This document shows positions 1 to 64,000 of a stretch of 64,000 nt of DNA, in pieces (the first letter of the stretch is position 1; each line of letters opens with the position of its first letter). This stretch comes from Fibrobacter sp. Its GTDB lineage: Bacteria; Fibrobacterota; Fibrobacteria; Fibrobacterales; Fibrobacteraceae. The stretch is taken from positions 310,001 through 374,000 of the forward strand of contig JAFPWY010000011.1 of the NCBI GenBank assembly GCA_017412605.1. The letters are read 5' to 3'. Under the pieces are notes generated by a model. The model was not told the origin of the DNA and searched no databases. It saw nothing but the letters and a program-made list of their open reading frames with translations. The position numbers were made by a program, and so were the translations under genes.

Positions 1-30
1 TGCGCAAGCAACCAAAAGCTGTTTTTTCAT
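1..30 (-). CDS. Start of a secreted or lipoprotein-type gene, cut by the window edge
   Basis: Only the first ten codons are visible. They read MKKQLLVACA, which looks like the opening of a signal peptide or lipoprotein signal: two lysines followed by a hydrophobic run. A purine-rich stretch (GGTGAGATGAGG) sits just upstream of the ATG and could be the ribosome binding site. The product continues outside the window, so its function cannot be stated. It is divergent from polA and has a palindromic regulator-type site about 40 bases upstream. Confidence 0.5.
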   Translation of the reverse strand, partial: MKKQLLVACA

Positions 31-68
31 CCGAACCTCATCTCACCGCGCATAAATTTACAATATAA

Positions 69-84
69 CGTGATAAAAATCACG
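69..84. promoter_or_regulatory. CRP/FNR-like palindrome CGTGA-N6-TCACG
   Basis: The sequence is a perfect 5-bp inverted repeat, CGTGA then six bases then TCACG. This has the same geometry as the TGTGA-N6-TCACA operator of CRP-family regulators. It lies between the minus-strand gene starting at position 30 and polA. It overlaps AT-rich sequence that could be the promoter of the minus-strand gene. No CRP-family gene is visible in the window, so the binding protein is inferred. Confidence 0.5.
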
Positions 85-270
85 AATGTAGTAGAAAAAA
101 AACAAATGAAGCGTGTTTTTTTTCGACTGCTGGTATGTCTTGCCTAAAAAAGCAAATGGGGAGAAATACTTTTGTAAACATTTTTTAGTCCTTTTCCTTT
201 TTTTTGAGGTTTGGATGTAATCGTTCCTGAGTTTGTTATTTGCGTTCCATCGTTTTTCTACATTCAGTTT

Positions 271-3108
271 ATGCCTGAAAAGACTCTACTTCTGCTCGAC
301 TCCTACGCACTCGCGTTCCGCATGTTCTACGCCTATTCGCAAAATCCCTTGACGAACAGCCAGGGCGAAGAGGTCTCGATGATGCACGGCTACTGGGGTG
401 CAGTTCTGCGCATCCTTGCGAAGCACAAGCCGACGCATTTTGCGATTGCGCGCGATGTTGCCCACACGAAGACGTTCAGGCACGAACTTTATCCCGACTA
501 CAAGGCGAATCGCGGACCCATGCCCGAGGAGATGGCGGCCCAGATGCCGCTCCTTGGCGAAAGCCTTGAAGCGAGTGGTATTCCTCTGCTTTCGGAACCG
601 GGTTACGAGGCCGACGACGTGATGGCGAGTACCGCTACGGCGGCCGTCGAGGCGGGCTTTGACCATGTGGTGATTCTCAGTAAGGACAAGGACATGTCGC
701 AAATCGTAAGCGACAAGATCCACCTTTTTCACCTGACGAAGGGTGCCGACGGCATTGACTTTGGACCGGAACAGGTGCTCGAAAAATACGGGCTCCCGCC
801 AGAGAAAATTCGCGATTACTTGGCACTCATGGGGGACGCAAGCGACAACGTTCCCGGCGTGCCGAAGGTGGGCCCCAAGACGGCCATCCAGTTGCTGAAC
901 GATTATGGCGACATGGACAACTTGTATGCGAACCTGGACAAGATTACCAAGAAGGGCCTGCATGACAACTTGGCGAACAACCGCGAGAAGGCGTTCCTCA
1001 GCCGTGAACTTGTGACGCTCCAGACCAAGCGAGCCTTCAACGGGAACCTGGATGCTCTTGAATACAACGGCTTGCATGTGGATACGCTTGCCGCGATGTT
1101 CAAGGACCACGAAATCAACAGCTTGCTGCGATTGCTCGAGAACATTCCGAGCAAGACCGGCTTTGTGCGCGAAGGCGCCGAGGGTGAGGCTTCCGGAGAA
1201 GGGGTGGAACGCGCCAGCTTCCCTGTCGATGAACTGCCGACCTATGTGTGCGTCGACAACGAAAAGACTTTTGAACAGATGAAGGCGGAATTTGCCGCAT
1301 CTTCCATTGTGGGGATTGATACCGAGACGGACGGTCTCGACCCGATGCAGTGCAACCTGGTGGGGCTGTGCCTCGCTGCCGCCGATGACAATGGCAAGGT
1401 GACGAAGGGTTACTACATCCCGCTCGGACATTCCGACGAAATCGGCTTCCCGCTCCCGGCCGGAAAGAACGGCAACTTCGACTTCAACAAGGCGAAGGAA
1501 TGGTTCTGTGGATACTTCGCCGACGTAACTCCGATTGAGTCTACCGGCAAACCCCGCGCTCTCGTGTTCCACAATGCGAAATTCGACTTGCACGTGCTTG
1601 CCCGCGCATTCAAGATTCCGCAGGCCGACATCGACAAGGCGAACATCGTCGATACGCTCATTGCCGCATGGATGCTTTCGCCGGGACAGTCGGGACTCGG
1701 GCTCGACAACCAGGTGATGCAACGCCTGCAGCACGAGATGATTCCCATCGAGAACCTCATTGGCCGCGGCAAGAACCAGATTACGTTTAACCGCGTTCCC
1801 GTCAAGGATGCGACCGAATACGGCGCCGAAGACGCAGTCTATACGCTTCGCCTGTGGGAACCGCTCAAGAAGGATCTTGAAAAATTTGACTACGTGAAGT
1901 ATTTCTTCGACCAGGAAATGCCTCTGTTGAAGGTGCTTTACCAGATGGAAACGGTCGGTGTCGCTATTGACGTGCCCGCCCTCAAGACGCTGGAGCAGGA
2001 ACTGCAGCATCGCATCGAAAAACTCGAAAAAGAAATCTGCGACATGGCGGGCTTCGAGTTCAATATCGGCTCTCCCAAGCAGCTCGGCGAAGTGCTTTTC
2101 GATACGCTCGGCCTCCCCGAAATCAAGAAGAGGAGCACTGATGCGGTCGTTCTCGAAGAGCTTAGCTACAAGGCCCCGCACCCGATTGTATTCTCCGTCA
2201 TCGAGTATCGCGAACTCAAGAAGATGCAGAGCACCTACATCTCGGTGTTGCCTACGCTTCTGAATCCGGAAACAAAACGTATTCACACGAGCTTTATCCA
2301 GTGGGGAACTGCGACGGGTCGCCTTTCCAGCCGCGATCCGAACTTGCAGAACATCCCCGTGCGTAGCGACCTCGGCAAGAAAATCCGCGCTGCGTTTATC
2401 CCGCAAGGCAAGGACAACGTGATTCTCGCCGTGGACTACTCGCAGATTGAGCTTCGCATGCTTGCGCACCTGAGCGGAGATGCCGCACTTATCGAAAGCT
2501 ATAAGGAAGGTATCGACATTCATGCCCGCACTGCCGCCGCCATTTATGGCGTGGACATCAATGATGTTACGAGCGACATGCGCCGCGACGCGAAGGTGGT
2601 GAACTTTGGTGTGCTCTACGGCATGACGGCATTCCGCCTTTCTCGCGACCTGAAAATCCCGATGGGGCAGGCGAGGGACTTTATCGAAGGCTACTTTGGA
2701 ATGTACCAGGGTGTGCAGCAGTACATCGAAGATATCAAGGCTTCTGCACACCGCGACGGCTACGTGGAAACGCTTTCTGGCCGCCGCCGCTACATTGCGG
2801 GGATCGACAGCTCTGACCGCATGGAATCGCAGATGGCCGAACGCATGGCGGTAAATACGCCTGTACAGGGCTCCGCCGCCGACCTCATCAAGATTGCGAT
2901 GATCCGCATCCAGAAGCGCATCAACGACGAAAATCTCCCGCTCCGCATGATGCTGCAGGTGCACGATGAACTCGTGTTCGAATGCCCGAAGGACCAGGTG
3001 GAACCCATGTCGCAGATGGTCAAGGCCGAAATGGAAGGGGCCATGCAGCTCAAGGTTCCGCTTGTCGCAAGTGTCGGTTTCGGCGAAAACTGGCTTGAAG
3101 CGCATTAA
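271..3108 (+). CDS. polA: DNA polymerase I with proofreading domain
   Basis: Family A DNA polymerase acting in Okazaki fragment processing and repair synthesis. The N-terminal third is a 5'-3' exonuclease (EADD motif, then GVPKVGPKTA). The middle is a 3'-5' proofreading domain with its residues present: DTETDGLD (Exo I), HNAKFD (Exo II) and YGAEDA (Exo III). The C-terminal polymerase shows motif A (VDYSQIELRMLAHLSGD), motif B (RRDAKVVNFGVLYGM, with Phe at the sugar-selecting site) and motif C (QVHDELVFE). I chose the ATG at 271 because MPEKTLLLLDSYALAFRMFY aligns with the start of the family. The open frame continues upstream to a TTG at 211, but those residues do not look like PolA. This gives 945 residues against 928 in E. 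coli. No clear Shine-Dalgarno precedes 271. Confidence 0.95.
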   Translation: MPEKTLLLLDSYALAFRMFYAYSQNPLTNSQGEEVSMMHGYWGAVLRILAKHKPTHFAIARDVAHTKTFRHELYPDYKANRGPMPEEMAAQMPLLGESLEASGIPLLSEPGYEADDVMASTATAAVEAGFDHVVILSKDKDMSQIVSDKIHLFHLTKGADGIDFGPEQVLEKYGLPPEKIRDYLALMGDASDNVPGVPKVGPKTAIQLLNDYGDMDNLYANLDKITKKGLHDNLANNREKAFLSRELVTLQTKRAFNGNLDALEYNGLHVDTLAAMFKDHEINSLLRLLENIPSKTGFVREGAEGEASGEGVERASFPVDELPTYVCVDNEKTFEQMKAEFAASSIVGIDTETDGLDPMQCNLVGLCLAAADDNGKVTKGYYIPLGHSDEIGFPLPAGKNGNFDFNKAKEWFCGYFADVTPIESTGKPRALVFHNAKFDLHVLARAFKIPQADIDKANIVDTLIAAWMLSPGQSGLGLDNQVMQRLQHEMIPIENLIGRGKNQITFNRVPVKDATEYGAEDAVYTLRLWEPLKKDLEKFDYVKYFFDQEMPLLKVLYQMETVGVAIDVPALKTLEQELQHRIEKLEKEICDMAGFEFNIGSPKQLGEVLFDTLGLPEIKKRSTDAVVLEELSYKAPHPIVFSVIEYRELKKMQSTYISVLPTLLNPETKRIHTSFIQWGTATGRLSSRDPNLQNIPVRSDLGKKIRAAFIPQGKDNVILAVDYSQIELRMLAHLSGDAALIESYKEGIDIHARTAAAIYGVDINDVTSDMRRDAKVVNFGVLYGMTAFRLSRDLKIPMGQARDFIEGYFGMYQGVQQYIEDIKASAHRDGYVETLSGRRRYIAGIDSSDRMESQMAERMAVNTPVQGSAADLIKIAMIRIQKRINDENLPLRMMLQVHDELVFECPKDQVEPMSQMVKAEMEGAMQLKVPLVASVGFGENWLEAH

Positions 3109-3140
3109 ACATTCTATCCTTGCTTTGCAGGAAAGTTTCC

Positions 3141-3160
3141 AGTGTGATTTATTTCACACT
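3141..3160. promoter_or_regulatory. Perfect CRP-type operator upstream of the GH5 cellulase
   Basis: AGTGTGA-N6-TCACACT is a perfect 7-bp inverted repeat. Its core, TGTGA-N6-TCACA (3143-3158), is the canonical half-site pair of CRP-family regulators. It sits about 135 bp upstream of the cellulase start and 33 bp downstream of polA, with AT-rich sequence (TATGTAATAAAT) just beyond it. Control of the cellulase is the simplest reading. The hairpin has no T-run, so it is a poor terminator for polA. Confidence 0.6.
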
Positions 3161-3239
3161 TCGGCCTAGAAATTATTCCGTATGTAATAAATATGGAGTT
3201 GCTGGGCCATTCTCAGATTAGATTTAGGAATGGTGGTGA

Positions 3240-3291
3240 GATCCTTTGGGTGTATCCCTATGGATGTTTTGGTATATAAATAAAAAGGATC
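3240..3291 (+). promoter_or_regulatory. Possible RBS-sequestering leader hairpin of the cellulase mRNA
   Basis: GATCCTTT at 3240-3247 is perfectly complementary to AAAGGATC at 3284-3291. The latter contains the Shine-Dalgarno sequence of the cellulase gene (ATG at 3296). A small inner hairpin, ATCC-CTAT-GGAT, lies in the loop. The pairing could mask the ribosome binding site. This is inference from complementarity only. Confidence 0.35.
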
Positions 3292-3295
3292 AACT

Positions 3296-5419
3296 ATGAA
3301 AAACAATCACGTCTCCCATTGTACGGTGTTTTTTGCGTCCCTTGCCCTTGCTGTGTTTACACACGCGCAAAATCTCCCGAAAGCCGTTGATATTTACCCC
3401 AAGATGGGGCTCGGTTACAACATCGGTAATACGATGGAAGTTCCGGGCAACCAAGGTGGTCCCACAGGATGGGGTAACCCGTTTCCGGATGCAGCCTATG
3501 TAAAGGCAATCAAGGACGCAGGTTTCAATACCGTCCGCATTCCGTGCGCATGGGATACCCATGCCTCCAATGGTACTATTAACGCAGGCTGGCTTGACTC
3601 CGTCAAGACGGTTGTCGATCTCGTGATTGGAAACGGCATGTACGCCATTTTGAACAGCCACTGGGATGGTGGCTGGCTCGAAGACCACGTGTTTGACGGC
3701 CAGGGCTTTGACAAGAATGGTGAAACGACTGTTGTCGCGACAGAGCTTGCGGCAAAGCAGGAAAATTACTGGAAGCAGATTGCGACCAAGTTTGCCGAAT
3801 ATGACGAACATCTGATTTTTGCATCTGCTAACGAACCCGGTGTGAACGACCCGTGGAACGGCGGCGCCGACAACGGCCAGTGGGCCTTCGACGAAGCCCG
3901 CATGCAGGTGCTCAAGAGCTATCACGAGGCATGCCTCAAGGCGGTGCGCTCTACCGGTGGTAACAACGCCACCCGTATCGTGGTCGTTCAGTCTCCGCGT
4001 ACTGAAATCGACAAGACTCCGCTCCTTTCTTCGTTGTACCCGGAAGACCCGGCGGGCGACGGCTACACCATGGCCGAGGTCCATTTTTACCCCTATCAGT
4101 TCACGCTCATGACCGGCGGTGACGAAGACTGGGGCAAAATGTTCTACTACTGGGAAGACAAGACTCCGGGCGACGACGCTGCGCATACTTGCTCCGGCAC
4201 GGCGCTCGGTTCCAAGAAGTCCATTGATGAACTGTTCGGCGGACTCAAGACCCGTTTCTACGACAAGGGCATTCCGGTCGTGATTGGCGAGATGGGTGCG
4301 GTCAAGCGTCTTAATGCCCTCTCCGGCGACAATTTGAAGGCGCATCTCGAAGCGCGTTCTGCCTGGTACGGCTACACGGTTGCTGCGGCAAAGAAGAACG
4401 GCCTCGTCCCCTGTGTATGGGATACCGGTGACGAAGGTGATGGCAACTTCACGATTATCCGTCGCCAGGTCAACAAGTTTGGCGGTAACGTGGGCGACAT
4501 CGTCGATGTGGAAACCCTGAACGCCATGCGCGAGGCCTATGGCCAGGCGAGTGTTCCGGGCAACACGATCGATTCCACTGTCAAGGAAAGTGTATCTACC
4601 GAAGATAAGGCGCTCCACATCGTTTACAAAACGGTGCAGTCCGATACGGCCGAGGCGGGTACCATGCGCATCAATTTGAGCGATGCGGACTGGAGCCAGT
4701 ATGTTGCCATTTCGTTTGACATGCGTGTCGACGGGGCATCTGCCGGCCCGTGTACCGATGCAACCCGCGAAGGCTGCGGTACGGACGGTTGGGCCAGCGT
4801 GTCTGTGTTCAATATGTCTGGCGAATGGGCATGGAAAGAAGTGAGCCTCGGAAACGTCTCGACCCTTACTACCCTTGCGAACCATAAGATTGAATTCGGT
4901 GATGGGGAAGGTCAGCTTGCGATTGTCGACATTACCAAGATGAATGCCATCGGAATCAATGTGTACGGGACGCAGTTCACCGGCGACATGTACCTCGACA
5001 ACATGCTCCTGTGGAAGGCCGACGGCACTGCCGATACGTTGCAGAGCTTCAACAAGACCAAACCTTCGCTGGACGGTATTGCCTCCTCGAGCGAACTCAT
5101 TCAGGCGAACGCTACGGGCGACTGGGGCGCTAGTTCTGTGGGTGATCAGACCGGAATCTGCATGCCGCGCGTTGCCAAGGCAATGGGACTCCGTCTGGAT
5201 GTTGGCCAGGGCTTCGTTGCAGCGAACTTTACGGCTGCCCGTTCGGGTGTCGGCACAGTGATGCTCATGAATTCTATTGGTCAAGTGACTGCTCACCAGG
5301 AATTCTCTGCAATCAAGGGAATGAACCGTATTGAATTGCGCAGCAACTACCGCGGCCCCGCAATGCTTGTCGTGAAGCAGGGCGGCCAGCAGTTTGTGCA
5401 GAAGGTGATACTGAAGTAA
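3296..5419 (+). CDS. Secreted GH5 cellulase (endoglucanase) with accessory and sorting-type C-terminal domains
   Basis: Glycoside hydrolase family 5 enzyme that should cut beta-1,4-glucans. Residues 1-25 form a signal peptide (cleavage near THAQ). The catalytic barrel covers about 30-410 with family hallmarks: GLGYNIGNT, the acid/base in ASANEPG (Glu180), a histidine in EVHFYP, and the nucleophile in IGEMGA (Glu332). About 430-600 is a beta-rich region resembling a carbohydrate-binding module. The last 75 residues (VMLMNSIGQ to QKVILK) resemble the C-terminal sorting domains of secreted Fibrobacter enzymes. AAAAAGGA just before the ATG is a good ribosome binding site. The gene stands alone between polA and a terminator, with a CRP-type operator upstream. 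I do not assign a Fibrobacter cel gene name. Confidence 0.9.
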   Translation: MKNNHVSHCTVFFASLALAVFTHAQNLPKAVDIYPKMGLGYNIGNTMEVPGNQGGPTGWGNPFPDAAYVKAIKDAGFNTVRIPCAWDTHASNGTINAGWLDSVKTVVDLVIGNGMYAILNSHWDGGWLEDHVFDGQGFDKNGETTVVATELAAKQENYWKQIATKFAEYDEHLIFASANEPGVNDPWNGGADNGQWAFDEARMQVLKSYHEACLKAVRSTGGNNATRIVVVQSPRTEIDKTPLLSSLYPEDPAGDGYTMAEVHFYPYQFTLMTGGDEDWGKMFYYWEDKTPGDDAAHTCSGTALGSKKSIDELFGGLKTRFYDKGIPVVIGEMGAVKRLNALSGDNLKAHLEARSAWYGYTVAAAKKNGLVPCVWDTGDEGDGNFTIIRRQVNKFGGNVGDIVDVETLNAMREAYGQASVPGNTIDSTVKESVSTEDKALHIVYKTVQSDTAEAGTMRINLSDADWSQYVAISFDMRVDGASAGPCTDATREGCGTDGWASVSVFNMSGEWAWKEVSLGNVSTLTTLANHKIEFGDGEGQLAIVDITKMNAIGINVYGTQFTGDMYLDNMLLWKADGTADTLQSFNKTKPSLDGIASSSELIQANATGDWGASSVGDQTGICMPRVAKAMGLRLDVGQGFVAANFTAARSGVGTVMLMNSIGQVTAHQEFSAIKGMNRIELRSNYRGPAMLVVKQGGQQFVQKVILK

Positions 5420-5441
5420 CTTTCCTCAAATTTGGGTGTGG

Positions 5442-5477
5442 AAAGTCCTCCGCGGTTTATACCGTGGAGGACTTTTT
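5442..5477 (+). terminator. Rho-independent terminator after the GH5 cellulase
   Basis: AAAGTCCTCCGCGGT and ACCGTGGAGGACTTT pair into a long stem with a TTAT loop and one mismatch, followed by a run of Ts. It lies 22 bp after the cellulase stop codon. Confidence 0.9.
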
Positions 5478-5498
5478 CACAGACTAAATTTTCATAGA

Positions 5499-7841
5499 CT
5501 AAAAATAGTATGTGTAAATCGCGCTAATATTTAGAGGGACTTCCTTGTCTTCATGAGACTGCAGTACAAACCTTACCGCAGATAAATGCTGTGCTGCGAT
5601 TTCGCCAACGCTGCCCTCCAAATTTTCCGAAGGAGTCTGCCCAGCCGGGAGCTCAAAATCGCTCCAGCGGACACACTTTTTCCTTTCCGTGTCAGGCAAA
5701 ATAACATACGGCTTGGCTCCGAATACGGCATTTAGCGAATCGCTAACATCAAGTTCCACTGTTAGAGGAATTGTACTAAAATATTCAAAACACATGCCGC
5801 CCCAATTTAAAACATCGACAGGAACATTCGCCACGTTGAAGCCCAAAACAAAATAGGGATCGTCCGTCATCACTTCGTGCGGCACTTCATCGTTCGTTGT
5901 CGTGTCACACTCCGATTCATCGTCCTCCGTTTCGCATTCCAACTCATCGTGTGTTATTGCTTTGCGCTGCAAGATTATCGAGCGGCAAATACCACTACAG
6001 TCTTCTAACAAAACTTCCAAAGTGTCGTGTGGTCTACCATAGAATCGTAATAAATCGTATTTCGACATGAATGAATGGCCGCCTTTTGCAGAATCCGTTT
6101 CCATAAACCATTCTCCATCTTCAACTGCGTCCTCAGGCCAACTGTCACCCGCATACCTAGCAGTAGTGATATGAGAAAATGGTTCTTCATCTATCATGAG
6201 GTCCCACCCGCACATTTTTCCTTTCGCTTTGCTCATGCAAATAGGCAAATCTGAATTGCTATTGAACTCTCTGAAAACGGTTCCTATCGCACCAATCCCA
6301 AAATTGTAATCGCCCTCGTCGGCCTGGATTTTAAACTTTACGCCGACCAAATTCTGTGAGGCTTCACTTCCAACATGCAATTTCCATTGATCATCGTCCG
6401 GCGAGGTAAACTCATCAACGAACTTACTGTCCTTCATGAAATAAGGTACATTTTCCACTCCATCCGGCAAATGGAATTGACTCCAAGAAAGGCAAGTTTG
6501 TTCTATCGACAAAGACCTGGGAAGTTTTGCTGCCGGCAAGTCGTAATCCACGATTTTATTAAGCGAATCTAGCACGATAAGTTCTACCGAAAGATCCGTA
6601 TCGGAATAATATTCTACACAAATTCCTTCCCAATTCCAAACATCAACTGGTGTCGGTTGACCCACAGAATCCTTGGCGAGATTAAAGCTGACGGCTACCG
6701 CAGGATTTTTTTGTGATGTTCCTTTTTTCAAAGAAGCCCTACCACAAAGCCCTTTGCAAAATTCTGCAACGTCAACCAAGGAACTGTCTTCGCCAAGCGA
6801 AACCGGCCAAGCGATAGACGATTCTCCACCACGGGCTGCATCTGTTTCTATGAACCATCGGCCGTCCTGTTCCATGGGCCTGTACGAGCTTTCTGACACT
6901 TCATCCTCTTTATAGAACGTATAAAGCAATGACTGGACATGGTCCTTATCTTTTAGCGGGGTCCATAGGCTTCCGTCGTCACCACTCAGCAAAAGCCAAT
7001 TGGTGTAAATACTGGATGAGGAACTTGTTTCCGCCTGAGAACTGGATGAGAGATTCCTGTGAGCCGTTTTTAGCGGATCCTTCACCTTGGTCCCGACATG
7101 CCGGACATTGAATTTATATTCGCCGGAATCGGCCTGGATTCTAAATTTCAACCCGAGAAGTTGACTTGCTGCTTTTTCGCCAACAACCTCTTGCCAAGAT
7201 TTAGGAAGCTCATTTGACTTGGTCGAAAGCGCGAACTCATCCCAACTAACACATTTCGTTATTTCGGATCCATCCTTTGATTTTGTCAAAGATGCAGATG
7301 GCAACTCGTCGCCAAGTTCATGTTCAAGCGAGTCCCCCAAATCAAGCACGATCAATGGATTCGCTTCTGACGTATATGTCATGCAAATGCCGCCCCAGCT
7401 CGATACATCGACAGGAACTGGTTCTCCCTTTTTGTCTCTCGCGATGACAAAGCCTACCCCTGCATACGGATTGTTGCTCATCGAGCCTTTTTTCAAGACG
7501 GCCGTACCGCACAATCCCTGACACGAATCAATAACAGGAGACAAGGAATCTGTTCCATCTGCCAACTGAGCGGGCCACGATATATACGAGGTGCCTCCTT
7601 TTTTCGCATTGCTATTGGCTTCCCAGTACCAATGACCATCGGCTACGGCGCCTTTAGGTAAAGCTGCCACACTGGCTGTAAAATCGACTCGATAATCACC
7701 TCTCGACGGATCCCACAGGACGCTGCCGTCAGCTTGGACCGTATTCGGTTCAGTTGATGTCCCCGTAACGTTTTGGTCGTCCAGACAACCTGTAGCTGCG
7801 AGCGCAATGGCCCCGCATGTTATATAGAATTTCGTTCTCAT
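5499..7841 (-). CDS. Large lipoprotein with three repeated beta-domains
   Basis: A 780-residue protein with a lipoprotein signal (lipobox ATGC, Cys19), so probably anchored in the outer membrane. Three tandem copies of a domain of about 200 residues follow. Each has the order: W(Y/F)(W/M)E(A/T), GG.S, a cysteine pair near C.G(L/I)C, a (V/P)VDV..W.G(I/M)C segment, a (K/Q)C(V/L)(S/R)W segment, and a final (L/V)(K/R)F.(I/L)Q. The cysteines suggest disulfides. The pattern resembles galactose-binding-type carbohydrate modules, but I do not recognise a named family. It starts one base after the stop of the upstream TIGR02147-type gene, whose last codons supply GGAGG, so the two are cotranscribed. 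An outer-surface binding role is inference. Confidence 0.75.
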   Translation of the reverse strand: MRTKFYITCGAIALAATGCLDDQNVTGTSTEPNTVQADGSVLWDPSRGDYRVDFTASVAALPKGAVADGHWYWEANSNAKKGGTSYISWPAQLADGTDSLSPVIDSCQGLCGTAVLKKGSMSNNPYAGVGFVIARDKKGEPVPVDVSSWGGICMTYTSEANPLIVLDLGDSLEHELGDELPSASLTKSKDGSEITKCVSWDEFALSTKSNELPKSWQEVVGEKAASQLLGLKFRIQADSGEYKFNVRHVGTKVKDPLKTAHRNLSSSSQAETSSSSSIYTNWLLLSGDDGSLWTPLKDKDHVQSLLYTFYKEDEVSESSYRPMEQDGRWFIETDAARGGESSIAWPVSLGEDSSLVDVAEFCKGLCGRASLKKGTSQKNPAVAVSFNLAKDSVGQPTPVDVWNWEGICVEYYSDTDLSVELIVLDSLNKIVDYDLPAAKLPRSLSIEQTCLSWSQFHLPDGVENVPYFMKDSKFVDEFTSPDDDQWKLHVGSEASQNLVGVKFKIQADEGDYNFGIGAIGTVFREFNSNSDLPICMSKAKGKMCGWDLMIDEEPFSHITTARYAGDSWPEDAVEDGEWFMETDSAKGGHSFMSKYDLLRFYGRPHDTLEVLLEDCSGICRSIILQRKAITHDELECETEDDESECDTTTNDEVPHEVMTDDPYFVLGFNVANVPVDVLNWGGMCFEYFSTIPLTVELDVSDSLNAVFGAKPYVILPDTERKKCVRWSDFELPAGQTPSENLEGSVGEIAAQHLSAVRFVLQSHEDKEVPLNISAIYTYYF

Positions 7842-7842
7842 C

Positions 7843-8577
7843 CTAATCCTCCTTGTTGTCCGCTATTTCTTTCGAAAGCGGGAACAGTTGTAAATTCAAT
7901 CTGTAAACTTGTTTGATATCGCTGCATGCCTCTGCGAGTGCAGTAATCCTTTTCCGACACGCATCAAGTTCCGCGACGATCTTTTCGTACGTTTCGCGGT
8001 TGACGCCCATCGTGATGCCGGTAATGTTTCGTTCGCTTGCTGTGAAACGGTCCAGCGAATCAATGGCCAAATTGCCCATTTCGCGGTGCATGGAACGTAT
8101 CGCGAGCGGGAGCCCTTCCTGGGAGCCTTCGACGGATTTTTCGGTCTGCTCGTAAACGTTTTCCGCCGTCTGCCGGAGCAATCCGTTCCGTTCAAGGAAC
8201 TGGAGCGATTTGCGGATATCGATCGCCGAGACTTCTTGCGTACACATCTTGGCGATTTCTCCCGGCATGGCGCCGGGCATCATGGGGGCAAGTTCGCGTA
8301 CGACCGGGTTTTTCCAGCTGTTGTAATATTCAAAGGCGTCCTTGTCGAGAATGCGAACCTTGTGCGAAAGGGCTATGGACTGCATTACGTCCAAGAACTT
8401 TTTCTTTTGAGAATCCTTCTTGGCGTTGCCGAACTGGACCATCGCTTCGAAATATGTCACTTCGTAATCAACAAGGCCGATTGCCCTGGCCACGCGTTCC
8501 ATGGTCGTCTTGCTCAGATTCGTCTTACCTTCGCAAACCGTCTTGAGGTAGGAGGGCGAAACGAACCCGGCAATTTT
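7843..8577 (-). pseudogene. 5'-truncated TIGR02147-family regulator-like gene
   Basis: The readable frame opens just after a TAA and continues with KIAGFVSPSYLKTV, EGKTNLSK, then MERVARAIGL. This matches the conserved interior of TIGR02147 proteins, a large Fibrobacter paralog family with a helix-turn-helix-like N-terminus. Family members normally carry about 45 more residues before this point. Here that part is replaced by AT-rich sequence with stop codons and no suitable ATG. The first ATG in frame is at 8502, which would remove most of the N-terminal domain. The remaining 240 or so codons are intact, and the gene ends one base before the lipoprotein start. It may be a decaying gene, or a shortened protein begun from a non-ATG codon. 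Confidence 0.65.
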
Positions 8578-8658
8578 TTATTTTTATTCAATTTTCACTA
8601 TTTTTACTTTTACTAAAAACGAAAAATTTCTGTTTATAGTACACCCTGTACTGTATGT

Positions 8659-8690
8659 AAAAAAGGATGTGCTTGTGGCACATCCCTTTT
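8659..8690 (-). terminator. Terminator of the malic enzyme gene
   Basis: GGATGTGC and GCACATCC form an 8-bp stem with a five-base loop. On the minus strand it is followed by six Ts. It lies 27 bp after the malic enzyme stop codon. Confidence 0.9.
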
Positions 8691-8717
8691 CAAATAAGTT
8701 GCTAATCTTGTTGGCTA

Positions 8718-11030
8718 CTAGTTTTTTCTACGGCTCTTTTCCTCGTCCTTCTTCTCCTGCACAATCGCGTCGATGACGGCGGCGACGGTCAGGTTGAAGA
8801 TGTCGTGCACGGAGGCGTCGGAGTCGGTGAAGTGCACAGGCTTGTTCAAGCCCATCTGCACGGGGCCAATGGATTCGCCCACGCCCATCTCGAGGAGCAT
8901 CTTGCAAGTCGTATTTGCAGAGGAGAGGCACGGGAAGATGAGCGTGTTGACCGTCTGGCCTTTGAGCTTGTTGAAGGGGTATTTCGTGTCGCGCAGTTCC
9001 TTGTCGAGCGCCACGTTCACCTGCATTTCGCCATCGAGCACGTAGTCCGGGAACTGTTCGTGAATCATGCGCACCGCGTCGCGAGCCTTGTTGGCCGTAC
9101 CGCGGGCCGCTTCCTTGTCGCTACCGAAGTTCGCGTAACTGAGCATTGCCATCACGGGCTCGTGTGCGAAGAAGCGGACGGCGTCGTGCGTGAGCTTCAC
9201 GATGTCCACGAGCGTTTCGGCATCGGGGTTGCGGTTCACGAGCGTATCGGCCAAGAAGAACGTTCCCTTGCGGGTGCTCAGAATGTGCATGGCACCGAAG
9301 TGCTTGTATTCTTCGCGGATGCCGATGATATCCTTCGCGAGTTCGATGGTCTCGGAGTACTTGGAGTAGCCGCCAGTAATGAGTGCGTCGGCGTCGCCTT
9401 CCTTTACCATCATCATGCCGAAGTGGTTCGGTTCGAACATGTCGTCGCGGGCTTCTTCGAACGTCACGCCGTTACGGCCGTTCTCTTCGGCATAAACGGC
9501 GGCGTACTTGCGACGGCGTTCGAATTCTTCGGGAGAACGCGGGTTCACGATCTTGATGCCCGTGAGGTCGAGCTGTTCCTTGTTCGCCATCATCTGGATG
9601 CGTTCGGGGTTGCCGAGCAAAATCGGATGCGCGATGCCTTCGATCTTGGCCTGCACGGCGGCCTTGAGCATGTTGAGGTTTCCGCCTTCGGCAAACACCA
9701 CGCGCTTGGGGTTGCTGCGGGCGGTATCGCTGAACTGGCGGATAAGCTTGTTGTCGTAGCCCATCATGTCACGGAGCTTGTCGTAGTAAGCATCCCAGTC
9801 GGTAATCGGCTTGCGGGCCACTTCGCTCTCGATGGCAGCCTTCGCGACGGCAATGGAAACTTCCGTAAGGAGGCGCGGGTCCAAGGGCTTCGGAATCAGG
9901 TATTCCTTGCCGAAGGTAAAGCGCTGGGCGTTGTAGGCGATGTTCACCACGTCGGGCACGGGCTGGTGGGCGAGGGCGGCAATCGCACGCACGGCGGCAT
10001 GCTTCATGTGTTCGTTGATGCAGGTGGCACGCACGTCCAAGGCGCCGCGGAAGATGTAGGGGAAACCGATGACGTTGTTCACCTGGTTCGGGTAGTCACT
10101 GCGGCCGGTTGCAAAGATCAGGTCGCCGCGGCTCGCCATTGCCTCTTCGTAGCTGATTTCGGGAGTCGGGTTCGCGAGTGCGAAGACGATCGGCTGGTCG
10201 GCCATGCTGCGGACCATTTCACGCGTGAGGATGTTGCCCTTGGAGAGGCCCACGAACACGTCGGCGCCCTTCATGGCGTCGGCGAGCGTCTCGATGTCGG
10301 TGCGGTCGGTCGCAAAGAAGGCCTTCGCTTCGGTGAGGCCCTTGCGGTCCTTGCGGATGACGCCCTTGCTGTCGCACATCACCAAGTTTTCCTTCTTGAG
10401 ACCGAGCGACAGGTAGAGTCGCGTGCAGGCGCAAGCGGCTGCGCCCGCACCGTTCACCACCATCTTCACGTTGCGGATGCTCTTTCCCGCAACTTCGATG
10501 GCGTTCAAGAGGCCTGCAGAAGAAATGATGGCCGTACCGTGCTGGTCGTCGTGCATCACGGGAATGTCGAGTTCTGCCTTGAGCGTGTCTTCAATTTCGA
10601 AGCATTCCGGTGCCTTGATGTCTTCGAGGTTGATGCCGCCGAACGTCGGGGCGATTCCCTTCACGATTTCGATGAACTTCTTCGGGTCCTTCTCGTTGAT
10701 TTCGATGTCGAAGACGTCGATGCCGGCGTAAATCTTGAACAGAAGCGCTTTGCCTTCCATCACCGGCTTGCCCGCAAGGGCTCCGATGTCGCCGAGTCCG
10801 AGAACCGCGGTACCGTTACTGATGACCGCGACCAGGTTTCCCTTGCCGGTGTATTCGTAAGCGAGGTTGTTGTCGCGTTCAATCTCGAGACAGGGGGCGG
10901 CTACGCCCGGAGTGTAGGCAAGTCCCAAATCCGTCTGGGTGCTGTGCGGCTTGGTCGGCACGATTTCAATCTTGCCGGGCTTGCCCATGGCGTGGTATTC
11001 GAGCGCCTTTTCTTTCAAATCCTTGCTCAT
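8718..11030 (-). CDS. maeB: NADP-dependent malic enzyme fused to a phosphotransacetylase-like domain
   Basis: Oxidative decarboxylation of malate to pyruvate, linking C4 acids to pyruvate and supplying NADPH. The 770-residue length is typical of MaeB-type fusions. Residues 1-160 are the malic N-terminal domain ([14 protein letters not shown]). About 160-400 is the NAD(P)-binding domain ([24 protein letters not shown]). About 430-760 is a phosphate acetyl/butyryl-transferase domain ([14 protein letters not shown] to [10 protein letters not shown]), which in this family is usually regulatory. Start at 11030 is supported by GGAGAGAAGG directly before the ATG. Its promoter is at 11058-11088. In a succinate-forming anaerobe this enzyme would sit at the malate/pyruvate branch, which is inference. 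Confidence 0.95.
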
Positions 11031-11057
11031 CCTTCTCTCCTTATATTATTACGGCGC

Positions 11058-11088
11058 CAAATTTAGAAATTTGACGCCTCGCTGTAAA
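11058..11088 (-). promoter_or_regulatory. Promoter of the malic enzyme gene
   Basis: On the minus strand TTTACA (11088-11083) is followed after 17 bases by TAAATTTG (11065-11058), about 30 bp before the start codon. The TAnnTTTG form recurs at several promoters in this window. Confidence 0.55.
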
Positions 11089-11115
11089 GATGACAGAATT
11101 CTTCAAAAAAAGTGC

Positions 11116-13170
11116 TTATTTTGCGTTGATTTTCGCTGTGGCGAGCGTTTTTTGGTGTGTGTAGACCTGCACGAAGTAGGTCCCGTGGCGCATAGCCCGG
11201 ACGATGGGTATCTGCATTTTTTCCGTGTCGAAGTCGTATTGGGCGACTACGCTGCCGAGCGCGTCGATGATGCGTACGTGCTTGAGTCCGCGAACATCTG
11301 TCTTGATGATGAGTTCCTGGTCGAATACGGATATGCTGGCTCGCGGAGAAATGTCCCCGGCCGGTACGAACAGGCTGCTGTCTGTCACCGCGCTTTCGGA
11401 ACGGCTTGCGGAAGATTTCGCAGAACGGCTAGTGGATGATTTCACGGCGACGCTTGTGGAGGAACTTGGCTTGACGCTCGAGGACGATGTGGCGATGGCG
11501 ACCGCCGACGAGGTGGGGGCCGCTGAGGAACTTGAAACTGCGTGAGCGCTGGATTTCGGCTCCGGTGCCGGGCACTTTACGGTGGCGCCCTGCTTTGTGG
11601 CAAAGCATACCTTGTCGCCGTCCTTGATCGCATCGTAAATGCCGATATCGCCGAACTTAAACGAATCGAAAGATTTCTTCTTTGTCAGGTCGAGAACGTC
11701 CACTAATTCGTAGCGCTGGTTTTGAAGATCCTTGTTCGGGTAATACTCCCATGCTTTGGAGTCGTAGTTGACATACCAGACGAGAACGCCCATGGCTGCC
11801 GTGTCGGAAATGGCGGAGTCCCAGCCGGTTCTAGTGCGGTACTCGACGAAATAAAAATTGTCTTTGTTCTTGGAATTGGTGATGCTGTAAGCTGAGCCCG
11901 AGTCAATCAAGTCCAGTGCGTAGAACTCGGTGGCCGATTTCATGTCCGGGATGCTCATCCATCCCATGGACTCGCGCTCGAATGCGCTGTACTTGGATGG
12001 GCATCTTCCCATCTGGTATGACTTGGATATGCCGTTGTACATTCCCTGGTCCATGATTTCGTAAGGGGAATGCCTTTTCGTGTATGCGGTACCGTTGTCA
12101 GATGGGATGTAAAAATCGGGCAGTCCGAGAATGTGGCTGAATTCGTGGATGAATACGCCGACGCCGTTGTGGCCGGACTTTATGTAGGATATGGGGTCGG
12201 ACATTTCGGCGATGAGCAGGAAACGGTCGAATTTGTAGCCGTTGTAGTTGTTACCCCAGCTGTTGTTGGTATTGCCGTGGTTGCGGCTGCCCCACCAGCC
12301 ACCGGTATATCCGCTGTACATTTCGGGATTCGTGTATGCCGTGTAGTAGTACATGTGTCCCCAGAGCCCGGATCCCTGTTCCGTTCCGGCGAGAATTACG
12401 CCGAAGCCGTCGATAACCTTGTCTCCGTCGCTGTCGTATACGGAGATGTCTCCCATGCGCTTTATCGCCGAATCGATGGTCGCCTTGATAAAGATCCCTT
12501 CGCCATCCCCTTCGTCGTCGCCGGCCATAGTTGACTTGAGGTCGATCTTTACCGGGAATACGTCGAAAGTGGGCTTGAACTGGCTGTCAGAATTTGCGAC
12601 GAAGTAGTCGTGGACACTGCCGTAATGCCCGTCTTCGGAGAAGCCAACTTCGTTCAGCGATCGTTCGTACCAGATGGTGTCGCCGAAGGTACGGTCCGAT
12701 GTCGATACCAAGAAAACGGGAAAACGGAGTTCGCCCTTGGTGAAAGCTTGCGGTTTGGGGCGGAGCAGTGCCTTGCCTTCTCCGCTTGCGGAATGGTTGA
12801 AATTGGCGAGAAGTCCCTGCAGTTCCGGATAGCGGTCTACATTTGATTGCTGGTGCTTGTCGAGGATGTTCCGCTGATTCAAATTTTTCAGGAAGGCCTT
12901 GTCCGCATCGGATCTCTTGTCGGCGTTGCGGGCCATGATGCCGGACGCGCTTGCATTCGAATCGGCATAGACGTAATCGCCCTGGGCGTCCTTTACGACT
13001 AGATAGCCGTCGATAGTAAGCGTGTAGTTGTACCGTTCGTCTCCGTACTGCTGTACCGTGACGCAAGTTCCGTCGGATTGGGGTGCGCAATCGGCAAAAG
13101 GCATAGCAGGTCGCGTATATCCAAGCGTGACTAGAACGACTCCAAACATCGTGCAGTAAAGACCTTTCAT
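11116..13170 (-). CDS. Secreted M6-family metalloprotease
   Basis: Zinc endopeptidase of the immune inhibitor A type. Residues 1-26 form a signal peptide. The catalytic domain spans about 145-510, with the zinc motif HEFSHILGLPD at 342-352: two histidines, the catalytic Glu and a downstream Asp. A Ser-rich linker (about 540-595) leads to a C-terminal beta-domain ending in TAKINAK. That domain is similar in layout to the ends of the GH5 and GH9 enzymes here and probably serves secretion or surface attachment. The enzyme acts outside the cell on unknown substrates. No strong ribosome binding site is visible before the ATG. Confidence 0.85.
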   Translation of the reverse strand: MKGLYCTMFGVVLVTLGYTRPAMPFADCAPQSDGTCVTVQQYGDERYNYTLTIDGYLVVKDAQGDYVYADSNASASGIMARNADKRSDADKAFLKNLNQRNILDKHQQSNVDRYPELQGLLANFNHSASGEGKALLRPKPQAFTKGELRFPVFLVSTSDRTFGDTIWYERSLNEVGFSEDGHYGSVHDYFVANSDSQFKPTFDVFPVKIDLKSTMAGDDEGDGEGIFIKATIDSAIKRMGDISVYDSDGDKVIDGFGVILAGTEQGSGLWGHMYYYTAYTNPEMYSGYTGGWWGSRNHGNTNNSWGNNYNGYKFDRFLLIAEMSDPISYIKSGHNGVGVFIHEFSHILGLPDFYIPSDNGTAYTKRHSPYEIMDQGMYNGISKSYQMGRCPSKYSAFERESMGWMSIPDMKSATEFYALDLIDSGSAYSITNSKNKDNFYFVEYRTRTGWDSAISDTAAMGVLVWYVNYDSKAWEYYPNKDLQNQRYELVDVLDLTKKKSFDSFKFGDIGIYDAIKDGDKVCFATKQGATVKCPAPEPKSSAHAVSSSSAAPTSSAVAIATSSSSVKPSSSTSVAVKSSTSRSAKSSASRSESAVTDSSLFVPAGDISPRASISVFDQELIIKTDVRGLKHVRIIDALGSVVAQYDFDTEKMQIPIVRAMRHGTYFVQVYTHQKTLATAKINAK

Positions 13171-13204
13171 ACAATGAAAAATAATTCCAAAATGCCGAAA
13201 AAGT

Positions 13205-13232
13205 CAAAAAAATCCCCTGATTTTACAGGGGA
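13205..13232 (-). terminator. Terminator of the aldolase-like gene
   Basis: TCCCCTG and CAGGGGA form a 7-bp stem, followed on the minus strand by a run of Ts. It lies between the aldolase stop and the M6 protease start. Confidence 0.85.
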
Positions 13233-13277
13233 TAATCATTAATCGTTGTTTTTGTTGTAGAAAAGGATTTTTAGTGA

Positions 13278-14219
13278 TTAATCGTTAATCATCCTTTCGT
13301 AGAATTTACGATACTTGTCCTTGTCTTCCGTCTTGCGGACAGCGATGGCGTCTTGCGGGTGACGGTTGAGCATGCCCGTAATCATCTGCGGAATGATGTA
13401 GCCCCACTCGTACTTGGTGTGCAGCGGGAGGAACAGTTCCTGGATGGCGTCGAGAACCGGACGCAGGTCGTACTTCGGGTTCTTGAGGAAGCTGAGCAAA
13501 AGTTCGGTGGTGCAGTTGCCGGCGCCGCGACCCATGCCCGACACGGAACCGTCGAGGTAGTCCACGTGGTTGATGATGGCCTGGATCGTGTTGCTGAAGG
13601 CGAGCTGCTGGTTGTTGTGACCGTGGAAGCCGAACTTCTTGTTCTTCACGATGCTCTTGTAACGCGCGAGTTCCTTGTCGATGTCTTCCTGGTAGAACGC
13701 ACCGAAGCTGTCAACGAGGTAGAGCACGTCGGCCTTGCATTCTTCCTGCACCTGGTGGAGCGCTTCGTCGAGTTCCGGACCGCGATCACGGCTCACGGCC
13801 ATGATGTTGAGCGTCGTCTCGTAGCCCATGTCGTGGAAGGCGTTCACCATGCTGATACCCTTGTCGATGTTCTTCACGTAGCTGGCCACGCGGAACATCT
13901 GGTAGGGGCTTTCGCTGGCGGGCTTCACGGCGTCCATGTTCACGCGGCCCACGTCGGCCATCACGGCCATCTTCATCTTGGATTCAATGCCGTCCTTGAC
14001 CTTCCAGAGCAGGTCGTCGTCGCAGAACTTCCATGGGCCGTATTCCTTGGGGTCAAAGAGTTCGGGGGAGTTCTTGTAACCCATTTCCATGTAGTCGATG
14101 CCGGCTGCCGAAAGGAGCGTGTATAATCTACGCACGAATTCAAGAGAAAAATCGTGTTTGTTGACGAGGCCGCCGTCGCGGATGGTGCAGTCGAGGACTT
14201 TGATAGTTTCGTAGTACAT
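13278..14219 (-). CDS. DRE-TIM metallolyase family aldolase
   Basis: Member of the HMG-CoA lyase/4-hydroxy-2-oxovalerate aldolase/isopropylmalate synthase superfamily. The barrel opens with LDCTIRDGG (the metal-binding Asp and neighbouring Arg) and has the second metal motif HGHNN near residue 200, followed by GMGRGAGN. At 313 residues it is a single catalytic domain. It lacks the C-terminal communication domain of authentic DmpG aldolases and the allosteric domain of synthases. The substrate is not evident. Similar stand-alone proteins occur next to nucleotide-sugar or polysaccharide genes elsewhere, but no such neighbours are seen here. It has its own terminator. Confidence 0.75.
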   Translation of the reverse strand: MYYETIKVLDCTIRDGGLVNKHDFSLEFVRRLYTLLSAAGIDYMEMGYKNSPELFDPKEYGPWKFCDDDLLWKVKDGIESKMKMAVMADVGRVNMDAVKPASESPYQMFRVASYVKNIDKGISMVNAFHDMGYETTLNIMAVSRDRGPELDEALHQVQEECKADVLYLVDSFGAFYQEDIDKELARYKSIVKNKKFGFHGHNNQQLAFSNTIQAIINHVDYLDGSVSGMGRGAGNCTTELLLSFLKNPKYDLRPVLDAIQELFLPLHTKYEWGYIIPQMITGMLNRHPQDAIAVRKTEDKDKYRKFYERMIND

Positions 14220-14726
14220 GGTTAAATAGGGGTTAGAGGTTAGAGACTAGAATCTGGAGGGTGCTTTGTCGACCCTGCTTGGGCAGGATTTCCTTTGCGA
14301 GCGTAAACTTATAAACTTGAAATGCAGACGTCAACAGAAAAATGGGGGAACGTAAAATTAATGGTGTAAAATACGCATATTTTGCGTTAATAATAGATGA
14401 AATGCTGAATTTTGATTGATTTTTATGGTTTAACTGCATGGGAGTTTTCTAGAAATTCGAGAAAAGGAAGGGAAAATCGCAAGCTGTTGTGAAATCGGCA
14501 GGTAGCGGAAAAGTCTTGTTCCTTCGCCTTGTCTCTAGATTTTGCTTAATGTACGCTAAATATGCGTAGAATAATGTTGGGCCGATCTTGTCTCTTTTTC
14601 CCATGTCTTGGAATCGTGTGGGTTTGCCCGTGCTGTTTCGGCTTGCGATTCGATCGGGCGGGTTTCGTTGTCATGAATCACAAGAAAAAAGGTTTACAAT
14701 TCGTTTCCCCTTCAATAGTATAGATT
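14220..14726. other. Long intergenic region upstream of the GH9 cellulase
   Basis: 507 bp without a convincing gene. Next to the aldolase start is a word-repeat stretch (GGTTAGAGGTTAGAGACTAG, 14230-14249). A small hairpin, CCTGC-TTGG-GCAGG, lies near 14275. AT-rich sequence with a near-palindrome (TACGCATATTTTGCGT) lies near 14370. The region nearest the GH9 gene has no clear Shine-Dalgarno. A 68-codon minus-strand frame at 14233-14439 has no ribosome binding site or recognisable content, so I do not call it. Confidence 0.5.
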
Positions 14727-16925
14727 ATGGACATGCATAATAAAATTTCGTATTCCATTGTCCCTCTTTTGGTTGCGTTGACTGCTGGCAGCGCATGGTC
14801 AGAAGTCAAGTTTTTCTATAACCAGGTCGGTTACGACACTGGGCTCCCCATAAATGTCATTGTCAGGAGCGACAACTCGCTTGACGGTGCCGAATTCAAG
14901 TTGATTTCCAGCGGAAACACGGTAAAGTCGGGTAAGCTTTCTTCCGGTACTAATCCGGACAACTGGCTGAACAACGGCAAGTTCTACGTGGCGGACCTGG
15001 GAAGCGATGTCGCCGCCGGTACCTATACCTTGCAGGTCAGCGAAAATGGCCAGCCTCAGAATTCCGGCGAGTTCAAGGTCGAAGACAACGCCTTGGCGCA
15101 GAAGACTCTTTCTACGGTGCTCGACTACTTCTACAACGATCGCGCCGAGAACGAGACCATCAAGAATCAGGACAAAGATTTGCCCATATACAAGGGTGAT
15201 GGAAAAAAGCGTGACGTGCACGGTGGCTGGTACGATGCCAGCGGTGACGTGAGCAAGTATCTTTCCCACCTTTCCTATGCGAACTACTTGAACCCGCAGC
15301 AGATTCCGCTGACTGTATGGGCTCTTGCGTTCACTGCCGAACGCATCCCTGCGTTGCTCGGCAAGACATCGACCAAGGCCAAGACCAAGGATGAGTCCGT
15401 TTACGGTGCCGACTTCCTGCTTCGCATGCTTGACGAACAAGGCTTCTTCTACATGACGGTTTTTGACAAGTGGGGTAACCCGTATGACAAGCGTGAAATT
15501 TGCGCGTTTGTCGGGGCCGATGGCGACAAGTCTAGCCAATACCAGACGGCGTTCCGCGAAGGTGGTGGCATGGCGATTGCGGCTCTGGCCCGTGCATCGC
15601 TGCTGAAGACGAATGGCGATTCCACAAGCGAACAGTACCTCGCCGGTGCCAAGCGCGCTTACGCCCACCTGACTTCCAAACAAAGTATCGGCGGAAATTG
15701 CGAGTACTGTGACGACAACAAGGAAAACATCATTGATGACTATACGGCACTCCTTGCCGCTACCGAACTTTATGAGGCTTCGGGCGATCTCAGCTATTTG
15801 AAGGATGCCGGCAAACGCGCTGAACACCTTGCCGGCCGTCTGAGCGATGACGGTTATTTCTGGAGCGACGATGCCAAGACGCGCCCGTTCTGGCATGCGA
15901 GCGATGCGGGACTTCCGCTGGTTGCCCTAGTGCGTTATATGGAAGTGGAAGCCAATGCTTGGGAATATGAGCCGTGCCCGGCCAATACAGAGTGTACCGT
16001 GGATTACACTCCGGAATTGAAGACAGCCAAGGCTGCGGCCAAGAAGCATTTTGATTGGCTTTTGAAGGTGACGGGGAAGGTGGACAATCCGTTCGGCTAT
16101 GCCCGCCAGACCTACAAGACGAATGGTGCAATCAAGGACGGGTTCTTTATCCCGCACGACAACGAGTCCAATTACTGGTGGCAGGGCGAGAGCGCCCGTA
16201 TCGCAAGCCTTGCTGCGGCTGTCCTGTACGCTCACCGCATCCTGGAAGATGACGGCGACGCCGGTGCCGACAAGTATGCCGTTGACCAGCTGGACTGGAT
16301 TCTGGGCAAGAACCCCTATGCCACTTGCATGATGCAGGGGAAGGGAATCAAGAACCCGCAGAAGTATGACGGCCAGTCCGATTTCGATGCCACGCTCGAT
16401 GGCGGCATTGCAAACGGCATCAGCGGCAGGAACCAGGACGGTTCGGGAATCGCCTGGGATGACGATGGTGTCGGGGTCGTGGGTTTCGATCCCGAGAAGG
16501 AAGCGTGGAACAATTGGCGCTGGATTGAACAGTGGCTGCCGCACAGCACCTGGTACCTGATGGCTGTTGCCGTCCGTTACGACGAAGTCAAGGTGAAGGT
16601 TCCGCCGCTGCCGGATCCGCTGCCGCCTATCGACACGGCTGATACCGATTCTTCGAAGAAAGATCCGGGTAAAGATGACGATGCTATTCCTGGCATAGAA
16701 AAACTCCAGCCCCATCTTAACATCTCGGTGAACGGCAACGCGATCCATATCGAATTGCAAGGCCGTGTGGGCGAGATGGTGCAGGTGTTCGACCTTTCGG
16801 GCAAATGCGTCCGTACCGCAAGGCTTGCCGGGCATTCCGCGACTATCCGGATGCCGGAAAACCAAGGCGGAATCTACCTCGTGAAGGTAGGCAAGTACGG
16901 AATCCGAAAGATTGTGATAAGGTAG
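14727..16925 (+). CDS. Secreted GH9 cellulase
   Basis: Glycoside hydrolase family 9 endoglucanase. Residues 1-25 are a signal peptide (the second Met, at 14733, is an equally possible start). About 26-120 is the Ig-like domain common to this GH9 subgroup (VKFFYNQVGYDTG). The catalytic (alpha/alpha)6 domain follows, with HGGWYDASGDVSKY at 165-178 carrying the paired catalytic aspartates; an extra Ser separates them compared with the usual DAGD. WWQGES and LDWILGKNPYATCMM come later, and RWIEQWLPHSTWYLMAV holds the likely general acid Glu. A Pro/Asp-rich linker precedes a C-terminal sorting-type domain ending IRKIVIR. It stands alone with its own terminator. Confidence 0.9.
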   Translation: MDMHNKISYSIVPLLVALTAGSAWSEVKFFYNQVGYDTGLPINVIVRSDNSLDGAEFKLISSGNTVKSGKLSSGTNPDNWLNNGKFYVADLGSDVAAGTYTLQVSENGQPQNSGEFKVEDNALAQKTLSTVLDYFYNDRAENETIKNQDKDLPIYKGDGKKRDVHGGWYDASGDVSKYLSHLSYANYLNPQQIPLTVWALAFTAERIPALLGKTSTKAKTKDESVYGADFLLRMLDEQGFFYMTVFDKWGNPYDKREICAFVGADGDKSSQYQTAFREGGGMAIAALARASLLKTNGDSTSEQYLAGAKRAYAHLTSKQSIGGNCEYCDDNKENIIDDYTALLAATELYEASGDLSYLKDAGKRAEHLAGRLSDDGYFWSDDAKTRPFWHASDAGLPLVALVRYMEVEANAWEYEPCPANTECTVDYTPELKTAKAAAKKHFDWLLKVTGKVDNPFGYARQTYKTNGAIKDGFFIPHDNESNYWWQGESARIASLAAAVLYAHRILEDDGDAGADKYAVDQLDWILGKNPYATCMMQGKGIKNPQKYDGQSDFDATLDGGIANGISGRNQDGSGIAWDDDGVGVVGFDPEKEAWNNWRWIEQWLPHSTWYLMAVAVRYDEVKVKVPPLPDPLPPIDTADTDSSKKDPGKDDDAIPGIEKLQPHLNISVNGNAIHIELQGRVGEMVQVFDLSGKCVRTARLAGHSATIRMPENQGGIYLVKVGKYGIRKIVIR

Positions 16926-16930
16926 CAGAT

Positions 16931-16960
16931 GGGCCGCGGAAAGCGGCCCTTACTTTTATT
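16931..16960 (+). terminator. Terminator of the GH9 gene
   Basis: GGGCCGC-GGAAA-GCGGCCC stem-loop followed by TTACTTTTATTT. It lies 5 bp after the GH9 stop and runs into the end of the convergent M16 peptidase gene. Confidence 0.8.
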
Positions 16961-18416
16961 TCTTCTTGAGAAGCGTGCCCGTCACGGCCTTGTCGTGGTC
17001 GAACGTGGCGGCGGCAATCGATTGCACCTGCGATGCGGTCACCTTGTTCAGGTTCTCGGCCCAGTCGAGGAAAATTTTATAATCGCCGTACATCTCGTAC
17101 CAGGCGAGCATCGTCGCGACGTTTTCCATGTCAGTGAGACTGCGGACGAGGCTTGCGTAGGCGTGGTTCTTCACGCGCTGGAACTCGCGTTCGCTTACGG
17201 GGGTCACCTTCAGCTTTTCGAGTTCTTCCCACACGATCTTTTCGACCTTTTGCACGTCGGCGTCGGGGCGCAGGTTCACGCGGACCGAGAACTCGGACAC
17301 GTACTTGTTGGGGCTGTTGCTCGCATTGGCGCTGACGGCAAGTTTTTCTTCTTCGACGAGCCTTTTGTACAGGCGGCCGGAGCGTCCGTTCAGGACGCCC
17401 TCGACGATGTCGAGCGCGTAAAGCGACGGGTCACCCACCTCGGGTGTCTTGAATATCAGATTGAACAGGTTCGGCGCATCGGGGCGCGTCACGGCAAGTC
17501 GCTTTTCGCCGGCCTGCTCCGGGTCGCGGATGGTGAGTGGCGGGAATTCCTCGCCGGCAGGAATCGAGGAGAAGTACTTCTTGACCAAATCCATCGTGGC
17601 GGTCGTATCCAAATCGCCTGCCAGCACGAGGATGGCGTTGCGCGGCTTGTAATACTTGCGGTAATGCTCTTCGGCCATTTCGCGCGTCAGGTTGTCGATA
17701 TCGCTCGGCCAACCGATGGTCGGTACGCGGTACGGGAAGGCCTCGTAAATCAGGGAATTCAGGCTTTCGTAGTAGCGGCCCGTCGGCTTGTCGTCGTAAC
17801 GCATGCGGCGTTCCTCGCGAACGACGGAGCGTTCGGAATAGAATTCGCGGAGCACGGCGTTCTGCATGCGGTCGGCTTCGAGCCACATGAACAGTTCAAT
17901 CTTGTTCTTGGGGAGCGTCACGATATAGGCCGTCATCAAGTCTGTCGTGAATGCGTTGAGTCCAGTGCCGCCCGCGGCCTGGTAGGCGCCCCACAGTTCG
18001 TCTTTCACGAAAATTTTGCGGTGCTCGTTCAGCACGGAATCGTGCTTTGCGTTGAGATCCTTGAGCTTTGCCGTGTCCCCGGCCAGTTTCGCGGAACGGA
18101 TGAGCGCCTGCAGGCTATCCTGCGTCGCCATAAAATGCGCATCGGCAATGCTGTCCGAAACGCCGACCTTCTTGGTGCCCTTGAAAAGCTCGTGCTCCAG
18201 GATGTGCGCAAGACCCGACTTGCCCGGGACTTCGTGGACTGAGCCCGTCACGTAGAACAAGCGGCAGCTCACTGTGGGCGCCTGCTTGTTGGGGTGCAGC
18301 AAAACCGTGAGCCCGTTGGGGAGAACTTCCTTGTGCACAGGGAGGTTCACCGCGGCCATCGCAAAGGCCGGAACAAGGGCAATGCTGAAAATCGTGCGGA
18401 AGAAATGACGTGTCAT
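16956..18416 (-). CDS. M16-family zinc peptidase, exported
   Basis: Inverzincin-type metallopeptidase (pitrilysin/processing-peptidase family). After a signal peptide (MTRHFFRTIF to FAMA) the N-terminal catalytic half carries HILEH, the inverted HxxEH zinc motif, and downstream acidic residues. The second half (from about residue 200) is the inactive M16C domain. At 486 residues it matches single-chain bacterial M16 proteins that often work as pairs; no partner is adjacent. I start at the ATG at 18416 because it gives a clean signal peptide, while the frame extends to a TTG at 18452 without a better ribosome site. It probably acts in the periplasm on small proteins or peptides. Confidence 0.88.
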   Translation of the reverse strand: MTRHFFRTIFSIALVPAFAMAAVNLPVHKEVLPNGLTVLLHPNKQAPTVSCRLFYVTGSVHEVPGKSGLAHILEHELFKGTKKVGVSDSIADAHFMATQDSLQALIRSAKLAGDTAKLKDLNAKHDSVLNEHRKIFVKDELWGAYQAAGGTGLNAFTTDLMTAYIVTLPKNKIELFMWLEADRMQNAVLREFYSERSVVREERRMRYDDKPTGRYYESLNSLIYEAFPYRVPTIGWPSDIDNLTREMAEEHYRKYYKPRNAILVLAGDLDTTATMDLVKKYFSSIPAGEEFPPLTIRDPEQAGEKRLAVTRPDAPNLFNLIFKTPEVGDPSLYALDIVEGVLNGRSGRLYKRLVEEEKLAVSANASNSPNKYVSEFSVRVNLRPDADVQKVEKIVWEELEKLKVTPVSEREFQRVKNHAYASLVRSLTDMENVATMLAWYEMYGDYKIFLDWAENLNKVTASQVQSIAAATFDHDKAVTGTLLKKK

Positions 18417-18453
18417 GGCAAACAAGATAGCACTTTTTTGCACCGCAAACAAA

Positions 18454-18475
18454 ATCGGCCCCTGTCTAGGGCCGG
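18454..18475 (-). terminator. Weak terminator after the aldo/keto reductase
   Basis: On the minus strand GGCCC-TAGACA-GGGGCC is followed by GATTTTG. The stem is short and the T-run is short, so termination may be partial and read into the M16 gene. Confidence 0.5.
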
Positions 18476-18515
18476 TTTGCTAAGGGTTTGGCTTGTCGCC
18501 GAGTCGTCTTGAACC

Positions 18516-19352
18516 CTAGAGGTCCTTGATGGCGAGCAGTTTTCCCATGTCTTCAAGGTTGATTTCGAAATCCAGGTTCGCGTTCTGGCGGATGTGCTCG
18601 GGGCTTGCCGATTTGGGAATCGGCAAGAGGCCCAGCTGCAACACGAATCGGCTTGCCAGTTGCGGGATGGACACTCCATATTTCGCGGCTATTGTGGAGA
18701 CTTCCGGTACGTTTGCAAGGCGTCCCGTGGCGTTTGGCGAGTAGGCTTCTACAAGAATGCCGTTTGTGTGGCAGTATTCGATCAGTTCTGTCGGGACGTG
18801 GCCTATGTGCACGCGAATCTGGTTGACAGCCGGCATTACACGGCAGTTTTCCATTATGTTGTCCAAATCCTCGACTTCAAAGTTCGACACGCCGATGGCA
18901 CGGAAACGTCCGGCTGAATAGGCTTCTTCTAGGGCTTTCCAGACTTCTAGGTTCTCTTCGTAGTAGTTGTGCCCTTTGAACGGGCTGTTCATCTCGCTCC
19001 AGGGCCTTGGAGCATGGATGAGCATGAGGTCTATGTGCCGGCAGTCCAGCCGAACGAGGGATTCCAGGATGTTTTTCTCGGCTTCTTTGTACGACTTGAC
19101 TTCGGCGGGAATTTTGGAGGAGACAAAAATGCTTTCGCGGTGAATGCCGGTGGCGGCAAGGCCCGCCCGGATGCCTTCTCCCACACCTTCCTCGTTCTCG
19201 TAGGCGATGGCTGTATCGATATTCCTGAAACCGGCGTCGATAGCCGCTGCGACGGCGGTCTTTGCCGTTCCGTTGGGGACCTGCCATGTCCCTAGCGCAA
19301 CCTTCGGAATCCGCTGGCTGTTATTTAGTTTGTAGAACTCGTCGAGAACCAT
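18516..19352 (-). CDS. Aldo/keto reductase
   Basis: NAD(P)H-dependent oxidoreductase of the AKR superfamily, about 278 residues, soluble. The catalytic tetrad is present: Asp and Tyr in FRNIDTAIAYENEEGVG, Lys in VSSKIP, and His in LMLIHAP. The C-terminal cofactor loop reads GLLPIPKSASPEHIRQN, as in the 2,5-diketo-gluconate reductase-like branch. GGGAGG is five bases before the ATG at 19352. The frame also opens with a GTG at 19358 that overlaps the Shine-Dalgarno, so I use the ATG. The physiological substrate is unknown. Confidence 0.9.
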   Translation of the reverse strand: MVLDEFYKLNNSQRIPKVALGTWQVPNGTAKTAVAAAIDAGFRNIDTAIAYENEEGVGEGIRAGLAATGIHRESIFVSSKIPAEVKSYKEAEKNILESLVRLDCRHIDLMLIHAPRPWSEMNSPFKGHNYYEENLEVWKALEEAYSAGRFRAIGVSNFEVEDLDNIMENCRVMPAVNQIRVHIGHVPTELIEYCHTNGILVEAYSPNATGRLANVPEVSTIAAKYGVSIPQLASRFVLQLGLLPIPKSASPEHIRQNANLDFEINLEDMGKLLAIKDL

Positions 19353-19479
19353 GATCACCTCCCGTGAAAATGAATACGCCGGAGCGCATCTATTTTATTA
19401 TAAACAAAAAAAGGCAAAAAGAACCACCTCGGGAACACCCATGTTGGAATATTCACTGTAGTGGATGTTTTTTGCTTGT

Positions 19480-20409
19480 TTAGCGGGTTATTGTCTTGGT
19501 TTCGCCGCGGGCGGCCCGTTCTGGAGTGTACGGGTCAATATGGACAAGCGCGTCGACCACGTTTTCGCCACAGTCAATGAGCTTTTGTTCCACATCTTCG
19601 GCAATGTCGTGGGCGGCCAGCAAGGTCATGTCGGCAGGGACGACAATATGCAAGTCTACGTGCAAGTCGTTGCCCACATACCGCGTGCGGAACCCGTGGA
19701 TGCTGATGACTTCGGGGAAGGAAAGGGCGATATTTTTTAGCTTCTCCGAAACTTCCTTGGATGCGCCCCGGTCTGCCACCTGGTGGATTCCGGGCCATGC
19801 AATGTCCTTGGCGGAGTGCAAGATGAAGAAGGCCACGATGATGGCTCCGACGGCATCGGCGAACCAGAGCTCCGGTATGGCAATGACAGTCACGACGGCG
19901 ACAACTACGGGAATGGAACTGAACGCGTCGCTCCTGTGGTGCCAGGCATTGGCTTCTAGGGCTTGGCTTCTAATTCGCTTGCCCGCCTTCTTTGTATAAT
20001 GGAACAGAGCTTCCTTGACGAGAATGGAAACCAGGGCCATGACGGCAACGGGAAATTCGGGCCTCTTGCATTCGCCGGCGATCAAGTTGCAGATGGCGTT
20101 GTAACCGATTCCAATGCCGACGATTGCCACGGCAATGCCGATGCAAATGGTAATCAGCGTCTCGAAGCGGCGGTGCCCGTAGGGGTGTTCTGCGTCTGGT
20201 GGAGAATTCCAGAAATGGCTCCCCACGATGACGGCAATATCCGTGATAAAATCGGATGCGCTGTGGATGGCGTCGGCGACGAGGGCCTGCGAGTTGCCGA
20301 GCGTACCTACGACAAATTTTGCGATAGAAAGAAAAGCGTTCCAGGCGAGCCCTACCCAGGTCACCTTGCGAACTTCGGCACTGTCATCTTTCTTGCGAAC
20401 GCGCGTCAT
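19480..20409 (-). CDS. Cation diffusion facilitator family metal exporter
   Basis: Inner-membrane divalent metal/proton antiporter, about 309 residues. It has six predicted membrane helices. The transport-site motifs of the family are in helices 2 and 5 (LVADAIHSASDF and AWHHRSDAFSS). A C-terminal cytoplasmic metal-binding domain (DLHVDLHIVVPADM) follows. Zn, Fe or Mn are all possible. The ATG at 20409 is preferred over the GTG two codons upstream; neither has a clear ribosome binding site. Confidence 0.9.
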   Translation of the reverse strand: MTRVRKKDDSAEVRKVTWVGLAWNAFLSIAKFVVGTLGNSQALVADAIHSASDFITDIAVIVGSHFWNSPPDAEHPYGHRRFETLITICIGIAVAIVGIGIGYNAICNLIAGECKRPEFPVAVMALVSILVKEALFHYTKKAGKRIRSQALEANAWHHRSDAFSSIPVVVAVVTVIAIPELWFADAVGAIIVAFFILHSAKDIAWPGIHQVADRGASKEVSEKLKNIALSFPEVISIHGFRTRYVGNDLHVDLHIVVPADMTLLAAHDIAEDVEQKLIDCGENVVDALVHIDPYTPERAARGETKTITR

Positions 20410-20504
20410 GAGCACTAAACTAGTAAATAAGCAAGTTTGCTGGAGCGAATTATTATTTAAAGTCCCGAATAAGCCCTGCTTTTTAGAATGTACTTTATTT
20501 TGCA

Positions 20505-20530
20505 GAAAAAAAGGAACCCTTGCGGGTCCC
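20505..20530 (-). terminator. Terminator of gpmI
   Basis: On the minus strand GGGACCC-GCAA-GGGTTCC is followed by eight Ts. It lies about 75 bp after the gpmI stop, beyond a repeat element. Confidence 0.9.
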
Positions 20531-20603
20531 TTTTGTAATTTTGCTCAGAGCAGCGTAGCTGCGATCTCATCGCTCAAAGCGACCGCAGGTCGCGAGCTCA
20601 TAC
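20531..20603 (-). repeat. Stop-codon-adjacent TATGAGC repeat, gpmI copy
   Basis: Read in the gpmI direction, the TAG is followed at once by GTATGAGCTCGCGACC, then GGTCGCTTTGAGCGATGAG and a second hairpin (GCAGCTACGCTGC). The words TATGAGC, GAGCTC and CTTTGAG recur after the stop codons at 62044 and 62272. Confidence 0.6.
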
Positions 20604-22238
20604 CTACTTGATGATCAACATGCTGTCGTCCCAAGCTTCGTGCTTTTCGAGGCCGAGGAGGTTGGCCGTCGTAGCAGCGATGTTGGAAAGACCCCAGTCG
20701 CCTTCCTTGAGGCCGAGCTTGCCGCCCGTTACGTTATCGTAAAGGATGCAAGGAACCTTGTTGAGGGTGTGGCTCGTCTTGGCCTTGAACGTACCGTCCT
20801 TGTTGACCTTCGGCATGCCGGTCTTCTTGTCGATTTCGTACATTTCGTCGGCGTTACCGTGGTCAGCCGTGATGATAGCAACACCACCGAGGGCGTCAAT
20901 CACCGGGAGGAGGCGTGCGAGGCCGATGTCCACAGCTTCGATAGCCATCGTAGCGGCGCGGAAGGAACCGGTATGGCCCACCATGTCGCCGTTCGGGAAG
21001 TTGCAGCGGAGCGTCTGGTACTTGCCGCTCTTCAAGGCTTCGATCATGGCGTCGGTGATTTCGGCGGCCTTCATCCACGGGCGCTGTTCGAACGGAACAA
21101 CGTCAGATTCAATTTCGAGGTAGGTTTCGCCGTCAAACTTGCTGGAACGGTTACCATTCCAGAAGTAGGTCACGTGGCCGTACTTCTGCGTTTCGGAGCA
21201 GGCGAACTGCTTGACACCCGTTTCGGAAAGCCATTCGCCGCTGGTTTCCTTGATGGCCGGAGGCGGCACCAAGAAGCGGTTCGGGAGCTTGAGGTCGCCG
21301 TCGTACTGGAGCATGCCGGCGTAGCAGACGTGCGGGAAGCGCACGCGGTCAAATTCGTTGAAGGATTCTTCTTCGAAGGCGCGGGTGATTTCGATGGCGC
21401 GGTCGCCACGGAAGTTGAAGAACACCACGGAGTCGCCGTCGTTGATGGTGCCGACCGGCTGGCCGTCCTTCGCAATCACGAACGGGGGCAAGTCCTGGTC
21501 AATGGCCTTGGTTTCTCCACGGAGGGTTTCAATCGCCTGGGTGGCGTTGTCGAAGTAGCGGCCTTCGCCGAGCACGTGGGTCTTCCAGCCGAGTTCCACC
21601 ATCTTCCAGTTGGCGTTGTAACGGTCCATGGTGATCTGCATACGGCCACCGCCGCTAGCAATGCAGACGTCGAATTCCGGGCTGCGGAGTTCGTCCATGA
21701 ACTTTTCGAACGGGCCAACATAATCGAGAGCGGAAGTTTCCGGCACGTCACGACCGTCGAGGAGGATGTGCACGCGGACCTTCTTGAGGCCTTCCTTCTT
21801 GGCCTGGGCGACCATGGCCTTGAGGTGGCTGATGTTGGAGTGAACGTTACCGTCGCTGAAGAGGCCGATGAAGTGGAGCACGGAACCGTGGTCACGCACG
21901 TTCGCGGCGATTTCCTTCCAGGCGTCGCGACCGAAGATGTCGCCAGAGACGATGGCGTCTTGCACGAGGGCGGCACCCTGGTTGTACACCTGGCCGGCAC
22001 CGATAGCGTTGTGGCCCACTTCGGAGTTACCCATGTCTTCGTTGGTCGGCATACCCACGGCGCGGCCGTGAGCCTTCAGGAGCACGTTCGGGTACATCTT
22101 GAAGAGGTTGTCGAGGGTCGGGGTGCGGGCAGCCTTGATGGCGTTGCCCTCGACCTTATCGGTGATGCCAAAACCGTCCATCACGATGGTGACGACGGGT
22201 CCCTTGATACCGGGGAAGTTGGAAAGTTTCTTGAGCAT
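20604..22238 (-). CDS. gpmI: 2,3-bisphosphoglycerate-independent phosphoglycerate mutase
   Basis: Interconverts 3- and 2-phosphoglycerate in glycolysis, a cytoplasmic manganese enzyme. The 544-residue length fits the family. The first metal Asp is in TIVMDGFG (Asp21). The phosphorylated serine is in EDMGNSEVGH (Ser72). The phosphatase-domain metal residues are in ITADHGNADEM. GGAG lies eight bases before the ATG. A TAAATTTG promoter element (minus strand, 22275-22268) lies just upstream, next to the terminator of the preceding lipoprotein. It is the only glycolytic gene in the window. Confidence 0.95.
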   Translation of the reverse strand: MLKKLSNFPGIKGPVVTIVMDGFGITDKVEGNAIKAARTPTLDNLFKMYPNVLLKAHGRAVGMPTNEDMGNSEVGHNAIGAGQVYNQGAALVQDAIVSGDIFGRDAWKEIAANVRDHGSVLHFIGLFSDGNVHSNISHLKAMVAQAKKEGLKKVRVHILLDGRDVPETSALDYVGPFEKFMDELRSPEFDVCIASGGGRMQITMDRYNANWKMVELGWKTHVLGEGRYFDNATQAIETLRGETKAIDQDLPPFVIAKDGQPVGTINDGDSVVFFNFRGDRAIEITRAFEEESFNEFDRVRFPHVCYAGMLQYDGDLKLPNRFLVPPPAIKETSGEWLSETGVKQFACSETQKYGHVTYFWNGNRSSKFDGETYLEIESDVVPFEQRPWMKAAEITDAMIEALKSGKYQTLRCNFPNGDMVGHTGSFRAATMAIEAVDIGLARLLPVIDALGGVAIITADHGNADEMYEIDKKTGMPKVNKDGTFKAKTSHTLNKVPCILYDNVTGGKLGLKEGDWGLSNIAATTANLLGLEKHEAWDDSMLIIK

Positions 22239-22277
22239 GTTTTACTCCGTATTAATGTTTACGGGGGCAAATTTAGA

Positions 22278-22309
22278 AAAATAAAAAGGTTCCCCAAAGG
22301 AGGGGAACC
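22278..22309 (-). terminator. Terminator of the first paired lipoprotein gene
   Basis: GGTTCCCC-TCCTTT-GGGGAACC on the minus strand, followed by TTTTTATTTTT. The T-run overlaps the region where the gpmI promoter must lie. Confidence 0.9.
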
Positions 22310-22332
22310 GTTGAAAATAGGTGTTTTATGAC

Positions 22333-23379
22333 TTATTTCTTTTTAAACATGAGGATTGTCAGGGCGTAGTTGCCGTTTGCATCCGGAGTGTCCGATTTTT
22401 CCTGCAACGTGAATGCATAGAATCCGTCGCCAGTCTGTTCGTTGTAATTGCTGCCGATTGCAACGTAGAACTTGTACGATTCCAAGGCGAGCGTTGTTGT
22501 GAGGTTGCCCTTCCTGAAACGGAAATCACTCATGTGTGCCGGAGAGGGGGGCAGCAGGCTGATTGTCCAGTCGTCATCGTAGTTCTTGTCCCTGTCATTG
22601 CTGTATGCGGTAATCTGGACCCCGTTCTGGGTATGCATTGTGACTTTTCCGGTCAGTTCGTCGGCGGTAAAGATAATGTCCGAAGTAGAGGCATCGGCTG
22701 CCGTCGCACTTGCCAAGGCTATGCCTTTGCCGTCCTTTGTCCCCACATTAACCACTGCCGAAACGAGTTCCACCGCGGCTGCTGCAAGTTCTTCCGGAGT
22801 CTGCGTCGGGGTCTCGGGAATTTCCTCGCAGTGGCTTGCATCGCGCACGAATGTTGCGGAATCTCTGGTGACATACATGTTGGGCTGGCTTGCATCGTAG
22901 GTGGCCATGTATGTGGCGTAGATGATGAATGTGCCGCAGTCACTCTTGTCGTTGTCGATGATGACGGCGCCCTGGTCGCCCCAGTTGATATTGGGCATTG
23001 CTCCCTGAATAGGATTGTATGTGATCTGGAGCGGAGTTCCTACGACAGCGCCTGTTTCGGAAATCTTAGCCAACGAGAGTTCTGCGTTGGTAAAGGCGAC
23101 TTCGGCACCGGTCGGTATAGTCGTGGTGTCCAGAAGATCAAATGATGCACCACCGTTAATCACCATTCTAGATCCGTCGCCACTCACCGTGACAGTGATT
23201 GGGAGCGGAGAAACGGGAGATATGGCTGTAGTTGCGGGAAGAACCGGTGTGTCCGGAACATCGGGCTGGTCCGGAGTGGGGGAGCTTCCTGAGTCATCGT
23301 CAGAACAGGCCGTGTAGCCGGCTACAATAGCTGCACTCATCGTGAGCATAAACAGATAGCGAGAAAATGGATATTTCAT
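22333..23379 (-). CDS. Lipoprotein of unknown function, tandem paralog A
   Basis: 348 residues with a lipoprotein signal (hydrophobic run ending GYTAC, Cys25) and a short Asp/Ser/Pro linker, so likely on the outer membrane. The C-terminal half is similar to the next gene (23582-24637). Shared features are a YDDDW/FDDDY segment, P.HMSDFRF/P.HISDFRF, TGD.F.A.TL and an ending of the type LTI..FKK. I do not recognise a named domain. It forms a minus-strand tandem pair with its paralog, with a terminator between them, so the two are separately transcribed. Confidence 0.75.
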   Translation of the reverse strand: MKYPFSRYLFMLTMSAAIVAGYTACSDDDSGSSPTPDQPDVPDTPVLPATTAISPVSPLPITVTVSGDGSRMVINGGASFDLLDTTTIPTGAEVAFTNAELSLAKISETGAVVGTPLQITYNPIQGAMPNINWGDQGAVIIDNDKSDCGTFIIYATYMATYDASQPNMYVTRDSATFVRDASHCEEIPETPTQTPEELAAAAVELVSAVVNVGTKDGKGIALASATAADASTSDIIFTADELTGKVTMHTQNGVQITAYSNDRDKNYDDDWTISLLPPSPAHMSDFRFRKGNLTTTLALESYKFYVAIGSNYNEQTGDGFYAFTLQEKSDTPDANGNYALTILMFKKK

Positions 23380-23509
23380 AAATCACCTCTTTTTCTTTTC
23401 TTCTGTGCTTAAAAATAAACAAAAAAAAGAAAAAACATTCATTATAAGGAATTTGAATCAAAAAAATGTGACCAAATCGGCTTTTTTCAGTGTTAAAAAA
23501 GACTTACAA

Positions 23510-23548
23510 AAGCAAAAGGCCCCAATAGCCCATTAAGGCTTTGGGGTC
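23510..23548 (-). terminator. Terminator of the second paired lipoprotein gene
   Basis: On the minus strand GACCCCAAAGCC pairs imperfectly with GGGCTATTGGGGCC around a TTAAT loop, followed by TTTTGCTTTTG. Confidence 0.75.
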
Positions 23549-23581
23549 TTTTATATAATTAGAAATTTCTTTTAGGAGAGG

Positions 23582-24637
23582 TTACTTCTTGAAGTAGATG
23601 ATGGTCAAGGGTCTGACGCCGTTTCCGTCCGGAACATCCTTTGATTCAAGCGTGACAGCAAAGAAGTCGTCTCCGGTATCGGCATTGAAGGCCGGTCCAA
23701 TGACAATCCAGAAGTAGTCAATGTCGAATTTTTCGGCGGATTCAGCGAGCTTAGTTTCATTGAATCTGAAATCGCTGATGTGTGCCGGAATCGAGGGCAG
23801 GAGTTTGGAACTGTAGTCGTCGTCAAAGTTCCTGTCCTTGGCGTTGTTGTACTTGACAACCCTGTAACCATTGACACCATAGAGCGTCAGCGCACCAGTT
23901 TCATCTGTTTCGACTCGAATCTGGGCCTGCTCCATGAGCACTTCTTTTTCTTGGGTGAAGGAGAATCCGTAGGTCGTAGAGGTGGACATGTTGCCCCTGA
24001 ACATGTTGAGCGGGACGTCGGACACGATGACGTCAGCTGCAGAAGAAGACTCCGGCTCGGGATCCGGCAAGCAGGATTCCGGCTTACGCTCGAACGTCAG
24101 AGAGTCCACGGAGGCGAACTTGTTGGGATTTTCTGGATCGTTTGTTGCGTAGAGGAGGACGAACAGCTTGAATGTTCCGCACTGGGTCTTTGCCGGGTCG
24201 TTTATGGACACGCCCATTTCGCTAAGGTTAATTGCTGATTGCGGGAAAGTCGGGGCCGTGTATTGGAGCTCGACCATTGCCTGTTCGTTTTCGCCCGCGT
24301 CGTTCACGTGTGCGAGAATCAGTTCAATGCCGGTGAAGAACGGGTCGTTTTCGCTGTCAGCGTTAGCAGTTGTGTCCCATCCGTCCAGAATAGCACTTCC
24401 ATTGAACGTGAAAATGGTTTCATCCGGGGTGGGGTTGGCGGCGGCCTGCTGGAAGCGAATAGGAGAAACTTCCGTAACCTGGATAGATGACATCAGCGGC
24501 ATTGCCGAAGAAGAAGATTTTTCAGTATCCTTTTCCGGGGCCGAAGGGTCGTCGCTGCCTGTGCATGCATACATTGCGGCAGTGAACAGCGAAAAAAGTG
24601 CAAGAAGCGATGCGCTTTTCAGAAGATCGTATTTCAT
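23582..24637 (-). CDS. Lipoprotein of unknown function, tandem paralog B
   Basis: 351 residues, with lipobox MYAC (Cys25) and a short Ser-rich linker (KSSSS). It has the same architecture and C-terminal motifs as paralog A: NFDDDY, PAHISDFRFN, a TGDDFFAVTLES segment, and ending LTIIYFKK. The N-terminal halves are more divergent, though both keep a conserved C(G)TF(K/I) segment, which suggests a disulfide with a later cysteine. A local duplication is the simplest origin. Function unknown. Confidence 0.75.
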   Translation of the reverse strand: MKYDLLKSASLLALFSLFTAAMYACTGSDDPSAPEKDTEKSSSSAMPLMSSIQVTEVSPIRFQQAAANPTPDETIFTFNGSAILDGWDTTANADSENDPFFTGIELILAHVNDAGENEQAMVELQYTAPTFPQSAINLSEMGVSINDPAKTQCGTFKLFVLLYATNDPENPNKFASVDSLTFERKPESCLPDPEPESSSAADVIVSDVPLNMFRGNMSTSTTYGFSFTQEKEVLMEQAQIRVETDETGALTLYGVNGYRVVKYNNAKDRNFDDDYSSKLLPSIPAHISDFRFNETKLAESAEKFDIDYFWIVIGPAFNADTGDDFFAVTLESKDVPDGNGVRPLTIIYFKK

Positions 24638-24808
24638 TTTTTTGTCCTCTCTATATATTATCCTTGAAAATAAACAAAAAAATGCAAAATGTGTCTTTTA
24701 AACGTGTAAAATTTGATGAAAGAAAACGGCTTTTTTGCAAAAAAAACGCAATTTGAATGGATGTTGCGTAAATAATAGATTACAGTCACATGTTTTTGCT
24801 TTTTACGC

Positions 24809-26992
24809 CTATTTCATGTCGCGGATGATGTCGCGGAGGCGGGCAGCTTCTTCGAAGTCAAGGCGTGCTGCAGCTTCCTTCATCTGGCGTTCGAGATCTT
24901 CCAGCCGTGAGCTATCAGCCGTGAGCGGTGAGCCTTGAACCTCGGACCTAGAGCCTTTCTTTCGTCTTTCGTCTTTCGTCTTTCGTCTAGAACTGGGCTG
25001 TAGCGGTTCCATCGGGCGGATGCCGGTATTGTCGTCATCCCAGTCGTCGACGGAGTCATCACCGATATCTCCGAGCGGGTCGTTGATTCTCAGGTCGTCT
25101 TCGAGCTTGCGGGTCACGGACTTCGGCGTGATGCCGTGTTCCTTGTTGAATTCTTCCTGCACGCTGCGACGGCGGGCGGTTTCGGTGACGGCCTTCTCCA
25201 GGCTGTCGGTCATGTTGTCGGCGAAAAGGAGTACCGTGCCGTTCACGTTGCGGCTTGCGCGGCCCATCGTCTGGATAAGGCTTCTGTAGTTGCGCAAGAA
25301 ACCTTCCTTGTCGGCGTCGAGTATGGCGACCATGCTCACTTCGGGCAGGTCGAGGCCTTCGCGCAGCAGGTTGATGCCGACGAGTACGTCGAATTCCCCG
25401 GTGCGTAAGCCCCGAATCAGTTCATGGCGTTCCAAAGTCTTGATGTCGCTGTGCAGGTAGCGCGCACGGATGCCCGCTTCCACGAAGAAGTCGGTAAGGT
25501 CCTGCGCCATCTTCTTGGTGAGCGTCGTGACGAGCACGCGGTCGCCGTTCTTGACGACTTCCTCGATGCGGTACAGGAGTACGTCCATCTGGCCCTTGAT
25601 GGGGAACATCTCGATTTTTGGGTCCAGAAGCCCGGTCGGCCTGTTAATTTGTTCGGTGACCACACCGTTCGTCTTGGTGAGTTCGTAATCGCCGGGTGTT
25701 GCCGAAACGAAAAGCACCTGCTTCGGGTACATGTACTCGAATTCGGCGAAGTTCATCGGGCGGTTGTCGAGTGCGCAGGGGAGGCGGAACCCGTACTGCA
25801 CCAGCGTCGTCTTGCGGCTCTTATCGCCCTCGGCCATGCCGCCCACCTGCGGAATGCTCACGTGGGATTCGTCCACCATCAAAAGCCAGTCGTCGCCGAA
25901 GTAGTCAATAAGCGTGAAGGGACGCGTACCCGGGGCGCGGTTCTCAATGATGCGGGAGTAGTTCTCGATGCCGCTGCATTGGCCCGTTTCGCGGATCATT
26001 TCCATGTCGTAGCGGGTACGGCTGCTGAGGCGGGCCGATTCCAGCACCTTGCCTTCCTTGTCGAGTTCGGCGAGGCGTTCGGTCAGTTCCACCTGCATGC
26101 GCTGCAAGATGCCCGCGCGGCCTTCTTCCTTCGTGACGAAGTGCTTCGCCGGAGCGATGGTCATCTCGTCCAGGTCTTGCGTGACTTCGCCGGTGACGAT
26201 GTTGAAGCGCACGAGTCGGTCCACCTCGTCGCCGAAAAGTTCAATGCGCAGGCCTTCTTCGTCGTAGCTCGGGTGGATCTCGATCACGTCGCCGTGCACG
26301 CGGAAAGAGCCACGTTCCAGGCTGAAATCGTTGCGGGTATATTGAATGCGCACGAGGTCGTGCAGAATCTTGTCGCGGTCGTACACGTCACCCTTCTTGA
26401 TGCGAACCATCAGGTCGAAATATTCCGAGGGGCTGCCCAAGCCGTAAATGCAGCTTACGGAGGCGACGATAATTACGTCGCGGCGGGTGAGCAAGTTCGC
26501 GGTGGCGCGTAGGCGCAACTTGTCAATCTCGTCGTTGATGCTCGCGTCTTTCTCGATGAAGGTGTCCGTGTGCGGGATGTAGGCTTCGGGCTGGAAGTAG
26601 TCGTAATAGCTCACGAAGTATTCCACCGCATTGTGGGGGAAGAACGCCTTGAATTCCTGGTAGAGCTGTGCCGCGAGCGTCTTGTTGTGCGTGAGGATCA
26701 GCGTCGGCTTGCCCACGTTCTTGATGACGTTCGCCATCGTGAAGGTCTTGCCCGAACCGGTCACGCCAAGGAGCGTCTGGAACTGTTCCCCATTCTTGAA
26801 ACCTTCCGTCAGTTCTTCAATCGCTTTTGGCTGGTCACCCGCCGCTCCGTAAGGGCTCACGAGCTCGAAGTTCGCGCGCGTGTTGGACTGGAACTGTTTC
26901 AAGTGCCCCGGCAAGCTCTGCTCGGGCGGTAGCGGTTTCGCTATCGGTTTCGCATACGGGTCCGGAGTGATTGTCTTGCGTGCGCGGGCCAT
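24809..26992 (-). CDS. uvrB: Excinuclease ABC subunit B
   Basis: Damage-verification helicase of nucleotide excision repair, partner of UvrA and UvrC. Walker A is GVTGSGKT. The damage-probing beta-hairpin is in YYDYFQPEAYIPHTDTF. The Walker B region is MVDESH. The C-terminal UVR motif that contacts UvrC (LERQMKEAAARLDFEEAARL) is intact. I choose the ATG at 26992 (MARARKTITPDPYAKP); the frame extends further upstream to 27109, but that part has no family character. Between the helicase core and the UVR motif lies an unusual basic segment (about residues 667-698) encoded by an intergenic-type repeat with a heptanucleotide tandem array. The linker is flexible in UvrB, so activity is probably retained. 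Confidence 0.95.
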   Translation of the reverse strand: MARARKTITPDPYAKPIAKPLPPEQSLPGHLKQFQSNTRANFELVSPYGAAGDQPKAIEELTEGFKNGEQFQTLLGVTGSGKTFTMANVIKNVGKPTLILTHNKTLAAQLYQEFKAFFPHNAVEYFVSYYDYFQPEAYIPHTDTFIEKDASINDEIDKLRLRATANLLTRRDVIIVASVSCIYGLGSPSEYFDLMVRIKKGDVYDRDKILHDLVRIQYTRNDFSLERGSFRVHGDVIEIHPSYDEEGLRIELFGDEVDRLVRFNIVTGEVTQDLDEMTIAPAKHFVTKEEGRAGILQRMQVELTERLAELDKEGKVLESARLSSRTRYDMEMIRETGQCSGIENYSRIIENRAPGTRPFTLIDYFGDDWLLMVDESHVSIPQVGGMAEGDKSRKTTLVQYGFRLPCALDNRPMNFAEFEYMYPKQVLFVSATPGDYELTKTNGVVTEQINRPTGLLDPKIEMFPIKGQMDVLLYRIEEVVKNGDRVLVTTLTKKMAQDLTDFFVEAGIRARYLHSDIKTLERHELIRGLRTGEFDVLVGINLLREGLDLPEVSMVAILDADKEGFLRNYRSLIQTMGRASRNVNGTVLLFADNMTDSLEKAVTETARRRSVQEEFNKEHGITPKSVTRKLEDDLRINDPLGDIGDDSVDDWDDDNTGIRPMEPLQPSSRRKTKDERRKKGSRSEVQGSPLTADSSRLEDLERQMKEAAARLDFEEAARLRDIIRDMK
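24908..24992 (-). repeat. Intergenic-type repeat embedded in uvrB, with TTTCGTC tandem array
   Basis: On the plus strand, 24961-24988 holds four consecutive TTTCGTC units. They are preceded by GAGCTATCAGCCGTGAGC and GGTGAGCC words that resemble the GAGC/TATGAGC repeats found after stop codons elsewhere in this window. The whole segment is read in frame within uvrB. Confidence 0.6.
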
Positions 26993-27121
26993 GGAAGTGA
27001 AAACAGTAGGTTGTGAAAAGTGGGCAGTAGGGGTTGCTATTTGTTGGTGGAAAATATAGGTTTTCTGCGATTGATCGAGGCATGTCTTTTCTATTATTTG
27101 TGCAATCAATGGAGGCCGAGT

Positions 27122-27307
27122 ATGGAAGGTAAATCATTCCCTTGTGAAAATTGCAGGTTGCGCGCCAAGTACGATGCAAATCCGAAATCGATTCTCGGGC
27201 GCTTGTGGCGTTTCCATATCAGGTTTTGCCCGGGCTGGCGGGCCTATTTCAGGAGCCTTCCGTACGAAAGACAGCAGGAATACGTCGAAAGATACGGCTT
27301 GAAATAG
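27122..27307 (+). CDS. Small conserved-looking protein with CxxC motif
   Basis: 61 codons, preceded by GGAGG six bases before the ATG, the best ribosome binding site in this stretch. The protein opens MEGKSFPCENCRLRAKYD, with a CxxC that could bind a metal. It then has a Trp/Arg-rich middle (LGRLWRFHIRFCPGW) and a charged helical end (YERQQEYVERYGLK). It is soluble and basic. It lies between divergent uvrB and a FISUMP lipoprotein. Function unknown; I believe it is real because of the ribosome site and the even composition. Confidence 0.65.
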   Translation: MEGKSFPCENCRLRAKYDANPKSILGRLWRFHIRFCPGWRAYFRSLPYERQQEYVERYGLK

Positions 27308-27345
27308 AAATGCGCAGTTTTTATATTGGTTGGTAGAGGAGTGTT

Positions 27346-29265
27346 ATGCATTGCTTTGATAAATATTCTTTTGTTGCGTTAGTTGCTTTGTTTGCTGGGC
27401 TTGGTATGGGCTTGGTAGGCTGTGGAGATAGCGATAGTGATCCGATAGGGACTCGGAGCTCCGGAATTTCGTCGTCGGGAATGAGCGAAGAGGATTTCGC
27501 TTCCCACTGTAAAGAAAAATACGGTATCGAGGCAGATGTCCCCTGGACGCAGTCCCTTTCCGACAGCAACTACATATCCGGTTTCGTCTGTGACGAAGCG
27601 ACCTATTACATGAGCTACATGTCTCCGATTTATGCCAGGTGTGTCGGGACTCGCTACAACGGGAACAAGGAGCGTTTCGACATAACCCTTATTACCGAAC
27701 CGGGAGACAAGTTCATCTGGGCGAGCATTTCGGGCTGCAAATACAAACTGGGTACCGATGGCGATTTTGCGGGTGTGCTGGAAAATACGGGTGAACGGAC
27801 TCTCGACGACTGCTATTGCAGGGAGGTCGAAGGGACTGTCGAATACCGCGCTTTTGCCGCCGATGCCAAGGATGCGGCCAGCTCGTCTTCAAAAGAATCG
27901 TCTTCCGATTCCTCGTCTGGCAAACAGGCTTCCAGTTCTTCGAAAGAGGAAAAGGTCGAATCGTCCTCCAGTTCTTCCGAACCGGCTCCTGCCAGTAGCG
28001 ATAATGGAGCCGCATTCGCTGACGACTACTTTAAGAAGGATGGTGTCGATTTCGTGAAAATCGGTAACCAGTCGTGGATGAAAAAAAATGTCGAGATTAC
28101 GTCGGGCATCGACAAGGGCTTTTTGTGGTGCTATGACAACAACGATAAAATGTGTGACAAGTATGGCACCATGACGCATTGGAAGGCTTTCACGAATACT
28201 TGGAGCTGGTTCAACGGCCCCGACGGACCGCTGCTCTTGAGCAATCCGGTTAAAGGCGCATGCCCGAACGGCACCCACCTTCCCACAAAGGCCGAACTCA
28301 AAGAACTCATTGGCTACCTGGAAGACCATCCCGACGAGGTGGTGAAACTGACGAACCAACTCGGTGGTGTCTACAGTGATGGTTTCCCGGACGACGAGAA
28401 ATACTACGATGACGAAGATGGTGACATCGTGCTCTTGGGTTTCCATGGCGCAGAGGACAGCTTTGTTCTCATGGGTGGCGAACTTTCGGAGACGGCGGAT
28501 CCGAATTCGAAAACGCTGGGCGTGTGGAGCCTGCATTATGGCAAGAGCACGGGATTGACGCTCATGAAGATGGGGGTCGGCCGCGCGGCTTATGCGCGTT
28601 GCCTCGTGAACGACAGTACAGAAACGGTTGCAGGCCCGGACACGCTGACGATTGCGGCGGGGTGCGACGAGGCCCACCGGGAAAACTGGGACTACCTGAA
28701 TCCAGATGTCGAATACGGGTGCATCAAGGATGAACGTGACGGAAGGTTCTACAAGACGTTGATTATTGAAGGTAAGCTTTGGCTTGCCGAAAACCTGCGC
28801 TTTGTTCCCAGCGAAGCCAGCTGGTGCTATACGACGCTAGATGACGGCGAGTGCGATATTTACGGGCGCTATTACAGCGGTGCCGCCGTCAGGGACCTTT
28901 CAGGAATTTGTCCGGAAGGTTTCCATGTGGCAAGCGAGACGGAAATGGAAGGTTTGTCGAAGGATGACCAGGTGGAGTTGCTTTCTGCTGACGGATGGGA
29001 TCAGAGTGGTAATACGGTCCTGAGCGGAAATAGCACGGGATTTACGATTCTTCCCGGCGGTGTCCGCGGAGGGAATGAACCCGAGCGCGGTTGGACTCTT
29101 GGTGAATTCAGCGGAATCGGGGGAATTGCCTATTTTTGGACAAGGAACCAGAATGGAATCTCTGAGCATTATTACGTAGCCATCAGGAACGTAGCCGGGG
29201 ACAAACTCAGTTCGTCGCTCAAGTACAACGATTTCGCCATGCCTGTCCGCTGCGTCAAGAATTGA
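27346..29265 (+). CDS. FISUMP-domain lipoprotein
   Basis: 639 residues. A lipoprotein signal (GLVGC) is followed by an N-terminal domain with four cysteines (about 50-160), a Ser-rich linker (about 180-215) and two FISUMP domains. The first (about 220-420) has IGNQSWMKKNV, DKYGTMTHW and CPNGTHLPTKAEL. The second (about 450-639) has IIEGKLWLAENLRF, CDIYGRYYSGAA, CPEGFHVASETEM and the terminal MPVRCVKN. These are hallmarks of TIGR02145, the most abundant paralogous domain of Fibrobacter, of unknown biochemical role. GAGGAG lies just before the ATG. It is probably exposed on the outer membrane. Confidence 0.85.
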   Translation: MHCFDKYSFVALVALFAGLGMGLVGCGDSDSDPIGTRSSGISSSGMSEEDFASHCKEKYGIEADVPWTQSLSDSNYISGFVCDEATYYMSYMSPIYARCVGTRYNGNKERFDITLITEPGDKFIWASISGCKYKLGTDGDFAGVLENTGERTLDDCYCREVEGTVEYRAFAADAKDAASSSSKESSSDSSSGKQASSSSKEEKVESSSSSSEPAPASSDNGAAFADDYFKKDGVDFVKIGNQSWMKKNVEITSGIDKGFLWCYDNNDKMCDKYGTMTHWKAFTNTWSWFNGPDGPLLLSNPVKGACPNGTHLPTKAELKELIGYLEDHPDEVVKLTNQLGGVYSDGFPDDEKYYDDEDGDIVLLGFHGAEDSFVLMGGELSETADPNSKTLGVWSLHYGKSTGLTLMKMGVGRAAYARCLVNDSTETVAGPDTLTIAAGCDEAHRENWDYLNPDVEYGCIKDERDGRFYKTLIIEGKLWLAENLRFVPSEASWCYTTLDDGECDIYGRYYSGAAVRDLSGICPEGFHVASETEMEGLSKDDQVELLSADGWDQSGNTVLSGNSTGFTILPGGVRGGNEPERGWTLGEFSGIGGIAYFWTRNQNGISEHYYVAIRNVAGDKLSSSLKYNDFAMPVRCVKN

Positions 29266-29286
29266 TTTTAGAGGGGCCTGCGGTCA

Positions 29287-29317
29287 TTGACGTTATCCCG
29301 CAATTTGGCTATATTTG
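29287..29317 (+). promoter_or_regulatory. Promoter of tRNA-Arg
   Basis: TTGACG, a 17-bp spacer, then TATATTTG, ending 21 bp before the tRNA 5' end. It closely matches the rpsF promoter of this window. Confidence 0.75.
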
Positions 29318-29338
29318 CGCTACTCCTAACAAGGTCGG

Positions 29339-29412
29339 GCTCGAGTAGCTCAGTTGGATAGAGCAATTGCCTTCTAAGCAATGGGTCGTGGGTTCGAATC
29401 CCGCCTCGAGTA
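29339..29412 (+). tRNA. tRNA-Arg (anticodon TCT)
   Basis: Full cloverleaf. The acceptor is GCTCGAG against CTCGAGT, with one G-U pair at 1-72. The D-arm is GCTC/GAGC, the anticodon loop CTTCTAA (TCT, reading AGA), the T-arm GTGGG-TTCGAAT-CCCGC, and the discriminator A. CCA is not encoded. Confidence 0.95.
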
Positions 29413-29420
29413 TATAAAAA

Positions 29421-29450
29421 AGACTCCCTTTTGCAGGGAGCCTTTTTTTT
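29421..29450. terminator. Terminator between tRNA-Arg and the convergent thioredoxin gene
   Basis: CTCCCT and AGGGAG pair, flanked by eight Ts on the plus strand and by an A-run on the other side. It can therefore serve both the tRNA and the convergent minus-strand gene. Confidence 0.85.
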
Positions 29451-29461
29451 GCCTAGAAAAA

Positions 29462-30007
29462 TTATTTCTTGAACATCTTGTTCAGCGTGGCGCGCAGGTG
29501 GTTCATGTTGGCCTCGTTGAGCGTCTCGTAACGGTAGAAGGTCCCGTCCTTTTGAACAAGGTAGACGACCGGGATGTAACCTGTGCCATAAGCGGGGCCG
29601 AACTTGCCTTCGGAGTCCTGGAAGACCGGAATGACTGCATGGAACTGGTCGATGAACAGGCGGATGTCGTTTTTCTTGATGCCGCCGCCAAGCCCGATGG
29701 CGATGCCTGTGAGTCCGTCGCTTTCATATTCCTTCATCAGGTTCTGGATGATGGGGAAGTGGTGCTGGCAATGCGGGCACTTGGGGCTGAAGTAGTAGAT
29801 GAGGAGTGGCCGATTGCTGAAATGGCTAAAGAGGATGCCGGGATCGCTGATGCCGGTGAGGGGCTTCGAGAAGTCCATCTTCATGGGCTGGTTGGAGGAT
29901 GAATCTTGCATCAACTTGATGTCCGCCATCTGGGGCTCGGGTGCAAGCTGAGCAAAAGAGATTCCCGCGATGGCAAAAACACAAAACAAAAAAGATGCGA
30001 TGCGCAT
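29462..30007 (-). CDS. Exported TlpA-like thioredoxin-fold protein
   Basis: 181 residues with a signal peptide (cleavage near SFAQ) and a thioredoxin fold carrying the redox motif CPHC (Cys77-Cys80) in YYFSPKCPHCQHH. The cis-proline is in GYIPVVYLV. It probably reduces or oxidises periplasmic protein disulfides. The CPHC dipeptide is that of DsbA, while the overall fold is TlpA/AhpC-TSA-like. AGGAG lies six bases before the ATG. No cytochrome c or DsbD genes are nearby to fix its role. Confidence 0.85.
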   Translation of the reverse strand: MRIASFLFCVFAIAGISFAQLAPEPQMADIKLMQDSSSNQPMKMDFSKPLTGISDPGILFSHFSNRPLLIYYFSPKCPHCQHHFPIIQNLMKEYESDGLTGIAIGLGGGIKKNDIRLFIDQFHAVIPVFQDSEGKFGPAYGTGYIPVVYLVQKDGTFYRYETLNEANMNHLRATLNKMFKK

Positions 30008-30148
30008 TGAGTACTCCTGAACTGCTTATTGAACCATTGTTACTGATTCTTTGCAAAGACGTAAGATACGAAATTATGGGGCGAAAAAGTTAGAAATTTG
30101 AAAAAAAAGAGCAAAAAAAGGGCCTGAAGAGCTACATTTGTCAAAGAA

Positions 30149-30940
30149 GTGAAGAAAATTGCGCTCATAATATTCTTTTTGGCGATTTCCGCGCTGGCCG
30201 AGGAACGCGTTTTTGCGGACGACGTGAACATTCCCCTTCCGAGACAGGGTGCCTATACCGGTCGCGGCCTTTCGGCCGGACTTGCGGGGGGCGTTTTCGA
30301 GCCGACAAAGAACTGCGACTGCCTTGGGGTGTGGCAGGCCCAGGGGGACTTCCTGTATTATCCCTGGTTGAGCGGGGGTATCGACGTGCGCTTTTTCGGG
30401 GGAGACCTGGATAGCGACGTGATGGTGATGTACCAGCGTTACCGTATTTCTGCCAAGGCGTTTTTCTTGACGAAAATATTGGCTTTGTACCTGTCTCCGG
30501 TGCTCGGGCTCGAGAATACCAGCATTTCCGAGTTCCGCAAGGAACTCCACGGTCATGGCTATGACCGCGAGACTCCCGGCTGGAATGCGAAAAACGAGAA
30601 GGATAGCATCATCGATTCCGTCGAGGTGAACCGCAAGTCGTGTGAGAAAATGTTCTCGCTAGACGGGTTCTCTGTGGGCATGGAATTTGGTGGTGGGCTT
30701 TCCCTGGGACGCTATTTCGGACTTACGGGGAGTATCCTCTATGAATACAATTTTGTTGAGGCGGTGCAGCTGACCTTGACCCCCGGTTTGGCCTTCGACA
30801 TGCGTCGCGTATGGGCCTGGCCTCGCGAAAAACTGCGTTCCATGTGGATTTCGTTCGAAGTCGGCTTCCAGAGGTACTTCAATAGGGGTGTCGGAACATG
30901 GTCAAAATCGGCCGTTTTAGGCATCCAGTTGGGAATGTAG
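30149..30940 (+). CDS. Exported protein, possibly a small outer-membrane barrel
   Basis: 263 residues starting at a GTG that gives a textbook signal peptide (KKIALIIFFLAISALAEE). The mature protein is rich in alternating Gly, aromatic and charged residues and ends with a strand-like segment (WSKSAVLGIQLGM), as in opacity-type barrels. Two cysteines lie in KNCDCLG near residue 52. No conserved family is recognised. It is followed at once by the rpsF promoter. Confidence 0.65.
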   Translation: MKKIALIIFFLAISALAEERVFADDVNIPLPRQGAYTGRGLSAGLAGGVFEPTKNCDCLGVWQAQGDFLYYPWLSGGIDVRFFGGDLDSDVMVMYQRYRISAKAFFLTKILALYLSPVLGLENTSISEFRKELHGHGYDRETPGWNAKNEKDSIIDSVEVNRKSCEKMFSLDGFSVGMEFGGGLSLGRYFGLTGSILYEYNFVEAVQLTLTPGLAFDMRRVWAWPREKLRSMWISFEVGFQRYFNRGVGTWSKSAVLGIQLGM

Positions 30941-30952
30941 CCTGTTCAAACA

Positions 30953-30982
30953 TTGACAGAAGCCGTCCATTTTCTATATTTG
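30953..30982 (+). promoter_or_regulatory. Promoter of the rpsF-rpsR-rplI operon
   Basis: TTGACA, 16 bases, TATATTTG. This is a near-consensus primary sigma promoter with the added TTG characteristic of this window. Confidence 0.8.
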
Positions 30983-31055
30983 CCGCACCGGATTTATTCC
31001 GGAACCCTCCCGGGGCCAATGCCGGTTCCCGGGCGATAGACCAAAGGGACTCATT
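30983..31055 (+). promoter_or_regulatory. Structured leader of rpsF, candidate S6:S18 autoregulatory RNA
   Basis: The 5' leader folds through CCGGAACC (30999-31006) with GGTTCC-C-GG (31023-31031), leaving a bulged C, and has GC-rich inner sequence. Known rpsF leaders bind the S6:S18 complex through a bulged CCG-containing hairpin. The position and bulge fit that class, but I cannot confirm the consensus. Confidence 0.4.
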
Positions 31056-31427
31056 ATGAGACAATACGAAACGATGGTTATCATCGACGCTATGATCTCT
31101 GACGACGCCATCAATGCTGAAGTCGAGAACATCGGTGCCATGATCACCAACGGTGGCGGTGAAATTCTCCGTCGCGACGACTGGGGCAAGCGTAAGCTCG
31201 CCTATTCCATCAACAAGCGCCAGCACGGCTACTATGTGATTTTCTACTACAAGGCTGAAGCCTCCGTAGTGGCTAACATGGAAGCTGCCCTCAAGCTGAA
31301 CGAAAACGCTCTTCGTTGGATGACCCTCGCTGATTATCCGATGAGCGAAATTGTTTACAACCAGGATATGGCTCAGACCACCGAAGATATCGTGCCGGTC
31401 GACGCCGAAGACGGGGAGGCTGAATAA
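31056..31427 (+). CDS. rpsF: Small ribosomal subunit protein bS6
   Basis: 123 residues, opening [17 protein letters not shown], the bS6 signature. It has the ferredoxin-like fold pattern with [13 protein letters not shown] in the middle. It binds the platform of the 30S subunit together with bS18. It is the first gene of the rpsF-rpsR-rplI operon, and its last codons overlap the rpsR start by one base. The acidic tail (VDAEDGEAE) is usual for the family. Confidence 0.97.
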
Positions 31428-31678
31428 TGGCTTTTGAAGATAAGAAACAGGGACCGCGTATCCGCCGCAAGAAGACTTGCTGGTTCACGGAAAATAACGT
31501 CAAGTTCATTGACTACAAGGACGAGAAGACTCTCCGTCGCTTCATCTCTGAACGTGGCAAGATCATCCCGCGCCGCATTTCTGGCACGTCTGCCAAGTAT
31601 CAGCGTATGCTGAACGAGGCTATCAAGCGCGCTCGCCAGATGGCTATTCTCCCGTTCGTTTCGGACAGCATGCGCTAA
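31427..31678 (+). CDS. rpsR: Small ribosomal subunit protein bS18
   Basis: 83 residues, basic, with the family core [19 protein letters not shown] and ending [11 protein letters not shown]. It binds bS6 on the 30S platform. The start overlaps the rpsF stop (TAATG), and GGGAGG inside rpsF provides the ribosome site, so translation is coupled. No priB or ssb gene lies between rpsF and rpsR, unlike in many other bacteria. Confidence 0.97.
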
Positions 31679-31694
31679 TAGGAGGAACTAGACT

Positions 31695-32141
31695 ATGGAA
31701 ATTATTCTTAAGGCCAATGTTCCTCACCTGGGCAAGATGCTCGACGTTGTGAAAGTGAAGGACGGCTATGCCCGTAACTTCCTCTTCCCGCGCAAGCTCG
31801 CCGTCCGTGCTACGAAGGAAGCTAAGCTTCAGATTGAAACCAACCGCGCCGCCCTCGAAGCCCAGTTCCAGAAGGAACTCGCTGCTGCCGGCGATGTGGC
31901 TGCCAAGCTTTCTCAGATTTCTGTGAACCTTGAACGCCGCGTTGTGGAAGGTGAACGCCTTTACGGTTCTGTTTCCGCTGGTGACATCGCCGATGCCATC
32001 ACCAAGCAGGGCGTCAAGGTCTCCCGTGCCCAGATCGATCTGGCCGAACCCATCAAGCAGCTCGGTGTCTACACCGTCACTGTCAAGGTGTTCAGCGACG
32101 TCGAAGCACAGGTCAAGGTTTGGGTGGTTGCTGAGAAGTAA
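31695..32141 (+). CDS. rplI: Large ribosomal subunit protein bL9
   Basis: 148 residues. The N-terminal RNA-binding domain contains LGKMLDVVKVKDGYARNFL, a long connecting helix follows (about 45-75), and the C-terminal domain ends VKVWVVAEK. This is the typical two-domain dumbbell that projects from the 50S subunit. AGGAGGA precedes the ATG. It is the last gene of the operon, with a terminator 30 bp downstream. Confidence 0.97.
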   Translation: MEIILKANVPHLGKMLDVVKVKDGYARNFLFPRKLAVRATKEAKLQIETNRAALEAQFQKELAAAGDVAAKLSQISVNLERRVVEGERLYGSVSAGDIADAITKQGVKVSRAQIDLAEPIKQLGVYTVTVKVFSDVEAQVKVWVVAEK

Positions 32142-32173
32142 TTAGCTCTCAAAACCCCTAAAAGTTGAAAAAA

Positions 32174-32201
32174 GCGTCTCCGTGAAAACGGAGACGTTTT
32201 T
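32174..32201 (+). terminator. Terminator of the rpsF operon
   Basis: GCGTCTCCGT-GAAA-ACGGAGACGT stem with a tetraloop, followed by five Ts. Confidence 0.92.
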
Positions 32202-32207
32202 GTATAA

Positions 32208-32236
32208 ACAGAAAACCACCTGCTAGGCAGGTGGTT
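32208..32236 (-). terminator. Terminator of the XPB-type helicase gene
   Basis: AACCACCTGC-CTA-GCAGGTGGTT on the minus strand, followed by TTC-TG-TTT. It lies ten bases after the helicase stop, back to back with the rpsF operon terminator. Confidence 0.85.
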
Positions 32237-32245
32237 CCAAAGAGC

Positions 32246-34024
32246 CTACTGTCTTGCAGCTAGTTCTTCGGGCGTGCGGCTAAGGATGTCCCAGTCGCCG
32301 CGCTTGATGATCTTGTAGGCGTAGCCCTGCTCGGTAAGGAACAGCTGGCGGTTCATCGCGAATTCCTGTTCCTTGGAGTCCTGCGTGACGATGCTGTAGA
32401 AGTGCGCGGCACCGCCGTCGCTCTTGGGCCTGAGCACGCGGCCGAGGCGCTGGGCTTCTTCCTGGCGGCTGCCGAACGTTCCCGAAATCTGGATGAGCAC
32501 GTTCGCGTCGGGCAGGTCGATGGCGAAGTTGCCGACTTTGGACACCATGAGGTTCTTGAGGCTCCCGTCGCGGAAGGCAGCGTAGAGCTTTTCGCGGTCC
32601 TTGTTCGGCGTCTTGCCCGTGATGAGCGGGATGCCGAGTTCCTTGGAGAGCGATTCGAGCTGGTCGATGTACTGGCCGATGATGAGCACGCGGTCGTCGG
32701 GCTTGTCGAAATACTTGAGCAGGCGTTCCACGATGTCCGTCTTCTCGGGGTTCGTGGAGGCGAGCGTAATCTTCTCGCGCACCGGTGCAAGCGCATACTT
32801 CATCTTGAGCTCGGCTTCCATCGGGATGCGGATTTCGTTACAGTCGGCGGTGGCGATCCAGCCCTGGGCTTCCAATATGCGCCACGGGATGTCGTACTTC
32901 TTGGGGCCGATAAGGCTGAACACTTCGGTTTCCTTGTGGTCTTCGCGGACGAGTGTGGCGGTGAGGCCGAGGCGGCGTGTGGCCTGCATTTCGGTACTCA
33001 GGCGGAACACGGGGGCGGGCAACAGGTGCACCTCGTCGTAAATCATGAGGCCCCATTTCTGGGTGCTGAACAGCGGGAAGTTCGCGAGTTCCTTCTTGAC
33101 TTCCTCGTCGGTAAAGTCGTCGAGCTCGGTCTCGGGCTTTTCGTTTTCGGCCTTCTTCGCGCGCTTGCGCTGCGTGAGAATCTGGTAGGTCGCAACCGTT
33201 ACCGGGCCGATTTCCTTGATTTCGCCGGAGTATTCCTTCACCTGGTCGATGGTGAGGTCTGTCTTGTCGCAGATTTCGCGGATCCACTGGCGCGATGCGG
33301 ATATGTTCGGCGTGAGAATCAATGTTTTCGTTTGTACCAAGGCCATCGTCGCAAGGCCGATGACCGTCTTGCCCGAACCGCAGGGGAGCACGATAACGCC
33401 CGAACCGCCCTTCTCGGAACCGCTAGCGTAGAACACTTGGGCGGCTTCTTTCTGGTAGTCGCGGAGTTCGAACTTCTTGCCGCTGAGTGTCGTCTCGCGC
33501 AGGTGGATGGGCAGCGGGTCGCCCACGGTGTAGCCGGCGAGGTCCTCTACAGGGAACCCGGCGTTGGTGAGGGCCATCTTGAGGTGGCCACGGCGTTCGG
33601 GATCCACGATGGCGCTTGTTTCACCGAGGAATTCGATGACGAACGGCTCGACTTCCTTGAGCTTGCAGATTTCGGTGAACATGTACTGGTCGTCGGATTC
33701 GATGATCAGCCTGTCGCCGTCTTTCTTGAGGCGCAGGAGGCCGTAGCGGGCCATGTAGTCTTCGACTTCCGTGATGACCGTCTGCGGGATGGGGTAGCGG
33801 CTCTGGCTTTCGAGACGCTCGATGACGTCCGGGGCGCGCAGGCCGGTGGCCGCGGCGTTCCAGAGGCTCAGGTGTGATATCTTGTAAGTGTGCAGGTGTT
33901 CCGGGCTCTTGACGAGTTCGGTAAAGGGGGCTATCGCGTCGCGTGCTGCTTCGTAGGAGGGGGAATCGACCTCGACCATGATTTCGAGGTTGCTCTGTAC
34001 AATGATGGCGCCATTCGGATTCAT
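32246..34024 (-). CDS. XPB/Rad25-type superfamily 2 DNA helicase
   Basis: 592 residues. The N-terminal ~180 residues match the damage-recognition-like domain of bacterial and archaeal XPB. Helicase domain 1 holds Walker A PCGSGKT (214-220), the DEVH box (330-333) and the XPB-specific RED motif in LVREDH (about 360). Helicase domain 2 has the motif VI region GRVLRP. XPB is the translocase of eukaryotic TFIIH; bacterial homologs are thought to act in DNA repair, partner unknown. The gene is monocistronic. A TAAATTTG element lies a few bases upstream of the start, with little leader. No Bax1-type nuclease partner is next to it. Confidence 0.92.
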   Translation of the reverse strand: MNPNGAIIVQSNLEIMVEVDSPSYEAARDAIAPFTELVKSPEHLHTYKISHLSLWNAAATGLRAPDVIERLESQSRYPIPQTVITEVEDYMARYGLLRLKKDGDRLIIESDDQYMFTEICKLKEVEPFVIEFLGETSAIVDPERRGHLKMALTNAGFPVEDLAGYTVGDPLPIHLRETTLSGKKFELRDYQKEAAQVFYASGSEKGGSGVIVLPCGSGKTVIGLATMALVQTKTLILTPNISASRQWIREICDKTDLTIDQVKEYSGEIKEIGPVTVATYQILTQRKRAKKAENEKPETELDDFTDEEVKKELANFPLFSTQKWGLMIYDEVHLLPAPVFRLSTEMQATRRLGLTATLVREDHKETEVFSLIGPKKYDIPWRILEAQGWIATADCNEIRIPMEAELKMKYALAPVREKITLASTNPEKTDIVERLLKYFDKPDDRVLIIGQYIDQLESLSKELGIPLITGKTPNKDREKLYAAFRDGSLKNLMVSKVGNFAIDLPDANVLIQISGTFGSRQEEAQRLGRVLRPKSDGGAAHFYSIVTQDSKEQEFAMNRQLFLTEQGYAYKIIKRGDWDILSRTPEELAARQ

Positions 34025-34077
34025 AGGGTGCCAAATTTAGAAAAAAAAGTGGCCGGTGTTTAGTCTTGCGGGCGCGA

Positions 34078-34112
34078 AAAATAAAAACCCCGATTCCGTA
34101 GCGGAATCGGGG
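34078..34112 (-). terminator. Terminator of tRNA-Thr
   Basis: CCCCGATTCCG-CTA-CGGAATCGGGG, a perfect 11-bp stem, followed by TTTTTATTTTT on the minus strand. Confidence 0.95.
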
Positions 34113-34118
34113 CTTTCG

Positions 34119-34191
34119 AGCCACCCAGCAGATTTGAACTGCCGACCTGCTGATTACGAATCAGCTGCTCTACCAGCTGAGCTAGAGTGGC
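34119..34191 (-). tRNA. tRNA-Thr (anticodon CGT)
   Basis: Cloverleaf with acceptor GCCACTC/GGGTGGC (one mismatch-type pair in the middle of the stem), D-arm GCTC/GAGC, anticodon loop TTCGTAA (CGT, reading ACG), T-arm GGCAG-TTCAAAT-CTGCT and discriminator T. CCA is not encoded. It is followed directly by a strong terminator. Confidence 0.95.
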
Positions 34192-34203
34192 ATAGCGGGG
34201 CAA

Positions 34204-34232
34204 AAGTTAGTAATAAGGCTCCCTTTTGTCAA
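34204..34232 (-). promoter_or_regulatory. Promoter of tRNA-Thr
   Basis: TTGACA, 17 bases, TAACTT (then TTG) on the minus strand, ending 13 bp before the tRNA. Confidence 0.65.
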
Positions 34233-34238
34233 GATTGG

Positions 34239-34269
34239 CTGACAAAGGAACTTTTTTTTTCTATGATTG
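34239..34269 (+). promoter_or_regulatory. Promoter of the TPR membrane protein gene
   Basis: CTGACA, 17 bases, TATGATTG on the plus strand, 30 bp before the start codon and back to back with the tRNA-Thr promoter. Confidence 0.6.
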
Positions 34270-34298
34270 GGTCACAAATTTTAAAATGGACGTCTATT

Positions 34299-34982
34299 AT
34301 GGCTAACGAATCTACAACTAACAATTCTGAACTCAAGGAATTTTTTGTTACTCACGGTACCAAGCTCGGTATCGTCTTGGTCGTCATCATGGCTATCGTC
34401 GTGGGTGTCGTGCAATATAACGAATACCGCAAGGGTGCCCTTGATGCCCAGGCCGAAAACCTCGGTCTCGGTATGACGTACCTCTATGCCGGTGAAAAGG
34501 ACAGCGCTCTGGCTGAATTCGAATCCAAGATGAATTCCGGCAAGCTCGAAGGTCTCGCCTTTGCCAAGGCTGCCCTCTACAGCGCGAACATCAAGTTCGA
34601 ACGCAATGATTTCGATGCCGCCGAGGCCCTGTTCCAGAAGGCTCTCGACAAGGCTGGTTCTTCTGCCCTGGTCCGTTCCGCCGCGATGCACGGCATTGCC
34701 TCCGTGAAGATGGAAAAGGGTGACTACACCGCCGCTGCCGGTCTCCTCGAAAAGTTCGTGAGCGAATTCGGCAAGCGCACGGGTGACCTCCAGGACCGCT
34801 ACGAAAAGGACGAACCGGTGGACGAGACTCCGATGGTTGCCGATGCCATGTGGAAACTCACTCTCGTTTACGACAAGCTGGGTCAGGCCGACAAGGCCAA
34901 GGCTACCGCCGAACGCCTCCTCAAGGTCTACGGCGACAACATGCAGTTTGCCGACAAGGCGTCCAAGTTCCTCGGAAAGTAA
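34299..34982 (+). CDS. Membrane-anchored TPR protein (YfgM-like)
   Basis: 227 residues. A short cytoplasmic N-terminus is followed by one membrane helix (LGIVLVVIMAIVVGVVQY) and an Ala-rich helical region with TPR-like repeats (LAFAKAALYSANIKFE, FDAAEALFQKAL, ADKAKATAERLL). The arrangement matches YfgM-type proteins, which face the periplasm near the Sec translocon. I start at MANESTTNN because upstream in-frame codons overlap the tRNA-Thr gene. It is monocistronic, with a strong terminator. The link to Sec is from family resemblance only. Confidence 0.75.
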   Translation: MANESTTNNSELKEFFVTHGTKLGIVLVVIMAIVVGVVQYNEYRKGALDAQAENLGLGMTYLYAGEKDSALAEFESKMNSGKLEGLAFAKAALYSANIKFERNDFDAAEALFQKALDKAGSSALVRSAAMHGIASVKMEKGDYTAAAGLLEKFVSEFGKRTGDLQDRYEKDEPVDETPMVADAMWKLTLVYDKLGQADKAKATAERLLKVYGDNMQFADKASKFLGK

Positions 34983-35004
34983 TCCTTACTTGACTTTTGG
35001 AAAT

Positions 35005-35030
35005 TCCCCGGTCTGACCGGGGATTTTTTT
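35005..35030 (+). terminator. Terminator after the TPR protein gene
   Basis: TCCCCGGT-CTG-ACCGGGGA stem followed by seven Ts. Confidence 0.92.
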
Positions 35031-35041
35031 GTCCCTGGAAA

Positions 35042-36127
35042 TTATCCGTGGGCAAACGCCCAGCCGATAACAAAGATGGCGTAGTAGCCGACAATCCAGA
35101 AAATGTCCGATGCCACGACCGGCGCTCCCCAGCGCAAGCTCTTCTTGTTCGGGATGAACCCGCACAGGAGCCCCGCGATGAACCCGTAGAGGTGGGCGAG
35201 GATGTCGGCGTGTTCGCCGATCCCGACGAACGTGGCGAGCGAGGCAGCCCCGCAAAGGGGGGCGAACCGGCGCAGCAGTCCGTGGCTTTCCTTGGGCATC
35301 AGGCGGAACTCCATCACGGAGAGCGCGCCGATGGCAGCGAACACGAACGTGGAAAATCCCAGGCTGCGGAAGTCCGAATGGACTGTGGCTGCGACGCAGA
35401 AGTTCGCCAGCGCACTCGATATGGCGAGGAACGGGACCACCTTCGCCAGAGAGATTCTATAGCTCATCATGCTGAGCACGAGATAGCCCGTGAGCAGGTT
35501 GCCCCCGAGGTGTCTCGAGTCCCCGTGCAACGTCAGTGCCGTGATGCAGCGCCACCATTGCCCGTTCAAGACCTTTTCCGCATCGGAAAGTCCTTCGCCC
35601 TCGATGCCGGGAACGATGCCGGAAAACTGGACCAGCGTGACCGCTGCGGGGACGAGCAGGACCCAGATGGGCTGGAGGCTTGCCTTGAGCGGAAGCGGCT
35701 CGTTGACTTCCCTGGGCGGGTTCTCTCGGTGGTAAAGCCTTATCTGGAACCTGGCCCGCTTTTGGTCATCGAGGTCGACGAAAATCTGGAAAGGCCCGTC
35801 GGGGGAGTGTTCCAGCCGGTGCGTGATTCCCTGCGACAAAAGAACGAGACTCTCGTCGCGAATTTGTTTGTAACCACCCTCGCTGATGCGGATTTCGGTC
35901 GGCTCGATTTCTTCTTCTGCCGGCTGTGTCGCGGTTGTTTGCTCTGCAGCCGGTTGTGTAATAGGTTGTGCTGTAATAGGCTCTGCCTCGGGTGTCGGCG
36001 GCGCCTCGGGCATGGCCGGAATTTTCGGTATGCTCGGCATCTCTTGCGCTGCGGGCTGTTCTTGCGCGTTGCTGACGGGCGGTGCTGTGGGCCTGCGCCT
36101 GACCATAGGGCTCATGAATCTGGGCAT
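35042..36127 (-). CDS. Rhomboid-family intramembrane serine protease with long Pro-rich N-terminus
   Basis: 361 residues. The first ~75 residues are a Pro/Ala/Glu-rich cytoplasmic tail. About 76-140 is a small charged domain. Six membrane helices follow. Catalytic residues are placed as in rhomboids: HGDSRHLGGN (201-210) for the oxyanion region, the serine in LGFST (Ser259) and the histidine in AHLYGF (His312). The usual GxSG is GFST here. It is the last gene of the bamD operon, starting one base after the PHP hydrolase stop. Substrates would be membrane proteins and are unknown. Confidence 0.82.
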   Translation of the reverse strand: MPRFMSPMVRRRPTAPPVSNAQEQPAAQEMPSIPKIPAMPEAPPTPEAEPITAQPITQPAAEQTTATQPAEEEIEPTEIRISEGGYKQIRDESLVLLSQGITHRLEHSPDGPFQIFVDLDDQKRARFQIRLYHRENPPREVNEPLPLKASLQPIWVLLVPAAVTLVQFSGIVPGIEGEGLSDAEKVLNGQWWRCITALTLHGDSRHLGGNLLTGYLVLSMMSYRISLAKVVPFLAISSALANFCVAATVHSDFRSLGFSTFVFAAIGALSVMEFRLMPKESHGLLRRFAPLCGAASLATFVGIGEHADILAHLYGFIAGLLCGFIPNKKSLRWGAPVVASDIFWIVGYYAIFVIGWAFAHG

Positions 36128-36128
36128 G

Positions 36129-37697
36129 CTAACCTACCTTTGCCGCAGATGTCATGGCGAAGTGCCCGGCTGCTGTCTTGCATTCGGCGCGGAGATAGGC
36201 GTAGTCTTCGAAGTCCATCGTGATATCGGAAGAAGCGCGCGCCAGCACCATGCTGTGCAGGTCCACGACTTCCTTGTCTGCAATCTTGCCGTCGATTTTG
36301 CGCTTCCTGCCGAAAATGCGGATGTAGCGGAAGCATCCGCCCATGTCGTTCGTGCAGCGGGCGTGGAAATGGATGCGTTTACCGTCGCGTTCCCACCAGA
36401 GCGCAGGACCGTCGGTAATGTAGCAGTTGTCGCTTGCGAACGCCTCATTCAAGCCTTCCAGCGAAAGTCCGTCCTTCGCGCCTTGCTCCTCGAGCTTCAC
36501 GACCGTCCGGACTTTTCCGAACACGTGGTCTCTCGAGTGTTTCAGCGTGAGCAGCGGGAACCCGACAGCCGTGGTGTCGTTCAAGTCGCCGTGGGCATCG
36601 TTTCCGCCGATGGGAAGCAAGTAGTTTTCCTTGCCGAGCTCGCTTATCCAGAATTCCCTGCCCAGCATGAACCCTTCGTCTTTCATCCCGTTCCAAAACT
36701 GGATGCCGCGAATCTTGTGCGTCGCGTCCAGGTTCAAATCCTTGTGGCTCCAGTAGCCGCGACGGAATACAAATTTTTCGATGATTCCCATCGGTTGCAT
36801 AGGATGGGCTGCGAAGCAGTGGGCTCCAGTCACTTTCAGGTGGTCCGGGATTTTCCGGGTAGGCATGTTGTCGAGCCAGTAACGTCCGCAGTCGCCGAGA
36901 CCCGGCAGGTATTCGTCGGGAGCAAGGACCGTCATGTGGACGTTTTCGCCCTTGGAGTTCCCGGCAGAGACTTCTTCGCCGGCAAGCAGCAGCGGGTATT
37001 TTTCCGGGAGCGCAGCAATCTCGTCCCTGAGTGCCTGGAACCTGGGCATGGGCGACTCCGCTTCACGCGTGTAGTCCTCGGTGGTGAAGGCGAAGTCGTA
37101 GGCGTGGTCCGTGCAGCACACGAAATCAAGGCCGACCGCCTTTGCCGCCTGCTGGAAAACCTTGGGTGTGGCGCCGAATTCCACGTGGTCGGCGGAGTAG
37201 TGCGTGTGACAGTGCATTTCTCCGGCGGCATATCCGGGCGCTTTCGGAAGAGCTTCGGAAAGCACTTGCAGGGTGAGCGGCTCGGCTCGCAGTCCCGGCA
37301 GACTCCAGCGCCTGAACGTGCGCACTTTCCCGTCGGCAATGCGCTTTACCGTGAATTCGACGTAAATGCAGTAGCGGCCCGGCTGAATCCTTTCGAGTGG
37401 GAGTGGGTGAAATTCAAATTGTTGCGTCGCTTCGATGTTGAGCGGAATTTCCCGCACATCCCATGCGGATCTGGGGGCGTCCTGTGCGGCGATGGTCACC
37501 TTGGCCTGTTCCAACACGACAGGGAAGCGGTTCGCGTCGCGCAAAACAATCCAGAGCACGGGTGTTTCACCGGGAACGGCCTGGAATGCCATGTCTGCAA
37601 TAATTTCGGGCCAGGGCCTGAACAGGAGCGACCACGGCAACTTGAACTTGAAGTGCGTCTCTGCGTAATGCAGCTTTTCCCAAGGTGCGAAAATCAT
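36129..37697 (-). CDS. PHP-domain metal-dependent hydrolase (CehA/McbA-like)
   Basis: 522 residues, no signal peptide. About 1-150 is a beta-rich domain. The PHP domain starts at MHCHTHYSADH (161-171) and continues with CCTDHAYDF, GEEVSAG, AHPMQP and GGNDAHGDLND, the metal ligands expected of this fold. PHP enzymes hydrolyse phosphoesters, but many CehA-like members have other substrates, so the reaction is open. Its ATG overlaps the TGA of the upstream barrel-like gene by one base. Its stop is one base from the rhomboid start, so it is tightly coupled in the bamD operon. Confidence 0.85.
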   Translation of the reverse strand: MIFAPWEKLHYAETHFKFKLPWSLLFRPWPEIIADMAFQAVPGETPVLWIVLRDANRFPVVLEQAKVTIAAQDAPRSAWDVREIPLNIEATQQFEFHPLPLERIQPGRYCIYVEFTVKRIADGKVRTFRRWSLPGLRAEPLTLQVLSEALPKAPGYAAGEMHCHTHYSADHVEFGATPKVFQQAAKAVGLDFVCCTDHAYDFAFTTEDYTREAESPMPRFQALRDEIAALPEKYPLLLAGEEVSAGNSKGENVHMTVLAPDEYLPGLGDCGRYWLDNMPTRKIPDHLKVTGAHCFAAHPMQPMGIIEKFVFRRGYWSHKDLNLDATHKIRGIQFWNGMKDEGFMLGREFWISELGKENYLLPIGGNDAHGDLNDTTAVGFPLLTLKHSRDHVFGKVRTVVKLEEQGAKDGLSLEGLNEAFASDNCYITDGPALWWERDGKRIHFHARCTNDMGGCFRYIRIFGRKRKIDGKIADKEVVDLHSMVLARASSDITMDFEDYAYLRAECKTAAGHFAMTSAAKVG

Positions 37698-38950
37698 CAG
37701 GGCCTCGCGTTTGTCGTCGAGGTTTCAGTCGCTTTTTCTTCTAGTTTCTTGGGTTCGCTTTTTTGTTCGGTCTTTTGTACGCTTTGGGATTCGTTTTTAG
37801 GGGCGGGTGCAGCGGCCTTTGTTGTCGTGTCAGCTGTTGCCGGGGCGGGTGCAGCGGCCTTTGCCGTTGTGTCTACAGGGGCTGCTGTCGAGTCCGCGAC
37901 TTTGTTTGTCGTATCAGCCTTTACTGTGTCGGCGGCAGTCTTGGTTGTATCGGCAGCCTTTGTGGAGTCTGTCATCGCTTTTGTCGTGTCTGCTGCAGTC
38001 TTCGCCGAGTCAGCGGTCGTCTTCGCTGAATCTGTCTTTGTCGTGTCGGTTGCCGCGGCTGTCGAATCGGCCTTCTTCGCTGTCGGCTTGTCCGCCTTGG
38101 TATCCTTGTCCGTCTTGCTTGCGCCAATCTTCTTGGGGGCCTTGCTGCTGTCGGTAGCCGTGGTGTCTATCTTGGGGTAGTTCCACAGACCGAACCCTAC
38201 GCGAATCTGCATCTGCAAGCCGCCGATGTTCCACTTGGCCTTCTCTGTGGGACCGTCAGGCACGATGTTCGCGTAGCTCTTTTTTGACTTGACCGGGATG
38301 GAACTGTATCCGATGTCGCCGAACACGTTGATTCCCTTCCAGCTGGTGATCAAGTAGCCGACGCTGAATCCGAAACCTCCGCCGTACAGAGGAGTTTCTG
38401 CGTCGATTTTTCCCCAGGACGAGTAGATTTCTGTGCCCGGTAGAACCCAGTACCAGCGGACGGCCACGCTGAACAGGCTTTCTCCGGTGAGGGTCATCAG
38501 GTTCTTGGGAATGGCGAGACGGTATTCCAGGAACAGCGGCATGCCCTGGATTGTGTACTCGTAGTGGTGGGTGTTGTTCCTACGGTCGGTCAAGACGACG
38601 GATTCGTGGTCGTAGATGAACGAGAGCCCTAGGCTAAAGAAGTTGTCTCGAAAGGGCTGGAATTGTAGGCCACCGCTAATGGGGAAGCAGAAATTGACCT
38701 TCTGGAAATCCTGCTTTGCGACCGTCAAGGATTCGCTTTCGGTAATTGCCTGACTGTAGAATTCCCTATAGATGGTATCGACCGCGTGCTGGAAGTATTC
38801 ACGTTCTTCGAAGCTTAGGAACGAAATTGCCGGCTGCAGGAATATGGATATGCGGCCGTTGTCGTGTTCGACTTTATCCGTATCGGCAAGGACCATTGCC
38901 GCAAAGAGCAATACGCAAAGTACAGTCTTTAGAAACAGCGGTCTCTTCAT
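37697..38950 (-). CDS. Exported barrel-like protein with Lys/Ala/Thr/Asp-rich tail
   Basis: 417 residues. A signal peptide (MKRPLFLKTV to VLAD) is followed by about 240 residues of alternating aromatic/polar strands (VAVRWYWVLPG, GGGFGFSVGYL, MQIRVGFGLW), typical of an outer-membrane beta-barrel. The last ~165 residues are low complexity: repeated DTTK, DSAKT and AAAPAP units. They probably form an extended periplasmic or peptidoglycan-associated tail. It lies between bamD and the PHP hydrolase and is translationally coupled to the latter. I do not recognise a family. Confidence 0.72.
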   Translation of the reverse strand: MKRPLFLKTVLCVLLFAAMVLADTDKVEHDNGRISIFLQPAISFLSFEEREYFQHAVDTIYREFYSQAITESESLTVAKQDFQKVNFCFPISGGLQFQPFRDNFFSLGLSFIYDHESVVLTDRRNNTHHYEYTIQGMPLFLEYRLAIPKNLMTLTGESLFSVAVRWYWVLPGTEIYSSWGKIDAETPLYGGGFGFSVGYLITSWKGINVFGDIGYSSIPVKSKKSYANIVPDGPTEKAKWNIGGLQMQIRVGFGLWNYPKIDTTATDSSKAPKKIGASKTDKDTKADKPTAKKADSTAAATDTTKTDSAKTTADSAKTAADTTKAMTDSTKAADTTKTAADTVKADTTNKVADSTAAPVDTTAKAAAPAPATADTTTKAAAPAPKNESQSVQKTEQKSEPKKLEEKATETSTTNARP

Positions 38951-38959
38951 TCTGCGGAC

Positions 38960-39811
38960 CTAGTTCGTCATTTCCTTTTCTTCTTTCTGGACGCGGTTCT
39001 TTTCGGCGTCTTTCTTCAGCTTCTTTGCGAATTTGGTTTCGGCTTTCGCAATTTTCTTTTCGGTCTTTTCAATTTTTTTGAGGACAGCCTCGTCTGAACC
39101 CATGTCGTTGCGGGCAATTTCAAGGTACGAACGTGCGGCGTCAAATTGGTCCAGCTTGGTGTAGGCTTCGGTTATCATGAACAGCGATTCCTGCCTGCGC
39201 TTGGATTTGGGATAGTTGTCCAGGAATTCCTTCAGGTAGATGACTGTGGCCTGGGGCTTGTCCATGCGCATGTAGAGGCGGGCTGTCTGAAATTCCTTTT
39301 CGGCCAAGCGTTCCACGAGCTGCTCGTAGTAGTAGTTTACCGAGTCACGGAGAGGGGTTTCGGGATAGTCGTCCAGGTACCGTTCGAAATCCTTCATGGC
39401 GGTGGTCGTGTTGCTTTCGTCTCGGGATACCTTAAATTCCATGTTGTATGATGATACTGCTTTGCGGTAGGCAGCCGTTTCGGCGAACGGGGAACCGGGG
39501 AAGTTCAATACGAAACTGCCGTACTCCCCTCGAGCCTCGATCCATTCTTCGAGGTTGAAGTAGCTTTCGGCCAAGAGGAACTGGCTCTTTTCCATGTAGC
39601 CTGTTCCAGCGCACAAGGAAAGAATGTCTTCCAGCTTGTCTTGGGCGCGTCCGTATTTCGCTCTCTTGAACAGGTCTTCTGCGACTTCATATTTTTCGCG
39701 GCAAAACTCGGTATGGGACTTTTTGTCTTTGCCGGAACCGGCACAACCGGCCAGGAGTGCTGCGCTTAAAAAAATCGGGAAGAAGAGAGTGCACTTTTCG
39801 AATACGTTCAT
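38960..39811 (-). CDS. bamD: Outer-membrane assembly lipoprotein BamD
   Basis: 283 residues with lipobox LLAGC (Cys23). The body consists of TPR-like helical repeats with YfiO features (LFKRAKYGRAQDKLE, LLAESYFNLEEWIEA, FERYLDDYPETPLRD, YLKEFLDNYPKSKRRQ). BamD binds BamA and helps fold outer-membrane barrels. The C-terminal ~60 residues form an extra Lys/Glu-rich helix not needed in the family. It is the first gene of a four-gene minus-strand operon and divergent from the LptF/LptG operon. Confidence 0.88.
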   Translation of the reverse strand: MNVFEKCTLFFPIFLSAALLAGCAGSGKDKKSHTEFCREKYEVAEDLFKRAKYGRAQDKLEDILSLCAGTGYMEKSQFLLAESYFNLEEWIEARGEYGSFVLNFPGSPFAETAAYRKAVSSYNMEFKVSRDESNTTTAMKDFERYLDDYPETPLRDSVNYYYEQLVERLAEKEFQTARLYMRMDKPQATVIYLKEFLDNYPKSKRRQESLFMITEAYTKLDQFDAARSYLEIARNDMGSDEAVLKKIEKTEKKIAKAETKFAKKLKKDAEKNRVQKEEKEMTN

Positions 39812-39828
39812 TTTTTTTTCTTTGGTTA

Positions 39829-39854
39829 ATTCTACTTTTGGGATGTAAAGTAGA
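39829..39854. promoter_or_regulatory. Inverted repeat in the 64-bp bamD/lptF divergent promoter region
   Basis: TTCTACTTT-N8-AAAGTAGAA is a perfect 9-bp inverted repeat in the middle of the short gap between the two divergent envelope operons. It could be an operator serving both. No T-run follows it in a position that would suit a terminator. Confidence 0.45.
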
Positions 39855-39875
39855 AAAAAGAAGACCGATAGAAAA

Positions 39876-41279
39876 ATGATTTTAGTCCGCTATGTCTTGA
39901 AAGAGCTGATTGCGCCCTTCCTGGCGTCTCTTTTCGGTATCACTTTTTTGTTTGTGGTCGATTTTCTTGTCAAAATTTTGGATAATGTCCTTTCGAAAGG
40001 CCTGCCTGCTTCGACGGTTCTTGAAATATTCGTTTTGAACCTCGCATGGATGTTGTCGCTTTCCATCCCGATGGCCGTTCTTGTGGCATGCCTCATGTCG
40101 TTTGGACGTATGTCGGGGGATCAGGAAATTACGGCGGTAAAAGCGGCCGGAGTATCGCCGGTGTCCTTGATTCGTCCGGTTTTTATTGTGGGCATGTTGC
40201 TCTCGGTCCTTTTGATGCTGTTTAACAACTGGGTGCTGCCTGAAGCGAATCACCGTTCTGTTGAACTGATGAATGCCGTCTCCCGCAAAAAGCCCCATGT
40301 GTTTATCGATGCTGGCAAGTTGATTACGCAATTCCCGGATGTCCAGCTTTGGGTGAGCCGAATTGACCCGTCGTCGGGGACGCTTTACGGAATCCAGGTC
40401 TTTGAACTGGAACACAAGGGCCCCCCGCGAATCGTGTATGCCGACAGCGCCTCGATGGAATACGTCGACAACGGTGCTACACTCATGTTCAAGCTCCGTA
40501 GCGGGGAAACCCATGTTGTCGATGCGGATGATCCCAGCAACTATTTCCGTATAAGGTTCTTTGCGCAGGACCTGGCTCTCAAGAATGTGGATGATCGCCT
40601 GGAACGCCGTAGCCGTAGCTATAGGAGCGACCGCGAGATGCCTGTTGAGATGATGCTCGATGTGGTCCATGACGCCGAAGCCCGGTACGATACGGCCCTT
40701 ATGGATGCGAAGGAACGGAGACTCTCTTCCTTGAATGAGTTGCGTGCTCGGCTGGAATTGGATTCGATTGTTCCGTCTGGGGTGAATTCTCCGTATGTGG
40801 CGGATGATTCCAATAAAGTCATGCGCTCGCTTTCTAGACTCCGTATGAGCGAGATGTCCGTGCTCAGGACAACGGAACGCCTGCACAACCGCATGGAAAC
40901 CGAGAAGAAACGTTCTGCCCAGTATCTCGTGGAAATCCACAAGAAGTTCAGCACTTCTGCCGCCTGTCTTGTCTTTATTCTTATCGGAGCTCCGCTGGGT
41001 ATCATGGCCCGCAAAGGCGGTATCGGCACGGGCATTATTTACAGCCTTGCTTTCTTTGTCATTTTCTGGGTCTGCCTTATTGGCGGCGAAAACCTGGCTG
41101 ACCGCCTTATCATATCCCCTGAACTGGCTATGTGGGCCCCGAACATCATCATCGGCGTTTTTGGCATATTTATCACGATTGCCATGGTGCGTGACCGTTT
41201 CTCTGGCGATTCGAAGTTCTTCCGTGCGGTACACAAGGTGGGACACTTGTTCTCGTTTATCACGAAGAGGTTCGGATGA
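39876..41279 (+). CDS. lptF: LptF/LptG-family lipopolysaccharide export permease
   Basis: 467 residues with three membrane helices at each end and a periplasmic beta-jellyroll domain between. It starts with the family sequence VRYVLKELIAPFLASLFG and has SIPMAVLVACLMSFGRMS, typical of the LptF/LptG family. A long charged helical insertion (about 255-350) is unusual and may form a coiled coil. With LptG and the ATPase LptB, it extracts LPS from the inner membrane. Its stop overlaps the next gene's start (ATGA). It is the first gene of a five-gene operon. F and G are hard to tell apart here; the order F then G is the usual one. Confidence 0.85.
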   Translation: MILVRYVLKELIAPFLASLFGITFLFVVDFLVKILDNVLSKGLPASTVLEIFVLNLAWMLSLSIPMAVLVACLMSFGRMSGDQEITAVKAAGVSPVSLIRPVFIVGMLLSVLLMLFNNWVLPEANHRSVELMNAVSRKKPHVFIDAGKLITQFPDVQLWVSRIDPSSGTLYGIQVFELEHKGPPRIVYADSASMEYVDNGATLMFKLRSGETHVVDADDPSNYFRIRFFAQDLALKNVDDRLERRSRSYRSDREMPVEMMLDVVHDAEARYDTALMDAKERRLSSLNELRARLELDSIVPSGVNSPYVADDSNKVMRSLSRLRMSEMSVLRTTERLHNRMETEKKRSAQYLVEIHKKFSTSAACLVFILIGAPLGIMARKGGIGTGIIYSLAFFVIFWVCLIGGENLADRLIISPELAMWAPNIIIGVFGIFITIAMVRDRFSGDSKFFRAVHKVGHLFSFITKRFG

Positions 41280-42373
41280 GATTCCCGCGGTACCTTGTCT
41301 GGAATTTCGTGAAGATGTTCCTTATCGTGGTGATAGGGGCAATCTTGGTGTTTGCACTCATTGACTTCGTGGGCAATATCAAGACGTGGCTGGCCCGTGA
41401 CATGAAGGACGTGGGTGACTATTATCTGAGTTACCTGCCCTACATGGTGTACCTGATTTCCCCGGTGGCCCTTTTTATCGCGGTCATCGCGTCTGTGGGC
41501 AATATGGCACGCCATCTCGAAATGTGCGCAATGCAAAGTTCCGGACAGGGCCCGTTCAAGACACTCATGCCCATATTCCTCATCGGCATCCTGGTCTCTG
41601 TCGGGTCTTACGAGATGAGCGAACGCTGGCTTCCCGATGCCAACCACAGGCGCTTTGAGATCATGGAGACGAATGCCCAAAAGCGCAAGAATCCGCGTAT
41701 CAAGGAAAAGCAGAACTTTACGTTTATCGACAACGAGAAGGCCAGCTGGTATTTCAAGTTCTATTCGGGGACCAAGAGGATGGGGCGCGATGTCGTTCTG
41801 TTGCTCCGTGACGAGGGTCGCCTGGTGGAACGTTATGATGCGAGTGTCGTGCGCTGGATTGAGGAAGATAGTAGCTCTGTCGGTTATTGGCGCATGGAAC
41901 GTGGATTCCACCGCGTTTTCCGCAAGGATGGCACGGTGAGTGTCAATCCGTATCAGAGGGAATCTCTCGCGAACAGGCTGGGTACGCATCCCGATGACTT
42001 GATTAACGAACGCCAGATTGCAGACGAGATGGATTCCAAGATGGTCAAGCAGCGTATAGACGTGCTGCGCCGTTCCGGCGAAGATACCCGCGTTATGGAA
42101 ACGGCCCTCCATTTCAAGCGGTCTGCGCACTGGATGAACCTTGTCGTTCTGCTTATCGGGGCTGCTCTCTGCCACCGCTTTAGCCGTTCGGGAGGGCTTT
42201 CCCAGAAGTTCGGAGTTGGCCTTTTGATTGTGTTTAGCTATTATATCCTGGAAAGAATCGGGTTGAAGATGGGCGAGAACGGGGCCTTGACTCCGTTTAT
42301 GGCCGCATGGATTAGTCATTACGTTTACGCGTTGCTGGCATCCATTATGCTTTATCGTTCTTTCCGCTTGTAA
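41276..42373 (+). CDS. lptG: LptF/LptG-family lipopolysaccharide export permease, second subunit
   Basis: 365 residues, about the usual family length. It opens RFPRYLVWNFVKMFL, followed by a DFVGNIKTWL segment, membrane helices, a jellyroll region and C-terminal helices (VLLIGAALCHRFSR, ILERIGLKMGENG). It overlaps lptF by four bases. It is expected to form the LptB2FG transporter with lptF. lptB, lptA and lptC are not in the window. Confidence 0.85.
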   Translation: MRFPRYLVWNFVKMFLIVVIGAILVFALIDFVGNIKTWLARDMKDVGDYYLSYLPYMVYLISPVALFIAVIASVGNMARHLEMCAMQSSGQGPFKTLMPIFLIGILVSVGSYEMSERWLPDANHRRFEIMETNAQKRKNPRIKEKQNFTFIDNEKASWYFKFYSGTKRMGRDVVLLLRDEGRLVERYDASVVRWIEEDSSSVGYWRMERGFHRVFRKDGTVSVNPYQRESLANRLGTHPDDLINERQIADEMDSKMVKQRIDVLRRSGEDTRVMETALHFKRSAHWMNLVVLLIGAALCHRFSRSGGLSQKFGVGLLIVFSYYILERIGLKMGENGALTPFMAAWISHYVYALLASIMLYRSFRL

Positions 42374-42385
42374 GGGGAAACTTGT

Positions 42386-44173
42386 ATGTCGGATATATTG
42401 TTTGTTCTATCGGGGCTTCTGCTTGGACTTGCCTTCAAAGGCGGTATGTGGCTGTTCCTGATTCCGTTTGCCGGAGTGGCCTGTGCGCTGGCCATTATGA
42501 ACCGTCCTAGGCTCCCGGGCGGCAAGACTGCCAATATTCCCGTCGTGACTCGGGCAATTCGAGCGACTGGCCTTGTTCCCGCCACGACTCCCGACTTGCG
42601 TTCCGAATACAAGGATGTCCAGCAGGAATACAACGAACCGAATTCGACACTCAAGGTCAACCAGGTCTGGAACCGTGCCGACGCCGACATCGACAAGGCT
42701 TTCCACGACATGCTCGTCGGCCTCAGGGGACTTGTCCCGGCGGCGAACTCCCTGCTCATCCTTTCGCGCGTCAGCTCCAGTGAATGGGGCGTGCGCTCCT
42801 TCTACAACGATGGGAGCACGCAGATTGCGACTGATATCAAGATTGGCGAGAATTCCGGCATCCTTGGACAGCTTTTCCGCCCCGGGGTGGACCGCCTGCT
42901 CGAAGGGGACCTCACGGGAGGCAAGGCGCTGCTCTACTACTTGGACAATCCGAGCATCAAGTCTATCGTGGCCGTTCCCGTGTTCGACCGCAACAAGAAC
43001 CGTGCCGGTGCGCTGATTATCGACTCCGTCTATCCGAATGCGTTTAATACCAACACGGCGCTCGCCCTTTCGTATATTGCAAACAACATAGACATGCTGG
43101 GCTACAAGAGCTACGCTTCTGCCAAGAACTACATCGAGCAGCAGCAGTTCAGCGTGCTGTACTACTACCAGCGCAAGTTCTTCCAGACGATGAGCGTCAA
43201 GGATATCTACAGGCAGATTTTCGAGTACGTCAAGGAGAACATTCCCTTTGACCGTCTTCTGGTTCTTGCCCTCGACAAGCCGAACGAAGGCATTGGTCAC
43301 GTGGTGTTCTGTGACGGCGTGGATTCCGAGCAGTTCGTCAACAAGCAGTTTACCTTGAACGACAAGGGCATCTGTGTGCTCGCGCTCATGCGCAACCGCT
43401 TCATGGAACGCGATTTCAGCAACGGGTTCAGCGAATATGTGCCGCGCATCGACAACCAGGAAAAGCGCAACATGGACTTGCTGCAGTTGCTCGTGATGCC
43501 TGTTCCGACCGAGGCGGGTGCCGAGATGGCGGAGTTGGCCATCTGTCTCGAGAGCCGTTTCTCGGGCCGCTACTCCGAACACGAGAAGGAACTGCTCAAG
43601 GCGTTTGCCGGCGTGGCCGGATTCGCTTACGATCGCGCCCGCAAGTTTGAACACGGCAAGGACCTCGCCATGCGCGATGGCCTGACTGGGCTCATCAACC
43701 ACCGCACTTTGCACGAAAGTTTCCGCACCGAAAAGATCCGCGCCGACCGCAAGGGTTACAACATCGGCGTGCTGATGATGGATATCGACCATTTCAAGAA
43801 GGTGAACGATACCTACGGCCATCCCATCGGCGATGTGGTCATCAAGGGTATTGCCGATGCCATCAGTGGCGAAATTCGCAAGGAGATTGACGTGGTCGCC
43901 CGTTACGGCGGCGAAGAGTTTGTCGTGGGTCTCATCGATACGACTCCCGAAGGCATGGTCGAGACTGCGGAACGCATCCGCAAGGCCGTGGGCAAGCTTG
44001 TGTTCGATGTCCACCAGTCCGAACCGCTCCGCGTGACCGTGAGCATCGGCGCCTACCTCGTGACTCCGGATTTCCACGACATGAAGGCTGCGCTGAACAA
44101 CGCCGACCAGGCACTGTACAAGGCGAAGGAAGGCGGGCGCAATCAGGTCATCCAGTACAAGCTGGAGCAGTAG
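42386..44173 (+). CDS. Membrane-anchored GAF-GGDEF diguanylate cyclase
   Basis: 595 residues. Two N-terminal membrane helices (about 1-40) are followed by two GAF-like sensor regions (about 100-250 and 270-415) and a GGDEF domain (about 425-595). The active-site loop is ARYGGEEFVV, and RDGLTGLINHRTL and MDIDHFKKVNDTYGH are intact, so c-di-GMP synthesis is expected. The residues before the loop read RKEIDVVAR, without a canonical RxxD inhibitory site. It begins 12 bases after lptG with AAGGGGAAA as ribosome site, and the symporter gene follows after one base. Coupling of c-di-GMP signalling to envelope genes is inference. Confidence 0.88.
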   Translation: MSDILFVLSGLLLGLAFKGGMWLFLIPFAGVACALAIMNRPRLPGGKTANIPVVTRAIRATGLVPATTPDLRSEYKDVQQEYNEPNSTLKVNQVWNRADADIDKAFHDMLVGLRGLVPAANSLLILSRVSSSEWGVRSFYNDGSTQIATDIKIGENSGILGQLFRPGVDRLLEGDLTGGKALLYYLDNPSIKSIVAVPVFDRNKNRAGALIIDSVYPNAFNTNTALALSYIANNIDMLGYKSYASAKNYIEQQQFSVLYYYQRKFFQTMSVKDIYRQIFEYVKENIPFDRLLVLALDKPNEGIGHVVFCDGVDSEQFVNKQFTLNDKGICVLALMRNRFMERDFSNGFSEYVPRIDNQEKRNMDLLQLLVMPVPTEAGAEMAELAICLESRFSGRYSEHEKELLKAFAGVAGFAYDRARKFEHGKDLAMRDGLTGLINHRTLHESFRTEKIRADRKGYNIGVLMMDIDHFKKVNDTYGHPIGDVVIKGIADAISGEIRKEIDVVARYGGEEFVVGLIDTTPEGMVETAERIRKAVGKLVFDVHQSEPLRVTVSIGAYLVTPDFHDMKAALNNADQALYKAKEGGRNQVIQYKLEQ

Positions 44174-44174
44174 T

Positions 44175-45656
44175 ATGTTCACCGTTGTCGACTGGATTGT
44201 TCTTGCCGCTTATCTGCTCCTCTCGCTGCTGATCGGCCTGTGGGTCTCGCGCGGCAACAAGAACCTCAAGGAATACATGTTCGGCGGCGGTGCCATGCCG
44301 TGGGTCGCCGTGGGCATCAGCCTTATTGCAACCTCCGTGAGTGCGACGACGTTCCTCGGCGCTCCTGCCGACGTGTTCGGCGACGACATGACTTTCCTCA
44401 TGTTCCAGATAGGCGGTCTCCTGAGCATTGTTGTCGTGGGCTTCGTGTTCATCCCGCGATTCCGTACGGCGGGCATCAATAGTGCCTACGAACTGTTCGA
44501 AGTGCGTTTCGGCTCGAAGGCCGTGCGTCGCCTGGCTGCCGTGTTCTACTGCCTGCATCTGCTGCTGCGCACGGGCATCCTGCTTTACGCCCCTTCGCTC
44601 GTACTTGCGCAAATATTGCATGTCGATTTGAAACTGGCGATTGTCGTTTCTGCGGCAGTGGCGATATTCTATACCTGGTTTGGTGGCATCAAGGCTGTTA
44701 TCTGGACCGACGTGATGCAGTTTGTCGTGTTCTTCGGCGGTGGCATCCTGGTGCTTGTCCTGATTGCGAACGCTGTGGGCGGTTTTGGCGAAATGGCGAC
44801 CCTTGCGGGCGAAGCCGGCAAGACGCGCTGGTGGAATCCGTCGATGGACATTTCCGATGCCCGAACGCTGATTTCTGCGGGCTTTGCCTATGCCATCCTC
44901 GAAATTGCCATTCGCGGTTGCGACCAGCAGTTTGTTCAACGTTACCTGAGCTGCAAGGACGTGAAAGCGGCGAACCGCTCGAGTGTCCTCTCGATGGTGT
45001 TGGGCTGTGCGGTCTCTATCCTCTTTTACTGGGTGGGCGCCGCGCTCTTTGTCTACTATAAAGTTTCTAAGGTCGGGACGCTTCCCGCTGGGGCCGGGCA
45101 GAACGACGTGTTCCCCTATTATATAGTGAACAGCCTCCCTGTGGGTGTCACAGGCCTGATTGTCGCAGCCATCTGTGCTGCGGCCATGAGTAGCCTTTCT
45201 GGGGCCATCAATTCGCTCAGCAACACTTCGGAACGCGACTTCCTCGGCTGGGACGAATCGAAGGGCATGGGCGGCCTCAAGCGCGCCAAGATCTGGACGG
45301 CGGTGTGGGGCGTGCTCGGCGTATTCTTCGCACTCTTTGCCGCAACGCAGCAGGGAAGCCTTCTCAAGAATGCCTACTTCTTTACCGGGCTCTTTACGGG
45401 CCCGCTGCTCGGCATGTTCCTGCTCGCGTTCTTCGTGAAGGGGCTCAAAAGCTGGCAGGTCATCGTTGCTGTGCTCTGCGGCATGGCGAGCCTGTTGCTT
45501 GTGCAGGGAATCCCTGCGTTCGGCGTGCCTGCGGTCCTTGGCGGCATTTTCAGCTGGCCTTGGATGCCGTTCATCAGCATGACGACGACCGTTGTCTTGG
45601 CGCTTCTTTTCAGGTTCTTTGAAAACCTGGTTGTGCTTTCGACGAAGAAACATTAG
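44175..45656 (+). CDS. Sodium:solute symporter (SSS family)
   Basis: 493 residues with about 13 membrane helices. Family motifs include GISLIATSVSATTFLGAPAD near the N-terminus, INSAYELFEVRFG, and the IWTDVMQFVVFFGG segment. AAAMSSLSGAINSLSNT is the conserved serine-rich sodium-site region. Solutes in this family range from sugars to amino acids and organic anions; the sequence does not settle it. The start is one base after the GGDEF gene stop. Confidence 0.88.
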   Translation: MFTVVDWIVLAAYLLLSLLIGLWVSRGNKNLKEYMFGGGAMPWVAVGISLIATSVSATTFLGAPADVFGDDMTFLMFQIGGLLSIVVVGFVFIPRFRTAGINSAYELFEVRFGSKAVRRLAAVFYCLHLLLRTGILLYAPSLVLAQILHVDLKLAIVVSAAVAIFYTWFGGIKAVIWTDVMQFVVFFGGGILVLVLIANAVGGFGEMATLAGEAGKTRWWNPSMDISDARTLISAGFAYAILEIAIRGCDQQFVQRYLSCKDVKAANRSSVLSMVLGCAVSILFYWVGAALFVYYKVSKVGTLPAGAGQNDVFPYYIVNSLPVGVTGLIVAAICAAAMSSLSGAINSLSNTSERDFLGWDESKGMGGLKRAKIWTAVWGVLGVFFALFAATQQGSLLKNAYFFTGLFTGPLLGMFLLAFFVKGLKSWQVIVAVLCGMASLLLVQGIPAFGVPAVLGGIFSWPWMPFISMTTTVVLALLFRFFENLVVLSTKKH

Positions 45657-45686
45657 TCTAAACAGAAATCAAGGGGGTTTGTTGCA

Positions 45687-46469
45687 ATGATTTCAAGGTT
45701 TTTGAACATTGTCTATTTGATTGTGTTGATTGTTTGCGTTGTGGTTCTTATCCGTACAGTCAAGGAAGAACGCGCTATGGTCCCTGCGACAAACGTTAAC
45801 GGGGACGTTTCGTTCGAGGTTCCGCGCATCGAGGTCTCGGCTTCCGAGTCCAAGAAGTTTGCAGCCGACAAGTTCGAGATGGGGTTTCGGTTGGAACTCC
45901 GCGGCAAGGACAAGGATGCCCTCTTCAAACGCTTGTCGCAACGCCGCTCCGTCATCTTCGATAACGTGAAGGCTCTCGAAATCCCGGAATCGAACGTGGA
46001 ACAGAACAGCGTCGATATGAGGAAGGAATGGAACTACTATAACGGCCGTCGCGAATTGGCCGGCTACGTGGCGACGCAGCAGTTCGACATTACGGTAAAC
46101 CGCAAGGCGGATGCCGCAGCCTTGGTGCAGGCTCTTTCATCTGAGCCGGATGTTGAAATTGAACGCACGGAGGCGCTTCTGAAGGACGAGGATTCCGTGC
46201 AGTCGGCCGTTATCAAGGTGGCCTGCAAAAAAGCTATGGCGAAGGCCAAGGATTATGCGGAAGGTGTGGGGGCTGGTGTCGGTCGCGTGTTGCTGGTGAA
46301 TGCAAATGGCGGAGGCGTCTCTTACAGTATTCCCCGTTTCCGTGCAAAGGGTGTCCGCTTGCTGGCTGCGAATGCCATGATGGACGGGGCTGCGCTTCCC
46401 GACGAAACCGCTGTTGCCGATTCCGTCGAGGTGGAAGCTTCGGTCAGCATCGTTGTCGAACTGAAATAA
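45687..46469 (+). CDS. SIMPL-domain protein, membrane anchored
   Basis: 260 residues. One N-terminal membrane helix (IVYLIVLIVCVVVLI) is followed by a SIMPL/DUF541 domain (VEVSASE-like start at IEVSASESKKF, then GYVATQQFDITV and AKAKDYAEGVGAGVGRVLLV). Such proteins form periplasmic oligomers of uncertain role. AAGGGGG precedes the ATG by nine bases. It is the last gene of the lptF operon and is followed by a strong terminator. Confidence 0.82.
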   Translation: MISRFLNIVYLIVLIVCVVVLIRTVKEERAMVPATNVNGDVSFEVPRIEVSASESKKFAADKFEMGFRLELRGKDKDALFKRLSQRRSVIFDNVKALEIPESNVEQNSVDMRKEWNYYNGRRELAGYVATQQFDITVNRKADAAALVQALSSEPDVEIERTEALLKDEDSVQSAVIKVACKKAMAKAKDYAEGVGAGVGRVLLVNANGGGVSYSIPRFRAKGVRLLAANAMMDGAALPDETAVADSVEVEASVSIVVELK

Positions 46470-46493
46470 TTTTGCCCGGGAAAATATGGTGAT

Positions 46494-46521
46494 GGGTCGG
46501 CTAGCTACCGACCCTTTTTTT
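46494..46521 (+). terminator. Terminator of the lptF operon
   Basis: GGGTCGG and CCGACCC pair around CTAGCTA, followed by seven Ts. Confidence 0.9.
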
Positions 46522-46841
46522 GTCAAGGTACTGCTCAAAATTTTTCCCATTTTTTGATGAGGCTTTTGCTAAGTATTTGTTCATCACGGAGTTAAAAATT
46601 TTAGGTCTCCGGGGACTTTTTCTGCGTTGTATACAATTTTTTACAAATTGCTGTGATATGTACCCAATTATTACAAAAAAATTATCTTCTTTTCCAAAAA
46701 AACATCCAATTCGTCATTTCTTTTATTATCTTAATGACTACATCTTGTGGGTGTCGAATGGACAAAAGCACAAGATATTGTAATTTTGGAACGTTTTCCA
46801 GGGTGGACCACCACAAGAGGACGGACCTGAAAGGAAAGACG
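46522..46841 (+). promoter_or_regulatory. AT-rich upstream region of the anaerobic ribonucleotide reductase operon
   Basis: 320 bp with no gene. It is strongly AT-rich and contains possible promoter elements (TTGTATACAATTTTTTACAA around 46626-46645), a TGTGATATGTACCC word at 46652 and, nearer the gene, two NrdR-like boxes described separately. The nrdD reading frame remains open upstream to 46653, but that stretch has no protein character. Confidence 0.5.
46735..46783. promoter_or_regulatory. Pair of NrdR-like boxes upstream of nrdD
   Basis: TGACTACATCTTGTGG (46735-46750) and GCACAAGATATTGTAA (46768-46783) each match the palindromic NrdR box (consensus acaCwAtATaTwGtgt). The second matches at 13 of 16 positions. 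They are 33 bp apart start to start, about three helical turns, as expected for tandem NrdR boxes, and end 58 bp before nrdD. No nrdR gene is in the window. Confidence 0.65.
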
Positions 46842-49172
46842 ATGATTTTAACTGTGAAGAAGCGCGACGGCCGCGAAATGCCGTTCAACATCGAGAAGAT
46901 TGCCGACGCTATCATCAAGGCATTCCGGGCTTCCGGCGAACTGAACGAACAAATTAAGGCGTCCCAGGACCAGCTGAATTTATTGGGCAGCGATGACGTT
47001 TTGAGCAGTACCGCACTCAAGGTCGCTGCCGACGCCGTTGGCCATCTCGAAGCCGCGAACAAGACGCAGCCGGACATCGAAGAAATTCAGGACGCTGTCG
47101 AAAAGGCCCTCACCGAGGGCGGTTTCTCCGATACCGCCAAGAGCTACATTTTGTACCGTGCCGAGCGTACCCGCATCCGCGAGGTGAATACCCGCCTCAT
47201 GCACACGCTCCGCGACATCACTTTCAGTTCCGCGAAGGAATCCGACCTCAAGCGTGAAAATGCGAACATCGATGGCGATACCGCGATGGGCACTATGCTC
47301 AAGTACGGCAGTGAATCGGCGAAGCACTTCTACACGATGATGATGCTCAAGCCCGAGCACAGCCGCGCCCATTCCGAAGGCGACATCCACATTCATGACT
47401 TGGATTTCTACTCGCTCACCATGACGTGCTGCCAGATCGACTTGAAGAAGCTCTTCAAGAACGGCTTCAATACCGGTCACGGCCATCTGCGCGAACCCAA
47501 GGATATTCGCAGCTATGCGGCCCTTGCCGCCATCGCTATTCAGTCTAACCAGAACGACCAGCACGGCGGTCAGTCCATCCCGAACTTCGACTATGCCATG
47601 GCCGACGGTGTCCGCATCACGTACCGCAAGGCTTATCTTTCCAATATGGTGAAGGCGCTCATCCTCCTTGCCGGCAAGACCGAAGAGGAAATCCAGCCGG
47701 TCGTGAAGAAACTCCATACCGAGATGGCCGAGATGGGCATGGTCGCAACGCTCGTGCCCAACGAAAAGTTTGTCGAGGCCGAAGCCCGCGAACTTTCCAA
47801 GACGTTCGGCGAAGAAATCGTGAAGAATGCGCAGAAGTTTGCCGAGAAGATGGCCTACGAGGAAACCGATAAGACCACGTTCCAGGCGATGGAAGCGTTT
47901 GTTCACAATTTGAACTCCATGCACAGCCGTGCCGGTGCGCAGACTCCGTTCAGTAGCATCAACTACGGTATGTGCACCGAACCGGAAGCCCGTATGGCCA
48001 TCCGCAACCTCCTCCTCACGACCGAAGAAGGTCTGGGCGGCGGCGAGACGGCTATCTTCCCGATCCAGATTTTCCGCGTGAAGGAAGGCATCAGCATGAA
48101 TCCGGGCGACCCGAACTACGATTTGTTCAAGCTCTCTTGCCGAGTGAGCGCGAAGCGCCTGTTCCCGAACTTCAGCTTCCAGGACGCTCCGTACAACCTG
48201 CAGTACTACAAGCCGGGTCATCCCGAAACGGAAATTGCCTACATGGGTTGCCGCACCCGCGTCATCGGCAACAACTACGACCCGACCCGCGAAATCAGCT
48301 TTGGCCGTGGCAACTTGAGCTTCACTTCCATCAACCTGCCGCGTATCGCCATCAAGATGAAGTCCGTGGACCTGTTCTTCAAGGAACTCGACCGCATGCT
48401 TCAGCTGGTGAGCGACCAGCTCATGGAACGCTTTGCCGTCCAGAGCCGCCGCAAGGTCAAGAACTTCCCGTTCCTCATGGGACAGGGCGTGTGGATCGAT
48501 TCCGAGAAGCTCGGCTGGGAAGACACCGTGGGCGAGGTCATCAAGCACGGTACGCTCTCCATCGGCTTTATCGGCCTTGCTGAAACCCTGGTGGCGCTCA
48601 CGGGCAAGCACCACGGTGAGTCCGAAGCGTCCCAGGAACTGGGCCTCAAGATCATCGGCCACATGCGCGAATTCTGCGACAGGGAATCCAAGCGCCTCGG
48701 CCTCAACTTCAGCTTGCTTGCCACGCCTGCCGAAGGCCTTTCCGGCCGCTTCGTGCGCATGGACAAGAAGAAGTTCGGCATCATTCCGGGCGTCACCGAC
48801 CGCGACTACTACACCAACTCGTTCCACGTGCCGGTGTACTACAAGATTTCGGCTTTCAAGAAGATTTCCCTTGAAGCTCCGTACCATGCTCTCACGAACG
48901 CCGGTCACATCAGCTACATCGAGCTGGATGGCGACCCGACGCAGAACCTGGACGCCTTCGAGAAGATCGTGCATCACATGGCGAAGTCCGGCATCGGCTA
49001 CGGTTCCATCAACCATCCGGTCGACCGCGACCCGGTTTGCGGATTCGTCGGTGTCATCGGCGACTGCTGCCCGCGTTGCGGCCGTAGCGAAGGTCATGCG
49101 ATTTCCCCGGAAAAGATTGAGGAACTGCGCAGGCTTTACCCCGGTATGCCGGTTTTCAAGGGAATCAAGTAA
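46842..49172 (+). CDS. nrdD: Anaerobic ribonucleoside-triphosphate reductase, catalytic part without its glycyl-radical tail
   Basis: Class III ribonucleotide reductase, 776 residues. It has an N-terminal ATP-cone (VKKRDGREMPFNIEKIADAI). The catalytic barrel has a cysteine in SLTMTCCQIDL and the likely thiyl-radical cysteine in AYMGCRTRV. The C-terminus has a zinc-type cysteine cluster (VCGFVGVIGDCCPRCG) and ends about 30 residues later at PVFKGIK. The usual NrdD ends with a glycyl-radical motif (RVCGY in E. coli) after these cysteines; it is absent here and encoded by the next small gene. I start at 46842, with GGAAAG before the ATG. The operon order is nrdD, radical peptide, nrdG. Confidence 0.93.
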   Translation: MILTVKKRDGREMPFNIEKIADAIIKAFRASGELNEQIKASQDQLNLLGSDDVLSSTALKVAADAVGHLEAANKTQPDIEEIQDAVEKALTEGGFSDTAKSYILYRAERTRIREVNTRLMHTLRDITFSSAKESDLKRENANIDGDTAMGTMLKYGSESAKHFYTMMMLKPEHSRAHSEGDIHIHDLDFYSLTMTCCQIDLKKLFKNGFNTGHGHLREPKDIRSYAALAAIAIQSNQNDQHGGQSIPNFDYAMADGVRITYRKAYLSNMVKALILLAGKTEEEIQPVVKKLHTEMAEMGMVATLVPNEKFVEAEARELSKTFGEEIVKNAQKFAEKMAYEETDKTTFQAMEAFVHNLNSMHSRAGAQTPFSSINYGMCTEPEARMAIRNLLLTTEEGLGGGETAIFPIQIFRVKEGISMNPGDPNYDLFKLSCRVSAKRLFPNFSFQDAPYNLQYYKPGHPETEIAYMGCRTRVIGNNYDPTREISFGRGNLSFTSINLPRIAIKMKSVDLFFKELDRMLQLVSDQLMERFAVQSRRKVKNFPFLMGQGVWIDSEKLGWEDTVGEVIKHGTLSIGFIGLAETLVALTGKHHGESEASQELGLKIIGHMREFCDRESKRLGLNFSLLATPAEGLSGRFVRMDKKKFGIIPGVTDRDYYTNSFHVPVYYKISAFKKISLEAPYHALTNAGHISYIELDGDPTQNLDAFEKIVHHMAKSGIGYGSINHPVDRDPVCGFVGVIGDCCPRCGRSEGHAISPEKIEELRRLYPGMPVFKGIK

Positions 49173-49197
49173 ATTTTAAACAAGGAGAAAGAAAAAA

Positions 49198-49344
49198 ATG
49201 TCAGAGAAAGAAATGAGCAAGTATGGTGAAGGCATCGGTTTCGAACGCATTCGCCGCATCACCGGCTACCTGGTCGGTACAGTTGACCGCTTTAACAACG
49301 CCAAGCGCGCCGAAGTGAACGATCGCGTGAAGCACGGTGTGTAA
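49198..49344 (+). CDS. Stand-alone glycyl-radical domain of the anaerobic ribonucleotide reductase
   Basis: 48 codons, easily missed by length filters. The protein contains FERIRRITGYLVGTVDRFNN followed by an AKRAE..DRVKH segment. It aligns with the extreme C-terminus of NrdD (E. coli RRVCGYLGSPDARPFNAGK then RVKHL). The radical glycine should be Gly23, in ITGYLVG. AAGGAG (49182-49187) lies ten bases before the ATG. The stop is directly followed by the nrdG ATG. It is not a simple frameshift from nrdD: the nrdD frame stops at 49170-49172, and the frame of this gene has its own upstream stop at 49177-49179. I infer a small protein that docks on NrdD and receives the radical from NrdG. Confidence 0.82.
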   Translation: MSEKEMSKYGEGIGFERIRRITGYLVGTVDRFNNAKRAEVNDRVKHGV

Positions 49345-49908
49345 ATGGAAACAGTCTATCCTCGTCTCCGCATAGCGGGGATTGTTCCTGAATCCTTCGT
49401 GGACGGCCCGGGCATCCGCCTGACGGTCTTTGTACAGGGCTGTCCGCATCATTGTCCCGGTTGCCATAATCCCCAGACCCACGATTTCGAGGGCGGGCAC
49501 TTTATCGACCGCGAGGATATCCTGGACATGATTGAGGAAAACCCGCTGCTCGACGGTATCACGTTCAGCGGCGGTGAACCTTTTGCGCAGGCTGCAGGTC
49601 TTGTTCCCCTGGCCCGAGAGGTCAAGGAACGGGGCTTCCACCTGATGATTTACACAGGCTATACGTACGAGAGGCTCATGGAATTGTCGCCTGAGCATCC
49701 CGAGTTGCTGGAATTGCTCTCTTTTGCCGATGTGCTGGTCGATGGCCCGTTCATCTTGGCGAAGCGTTCCCTGGAACTCAAGTTCCGCGGCTCGAGTAAC
49801 CAGCGCCTCATCGACGTGCAGGAAAGCCTCTCTGCAGGTCATGTCGTGCTGCACCAGATGCAGATCGACGAGATGGCCGAACATCCGGAGTGGGCGCTGC
49901 AGAGCTAG
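49345..49908 (+). CDS. nrdG: Anaerobic ribonucleotide reductase activating enzyme (radical SAM)
   Basis: 187 residues. CPHHCPGC (Cys33, Cys37, Cys40) is the CxxxCxxC motif that binds the 4Fe-4S cluster used with S-adenosylmethionine. GITFSGGEPF is the GGE motif. NrdG abstracts a hydrogen from the NrdD glycine, here presumably Gly23 of the separate small protein. The start codon touches the stop of the radical-domain gene (TAAATG), implying coupled translation of the two proteins that must interact. A terminator follows. Confidence 0.93.
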   Translation: METVYPRLRIAGIVPESFVDGPGIRLTVFVQGCPHHCPGCHNPQTHDFEGGHFIDREDILDMIEENPLLDGITFSGGEPFAQAAGLVPLAREVKERGFHLMIYTGYTYERLMELSPEHPELLELLSFADVLVDGPFILAKRSLELKFRGSSNQRLIDVQESLSAGHVVLHQMQIDEMAEHPEWALQS

Positions 49909-49930
49909 CCAAACCCCGCTTATGTTTTTC

Positions 49931-49966
49931 GAAAAAGATCCCGGTTACGCGCCGGGGTCTTTTTTG
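49931..49966 (+). terminator. Terminator of the nrd operon
   Basis: GATCCCGG and CCGGGGTC pair with one G-T, followed by six Ts. Confidence 0.88.
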
Positions 49967-50088
49967 TATGGCTTGTAGCGAAGATTACCGGCGAAGGGTT
50001 GGGCATTGTCCAGGGTGTTGCAAAATGGGGCGAAATAATGTAATTTCAGTTCAAAGTAATTTAGAACTGTCCGTCATTTCTTAAAGGT

Positions 50089-50097
50089 GGGGGGGGG
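50089..50097 (+). repeat. G9 homopolymer between ribosome site and start of a FISUMP lipoprotein gene
   Basis: Nine consecutive Gs, followed by AGTT and the ATG at 50102. The tract forms or extends the Shine-Dalgarno region. Homopolymer tracts of this length are prone to slippage. Confidence 0.7.
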
Positions 50098-50101
50098 AGT
50101 T

Positions 50102-52063
50102 ATGCGAAAACTTCGGGTCTGTTTTTCGTTTGTTTTCGTGGCCGTTGTTGTCGCGGGCTTGGCAGCTTGCGGTGATGACGACAGTGACTTAAGTTCGCGT
50201 GCTGACTCCGGTGATGCAGTCTTGTCCTTCGATGACCTGACCAACTGCACGGCCAAGAAGGCGGGCGCTCTTGAGTTTGTCAAGGACACGCCCTATGTTT
50301 GCGTTGAATCTGACGACAAGTTCAAGTGGGAGAAGGTTTCCCAGACAGAGGATGAACCGGAAGACTTCAAGGTCTGCAACCAGAAAAGGGAAGGGCAATA
50401 CGCCCTTGCGTCCAATGAGGATGTCTTTTACGTCTGTTCCGATGAAGAGTGGATCCCATTGATTCAATTCGATGACGAAGTCAGTTCCAGCAGCGGCAAA
50501 GAAAACGGCTCCAGCAGTTCCAAGTCGAAGTCATCGGATAGTGGTAAAGGTAAGAGAAGCTCCGGCAAAGTATCCTCCAGCAGCGACAAAGGCTCCAGCA
50601 GTGGCAAGGTCACCAGCTCCAACAGCAAGGATGTCAGTTCCAGCAGCGGCAAAGAAAACGGCTCCAGCAGTTCCAAGTCGAAGTCATCGAATAGCGGTAA
50701 AGATACAGAAAGTTCCAGCAGTGTATCCTCCAGCAGCGGCAAGAAAGCCAGCTCCAGCAGCGCCGTTAGTTCCACGAGTACGCCGTCGTCGTTCAGCACG
50801 GGTATGGACGAGAGTGCTTACGATTCCCATAAGAACCTTCTGACAGACTACCGCGATGGCCATGTCTATAAAACAATAACCATTGAAGTTTATGATGAGG
50901 AACGCAGCATAAGGTACTCCGAAGTATGGATGGCGCAGAACCTGAACTACGCCTACTTGGCGGACACCGCCAGCTTCTGCTTCGATGACCAACCTGCCAA
51001 GTGTGACGAATACGGTCGTTATTATATCTGGGCGGCCGCGATGGACAGTGCGGGCGTTTGGACCCGGGATGGTGCGGATTGTGGTAAAGACAAGTTTTGC
51101 TCTCCGACATATCCTGTGCGTGGCGTTTGCCCTAAAGGCTGGCACCTGCCGAGAGACACTGAATGGAAAACATTGGTTACAGCGGTCGGGGGAGACTCTG
51201 TCGCGGGTACGTTGCTCAAGTCTACCAGCGGTTGGGATGGTGGAGGAAACGGTACAGATGCTTACGGATTTTCTGCGCTTCCATCGGGCGGTTACGGCGG
51301 ATCTTTGGGCGGAGAAGCTCTCATCTGGAGTTCTACAGAAGGCGGGGCGTGGAAGGCGTACCATTTAAATATTAGCCTTTCCTATGGTGATGCGTACGCG
51401 CGTGTGATTCAAACTCACAAGGGGGATGCGATTTCCGTCCGTTGTATTAAGGATTACGTGAGTATAGACAGTAGCTTATACGACGCCCCGAGGAACACCT
51501 TAACGGATTATCGCGACGGTAATGTCTACAGAACTGTCACTATCGGCTCGCAGATTTGGATGGCAGAGAATTTGAATTATGCACGAACTCCTCGCAACGA
51601 AAATGATTCCACTAGCTGGTGCTACAGAAATGACCCTGTCTTTTGCGATAAATACAAGTACGGCCGTCTATACAAATGGTCGACAGCAATGAATAATGGT
51701 GTGTCGGGAAGTAAGACGCCTGTGCGTGGCGTTTGCCCTAAAGGCTGGCACCTGCCTGATACAACGGAATGGAAAACATTATGTAACACGGTTGGCGGTG
51801 CCAGTATAGCAGGCAAGAAGCTCAAGTCTGCTAGTGGCTGGCTCGGCGCCAACGGGACGGATGAATATTCCTTTACTGCGAGGCCTGCTGGGTACAGGAG
51901 TTACGGTGGGGATTACAATCGCGATGCCGAAGTTGCATATTTCTGGAGCTCTATTGAGTACGACTACAGCAAAGCGTACCACTTGAGCTTGGAAGGCGCA
52001 GTGGCCGACTTGAGCCGCAGCTTAAGTAACTACGGGTACTCCGTCCGTTGCTTAAAGGACTAG
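50102..52063 (+). CDS. FISUMP-domain lipoprotein with serine-rich linker
   Basis: 653 residues with lipobox LAAC. A cysteine-containing N-terminal domain (about 30-125) is followed by a ~100-residue linker built of SSSS, SSGK and SKSK units, including a direct duplication. Two FISUMP domains (TIGR02145) follow. Each has YRDG(H/N)VY(K/R)T.TI, W.A(Q/E)NLNYA, CD.Y.YGR(L/Y)Y.W, VRGVCPKGWHLP.TEWKTL and a terminal SVRC(I/L)KD. The two domains are closely related, down to the exact VRGVCPKGWHLP, so an internal duplication is likely. I use the ATG at 50102; a GTG at 50087 in frame would begin inside the G tract. Role unknown; likely surface exposed. Confidence 0.87.
   Translation: MRKLRVCFSFVFVAVVVAGLAACGDDDSDLSSRADSGDAVLSFDDLTNCTAKKAGALEFVKDTPYVCVESDDKFKWEKVSQTEDEPEDFKVCNQKREGQYALASNEDVFYVCSDEEWIPLIQFDDEVSSSSGKENGSSSSKSKSSDSGKGKRSSGKVSSSSDKGSSSGKVTSSNSKDVSSSSGKENGSSSSKSKSSNSGKDTESSSSVSSSSGKKASSSSAVSSTSTPSSFSTGMDESAYDSHKNLLTDYRDGHVYKTITIEVYDEERSIRYSEVWMAQNLNYAYLADTASFCFDDQPAKCDEYGRYYIWAAAMDSAGVWTRDGADCGKDKFCSPTYPVRGVCPKGWHLPRDTEWKTLVTAVGGDSVAGTLLKSTSGWDGGGNGTDAYGFSALPSGGYGGSLGGEALIWSSTEGGAWKAYHLNISLSYGDAYARVIQTHKGDAISVRCIKDYVSIDSSLYDAPRNTLTDYRDGNVYRTVTIGSQIWMAENLNYARTPRNENDSTSWCYRNDPVFCDKYKYGRLYKWSTAMNNGVSGSKTPVRGVCPKGWHLPDTTEWKTLCNTVGGASIAGKKLKSASGWLGANGTDEYSFTARPAGYRSYGGDYNRDAEVAYFWSSIEYDYSKAYHLSLEGAVADLSRSLSNYGYSVRCLKD
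50480..50690 (+). repeat. Direct duplication within the Ser-rich linker coding region
   Basis: A segment of about 58 bp starting GTCAGTTCCAGCAGCGGC occurs at 50480 and again at 50633, 153 bp (51 codons) apart, nearly identical. It encodes VSSSSGKENGSSSSKSKSS each time. Unequal recombination between the copies would change linker length in frame. Confidence 0.8.
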
Positions 52064-52074
52064 AGGATAACTTG

Positions 52075-52302
52075 GGTCCTCGTCTCTTTTTGTCCCGACC
52101 ATAAACGAAAAAAATGGGAAAAGGGACGACTCGGCTTCGGGCGCCCGCTACGCGTGCCGAAGCCTCGCCCTTCGGGCTTAAAGCTGGCGCTTCAAGTTCT
52201 AAAATTTTTCAGTCATGCTCACGATGTTCGCATATGAAAAATTTTAGTCGGACCCTCTTCTCGGGTCCTCGTCGCCTTTTTTTCCCGACCATAAACGAAA
52301 AA
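52075..52302. repeat. Direct repeats and inverted repeat downstream of tRNA-Gly
   Basis: GGGTCCTCGTC, a T-run and CCCGACCATAAACGAAAAA occur at 52075-52112 and again at 52263-52302. After the first copy comes GGGAAAAGGGAC-GA-CTCGG (52116-52134), a near copy of the tRNA-Gly 3' end (GGGAAAAGGGACTCGG at 52335-52350). Between the copies is a perfect 13-bp inverted repeat, CTAAAATTTTTCA (52199-52211) and TGAAAAATTTTAG (52235-52247), and then GTCGGACCCTC, which resembles the tRNA T-arm. The tRNA 3' region thus appears partly duplicated. Confidence 0.7.
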
Positions 52303-52329
52303 GACACCGTTTAGGTGTCTTTTTCGTTT
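52293..52329. terminator. Terminator of tRNA-Gly
   Basis: AAACGAAAAAGACACC and GGTGTCTTTTTCGTTT form a perfect 16-bp stem with a five-base loop, directly after the tRNA 3' end on the minus strand. The symmetric A/T tracts allow use in both directions. Confidence 0.9.
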
Positions 52330-52331
52330 AG

Positions 52332-52404
<73 letters not shown>

Positions 52405-52415
52405 GGGGTGCCCCA

Positions 52416-52444
52416 ATTATAGATAATTAAATTTGGGTTGTCAA
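52416..52444 (-). promoter_or_regulatory. Consensus promoter of tRNA-Gly
   Basis: TTGACA, 17 bases, TATAAT (then TG) on the minus strand: perfect hexamers and spacing. The -35 hexamer contains the TGA stop codon of the cyclase gene upstream. Confidence 0.88.
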
Positions 52445-53511
52445 GGGGTGTGGAGCGAAAAAATTAAAATTTCTTTCTTTTTTCCCCTCAGTTCGAAAAA
52501 TCCTTCCTTGTGGCAGAAAAATCCGTGGGGGAGCGGGAGCGGAAGCTTGATGTAGAGGTCTTCCGATATCAGGAAATCCTTCCCCAGCTTGGTGCAGAGA
52601 CTCTGGATTCGGCTGGTGGTGTTCAGCACGTCGCCGTGGTAGGCCATTTCGCTGCCGAAGTTTCCGACTTCCGTGGAGATGACCTTGCCGCAGTGTACTC
52701 CGGCCTTGAACGAGGGGGCCACCCCGTATTTCTTGAGGAATCGGGGCTTTGTCCTCTCGAGGCAGACGGCGAAGTCGTAGAAACAGTTGATGGGGCGGGC
52801 CTTTTTCTTGCAAGCGGATGTTTTCCAGGTGAGGAAGGCGCCGTCGCCGGCAATCTGGTAAATGTCCCCACGGTTTTCCGCGCAGCAGTTGGAGAGCAGC
52901 TTGTAGTAGTCCTTCATGAAGTTGCTGTACCTGACATGTCCAAGTTCTTCGGCGATTTCCGTCGAATGGCGCAGGTCTATGAACATGAATATCAGGTCTT
53001 CCTCGACGGGGTCCTGGTACTTGCCGAGGACCGTGTTGACGAACACGCGTGTACCGAATTTCTTGTGCACCGTGTTCATGAACGTGAACATGTGGGCCAG
53101 CAGGAACATCAGCGCGATCGTGGCGAGGCATTTGTGCGTTTCGAACGCCGCGAGGACTTGTTCGAGTCCCTGCACTGTGATGAGCCTGTTCGCTCCGTTG
53201 TCCATGTTCCAGACGAGGATGCAGAGCGCATAGTTGATGCTGATGTTTGTGATAAAGTAGAGCGAACGAATCAGGAGTGCCGCGGTTACGGAACGGTGGT
53301 CCATTTCGTCTTGAAGAACGACTACGTCGTATATTCCGTGCGACAGGCCTACGAAAATGGACAGTTGCAGCATGAAGAACAGACTGTCAATGTTGAATTC
53401 GGCGAATGCCAGCATGCCTAGGGCCGTGGCGCCCACGGTCACGAGAATCCATCCCGTGATGTAGTTGCAAATTGCTTTCAATTTGCGTGCTGTCATTCGG
53501 CTCATGAACAT
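52441..53511 (-). CDS. Class III adenylate/guanylate cyclase with membrane domain
   Basis: 356 residues. The first ~165 form a membrane domain of about five helices. The cyclase homology domain follows (about 175-335), with metal aspartates in FIDLRHSTE and IAGDGAFLTW, FKAGVHCGKV in the substrate region, and the GDVLNTTSRIQSL motif whose Asn and Arg act in catalysis. The product is cAMP or cGMP. A cAMP product would fit the CRP-type palindromes at 69 and 3141, but that link is inference. Start at 53511 follows the small membrane protein gene by three bases; the Met at 53496 is possible too. Confidence 0.85.
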   Translation of the reverse strand: MFMSRMTARKLKAICNYITGWILVTVGATALGMLAFAEFNIDSLFFMLQLSIFVGLSHGIYDVVVLQDEMDHRSVTAALLIRSLYFITNISINYALCILVWNMDNGANRLITVQGLEQVLAAFETHKCLATIALMFLLAHMFTFMNTVHKKFGTRVFVNTVLGKYQDPVEEDLIFMFIDLRHSTEIAEELGHVRYSNFMKDYYKLLSNCCAENRGDIYQIAGDGAFLTWKTSACKKKARPINCFYDFAVCLERTKPRFLKKYGVAPSFKAGVHCGKVISTEVGNFGSEMAYHGDVLNTTSRIQSLCTKLGKDFLISEDLYIKLPLPLPHGFFCHKEGFFELRGKKKEILIFSLHTP

Positions 53512-53514
53512 AGG

Positions 53515-53697
53515 CTAATGGATAAACAGTGGCAAGCACCAGATAATGAAGACGAGAAGGATGTCGACTGACGATTCCTTGTTGAAAAGCAACATCGAGG
53601 CCAGTAGCAGGATAATGGTGGACAACGTCAGAAACAGGAGAAGGTTCATCCATTTCCTTATCTTTGGGGAAAATCTTGTTAAAAAGTTGCTCACCAT
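53515..53697 (-). CDS. Small membrane protein encoded just upstream of the cyclase
   Basis: 60 codons. After a basic start (MVSNFLTRFSPKIRKW) come two predicted membrane helices (LLLFLTLSTIILLLASMLL and ILLVFIIWCLPLF). It ends three bases before the cyclase ATG, so the two are likely cotranscribed. AAGGG is close to the ATG. An inner ATG at 53649 with AAGGA before it is an alternative start. It may assist or regulate the cyclase. It could instead be spurious, since AT-rich sequence readily yields hydrophobic frames. Confidence 0.5.
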   Translation of the reverse strand: MVSNFLTRFSPKIRKWMNLLLFLTLSTIILLLASMLLFNKESSVDILLVFIIWCLPLFIH

Positions 53698-53814
53698 ATG
53701 CCCTTATATAACTAAATTTTTTAGTAAACGAAAAAAAATTTTTGAGGTCGGCCCCCAAAAAATTTGTCAATCGTGTTATTGCCGGATTTTAATCGTGTCC
53801 AGAATGGAATATTT

Positions 53815-54960
53815 ATGCTTGGAATCTACATTCACGTGCCCTTTTGCGAGAAGGTCTGCGATTACTGCGACTTCCGCGTGATGCCGTCGCGTTCTTCCGA
53901 GCTGTTCGGCGAATATACGGATTTGCTCGTCCGCGAGATGCAGGGCTTTGCGCAGGCGAATCCCGGTGCGCTAGAATCTGCGGAAACACTCTACCTGGGT
54001 GGAGGAACTCCGTCGCTTTTGCCGGGGGATTGCCTTGTGCGCGTGTTCGATTCGCTCCGCCGGTTCGGGGTCGACGTGTCGCGGTTGCGTGAAGTCACGA
54101 TGGAGTTCAATCCGGAGTCCTGCAACGAATCGACCGTTTCGCTTGCACGCGAGTGCGGCGTGGGTCGCTTCAGTCTTGGACTCCAGTCGTTCCGGAGCGA
54201 GATTCTGGAAAGGATCGGGAGGCGCCATTCCGTGGAGGTGGGCCTCCGTGCGCTGGAACTTTTGTGTTCGCAGCCGGGAATAGAAGTCAACGGGGATCTC
54301 ATGTTCAACCTGCCGGGACAACTCCCTGAACAGTTCCTGGGCGATCTGGAAAGACTGGCCGATTTTCCGCTGAACCACGTGAGTTTTTATGGTCTTACGG
54401 TGGCTGGGCGTACCCGTCTGGGGCACAGAATTGCCCGTGGGGAACTTTCTGTGGATGAGGACCTTTACGGCGAGATGTACCTCCGGGGGGTGGAGCTGCT
54501 GCAGCAAAAGGGCTTTGATCGGTACGAAGTCTCCAATTTCTGCCGTTCGAATAAGTTAAGCGTTCACAATAAAAATTACTGGGACCGTGGAGAGTACATT
54601 GGATTCGGCCCGGGCGCACACTCCTATTTTCGCGGGATGCGCTTCAATGCTCCGGAAATTTATCCGAGATGGCGTGAGTTTATCCTTAACGGGATGCCAC
54701 GGTCTGGGCTTAATTTGGATGTACTGACCCCGGACGATATCTGGACCGAGCGCGTCTGGCTTTCCATGCGGCAAAGTGAGGGGCTGGACCTGGAAAAACT
54801 CCGTGCCGAGGGCATTGTCCTGCCCGAATCCTGCTATGCAAAATGGGTAGAAAATGGATGCCTGGCGCTGGAATCCGGTCGACTCCGGCTGGTTGGCCGC
54901 GGCTGGCTCCTCATGGACACCATCGTGACCGATGTTCTAAACGGATATATTCCAAATTGA
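53815..54960 (+). CDS. hemW: HemW-type radical SAM protein (heme chaperone/coproporphyrinogen dehydrogenase-like)
   Basis: 381 residues from MLGIYIHVPFCEKVCDYCDF; Cys11, Cys15 and Cys18 are the 4Fe-4S ligands. LYLGGGTPSLL is the SAM-binding GGGTP motif. EFNPES, FSLGLQSF and DLMFNLPGQ follow as in HemW/HemN relatives, with the C-terminal HemN domain at about 300-381. It lacks the extended N-terminus of true HemN, which favours HemW, a heme-binding chaperone. The upstream start at 53764 adds residues without family resemblance. It has its own terminator and no heme genes beside it. Confidence 0.9.
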   Translation: MLGIYIHVPFCEKVCDYCDFRVMPSRSSELFGEYTDLLVREMQGFAQANPGALESAETLYLGGGTPSLLPGDCLVRVFDSLRRFGVDVSRLREVTMEFNPESCNESTVSLARECGVGRFSLGLQSFRSEILERIGRRHSVEVGLRALELLCSQPGIEVNGDLMFNLPGQLPEQFLGDLERLADFPLNHVSFYGLTVAGRTRLGHRIARGELSVDEDLYGEMYLRGVELLQQKGFDRYEVSNFCRSNKLSVHNKNYWDRGEYIGFGPGAHSYFRGMRFNAPEIYPRWREFILNGMPRSGLNLDVLTPDDIWTERVWLSMRQSEGLDLEKLRAEGIVLPESCYAKWVENGCLALESGRLRLVGRGWLLMDTIVTDVLNGYIPN

Positions 54961-54988
54961 ACTGAATTGGGTGAAATTCAGTTTTTTT
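54961..54988 (+). terminator. Terminator of hemW
   Basis: ACTGAATT-N6-AATTCAGT directly after the stop codon, followed by seven Ts. Confidence 0.88.
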
Positions 54989-55133
54989 GCATAATTTGGG
55001 CTGTTTTTTCGGCCCGTTTCGCATTTATCAAAAATCGGTGTGATATTTACCCCACCTTTGAAAGTAAACGAAATTTATCGTTGCCAAAAGATATATATTG
55101 GTATTTGTAGTTTTTTATTGTTGGAGCACCTGA

Positions 55134-57908
55134 ATGAGACTGCATATTGCGAGCATTCTTAAGTTTTCGGCATTGTCCTTGCTGTTGGTGGGGACGAGCG
55201 CTTTGGCCGATGACCAAATCGACTGTATCGACTTTGAAGGTTCCCCGAGCCCCTACTGCCTTTATTCGCGCATCGAATCCTCTAGACGGTTCAATTTGTA
55301 CACTCTGGACGAGGGCGTCCAGGTCAAGAAAGATTCGCACGGACTCCCGACCAACTCCAAGCGTAATGTTGACTTTTACGTCTATGCCCCGAAGGCCGAT
55401 AACGATTCCGTCGATATTGTCTTGAAACCCGATACCGCGGTCACCAACTTGATGAAGGTCAATTCCCTGGATTCCGGTTTCCGTTGGTTCGGCGTCAGCG
55501 CTTCTTACCCGATCTTCAACGTCCCTGTCGGAACGTTGACCGATAAGAATGCCGCTCCCCAGATTGTCGCCTACTACAACTTCTATGCTCCGGCCATCCA
55601 GTATTGCTGGACTCCCAAATGCGACAGCGTCGTAACGCAGGCTTCCGACTTGAACATGGACGTGGGTGAATCTGCCACGATTTATGCGAGGGCCTACATT
55701 CCGGTCGGCCCCGATTCCGGAGCTACGGATTCGACGCTCGTGAAGAGCTTCTATTTCTCGACCCAGGGGGCCGGCGACAACCTGCGCTTCCAATCGCTGG
55801 CCGGTGAACAGCTCCCTGAACGCGATGGACTGGGTGTCCAGATTGATTTTACAGCCGAAGACCACGGCATTGTCGGCTTTGTCGTTGTCGCTGTGGATAC
55901 GGGCCGTACCGACCCCGGCGAGGCTTTTTCGCTTAACAGCTACCTGACTGGCTACAAAAAGGACGGAACCCCCGAGTTTATCGTAAACGGGACTTTCCCG
56001 GGTAAGCTCACCATCAACGACCGCAACCTCCCGCATCTCGACAGTGCCTGCGTGTATGACACCGACGGCGATGGCATCGGCGACAAGATTGTCTCCTGGT
56101 ACAGCGGTGACCGTGATTCTGTCATTCTGACGGACTTCGCTTACAGCTGGCCCACCGAGGATAATTTCGGAAAGTGGGTGTCGTTCAAGGATGACCAGGG
56201 CAAGGCGGGCAAGCTCAAGACCGAAATGAGTTTCGATGCGCTCAATATGTCTCCTTCGGGCAACGAAGCCGTTGGCGCTCTGAAAGTGGCGGTACAGTCC
56301 CAGTTCACGGGAATCGACGACACCTTGCGTAGCGAATTGACTGACCGCATCGGGGCTGTAATCCAGACGGCATCCATTCTCTATGGCGAAAAAGACAAGG
56401 ACGTCCTTATCATCAAGTTCAACAAGGACATAGACACTTCGTGGAACAAGGGCAAGGGCTTTGTCTTAAACGGCAAGGAAATCGCCGAAGAAGCCATTGA
56501 GAAGAATGGAGACGAATGGCGCTTTACCGTGGACACGGGTGTCGTGAAGGTTGGCGACATGATCCGCATCTCGATTGATGGCGGAATTCAGGCTGCCGAC
56601 GGCAACAAGACCGGGAAGAACCATGAAGTGCCTGTTCGCAACGCCGGTGGCATCTACGCGACCAACGAGAACAACGGCTTCTACGACCGCAATGGCGACG
56701 GTACGATGGACAGCGCTTCCATCGGCTTCCAGAACGCGCTCACGGACGATGACCTCAAGACGACGTCCATCTCCCTGTACTGGCTGGATTCCAAGAGCGA
56801 AGTCCACGAGCTCAAGTTCAAGAACTTGGACTCGCTGCTCAAGAAGGGGGTGATTTCTCTTTCCGAAGACAGAACCATTATCGGCTTTGACTTGGCAGAC
56901 AGCAAGTACGACATCAAGGAAATGCTCACCAACATCGATTCAACGAATGCTGTGCTGAACAAGCCGTACGGCTATGCCAAGATGACGAATACGATTTCTA
57001 TCGCCGGTCACAAGGATTCCACCGTGACGACGATGCTCGGCATGCACGACCGCATGTCTCCGGTGATTTCGGGGACGTTCCTAAATCCGGAGTCCTTCCA
57101 GAAGGCGACTCCCGACGTATTTACCGTGACCTTTACCGAGCCGGTCGATACGACTGCATTTGAACTTTCTAAGGAAGACCTTGCGTTCTTTGTCGATGGC
57201 AAATGGGTGCATTATGGTCTTGGCTCGCATACCTGGACTGATGGCGGCAGAACGCTTAAGCTGTTCCTCGAAAGTGGTGTCGAGCTTTCCGAGCGCATGA
57301 ATCCTGCGGATTCCGTCAGGTTCAGCAACTACGAAAAGAGCTTTACCGACCTCGAAGGCAACTGCGTCCGCGAAGAAGCGCCTACGGTCATGGTCGAGGG
57401 CGATCCGCGCGTCATCGTGAAGACGACTTCGCTTGCCACACTTGAACGAGCAGTCCTTCTGGCCGACAAGGCCGCATTTACGGAACGCTTTGTCGAAGAG
57501 GACGTGCGCATGGATTCCGAAATGAAGAAGTCGCTGGGCGTACTTCTCGATATCGGTTTCTCGACGATTATGAAATCCGATACGGCCGGTGGCGCAACGC
57601 TTGACCTTGACGAGATTGGTCTTAAGTGGGAACTGGACGTGTTCACGAATTTGGGTGGCTATGTGGCTAACGCTTCTGGAAAGATCCGTTGCAGCGACAA
57701 GTCCTTTGGTGGCAACTGCTTTGAAAATGCACGCAAGCTGTACCTGCGCTGGAACATGCGTTCCAATAGCGGTCGCAAGGTCGGTGTCGGTGTGTATGTT
57801 GCCAAGTTGAGGGTGAAGGTTTTTGGAGCCAAGGAATCGTTTAAAGTGGAAAGAATTTATAACTGGGGCATCCGTGCCGGCTCGGACGGCATGACGCTCG
57901 GTGAGTGA
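55134..57908 (+). CDS. Very large secreted protein, paired with the next gene
   Basis: 924 residues with a signal peptide (cleavage near SALAD) and GGAG before the ATG. The mature protein is a chain of beta-rich Ig-like regions. DTDGDGIGD (near 308) and DRNGDGTMD (near 525) are Asp-rich calcium-binding-type motifs that begin such repeats. The C-terminus shares an element with the next gene: GGNCFENARK, LRWNMRS, then GRKVGVGVYVAKLRV. This resembles the FlgD-like end domain of extracellular repeat proteins. It is probably a cell-surface or fibre-adhesion component. I do not recognise a named family for the N-terminal 300 residues. The next gene begins 20 bases later, so they form an operon. Confidence 0.75.
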   Translation: MRLHIASILKFSALSLLLVGTSALADDQIDCIDFEGSPSPYCLYSRIESSRRFNLYTLDEGVQVKKDSHGLPTNSKRNVDFYVYAPKADNDSVDIVLKPDTAVTNLMKVNSLDSGFRWFGVSASYPIFNVPVGTLTDKNAAPQIVAYYNFYAPAIQYCWTPKCDSVVTQASDLNMDVGESATIYARAYIPVGPDSGATDSTLVKSFYFSTQGAGDNLRFQSLAGEQLPERDGLGVQIDFTAEDHGIVGFVVVAVDTGRTDPGEAFSLNSYLTGYKKDGTPEFIVNGTFPGKLTINDRNLPHLDSACVYDTDGDGIGDKIVSWYSGDRDSVILTDFAYSWPTEDNFGKWVSFKDDQGKAGKLKTEMSFDALNMSPSGNEAVGALKVAVQSQFTGIDDTLRSELTDRIGAVIQTASILYGEKDKDVLIIKFNKDIDTSWNKGKGFVLNGKEIAEEAIEKNGDEWRFTVDTGVVKVGDMIRISIDGGIQAADGNKTGKNHEVPVRNAGGIYATNENNGFYDRNGDGTMDSASIGFQNALTDDDLKTTSISLYWLDSKSEVHELKFKNLDSLLKKGVISLSEDRTIIGFDLADSKYDIKEMLTNIDSTNAVLNKPYGYAKMTNTISIAGHKDSTVTTMLGMHDRMSPVISGTFLNPESFQKATPDVFTVTFTEPVDTTAFELSKEDLAFFVDGKWVHYGLGSHTWTDGGRTLKLFLESGVELSERMNPADSVRFSNYEKSFTDLEGNCVREEAPTVMVEGDPRVIVKTTSLATLERAVLLADKAAFTERFVEEDVRMDSEMKKSLGVLLDIGFSTIMKSDTAGGATLDLDEIGLKWELDVFTNLGGYVANASGKIRCSDKSFGGNCFENARKLYLRWNMRSNSGRKVGVGVYVAKLRVKVFGAKESFKVERIYNWGIRAGSDGMTLGE

Positions 57909-57928
57909 TTTTTTTGGAGGATAGAGCT

Positions 57929-60900
57929 ATGATGAAGATGGCAAAATGGTTGATTACTGTGGGGGTGCTAGGACTGGTGTCCTATGCCTTTGGCGCGTCC
58001 ACATATGGCGAGCCCTCCAATCCTGCTACGGGTATTTGGATCCAGCAGGTCGGCGATATCGTCCCGCATGCGGCGACGACAGAAACGCTGTATTATACGA
58101 AATACGCGCAGAATGACCGCGTCAAGAGCCTCGACTATTACTATGACGGTAATGGTTATCTGCAATTGAAAAACAAGAAGATCCTTTGTACGGAAGGTGA
58201 TGGCATGAGCGGTGCCGATGGTATCGTGCATCACCCGGATGGCAGCCTGATCGTTGCAGCTCAGGGATCCACCGTCTACAAGGTGAGCAAGACGGCGGGT
58301 GCAGGTAATAAGAGGTGCATCGTTGCCTCTGCAACGACAAAATCCGGTGTTTGGCACTTGATGGTCGACCCGAACCAGAAATATGTGTGGGCTGCCGGCA
58401 TTCCGGGAAAGTTGCACAGAATCCAGATTACCAAGGACAAACCGAATGCTTTTGATAACGAGGGTTACCGTGTAAAGTTGACGAAGACCTCGGGCGACCG
58501 CGTGTTCCATGACTCTCTCGCAACATTGATCTGGGACAAGGAAGGAAACGCCTTCTTTACGTATTCCAATTACTATGGTGGCGGTTGTGAAAGGTACGAT
58601 AACGACCCCAGTTCCCCTGTAGGCTATGACTTCCGCAATTGTACTGCTGACGAGAGAAAGCATGAAGCGGCGAAGGCGTACTTTGGCTACATCACGGATA
58701 CGACCAAGGTGTATGTGAAGAACAAGACTATGTCCGATACGCTCCATGCTCCCGTGGGGGATAGCGCTATTACCAAGATGCAAGTCAAGATTTTGATTGA
58801 TTCGCTTGAAGGCGCCCATGGCGGTACTTACGACCCGTATTCCAATACGATATTCGTGTTCGGCGGCGCAAAGATTGTGCAAATCAAGCCCCAGAGGAAG
58901 AACGGGAAGATGACGGCTTCCATTGTGGGAACCATCGACCTGCACGATTATTTCTTTGATGATTCCTATGATAACCTGACCGAACCCAGAACGGATGACC
59001 ATGTGGGTTGGCGTCTGGACCAGGGAACGGTTGACGGTCACGGACATCTCTTTGTGGCCTCCAATACCGGTCACATGGTGTTTGTCGATTACACTTCCAA
59101 CTCGCAGAAATATATTACGGACAACATTTTGGTCCATGTCCAGTGGATTGACAACTGGCTCGATGACCTTGCTCCGCTCGATGTCGTTGAAGAAATCCGT
59201 TCCAGCGCAAACCAGGGACATGACCAGCTTTCCAGCAGCTCCATGGGCATCAGTTCCAGCAGGCAGGAATACAGCTCCAGCTCCAAGCCGAAATCCAGCA
59301 GCTCGAGCAAGAAGGTCTCCAGCAGCTCCAAGGGGAACAGCTCCTCTAGCGGCGGCAATGGCGGTGGAAATTCCAGCAGTTCCAAGATAACGAGCTCTTC
59401 CAGCGGCGGCAATGGCGGTAACGGAGGCTCCAGCAGCTCGAAGAAGGTTTCTAGCAGCTCCGGTGGAAATAACAATGGGTCGTCCAGTTCTGGCGGCAAT
59501 GGTGGAAACAACTCCAGCAGCTCCAAGGGGAAGAGTTCTTCCAGCGGTGGCAACGGTGGTGGCAATTCCAGCGGTAAGGACGGCGATGGAGACGACTTCC
59601 CGGATGAATCCAGTTCTAGCAACAAGAATGGCAGCGGTGACGACTTCCCGGATGGTTCCAGCTCCAGCCGAGTGTACGTGGGCTTCGATGACTACGAGGA
59701 CGATAAGGGCGCCTTGGATTTCTATCCGTCGAACGACAACTATGAAGATGGCGATTCCCTTGTTTCCGATGTGGGCGTCATGATTCCTGTGGATTCCGCG
59801 GACGGTACGCCGGGTACGGTCAAGGTGGGCGAGAACGTCTACATGAAGGAAAACAATCCGATATCTCCGATGGACCTGCGCTACGGAAGCGGTCTTGATT
59901 CGGCTCAGGTGGGCCAGGTGGTGGCTATTGTCCTTGATTCTGCGCAGATCAAGAAAATATTTGGTAACTCTGTCGATTCTATCATGGTGGTCCCCAGAGG
60001 CAACATTGACTTGGTGAATCCGAGCAATGCATCGCGACCGGACTCCATCGTCTACAATGCGGACGGTTCCGTGGTCATTTGGGTGACTGCCGATACGGTT
60101 GTCGACAAGGGTAGCATTTACGTGGTCGGCAACGGCAAGGTCGCTATCATCGACAACATCAACTTCTATGATCCTATCCCGGATGCCCGTATCGGATTCG
60201 TTAAGGATTCCGATGGCGATAAGGTTCTGGACTTCCAGGAAATCCTGCTCAAGGATCCGCTCCCTGCAGGCATTGTCGTGAAGTCGATCGAGGACGTTAT
60301 CAAGGGTAAGACAAAGAAGGTTAACAGCGTTATCGAGGTGAATGCGTCCCGTGACAGGCTGATTATGGACGTGTCGGATATTAGCTTCCCGGAGAAGTTC
60401 CCCGAGGACGCTTACGCCATCATCACCTACGAGACGGAGAATGGAACATGCTACACCCGCAAGGTGCAACTCCTCGAGGTGGGCAACAATGTCATCAATT
60501 CTTCGTTCGCCATCCGAGACAAGGCGGGTAAGGATTCGCTGTTCATCAAGTTCAATATCGACCTCATCCCGGCAGATATCGTTAATCCCGATATGCTTGT
60601 CATGCTGAAGCAGGAACTTGACCGTCATGGCTTTGACCTGGAAGACATTTCCAACGCCTACATGCCTAGCCGCAACATGGTTGTGCTGGTGGGTAAGGAC
60701 TTGGGTCTCAAGGGCAAGAACAAAGATAGCGTCTCGCTCTATCCGAATGTGACTTTTGAAAATCTGCAATATATCACCTCCGACGAATACGAACGCGAAG
60801 TGCCTGTGAAGGTTATCGACCGCGTGCCTTCCGTGAAGAACGTGGAGTACAGGGATACCGACGGTGATGGCGTTCTGGATCAGATTGTCACTAACTTTAC

Positions 60901-62044
60901 AAAGAACGTGACAAGCGCTGACCTGGAAATGCTCCATATGTCGTTCCCGTGGTACAGCTTCCGTGGCCTCCTGATTCAGCTGATGGCCAGCCCGGATGAA
61001 CTGAGCCTGGATCCGAAGGATTCTTCTCGCGTTGTCTGGAATGTGCGCAGCAGTACGCCGCTCACGACAGGCGTAACCAGCATTAGCGAAGACCTGCCTC
61101 CTGCGACAGTCTACACCTACTACGACGTATTGGGCGAGACGTTCGTGAACGAGGAAAATGCGGTCATCGTCGATAAAATGCCTCCGGTTATTGTGGGCGC
61201 CGTGCTCAATTACGGTTCGAAGGCGGATTCCCTGGCGGTCACCTTCTCCGAAGTCGTGCAGTACCAGGATCTGGAAGGCCGCGATTACTTCCGCTATATC
61301 CACGGAAAGGACGTTATCGACCTTCTGCCGAGCAGCATTCTGTGGTCGAGCGATGGACGCGTTGCGACGCTGGTCCTCGACGGAAGCGTTGCAACGATTC
61401 TGCCGGGCGACTCCCTCATGGTGGTGCGTGGCGCGAAGGACGACATCAGGGACAACTACGGCAATATCGCTGGCGAGAAACCGTCGCCGGTCGTCATCGC
61501 CGGCTTGCTGAACCACCTGGTGGAATCCACAAAGATGGGCCGTTTCGACGATGCGGACGAAATGTACCGTACGCTGAGTTCCGTGAACCTGCGCTATGTC
61601 CCGAGCACTGTGACGAAGGAAGATCTCGAGAAGGAAGGCGCCCTGGGTCAGTTGGTGCAGTTGGGCGAACGGTTTGTGCCGCAACTTGTCGACCGTGCGC
61701 AGATATCGGCCGATGGTACGGTTGACCCGTCCGTGCTCGATTCCCTGAAGCCCGAGAACATCTTCATCACCTTCGTGGTGAACTACTACGATCACCTTGG
61801 CCAGTACGTGAACGACACCTCCATCACCGTGCAGTGCAACAGCTGGAAGTTTGGCGGAAACTGCTTGGATACCGACAAGAAGGTGTTCGTGAACTGGAAC
61901 TTCAAGGACCATACCGGCCGCTTCGTCGGTACGGGTGTGTACATGGTCCAGTTCAAGATGGTCGTGAAGTACGAAAAGAAGAAAATCGAGGAAGAAGTTA
62001 AGGACAAGTGGGGCGTCCGCCGCAGCAAGAAGCGCAAGAAATAG
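57929..62044 (+). CDS. Giant secreted protein with propeller-like N-terminus, Ser/Gly linker and repeated beta-domains
   Basis: 1371 residues, signal peptide ending near AFGAS, and GGAGG before the ATG at 57929. Residues ~30-420 have features of a beta-propeller (GADGIVHHPDGSLIVAA, VWHLMVDPNQKYVWAAG, DGHGHLFVAS). About 435-580 is a Ser/Gly/Asn linker of SSSS and GGNGG units. The rest is Ig-like repeats with Asp-rich openings (DSDGDKVLD, DTDGDGVLD). The end matches the preceding gene: GGNCLDTDKKVFVNWNFKD, GRFVGTGVYMVQFKM, then a Lys/Arg-rich tail. It is probably surface anchored or released and may act with the upstream protein. Function unknown. Confidence 0.75.
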   Translation: MMKMAKWLITVGVLGLVSYAFGASTYGEPSNPATGIWIQQVGDIVPHAATTETLYYTKYAQNDRVKSLDYYYDGNGYLQLKNKKILCTEGDGMSGADGIVHHPDGSLIVAAQGSTVYKVSKTAGAGNKRCIVASATTKSGVWHLMVDPNQKYVWAAGIPGKLHRIQITKDKPNAFDNEGYRVKLTKTSGDRVFHDSLATLIWDKEGNAFFTYSNYYGGGCERYDNDPSSPVGYDFRNCTADERKHEAAKAYFGYITDTTKVYVKNKTMSDTLHAPVGDSAITKMQVKILIDSLEGAHGGTYDPYSNTIFVFGGAKIVQIKPQRKNGKMTASIVGTIDLHDYFFDDSYDNLTEPRTDDHVGWRLDQGTVDGHGHLFVASNTGHMVFVDYTSNSQKYITDNILVHVQWIDNWLDDLAPLDVVEEIRSSANQGHDQLSSSSMGISSSRQEYSSSSKPKSSSSSKKVSSSSKGNSSSSGGNGGGNSSSSKITSSSSGGNGGNGGSSSSKKVSSSSGGNNNGSSSSGGNGGNNSSSSKGKSSSSGGNGGGNSSGKDGDGDDFPDESSSSNKNGSGDDFPDGSSSSRVYVGFDDYEDDKGALDFYPSNDNYEDGDSLVSDVGVMIPVDSADGTPGTVKVGENVYMKENNPISPMDLRYGSGLDSAQVGQVVAIVLDSAQIKKIFGNSVDSIMVVPRGNIDLVNPSNASRPDSIVYNADGSVVIWVTADTVVDKGSIYVVGNGKVAIIDNINFYDPIPDARIGFVKDSDGDKVLDFQEILLKDPLPAGIVVKSIEDVIKGKTKKVNSVIEVNASRDRLIMDVSDISFPEKFPEDAYAIITYETENGTCYTRKVQLLEVGNNVINSSFAIRDKAGKDSLFIKFNIDLIPADIVNPDMLVMLKQELDRHGFDLEDISNAYMPSRNMVVLVGKDLGLKGKNKDSVSLYPNVTFENLQYITSDEYEREVPVKVIDRVPSVKNVEYRDTDGDGVLDQIVTNFTKNVTSADLEMLHMSFPWYSFRGLLIQLMASPDELSLDPKDSSRVVWNVRSSTPLTTGVTSISEDLPPATVYTYYDVLGETFVNEENAVIVDKMPPVIVGAVLNYGSKADSLAVTFSEVVQYQDLEGRDYFRYIHGKDVIDLLPSSILWSSDGRVATLVLDGSVATILPGDSLMVVRGAKDDIRDNYGNIAGEKPSPVVIAGLLNHLVESTKMGRFDDADEMYRTLSSVNLRYVPSTVTKEDLEKEGALGQLVQLGERFVPQLVDRAQISADGTVDPSVLDSLKPENIFITFVVNYYDHLGQYVNDTSITVQCNSWKFGGNCLDTDKKVFVNWNFKDHTGRFVGTGVYMVQFKMVVKYEKKKIEEEVKDKWGVRRSKKRKK

Positions 62045-62100
62045 CTATGAGCACGGGCTCCGCCCTTTGAGCTGTGAGCCCGGGTGCAAAGCCCCCTGTG
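62045..62100 (+). repeat. Stop-codon-adjacent TATGAGC repeat, copy after the giant gene
   Basis: The TAG is followed by CTATGAGCACGGGCTCCGCC then CTTTGAGCTGTGAGCCCGGG. The two halves can pair (CGGGCTC with GAGCCCG). It shares TATGAGC and CTTTGAG with the copies at 20531 and 62141. Confidence 0.6.
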
Positions 62101-62106
62101 GGTATA

Positions 62107-62141
62107 AAAAAACATTCAGCCGTAGCTGAATGTTTTTTTTT
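62107..62141. terminator. Terminator between the giant gene and the sigma factor gene
   Basis: AACATTCAGC-CGTA-GCTGAATGTT, a perfect 10-bp stem, followed by ten or more Ts. The A-run on the other side may let it also serve the convergent sigma gene. Confidence 0.92.
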
Positions 62142-62280
62142 TCTCAAAGCCCAAAGCTCCCGAAGGGAGCGAGCTCGTAGCTCATACCTGTTACTTATTG
62201 ATGCTTCGCATCCATAAGTGCTTCGCCTCGGTCATGCGCAAGCCTTCGGTTTGCGCGCGATTCTCGGCTTGTTACTTATT
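62141..62280 (-). repeat. Repeat cluster at the 3' end of the sigma factor gene, with 10-bp flanking duplication
   Basis: GTTACTTATT occurs at 62190-62199 and 62271-62280; the second copy contains the sigma gene stop codon. The 71 bp between them hold two hairpins (GATGC-TTC-GCATC and GCGCAAGCC-TTC-GGTTTGCGC). Beyond the first copy, read on the minus strand, comes AGGTATGAGCTACGAGCTCG and a CTCCC-TTC-GGGAG hairpin, the same word family as after gpmI. Confidence 0.6.
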
Positions 62281-63084
62281 AATCGCAGCGAGGAAGGCGT
62301 CCTTCTTTTCTTGGAGGAAGTCCTTGCTGTTGTACTTGCGGATGCGGCGCAGGGCCTGGTCGCGCAGCTGACGAACACGTTCGTGGGAGATGTTCATGGA
62401 TTCGCCCACTTCGCGGAGTGTCTGCGGGGCTTCCTGGTTGATGCCGAAGATGCCCGTGATGACCTTCGCTTCACGTTCGGGGAGCTGCTCCATGAGGTCC
62501 TTGGCCAGGGCTTCGACGCTCTGGATTTCGGAGTCGGCTTCCGGGTTGGAGGCTGCGCTGTCCGGGAGGACTTCGGCGTAGGTCGCCTTGGAGTCGGCCT
62601 TGAGCGGGCTGTCGAAGGAGACGCCGCGCTGCCCGATCTGGATGAGCTCGCGAATTTCTTCGTTGATTTCCTTACCGCGGGACTGTTCGTGCAAAGCCTT
62701 GCGCACGCGGAGGTGCTGGTTTGCCGGCAGACGGATGAGGTTACCCTGCTCGTTGATGGCGCGGGTGATGTATGCCTTGATCCACCATACGCCGTAGCTG
62801 ATGAACTTGAGACCGCGGGTGTGTTCGAAAGATTCGATGGCGCGCACGAGACCCATGGCGCCTTCGCTCACCAAGTCCGGCAGCGGAATGGGGCATCCAC
62901 GGTACTGGATGGCCACTTTGAGCACGAAGCGCATGTTTGCAGAAATCAGCCTCTTGCGGGCAATCTTGTCGCCTTCCTTAGCTCTCTGGAACAGGATCTG
63001 TTCTTCTTCTCTGGAAAGAGGTGCGGTGCGACGAATATCTTCAAGGTAACGTTTAAGTGTGGTATCGGTAGAGTCAATATGCAT
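62272..63084 (-). CDS. RNA polymerase sigma-70 family factor (short RpoD type)
   Basis: 270 residues from MHIDSTDTTLKRYLEDIRRT (region 1.2). Region 2 holds DLVSEGAMGLVRAIESFE and the promoter-melting segment FISYGVWWIKAYITRAI. Region 3 follows, and region 4 has the helix-turn-helix LREVGESMNISHERVRQLRD. Region 1.1 and the long non-conserved insert of E. coli RpoD are missing, as in the short primary sigma factors of Bacteroidetes. It may be the housekeeping sigma or a close relative; a genome-wide check is needed to decide. AAGGA lies ten bases before the ATG at 63084, better than the upstream Met at 63114. Confidence 0.9.
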   Translation of the reverse strand: MHIDSTDTTLKRYLEDIRRTAPLSREEEQILFQRAKEGDKIARKRLISANMRFVLKVAIQYRGCPIPLPDLVSEGAMGLVRAIESFEHTRGLKFISYGVWWIKAYITRAINEQGNLIRLPANQHLRVRKALHEQSRGKEINEEIRELIQIGQRGVSFDSPLKADSKATYAEVLPDSAASNPEADSEIQSVEALAKDLMEQLPEREAKVITGIFGINQEAPQTLREVGESMNISHERVRQLRDQALRRIRKYNSKDFLQEKKDAFLAAINK

Positions 63085-63390
63085 TGCGAAAAAATCCTTA
63101 GCTATAATATCCATTATTTTCTAAGCAAGTAACGTGCCAATCGTGTAAATTTTTTCAAAGAAAGTTTACAAAAAGGTTATTTTCCCCCTTATTAGCCCGA
63201 TTAGGCGTGTCTCGACCCGTTTGAAATGTAAAAAAAGTCTACATTTGTCATTAAAACGTTACAATGTAGTAAAAATTATACAAAAATCAAGGGGCCGGCA
63301 AGGCTACGTTCGGGCCCGCATGTGTGGAGAATGGCTATTTTACACGGGTGGTGCACGGAATCTTACATTTATTCGTATATTTTGCGCGTT
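63085..63390. other. Divergent intergenic region between the sigma factor and methyltransferase genes
   Basis: 306 bp, AT-rich, without a credible gene. It contains a 7-bp inverted repeat, CTACATT and AATGTAG (around 63239 and 63264), a GC-rich patch near 63293-63335, and TATATTTTG 12 bases before the methyltransferase ATG, which could be its -10 element. Confidence 0.5.
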
Positions 63391-64000
63391 ATGTCAATTA
63401 AAGAGCCCGATCAATCCGTATGGAATCGCTTTTGGCAGCGGAAGAACGACATGGACAAGGTCTATCCGTCGTCTCCGTCTATCATGAACGCGATTAAGAA
63501 GAATTTTAAGCTGGAAGGCCTGAAGGTGCTGGAAGTCGGTGCGGGTACGGGCCGCGACAGTGCCGAACTTGCCCGCTTGGGTGCAGATGTCTATGTCCTT
63601 GATTTTGCAGAGAATAGCCTCAAGATCGTTGATTCGCTCCGCGCCAAGGAAAATCTCTACGACAATCTGAAACTGGTGCGCGGCGACGCCTTCAAGGCGC
63701 CTTTCCCCGATTGCACTTTCGATCTCGTGTTCCACCAGGGCCTGGCGGAGCACTTCAAGGACTCGCTTCCGCTGCTCAAGGAAAACTACAGAATCCTGAA
63801 GCATGGCGGATGTTGCCTTTGCGACGTGCCGCAGACGGTCCACCCGTACACGATCATTAAGCATATCCTGATTGCGATGGACAAGTGGTTTGCCGGCTGG
63901 GAAAAGCAGTTCACCATGCCGCAGCTCAAGAAGCTCATGAAGGACGCCGGTTTCGTTTGCGAATACGCTTATGGCGACTGGATGCGCCCGAACCTGTATT
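63391..64000 (+). CDS. Class I SAM-dependent methyltransferase, cut by the window end
   Basis: 203 codons are visible, beginning MSIKEPDQSVWNRFWQRKND. Motif I is LEVGAGTGRDSAELA, an acidic residue at the end of strand 2 is in VYVLDFAENSL, and later motifs include GDAFKAPFPDCTFDLVF and the YRILKHGG segment typical of this fold. It resembles methyltransferase-11-type proteins of unknown substrate. No ribosome binding site is seen before the ATG. The leader would be very short if TATATTTTG is the -10 element. Confidence 0.8.
   Translation, partial: MSIKEPDQSVWNRFWQRKNDMDKVYPSSPSIMNAIKKNFKLEGLKVLEVGAGTGRDSAELARLGADVYVLDFAENSLKIVDSLRAKENLYDNLKLVRGDAFKAPFPDCTFDLVFHQGLAEHFKDSLPLLKENYRILKHGGCCLCDVPQTVHPYTIIKHILIAMDKWFAGWEKQFTMPQLKKLMKDAGFVCEYAYGDWMRPNLY

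Follow-up and report, generated by a model that had tools for sequence, protein, structure and literature searches.

The four-unit, 7-bp tandem array that lies in frame in uvrB of the Fibrobacter genome analysed here is very probably one copy of a four-heptad cassette that is scattered over the genomes of the genus and tolerated within genes, and not a phase-variation switch. Fibrobacter is a genus of gut bacteria, and UvrB is a DNA-repair protein. The cassette was found at many loci, usually with exactly four units; at orthologous sites its place was taken by a GTAG hairpin, a single unit or heptads with a different word; and in the uvrB linkers examined it was always in frame. The features of the locus are listed below by their positions in the window, by which the whole stretch of 64,000 nucleotides analysed is meant.

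24809..26992, minus strand: uvrB (NCBIfam NF003673 and TIGR00631, E < 1e-290; ORF list)
24824..24910, minus strand: UVR motif, residues 694-722, downstream of the repeats (Pfam PF02151, E=1e-8)
24902..24957, no strand assigned: degenerate heptad tract with words of the GTGAGC / GAACCTC / GGACCTA type, between the array and the UVR motif
24917..25099, minus strand: predicted disordered linker, residues 631-691, acceptor of the repeats (AlphaFold2, pLDDT < 50)
24958..24988, minus strand: four-heptad cassette (TRF, 7-bp period, 4.4 copies, 100% match)

The gene was identified by its match to the UvrB profile (NCBIfam, E=5e-298), with the UvrB domain (Pfam) ending at residue 629; its start, the ATG at 26992, was assigned by eye, the reading frame upstream of 26992 still being free of stops. 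Four perfect TTTCGTC heptamers were located in the linker at 24960-24987. The cassette reads (AGACGAA)4AGA on the coding strand (31 bp; (TTTCGTC)4 on the plus strand) and encodes the peptide RRKTKDERR. The initial annotation had described a 7-bp tandem array in frame in uvrB, and this was borne out by the presence of the TRF array, a plain four-unit direct tandem repeat, inside the profile-identified gene. In the adjoining heptad tract, TRF revealed periods of 7 and 14 at 24902-24938, and the remainder of 24902..24957 was recognised by eye. AlphaFold2 modelling with 26 sequences yielded pLDDT values below 50 for residues 631-691 and placed helices of the UVR region at residues 690-708 and 712-725. 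The cassette thus sits in a predicted disordered linker and probably leaves repair intact.

The insert had been put at about 30 residues, a size that is correct when measured on the general UvrB profile (687 residues over 658 model positions) but not when measured on relatives, as the segment after ITPKS measured 306 nt here and likewise 306 nt in the array-free relatives L045, L047 and L060. The array proper contributes about 6 codons (SSKTKKKG versus SSRRKTKDERRKKG), and the GTGAGC-type tract substitutes for other linker sequence. GTGAGC words had also been reported after stop codons elsewhere in the window; a string of them does occur past a stop at about 62041-62080, but the near match at 13784 was an isolated word. 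A motif scan of the 64-kb window revealed no second array of the uvrB type, and single TTTCGTC words were present at chance level (16 versus 14.65 expected).

Genome-wide, the repeats were mapped by pattern searches, with the reversed pattern as control. Tandem TTTCGTCTTTCGTC gave 42 matches, the tandem pattern with one free base per unit 107 and GTGAGCNGTGAGC, covering the GTGAGC-type heptads, 32, each against 0 in the control. This agrees with the description of an intergenic-type repeat with copies outside uvrB, which were plentiful elsewhere in the genome, and the dispersal of tandem 7-bp units over many loci is as seen in heptameric tandem-repeat families. Screening of 151 relatives detected (TTTCGTC)3 in 40, namely in 39 Fibrobacter genomes and in a single relative from a different genus of the family, and in none beyond the family. 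The array recurs over genome and genus and is nearly missing outside the genus.

Regarding unit number, the 100 of 107 own-genome matches that were listed comprised one run of 3 units, 18 of 4, two of 5 and one of 8, and about half of the 2-unit runs were parts of hairpin elements. Over the genus, perfect runs of 3, 4 and 5 units numbered 31, 58 and 1 among the matches listed. Arrays outside long ORFs, between genes, peaked likewise at 4, so that selection on frame alone is insufficient to account for the peak. The peak is sharp and genome-wide, unlike the tail expected from slippage.

To a 7-bp unit in a coding region the initial annotation had attached two claims. The first, that gain or loss of one unit shifts the frame and removes the UVR motif, was confirmed by simulated changes of 0-8 units: the motif was kept only with 1, 4 or 7 units and was lost with 3 units (700 aa) as well as with 5 (682 aa). 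The second, that excision repair could vary by slippage, amounts to a contingency locus, where 7-bp slippage would toggle full-length, UvrC-competent UvrB and give rise to reversible repair-deficient cells. Like phase-variable simple repeats, the array consists of tandem units inside an ORF, with a unit length not divisible by 3, and unit number does vary in nature (1 in L303 versus 4 in L055). However, the UVR motif was in frame in 68/68 complete Fibrobacter linkers, and not one of these 68 alleles, collected across the assemblies, was frame-broken; one further linker runs off its contig, and four loci without a search anchor were left unscored. L303 and L055 are near-identical downstream, the difference of exactly 21 bp between them corresponding to 3 units and preserving the frame. 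The alleles found across species had no unit numbers other than 4 and 1 and were all in frame, as against the out-of-frame polymorphism by which contingency loci are recognised. Further differences from such loci are the peak at 4, with 3 and 5 units being rare between genes as well, the late position in the gene, the array-free uvrB of most Fibrobacter species and the housekeeping nature of the targets; these include secA, which is essential and whose off state would be harmful. With all complete linkers in frame, unit numbers peaking at 4 and an observed change of 3 units, variation of repair by slippage was not supported. An on/off switch for repair is unlikely, and reversible toggling at a contingency locus has very little to recommend it. 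L150, with a match length not divisible by 3, was considered as a slippage allele and rejected: it carries no array, and since its linker and UVR motif read in one frame, any frame shift lies upstream.

Comparison over the genus revealed a UvrB core, from GDQPKAI to ITPKS, of 574 aa in 40 genomes, save for 575 aa in the more distant L113, and a segment after ITPKS of 99 to 180 aa across the wider Fibrobacter set. The linker is thus variable in length and sequence over the genus and not conserved. Besides the own genome, four-unit uvrB arrays were present in L044, L046, L053, L055 and L061, to which the wider set added L293, L295 and L332; L096/L296 carries a four-unit array with one substitution, and L303 and L307 carry one unit each. 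This places the four-unit module in uvrB of 9 further species assemblies.

Mapped on the core tree, which holds 7 bearers, the presence of the array called for 7 changes, of which 4 or more were forced by well-supported branches. Six bearers share a near-identical array and the same left flank, yet their core third positions differ by 18-28%. On this sequence comparison, the array allele was probably spread by interspecies recombination or retained from an ancestor with frequent loss; selection or recombination could be further causes of the near-identity. An array nearly unchanged in six diverged species would also be expected of an adapted linker, in which the basic DERRKTK segment is selected to tune the contact of UvrB with DNA, UvrA or UvrC, and the hydrophilic reading is indeed the one found in ORFs. 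Against such adaptation, which we regard as highly improbable, stand the unrelated residues at the same place in other species, the same peptide in unrelated proteins and the patchy presence of the array.

Ancestral uvrB linkers contain KTKKK codons with one AGACGAA-like word, and array-free relatives carry AAGACGAAGAAGAAG at the site. From such a word the array might have grown locally by slippage, with no incoming element, and the one-unit alleles of L303 and L307 would fit this course. Slippage, however, would be expected to spread the unit numbers instead of making them peak at 4. In addition, many unrelated sites carry the same 4-unit cassette, hairpin and array replace each other at a given site, and the uvrB linker of G012 has another 4-unit array elsewhere along its length; local growth is therefore considered unlikely. 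In G007, two uvrB copies were observed, the one on contig C42 (L321 / L109) with four separate 4-unit arrays in its linker, in the last of which the contig ends.

Other repeats, of a REP-like type, were found to occupy the same linker. Array-free species carry in-frame words of the types GAGATCCCCGCC..GGGGATGAC (peptide EIPAFAGMT), GTCATTCTGAGC..GAAGAATCC (peptide VILSGARSAKSKNP) and GTCATTGCGAG..GCAATCC, as well as CCTTCGACAAGCTCAGG, and a recognised repeat word was matched in 45/69 uvrB linkers by regular expressions whose word list was picked by eye, making this count a descriptive one. At the exact site of the uvrB array, L058, L064, L101, L104 and L115 carry a hairpin of the form AGACGAGAGAACG-stem-loop-CTACAGACG, encoding RRENARKRA. 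Among 20 copies of the hairpin variants, GTAG was present in 15 and ATAG in 5, and 16 had a perfect stem of at least 3; nine different stem sequences, mostly self-complementary, occurred in one genome.

In-frame arrays were further detected in the own genome in SecA, RsmG, HrpA, HrpB, LarC, a ModF-like ABC ATPase, an SNF2-family helicase and a protein with a weak Peptidase_MA match, and a UvrA-type protein carries a longer array variant. The sense strand in these genes is the purine strand, giving the hydrophilic DERRKTK. In L016:294-1682 (minus strand) the hydrophobic reading FRLSSFV was observed, apparently contributing to the signal peptide of an S41-peptidase lipoprotein. A CobA-HemD-like protein (L009:153-1982, plus strand) contains a hairpin-type copy and, in frame, a number of distinct segments derived from repeats. 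From species to species, the RsmG loop bounded by RHIADSLVPYIYI and WADMGAGAG varies as the UvrB linker does, and so does the SNF2 loop that follows KQICNHPATFLKG; both are stop-free in the readings shown. SNF2 sequences labelled NO_END either have SGKM or lie outside the range searched. In rsmG (L173-L202) and in the SNF2 helicase gene (L203-L232), a single loop each was seen to have repeatedly taken up repeats of several families, in frame, over the genus.

Orthologous sites were inspected by comparing the own array sites with three close genomes (G012, G030 and G017). In hrpA, hrpB, secA and the L015 gene, four units tend to persist while the word alternates between TTTCGTC and TCTCGTC. The L014 site holds the hairpin in two relatives, and one unit was found in G030 at hrpB and at the L017 site. 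At the L027 and L010 sites, comparison with L278, L280 and L286 showed heptads with a different word (CTACTTC, CTACTGT, AACTCAN) in place of the array. Exchanges and replacements were what was found in the uvrB relatives, at the own array sites and in the G007 uvrB copies, instead of simple empty sites. Insertion as an event is what we infer, since a clean empty site with target duplication was found in none of these three comparisons; the nearest to an empty site was the SNF2 locus L208 versus L209/L211, with a net 30 bp by eye.

A tolerated, genome-scattered cassette would arrive or be copied at many places, stay where additional hydrophilic residues are no burden on the protein, and be lost elsewhere under selection on frame. 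It is easy to tolerate, as no stop codon arises in any of its six reading frames and a change by three units equals 21 bp. A search for the Y1 (RAYT) transposase, PF01797, gave zero matches in the 99.5% complete genome, with E. coli and other controls being positive, and a REP transposase as the mover was rejected on this basis. With no REP-type Y1 transposase found, gene conversion, template switching or interspecies recombination would be the likeliest copying routes. We tentatively suggest, as a possibility with the odds against it, that the cassette and the GTAG hairpin represent alternative states of one RAYT-less family, whose putative machinery would insert modules of a constant 4 x 7 bp, at times with a different word, into those loops of housekeeping genes that repeatedly act as acceptors.

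The repeat family fits the known pattern of intragenic repeats, the closest being Rickettsia palindromic elements and GTAG/CGTC REPs. Of the latter, many lie within repair genes, including two in uvrB of R. conorii (PMC3733652, where Fibrobacter is unmentioned). Shared with these REPs are short intergenic repeats in frame in repair and RNA-helicase genes, the GTAG tag in 15/20 Fibrobacter hairpins and, by eye, CGTC-like inserts in other Fibrobacter uvrB genes. In contrast, the window copy is a palindrome-free tandem heptad array, showing neither the stem-loop nor the GTAG tag that mark this superfamily, and the genome is without a Y1/RAYT transposase. Rickettsia palindromic elements, reviewed in PMC10969869, resemble the cassette in that one family lies in frame in many unrelated genes (here SecA, RsmG, HrpA, HrpB, LarC, SNF2 and UvrB) and is read as tolerated; they differ in being palindromes of ~150 bp compared with a 31-bp tandem array, and in Fibrobacter several repeat families use one acceptor linker. 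Heptameric tandem repeats have been described in Xanthomonas/Nostoc (PMC4692102) and Beggiatoaceae (PMC4679880), the Xanthomonas arrays having mostly four units. They likewise form tandem 7-bp units at many intergenic loci, but the Fibrobacter array is without G-tracts for a quadruplex, is often in frame in genes and exchanges with a hairpin. No paper on these repeats in Fibrobacter was found among the open-access literature.

The interesting features are the constancy of four units, the exchange with the hairpin and the repeated use of the same acceptor loops. The turning of intergenic repeats into protein sequence, as seen in Rickettsia, is extended to another bacterial group with a much smaller element of fixed unit number, and how such repeats are copied is a question raised by their size of four units, by the exchange of array and hairpin and by a genome lacking a Y1 transposase. 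The linkers and loops of UvrB, RsmG and the SNF2 helicase can be read over dozens of species as a measure of the insertions a protein tolerates. A 7-bp array in an ORF is not always a phase-variation switch, and the repeats in the uvrB linker look like tolerated genomic clutter and not like an on/off switch for repair.
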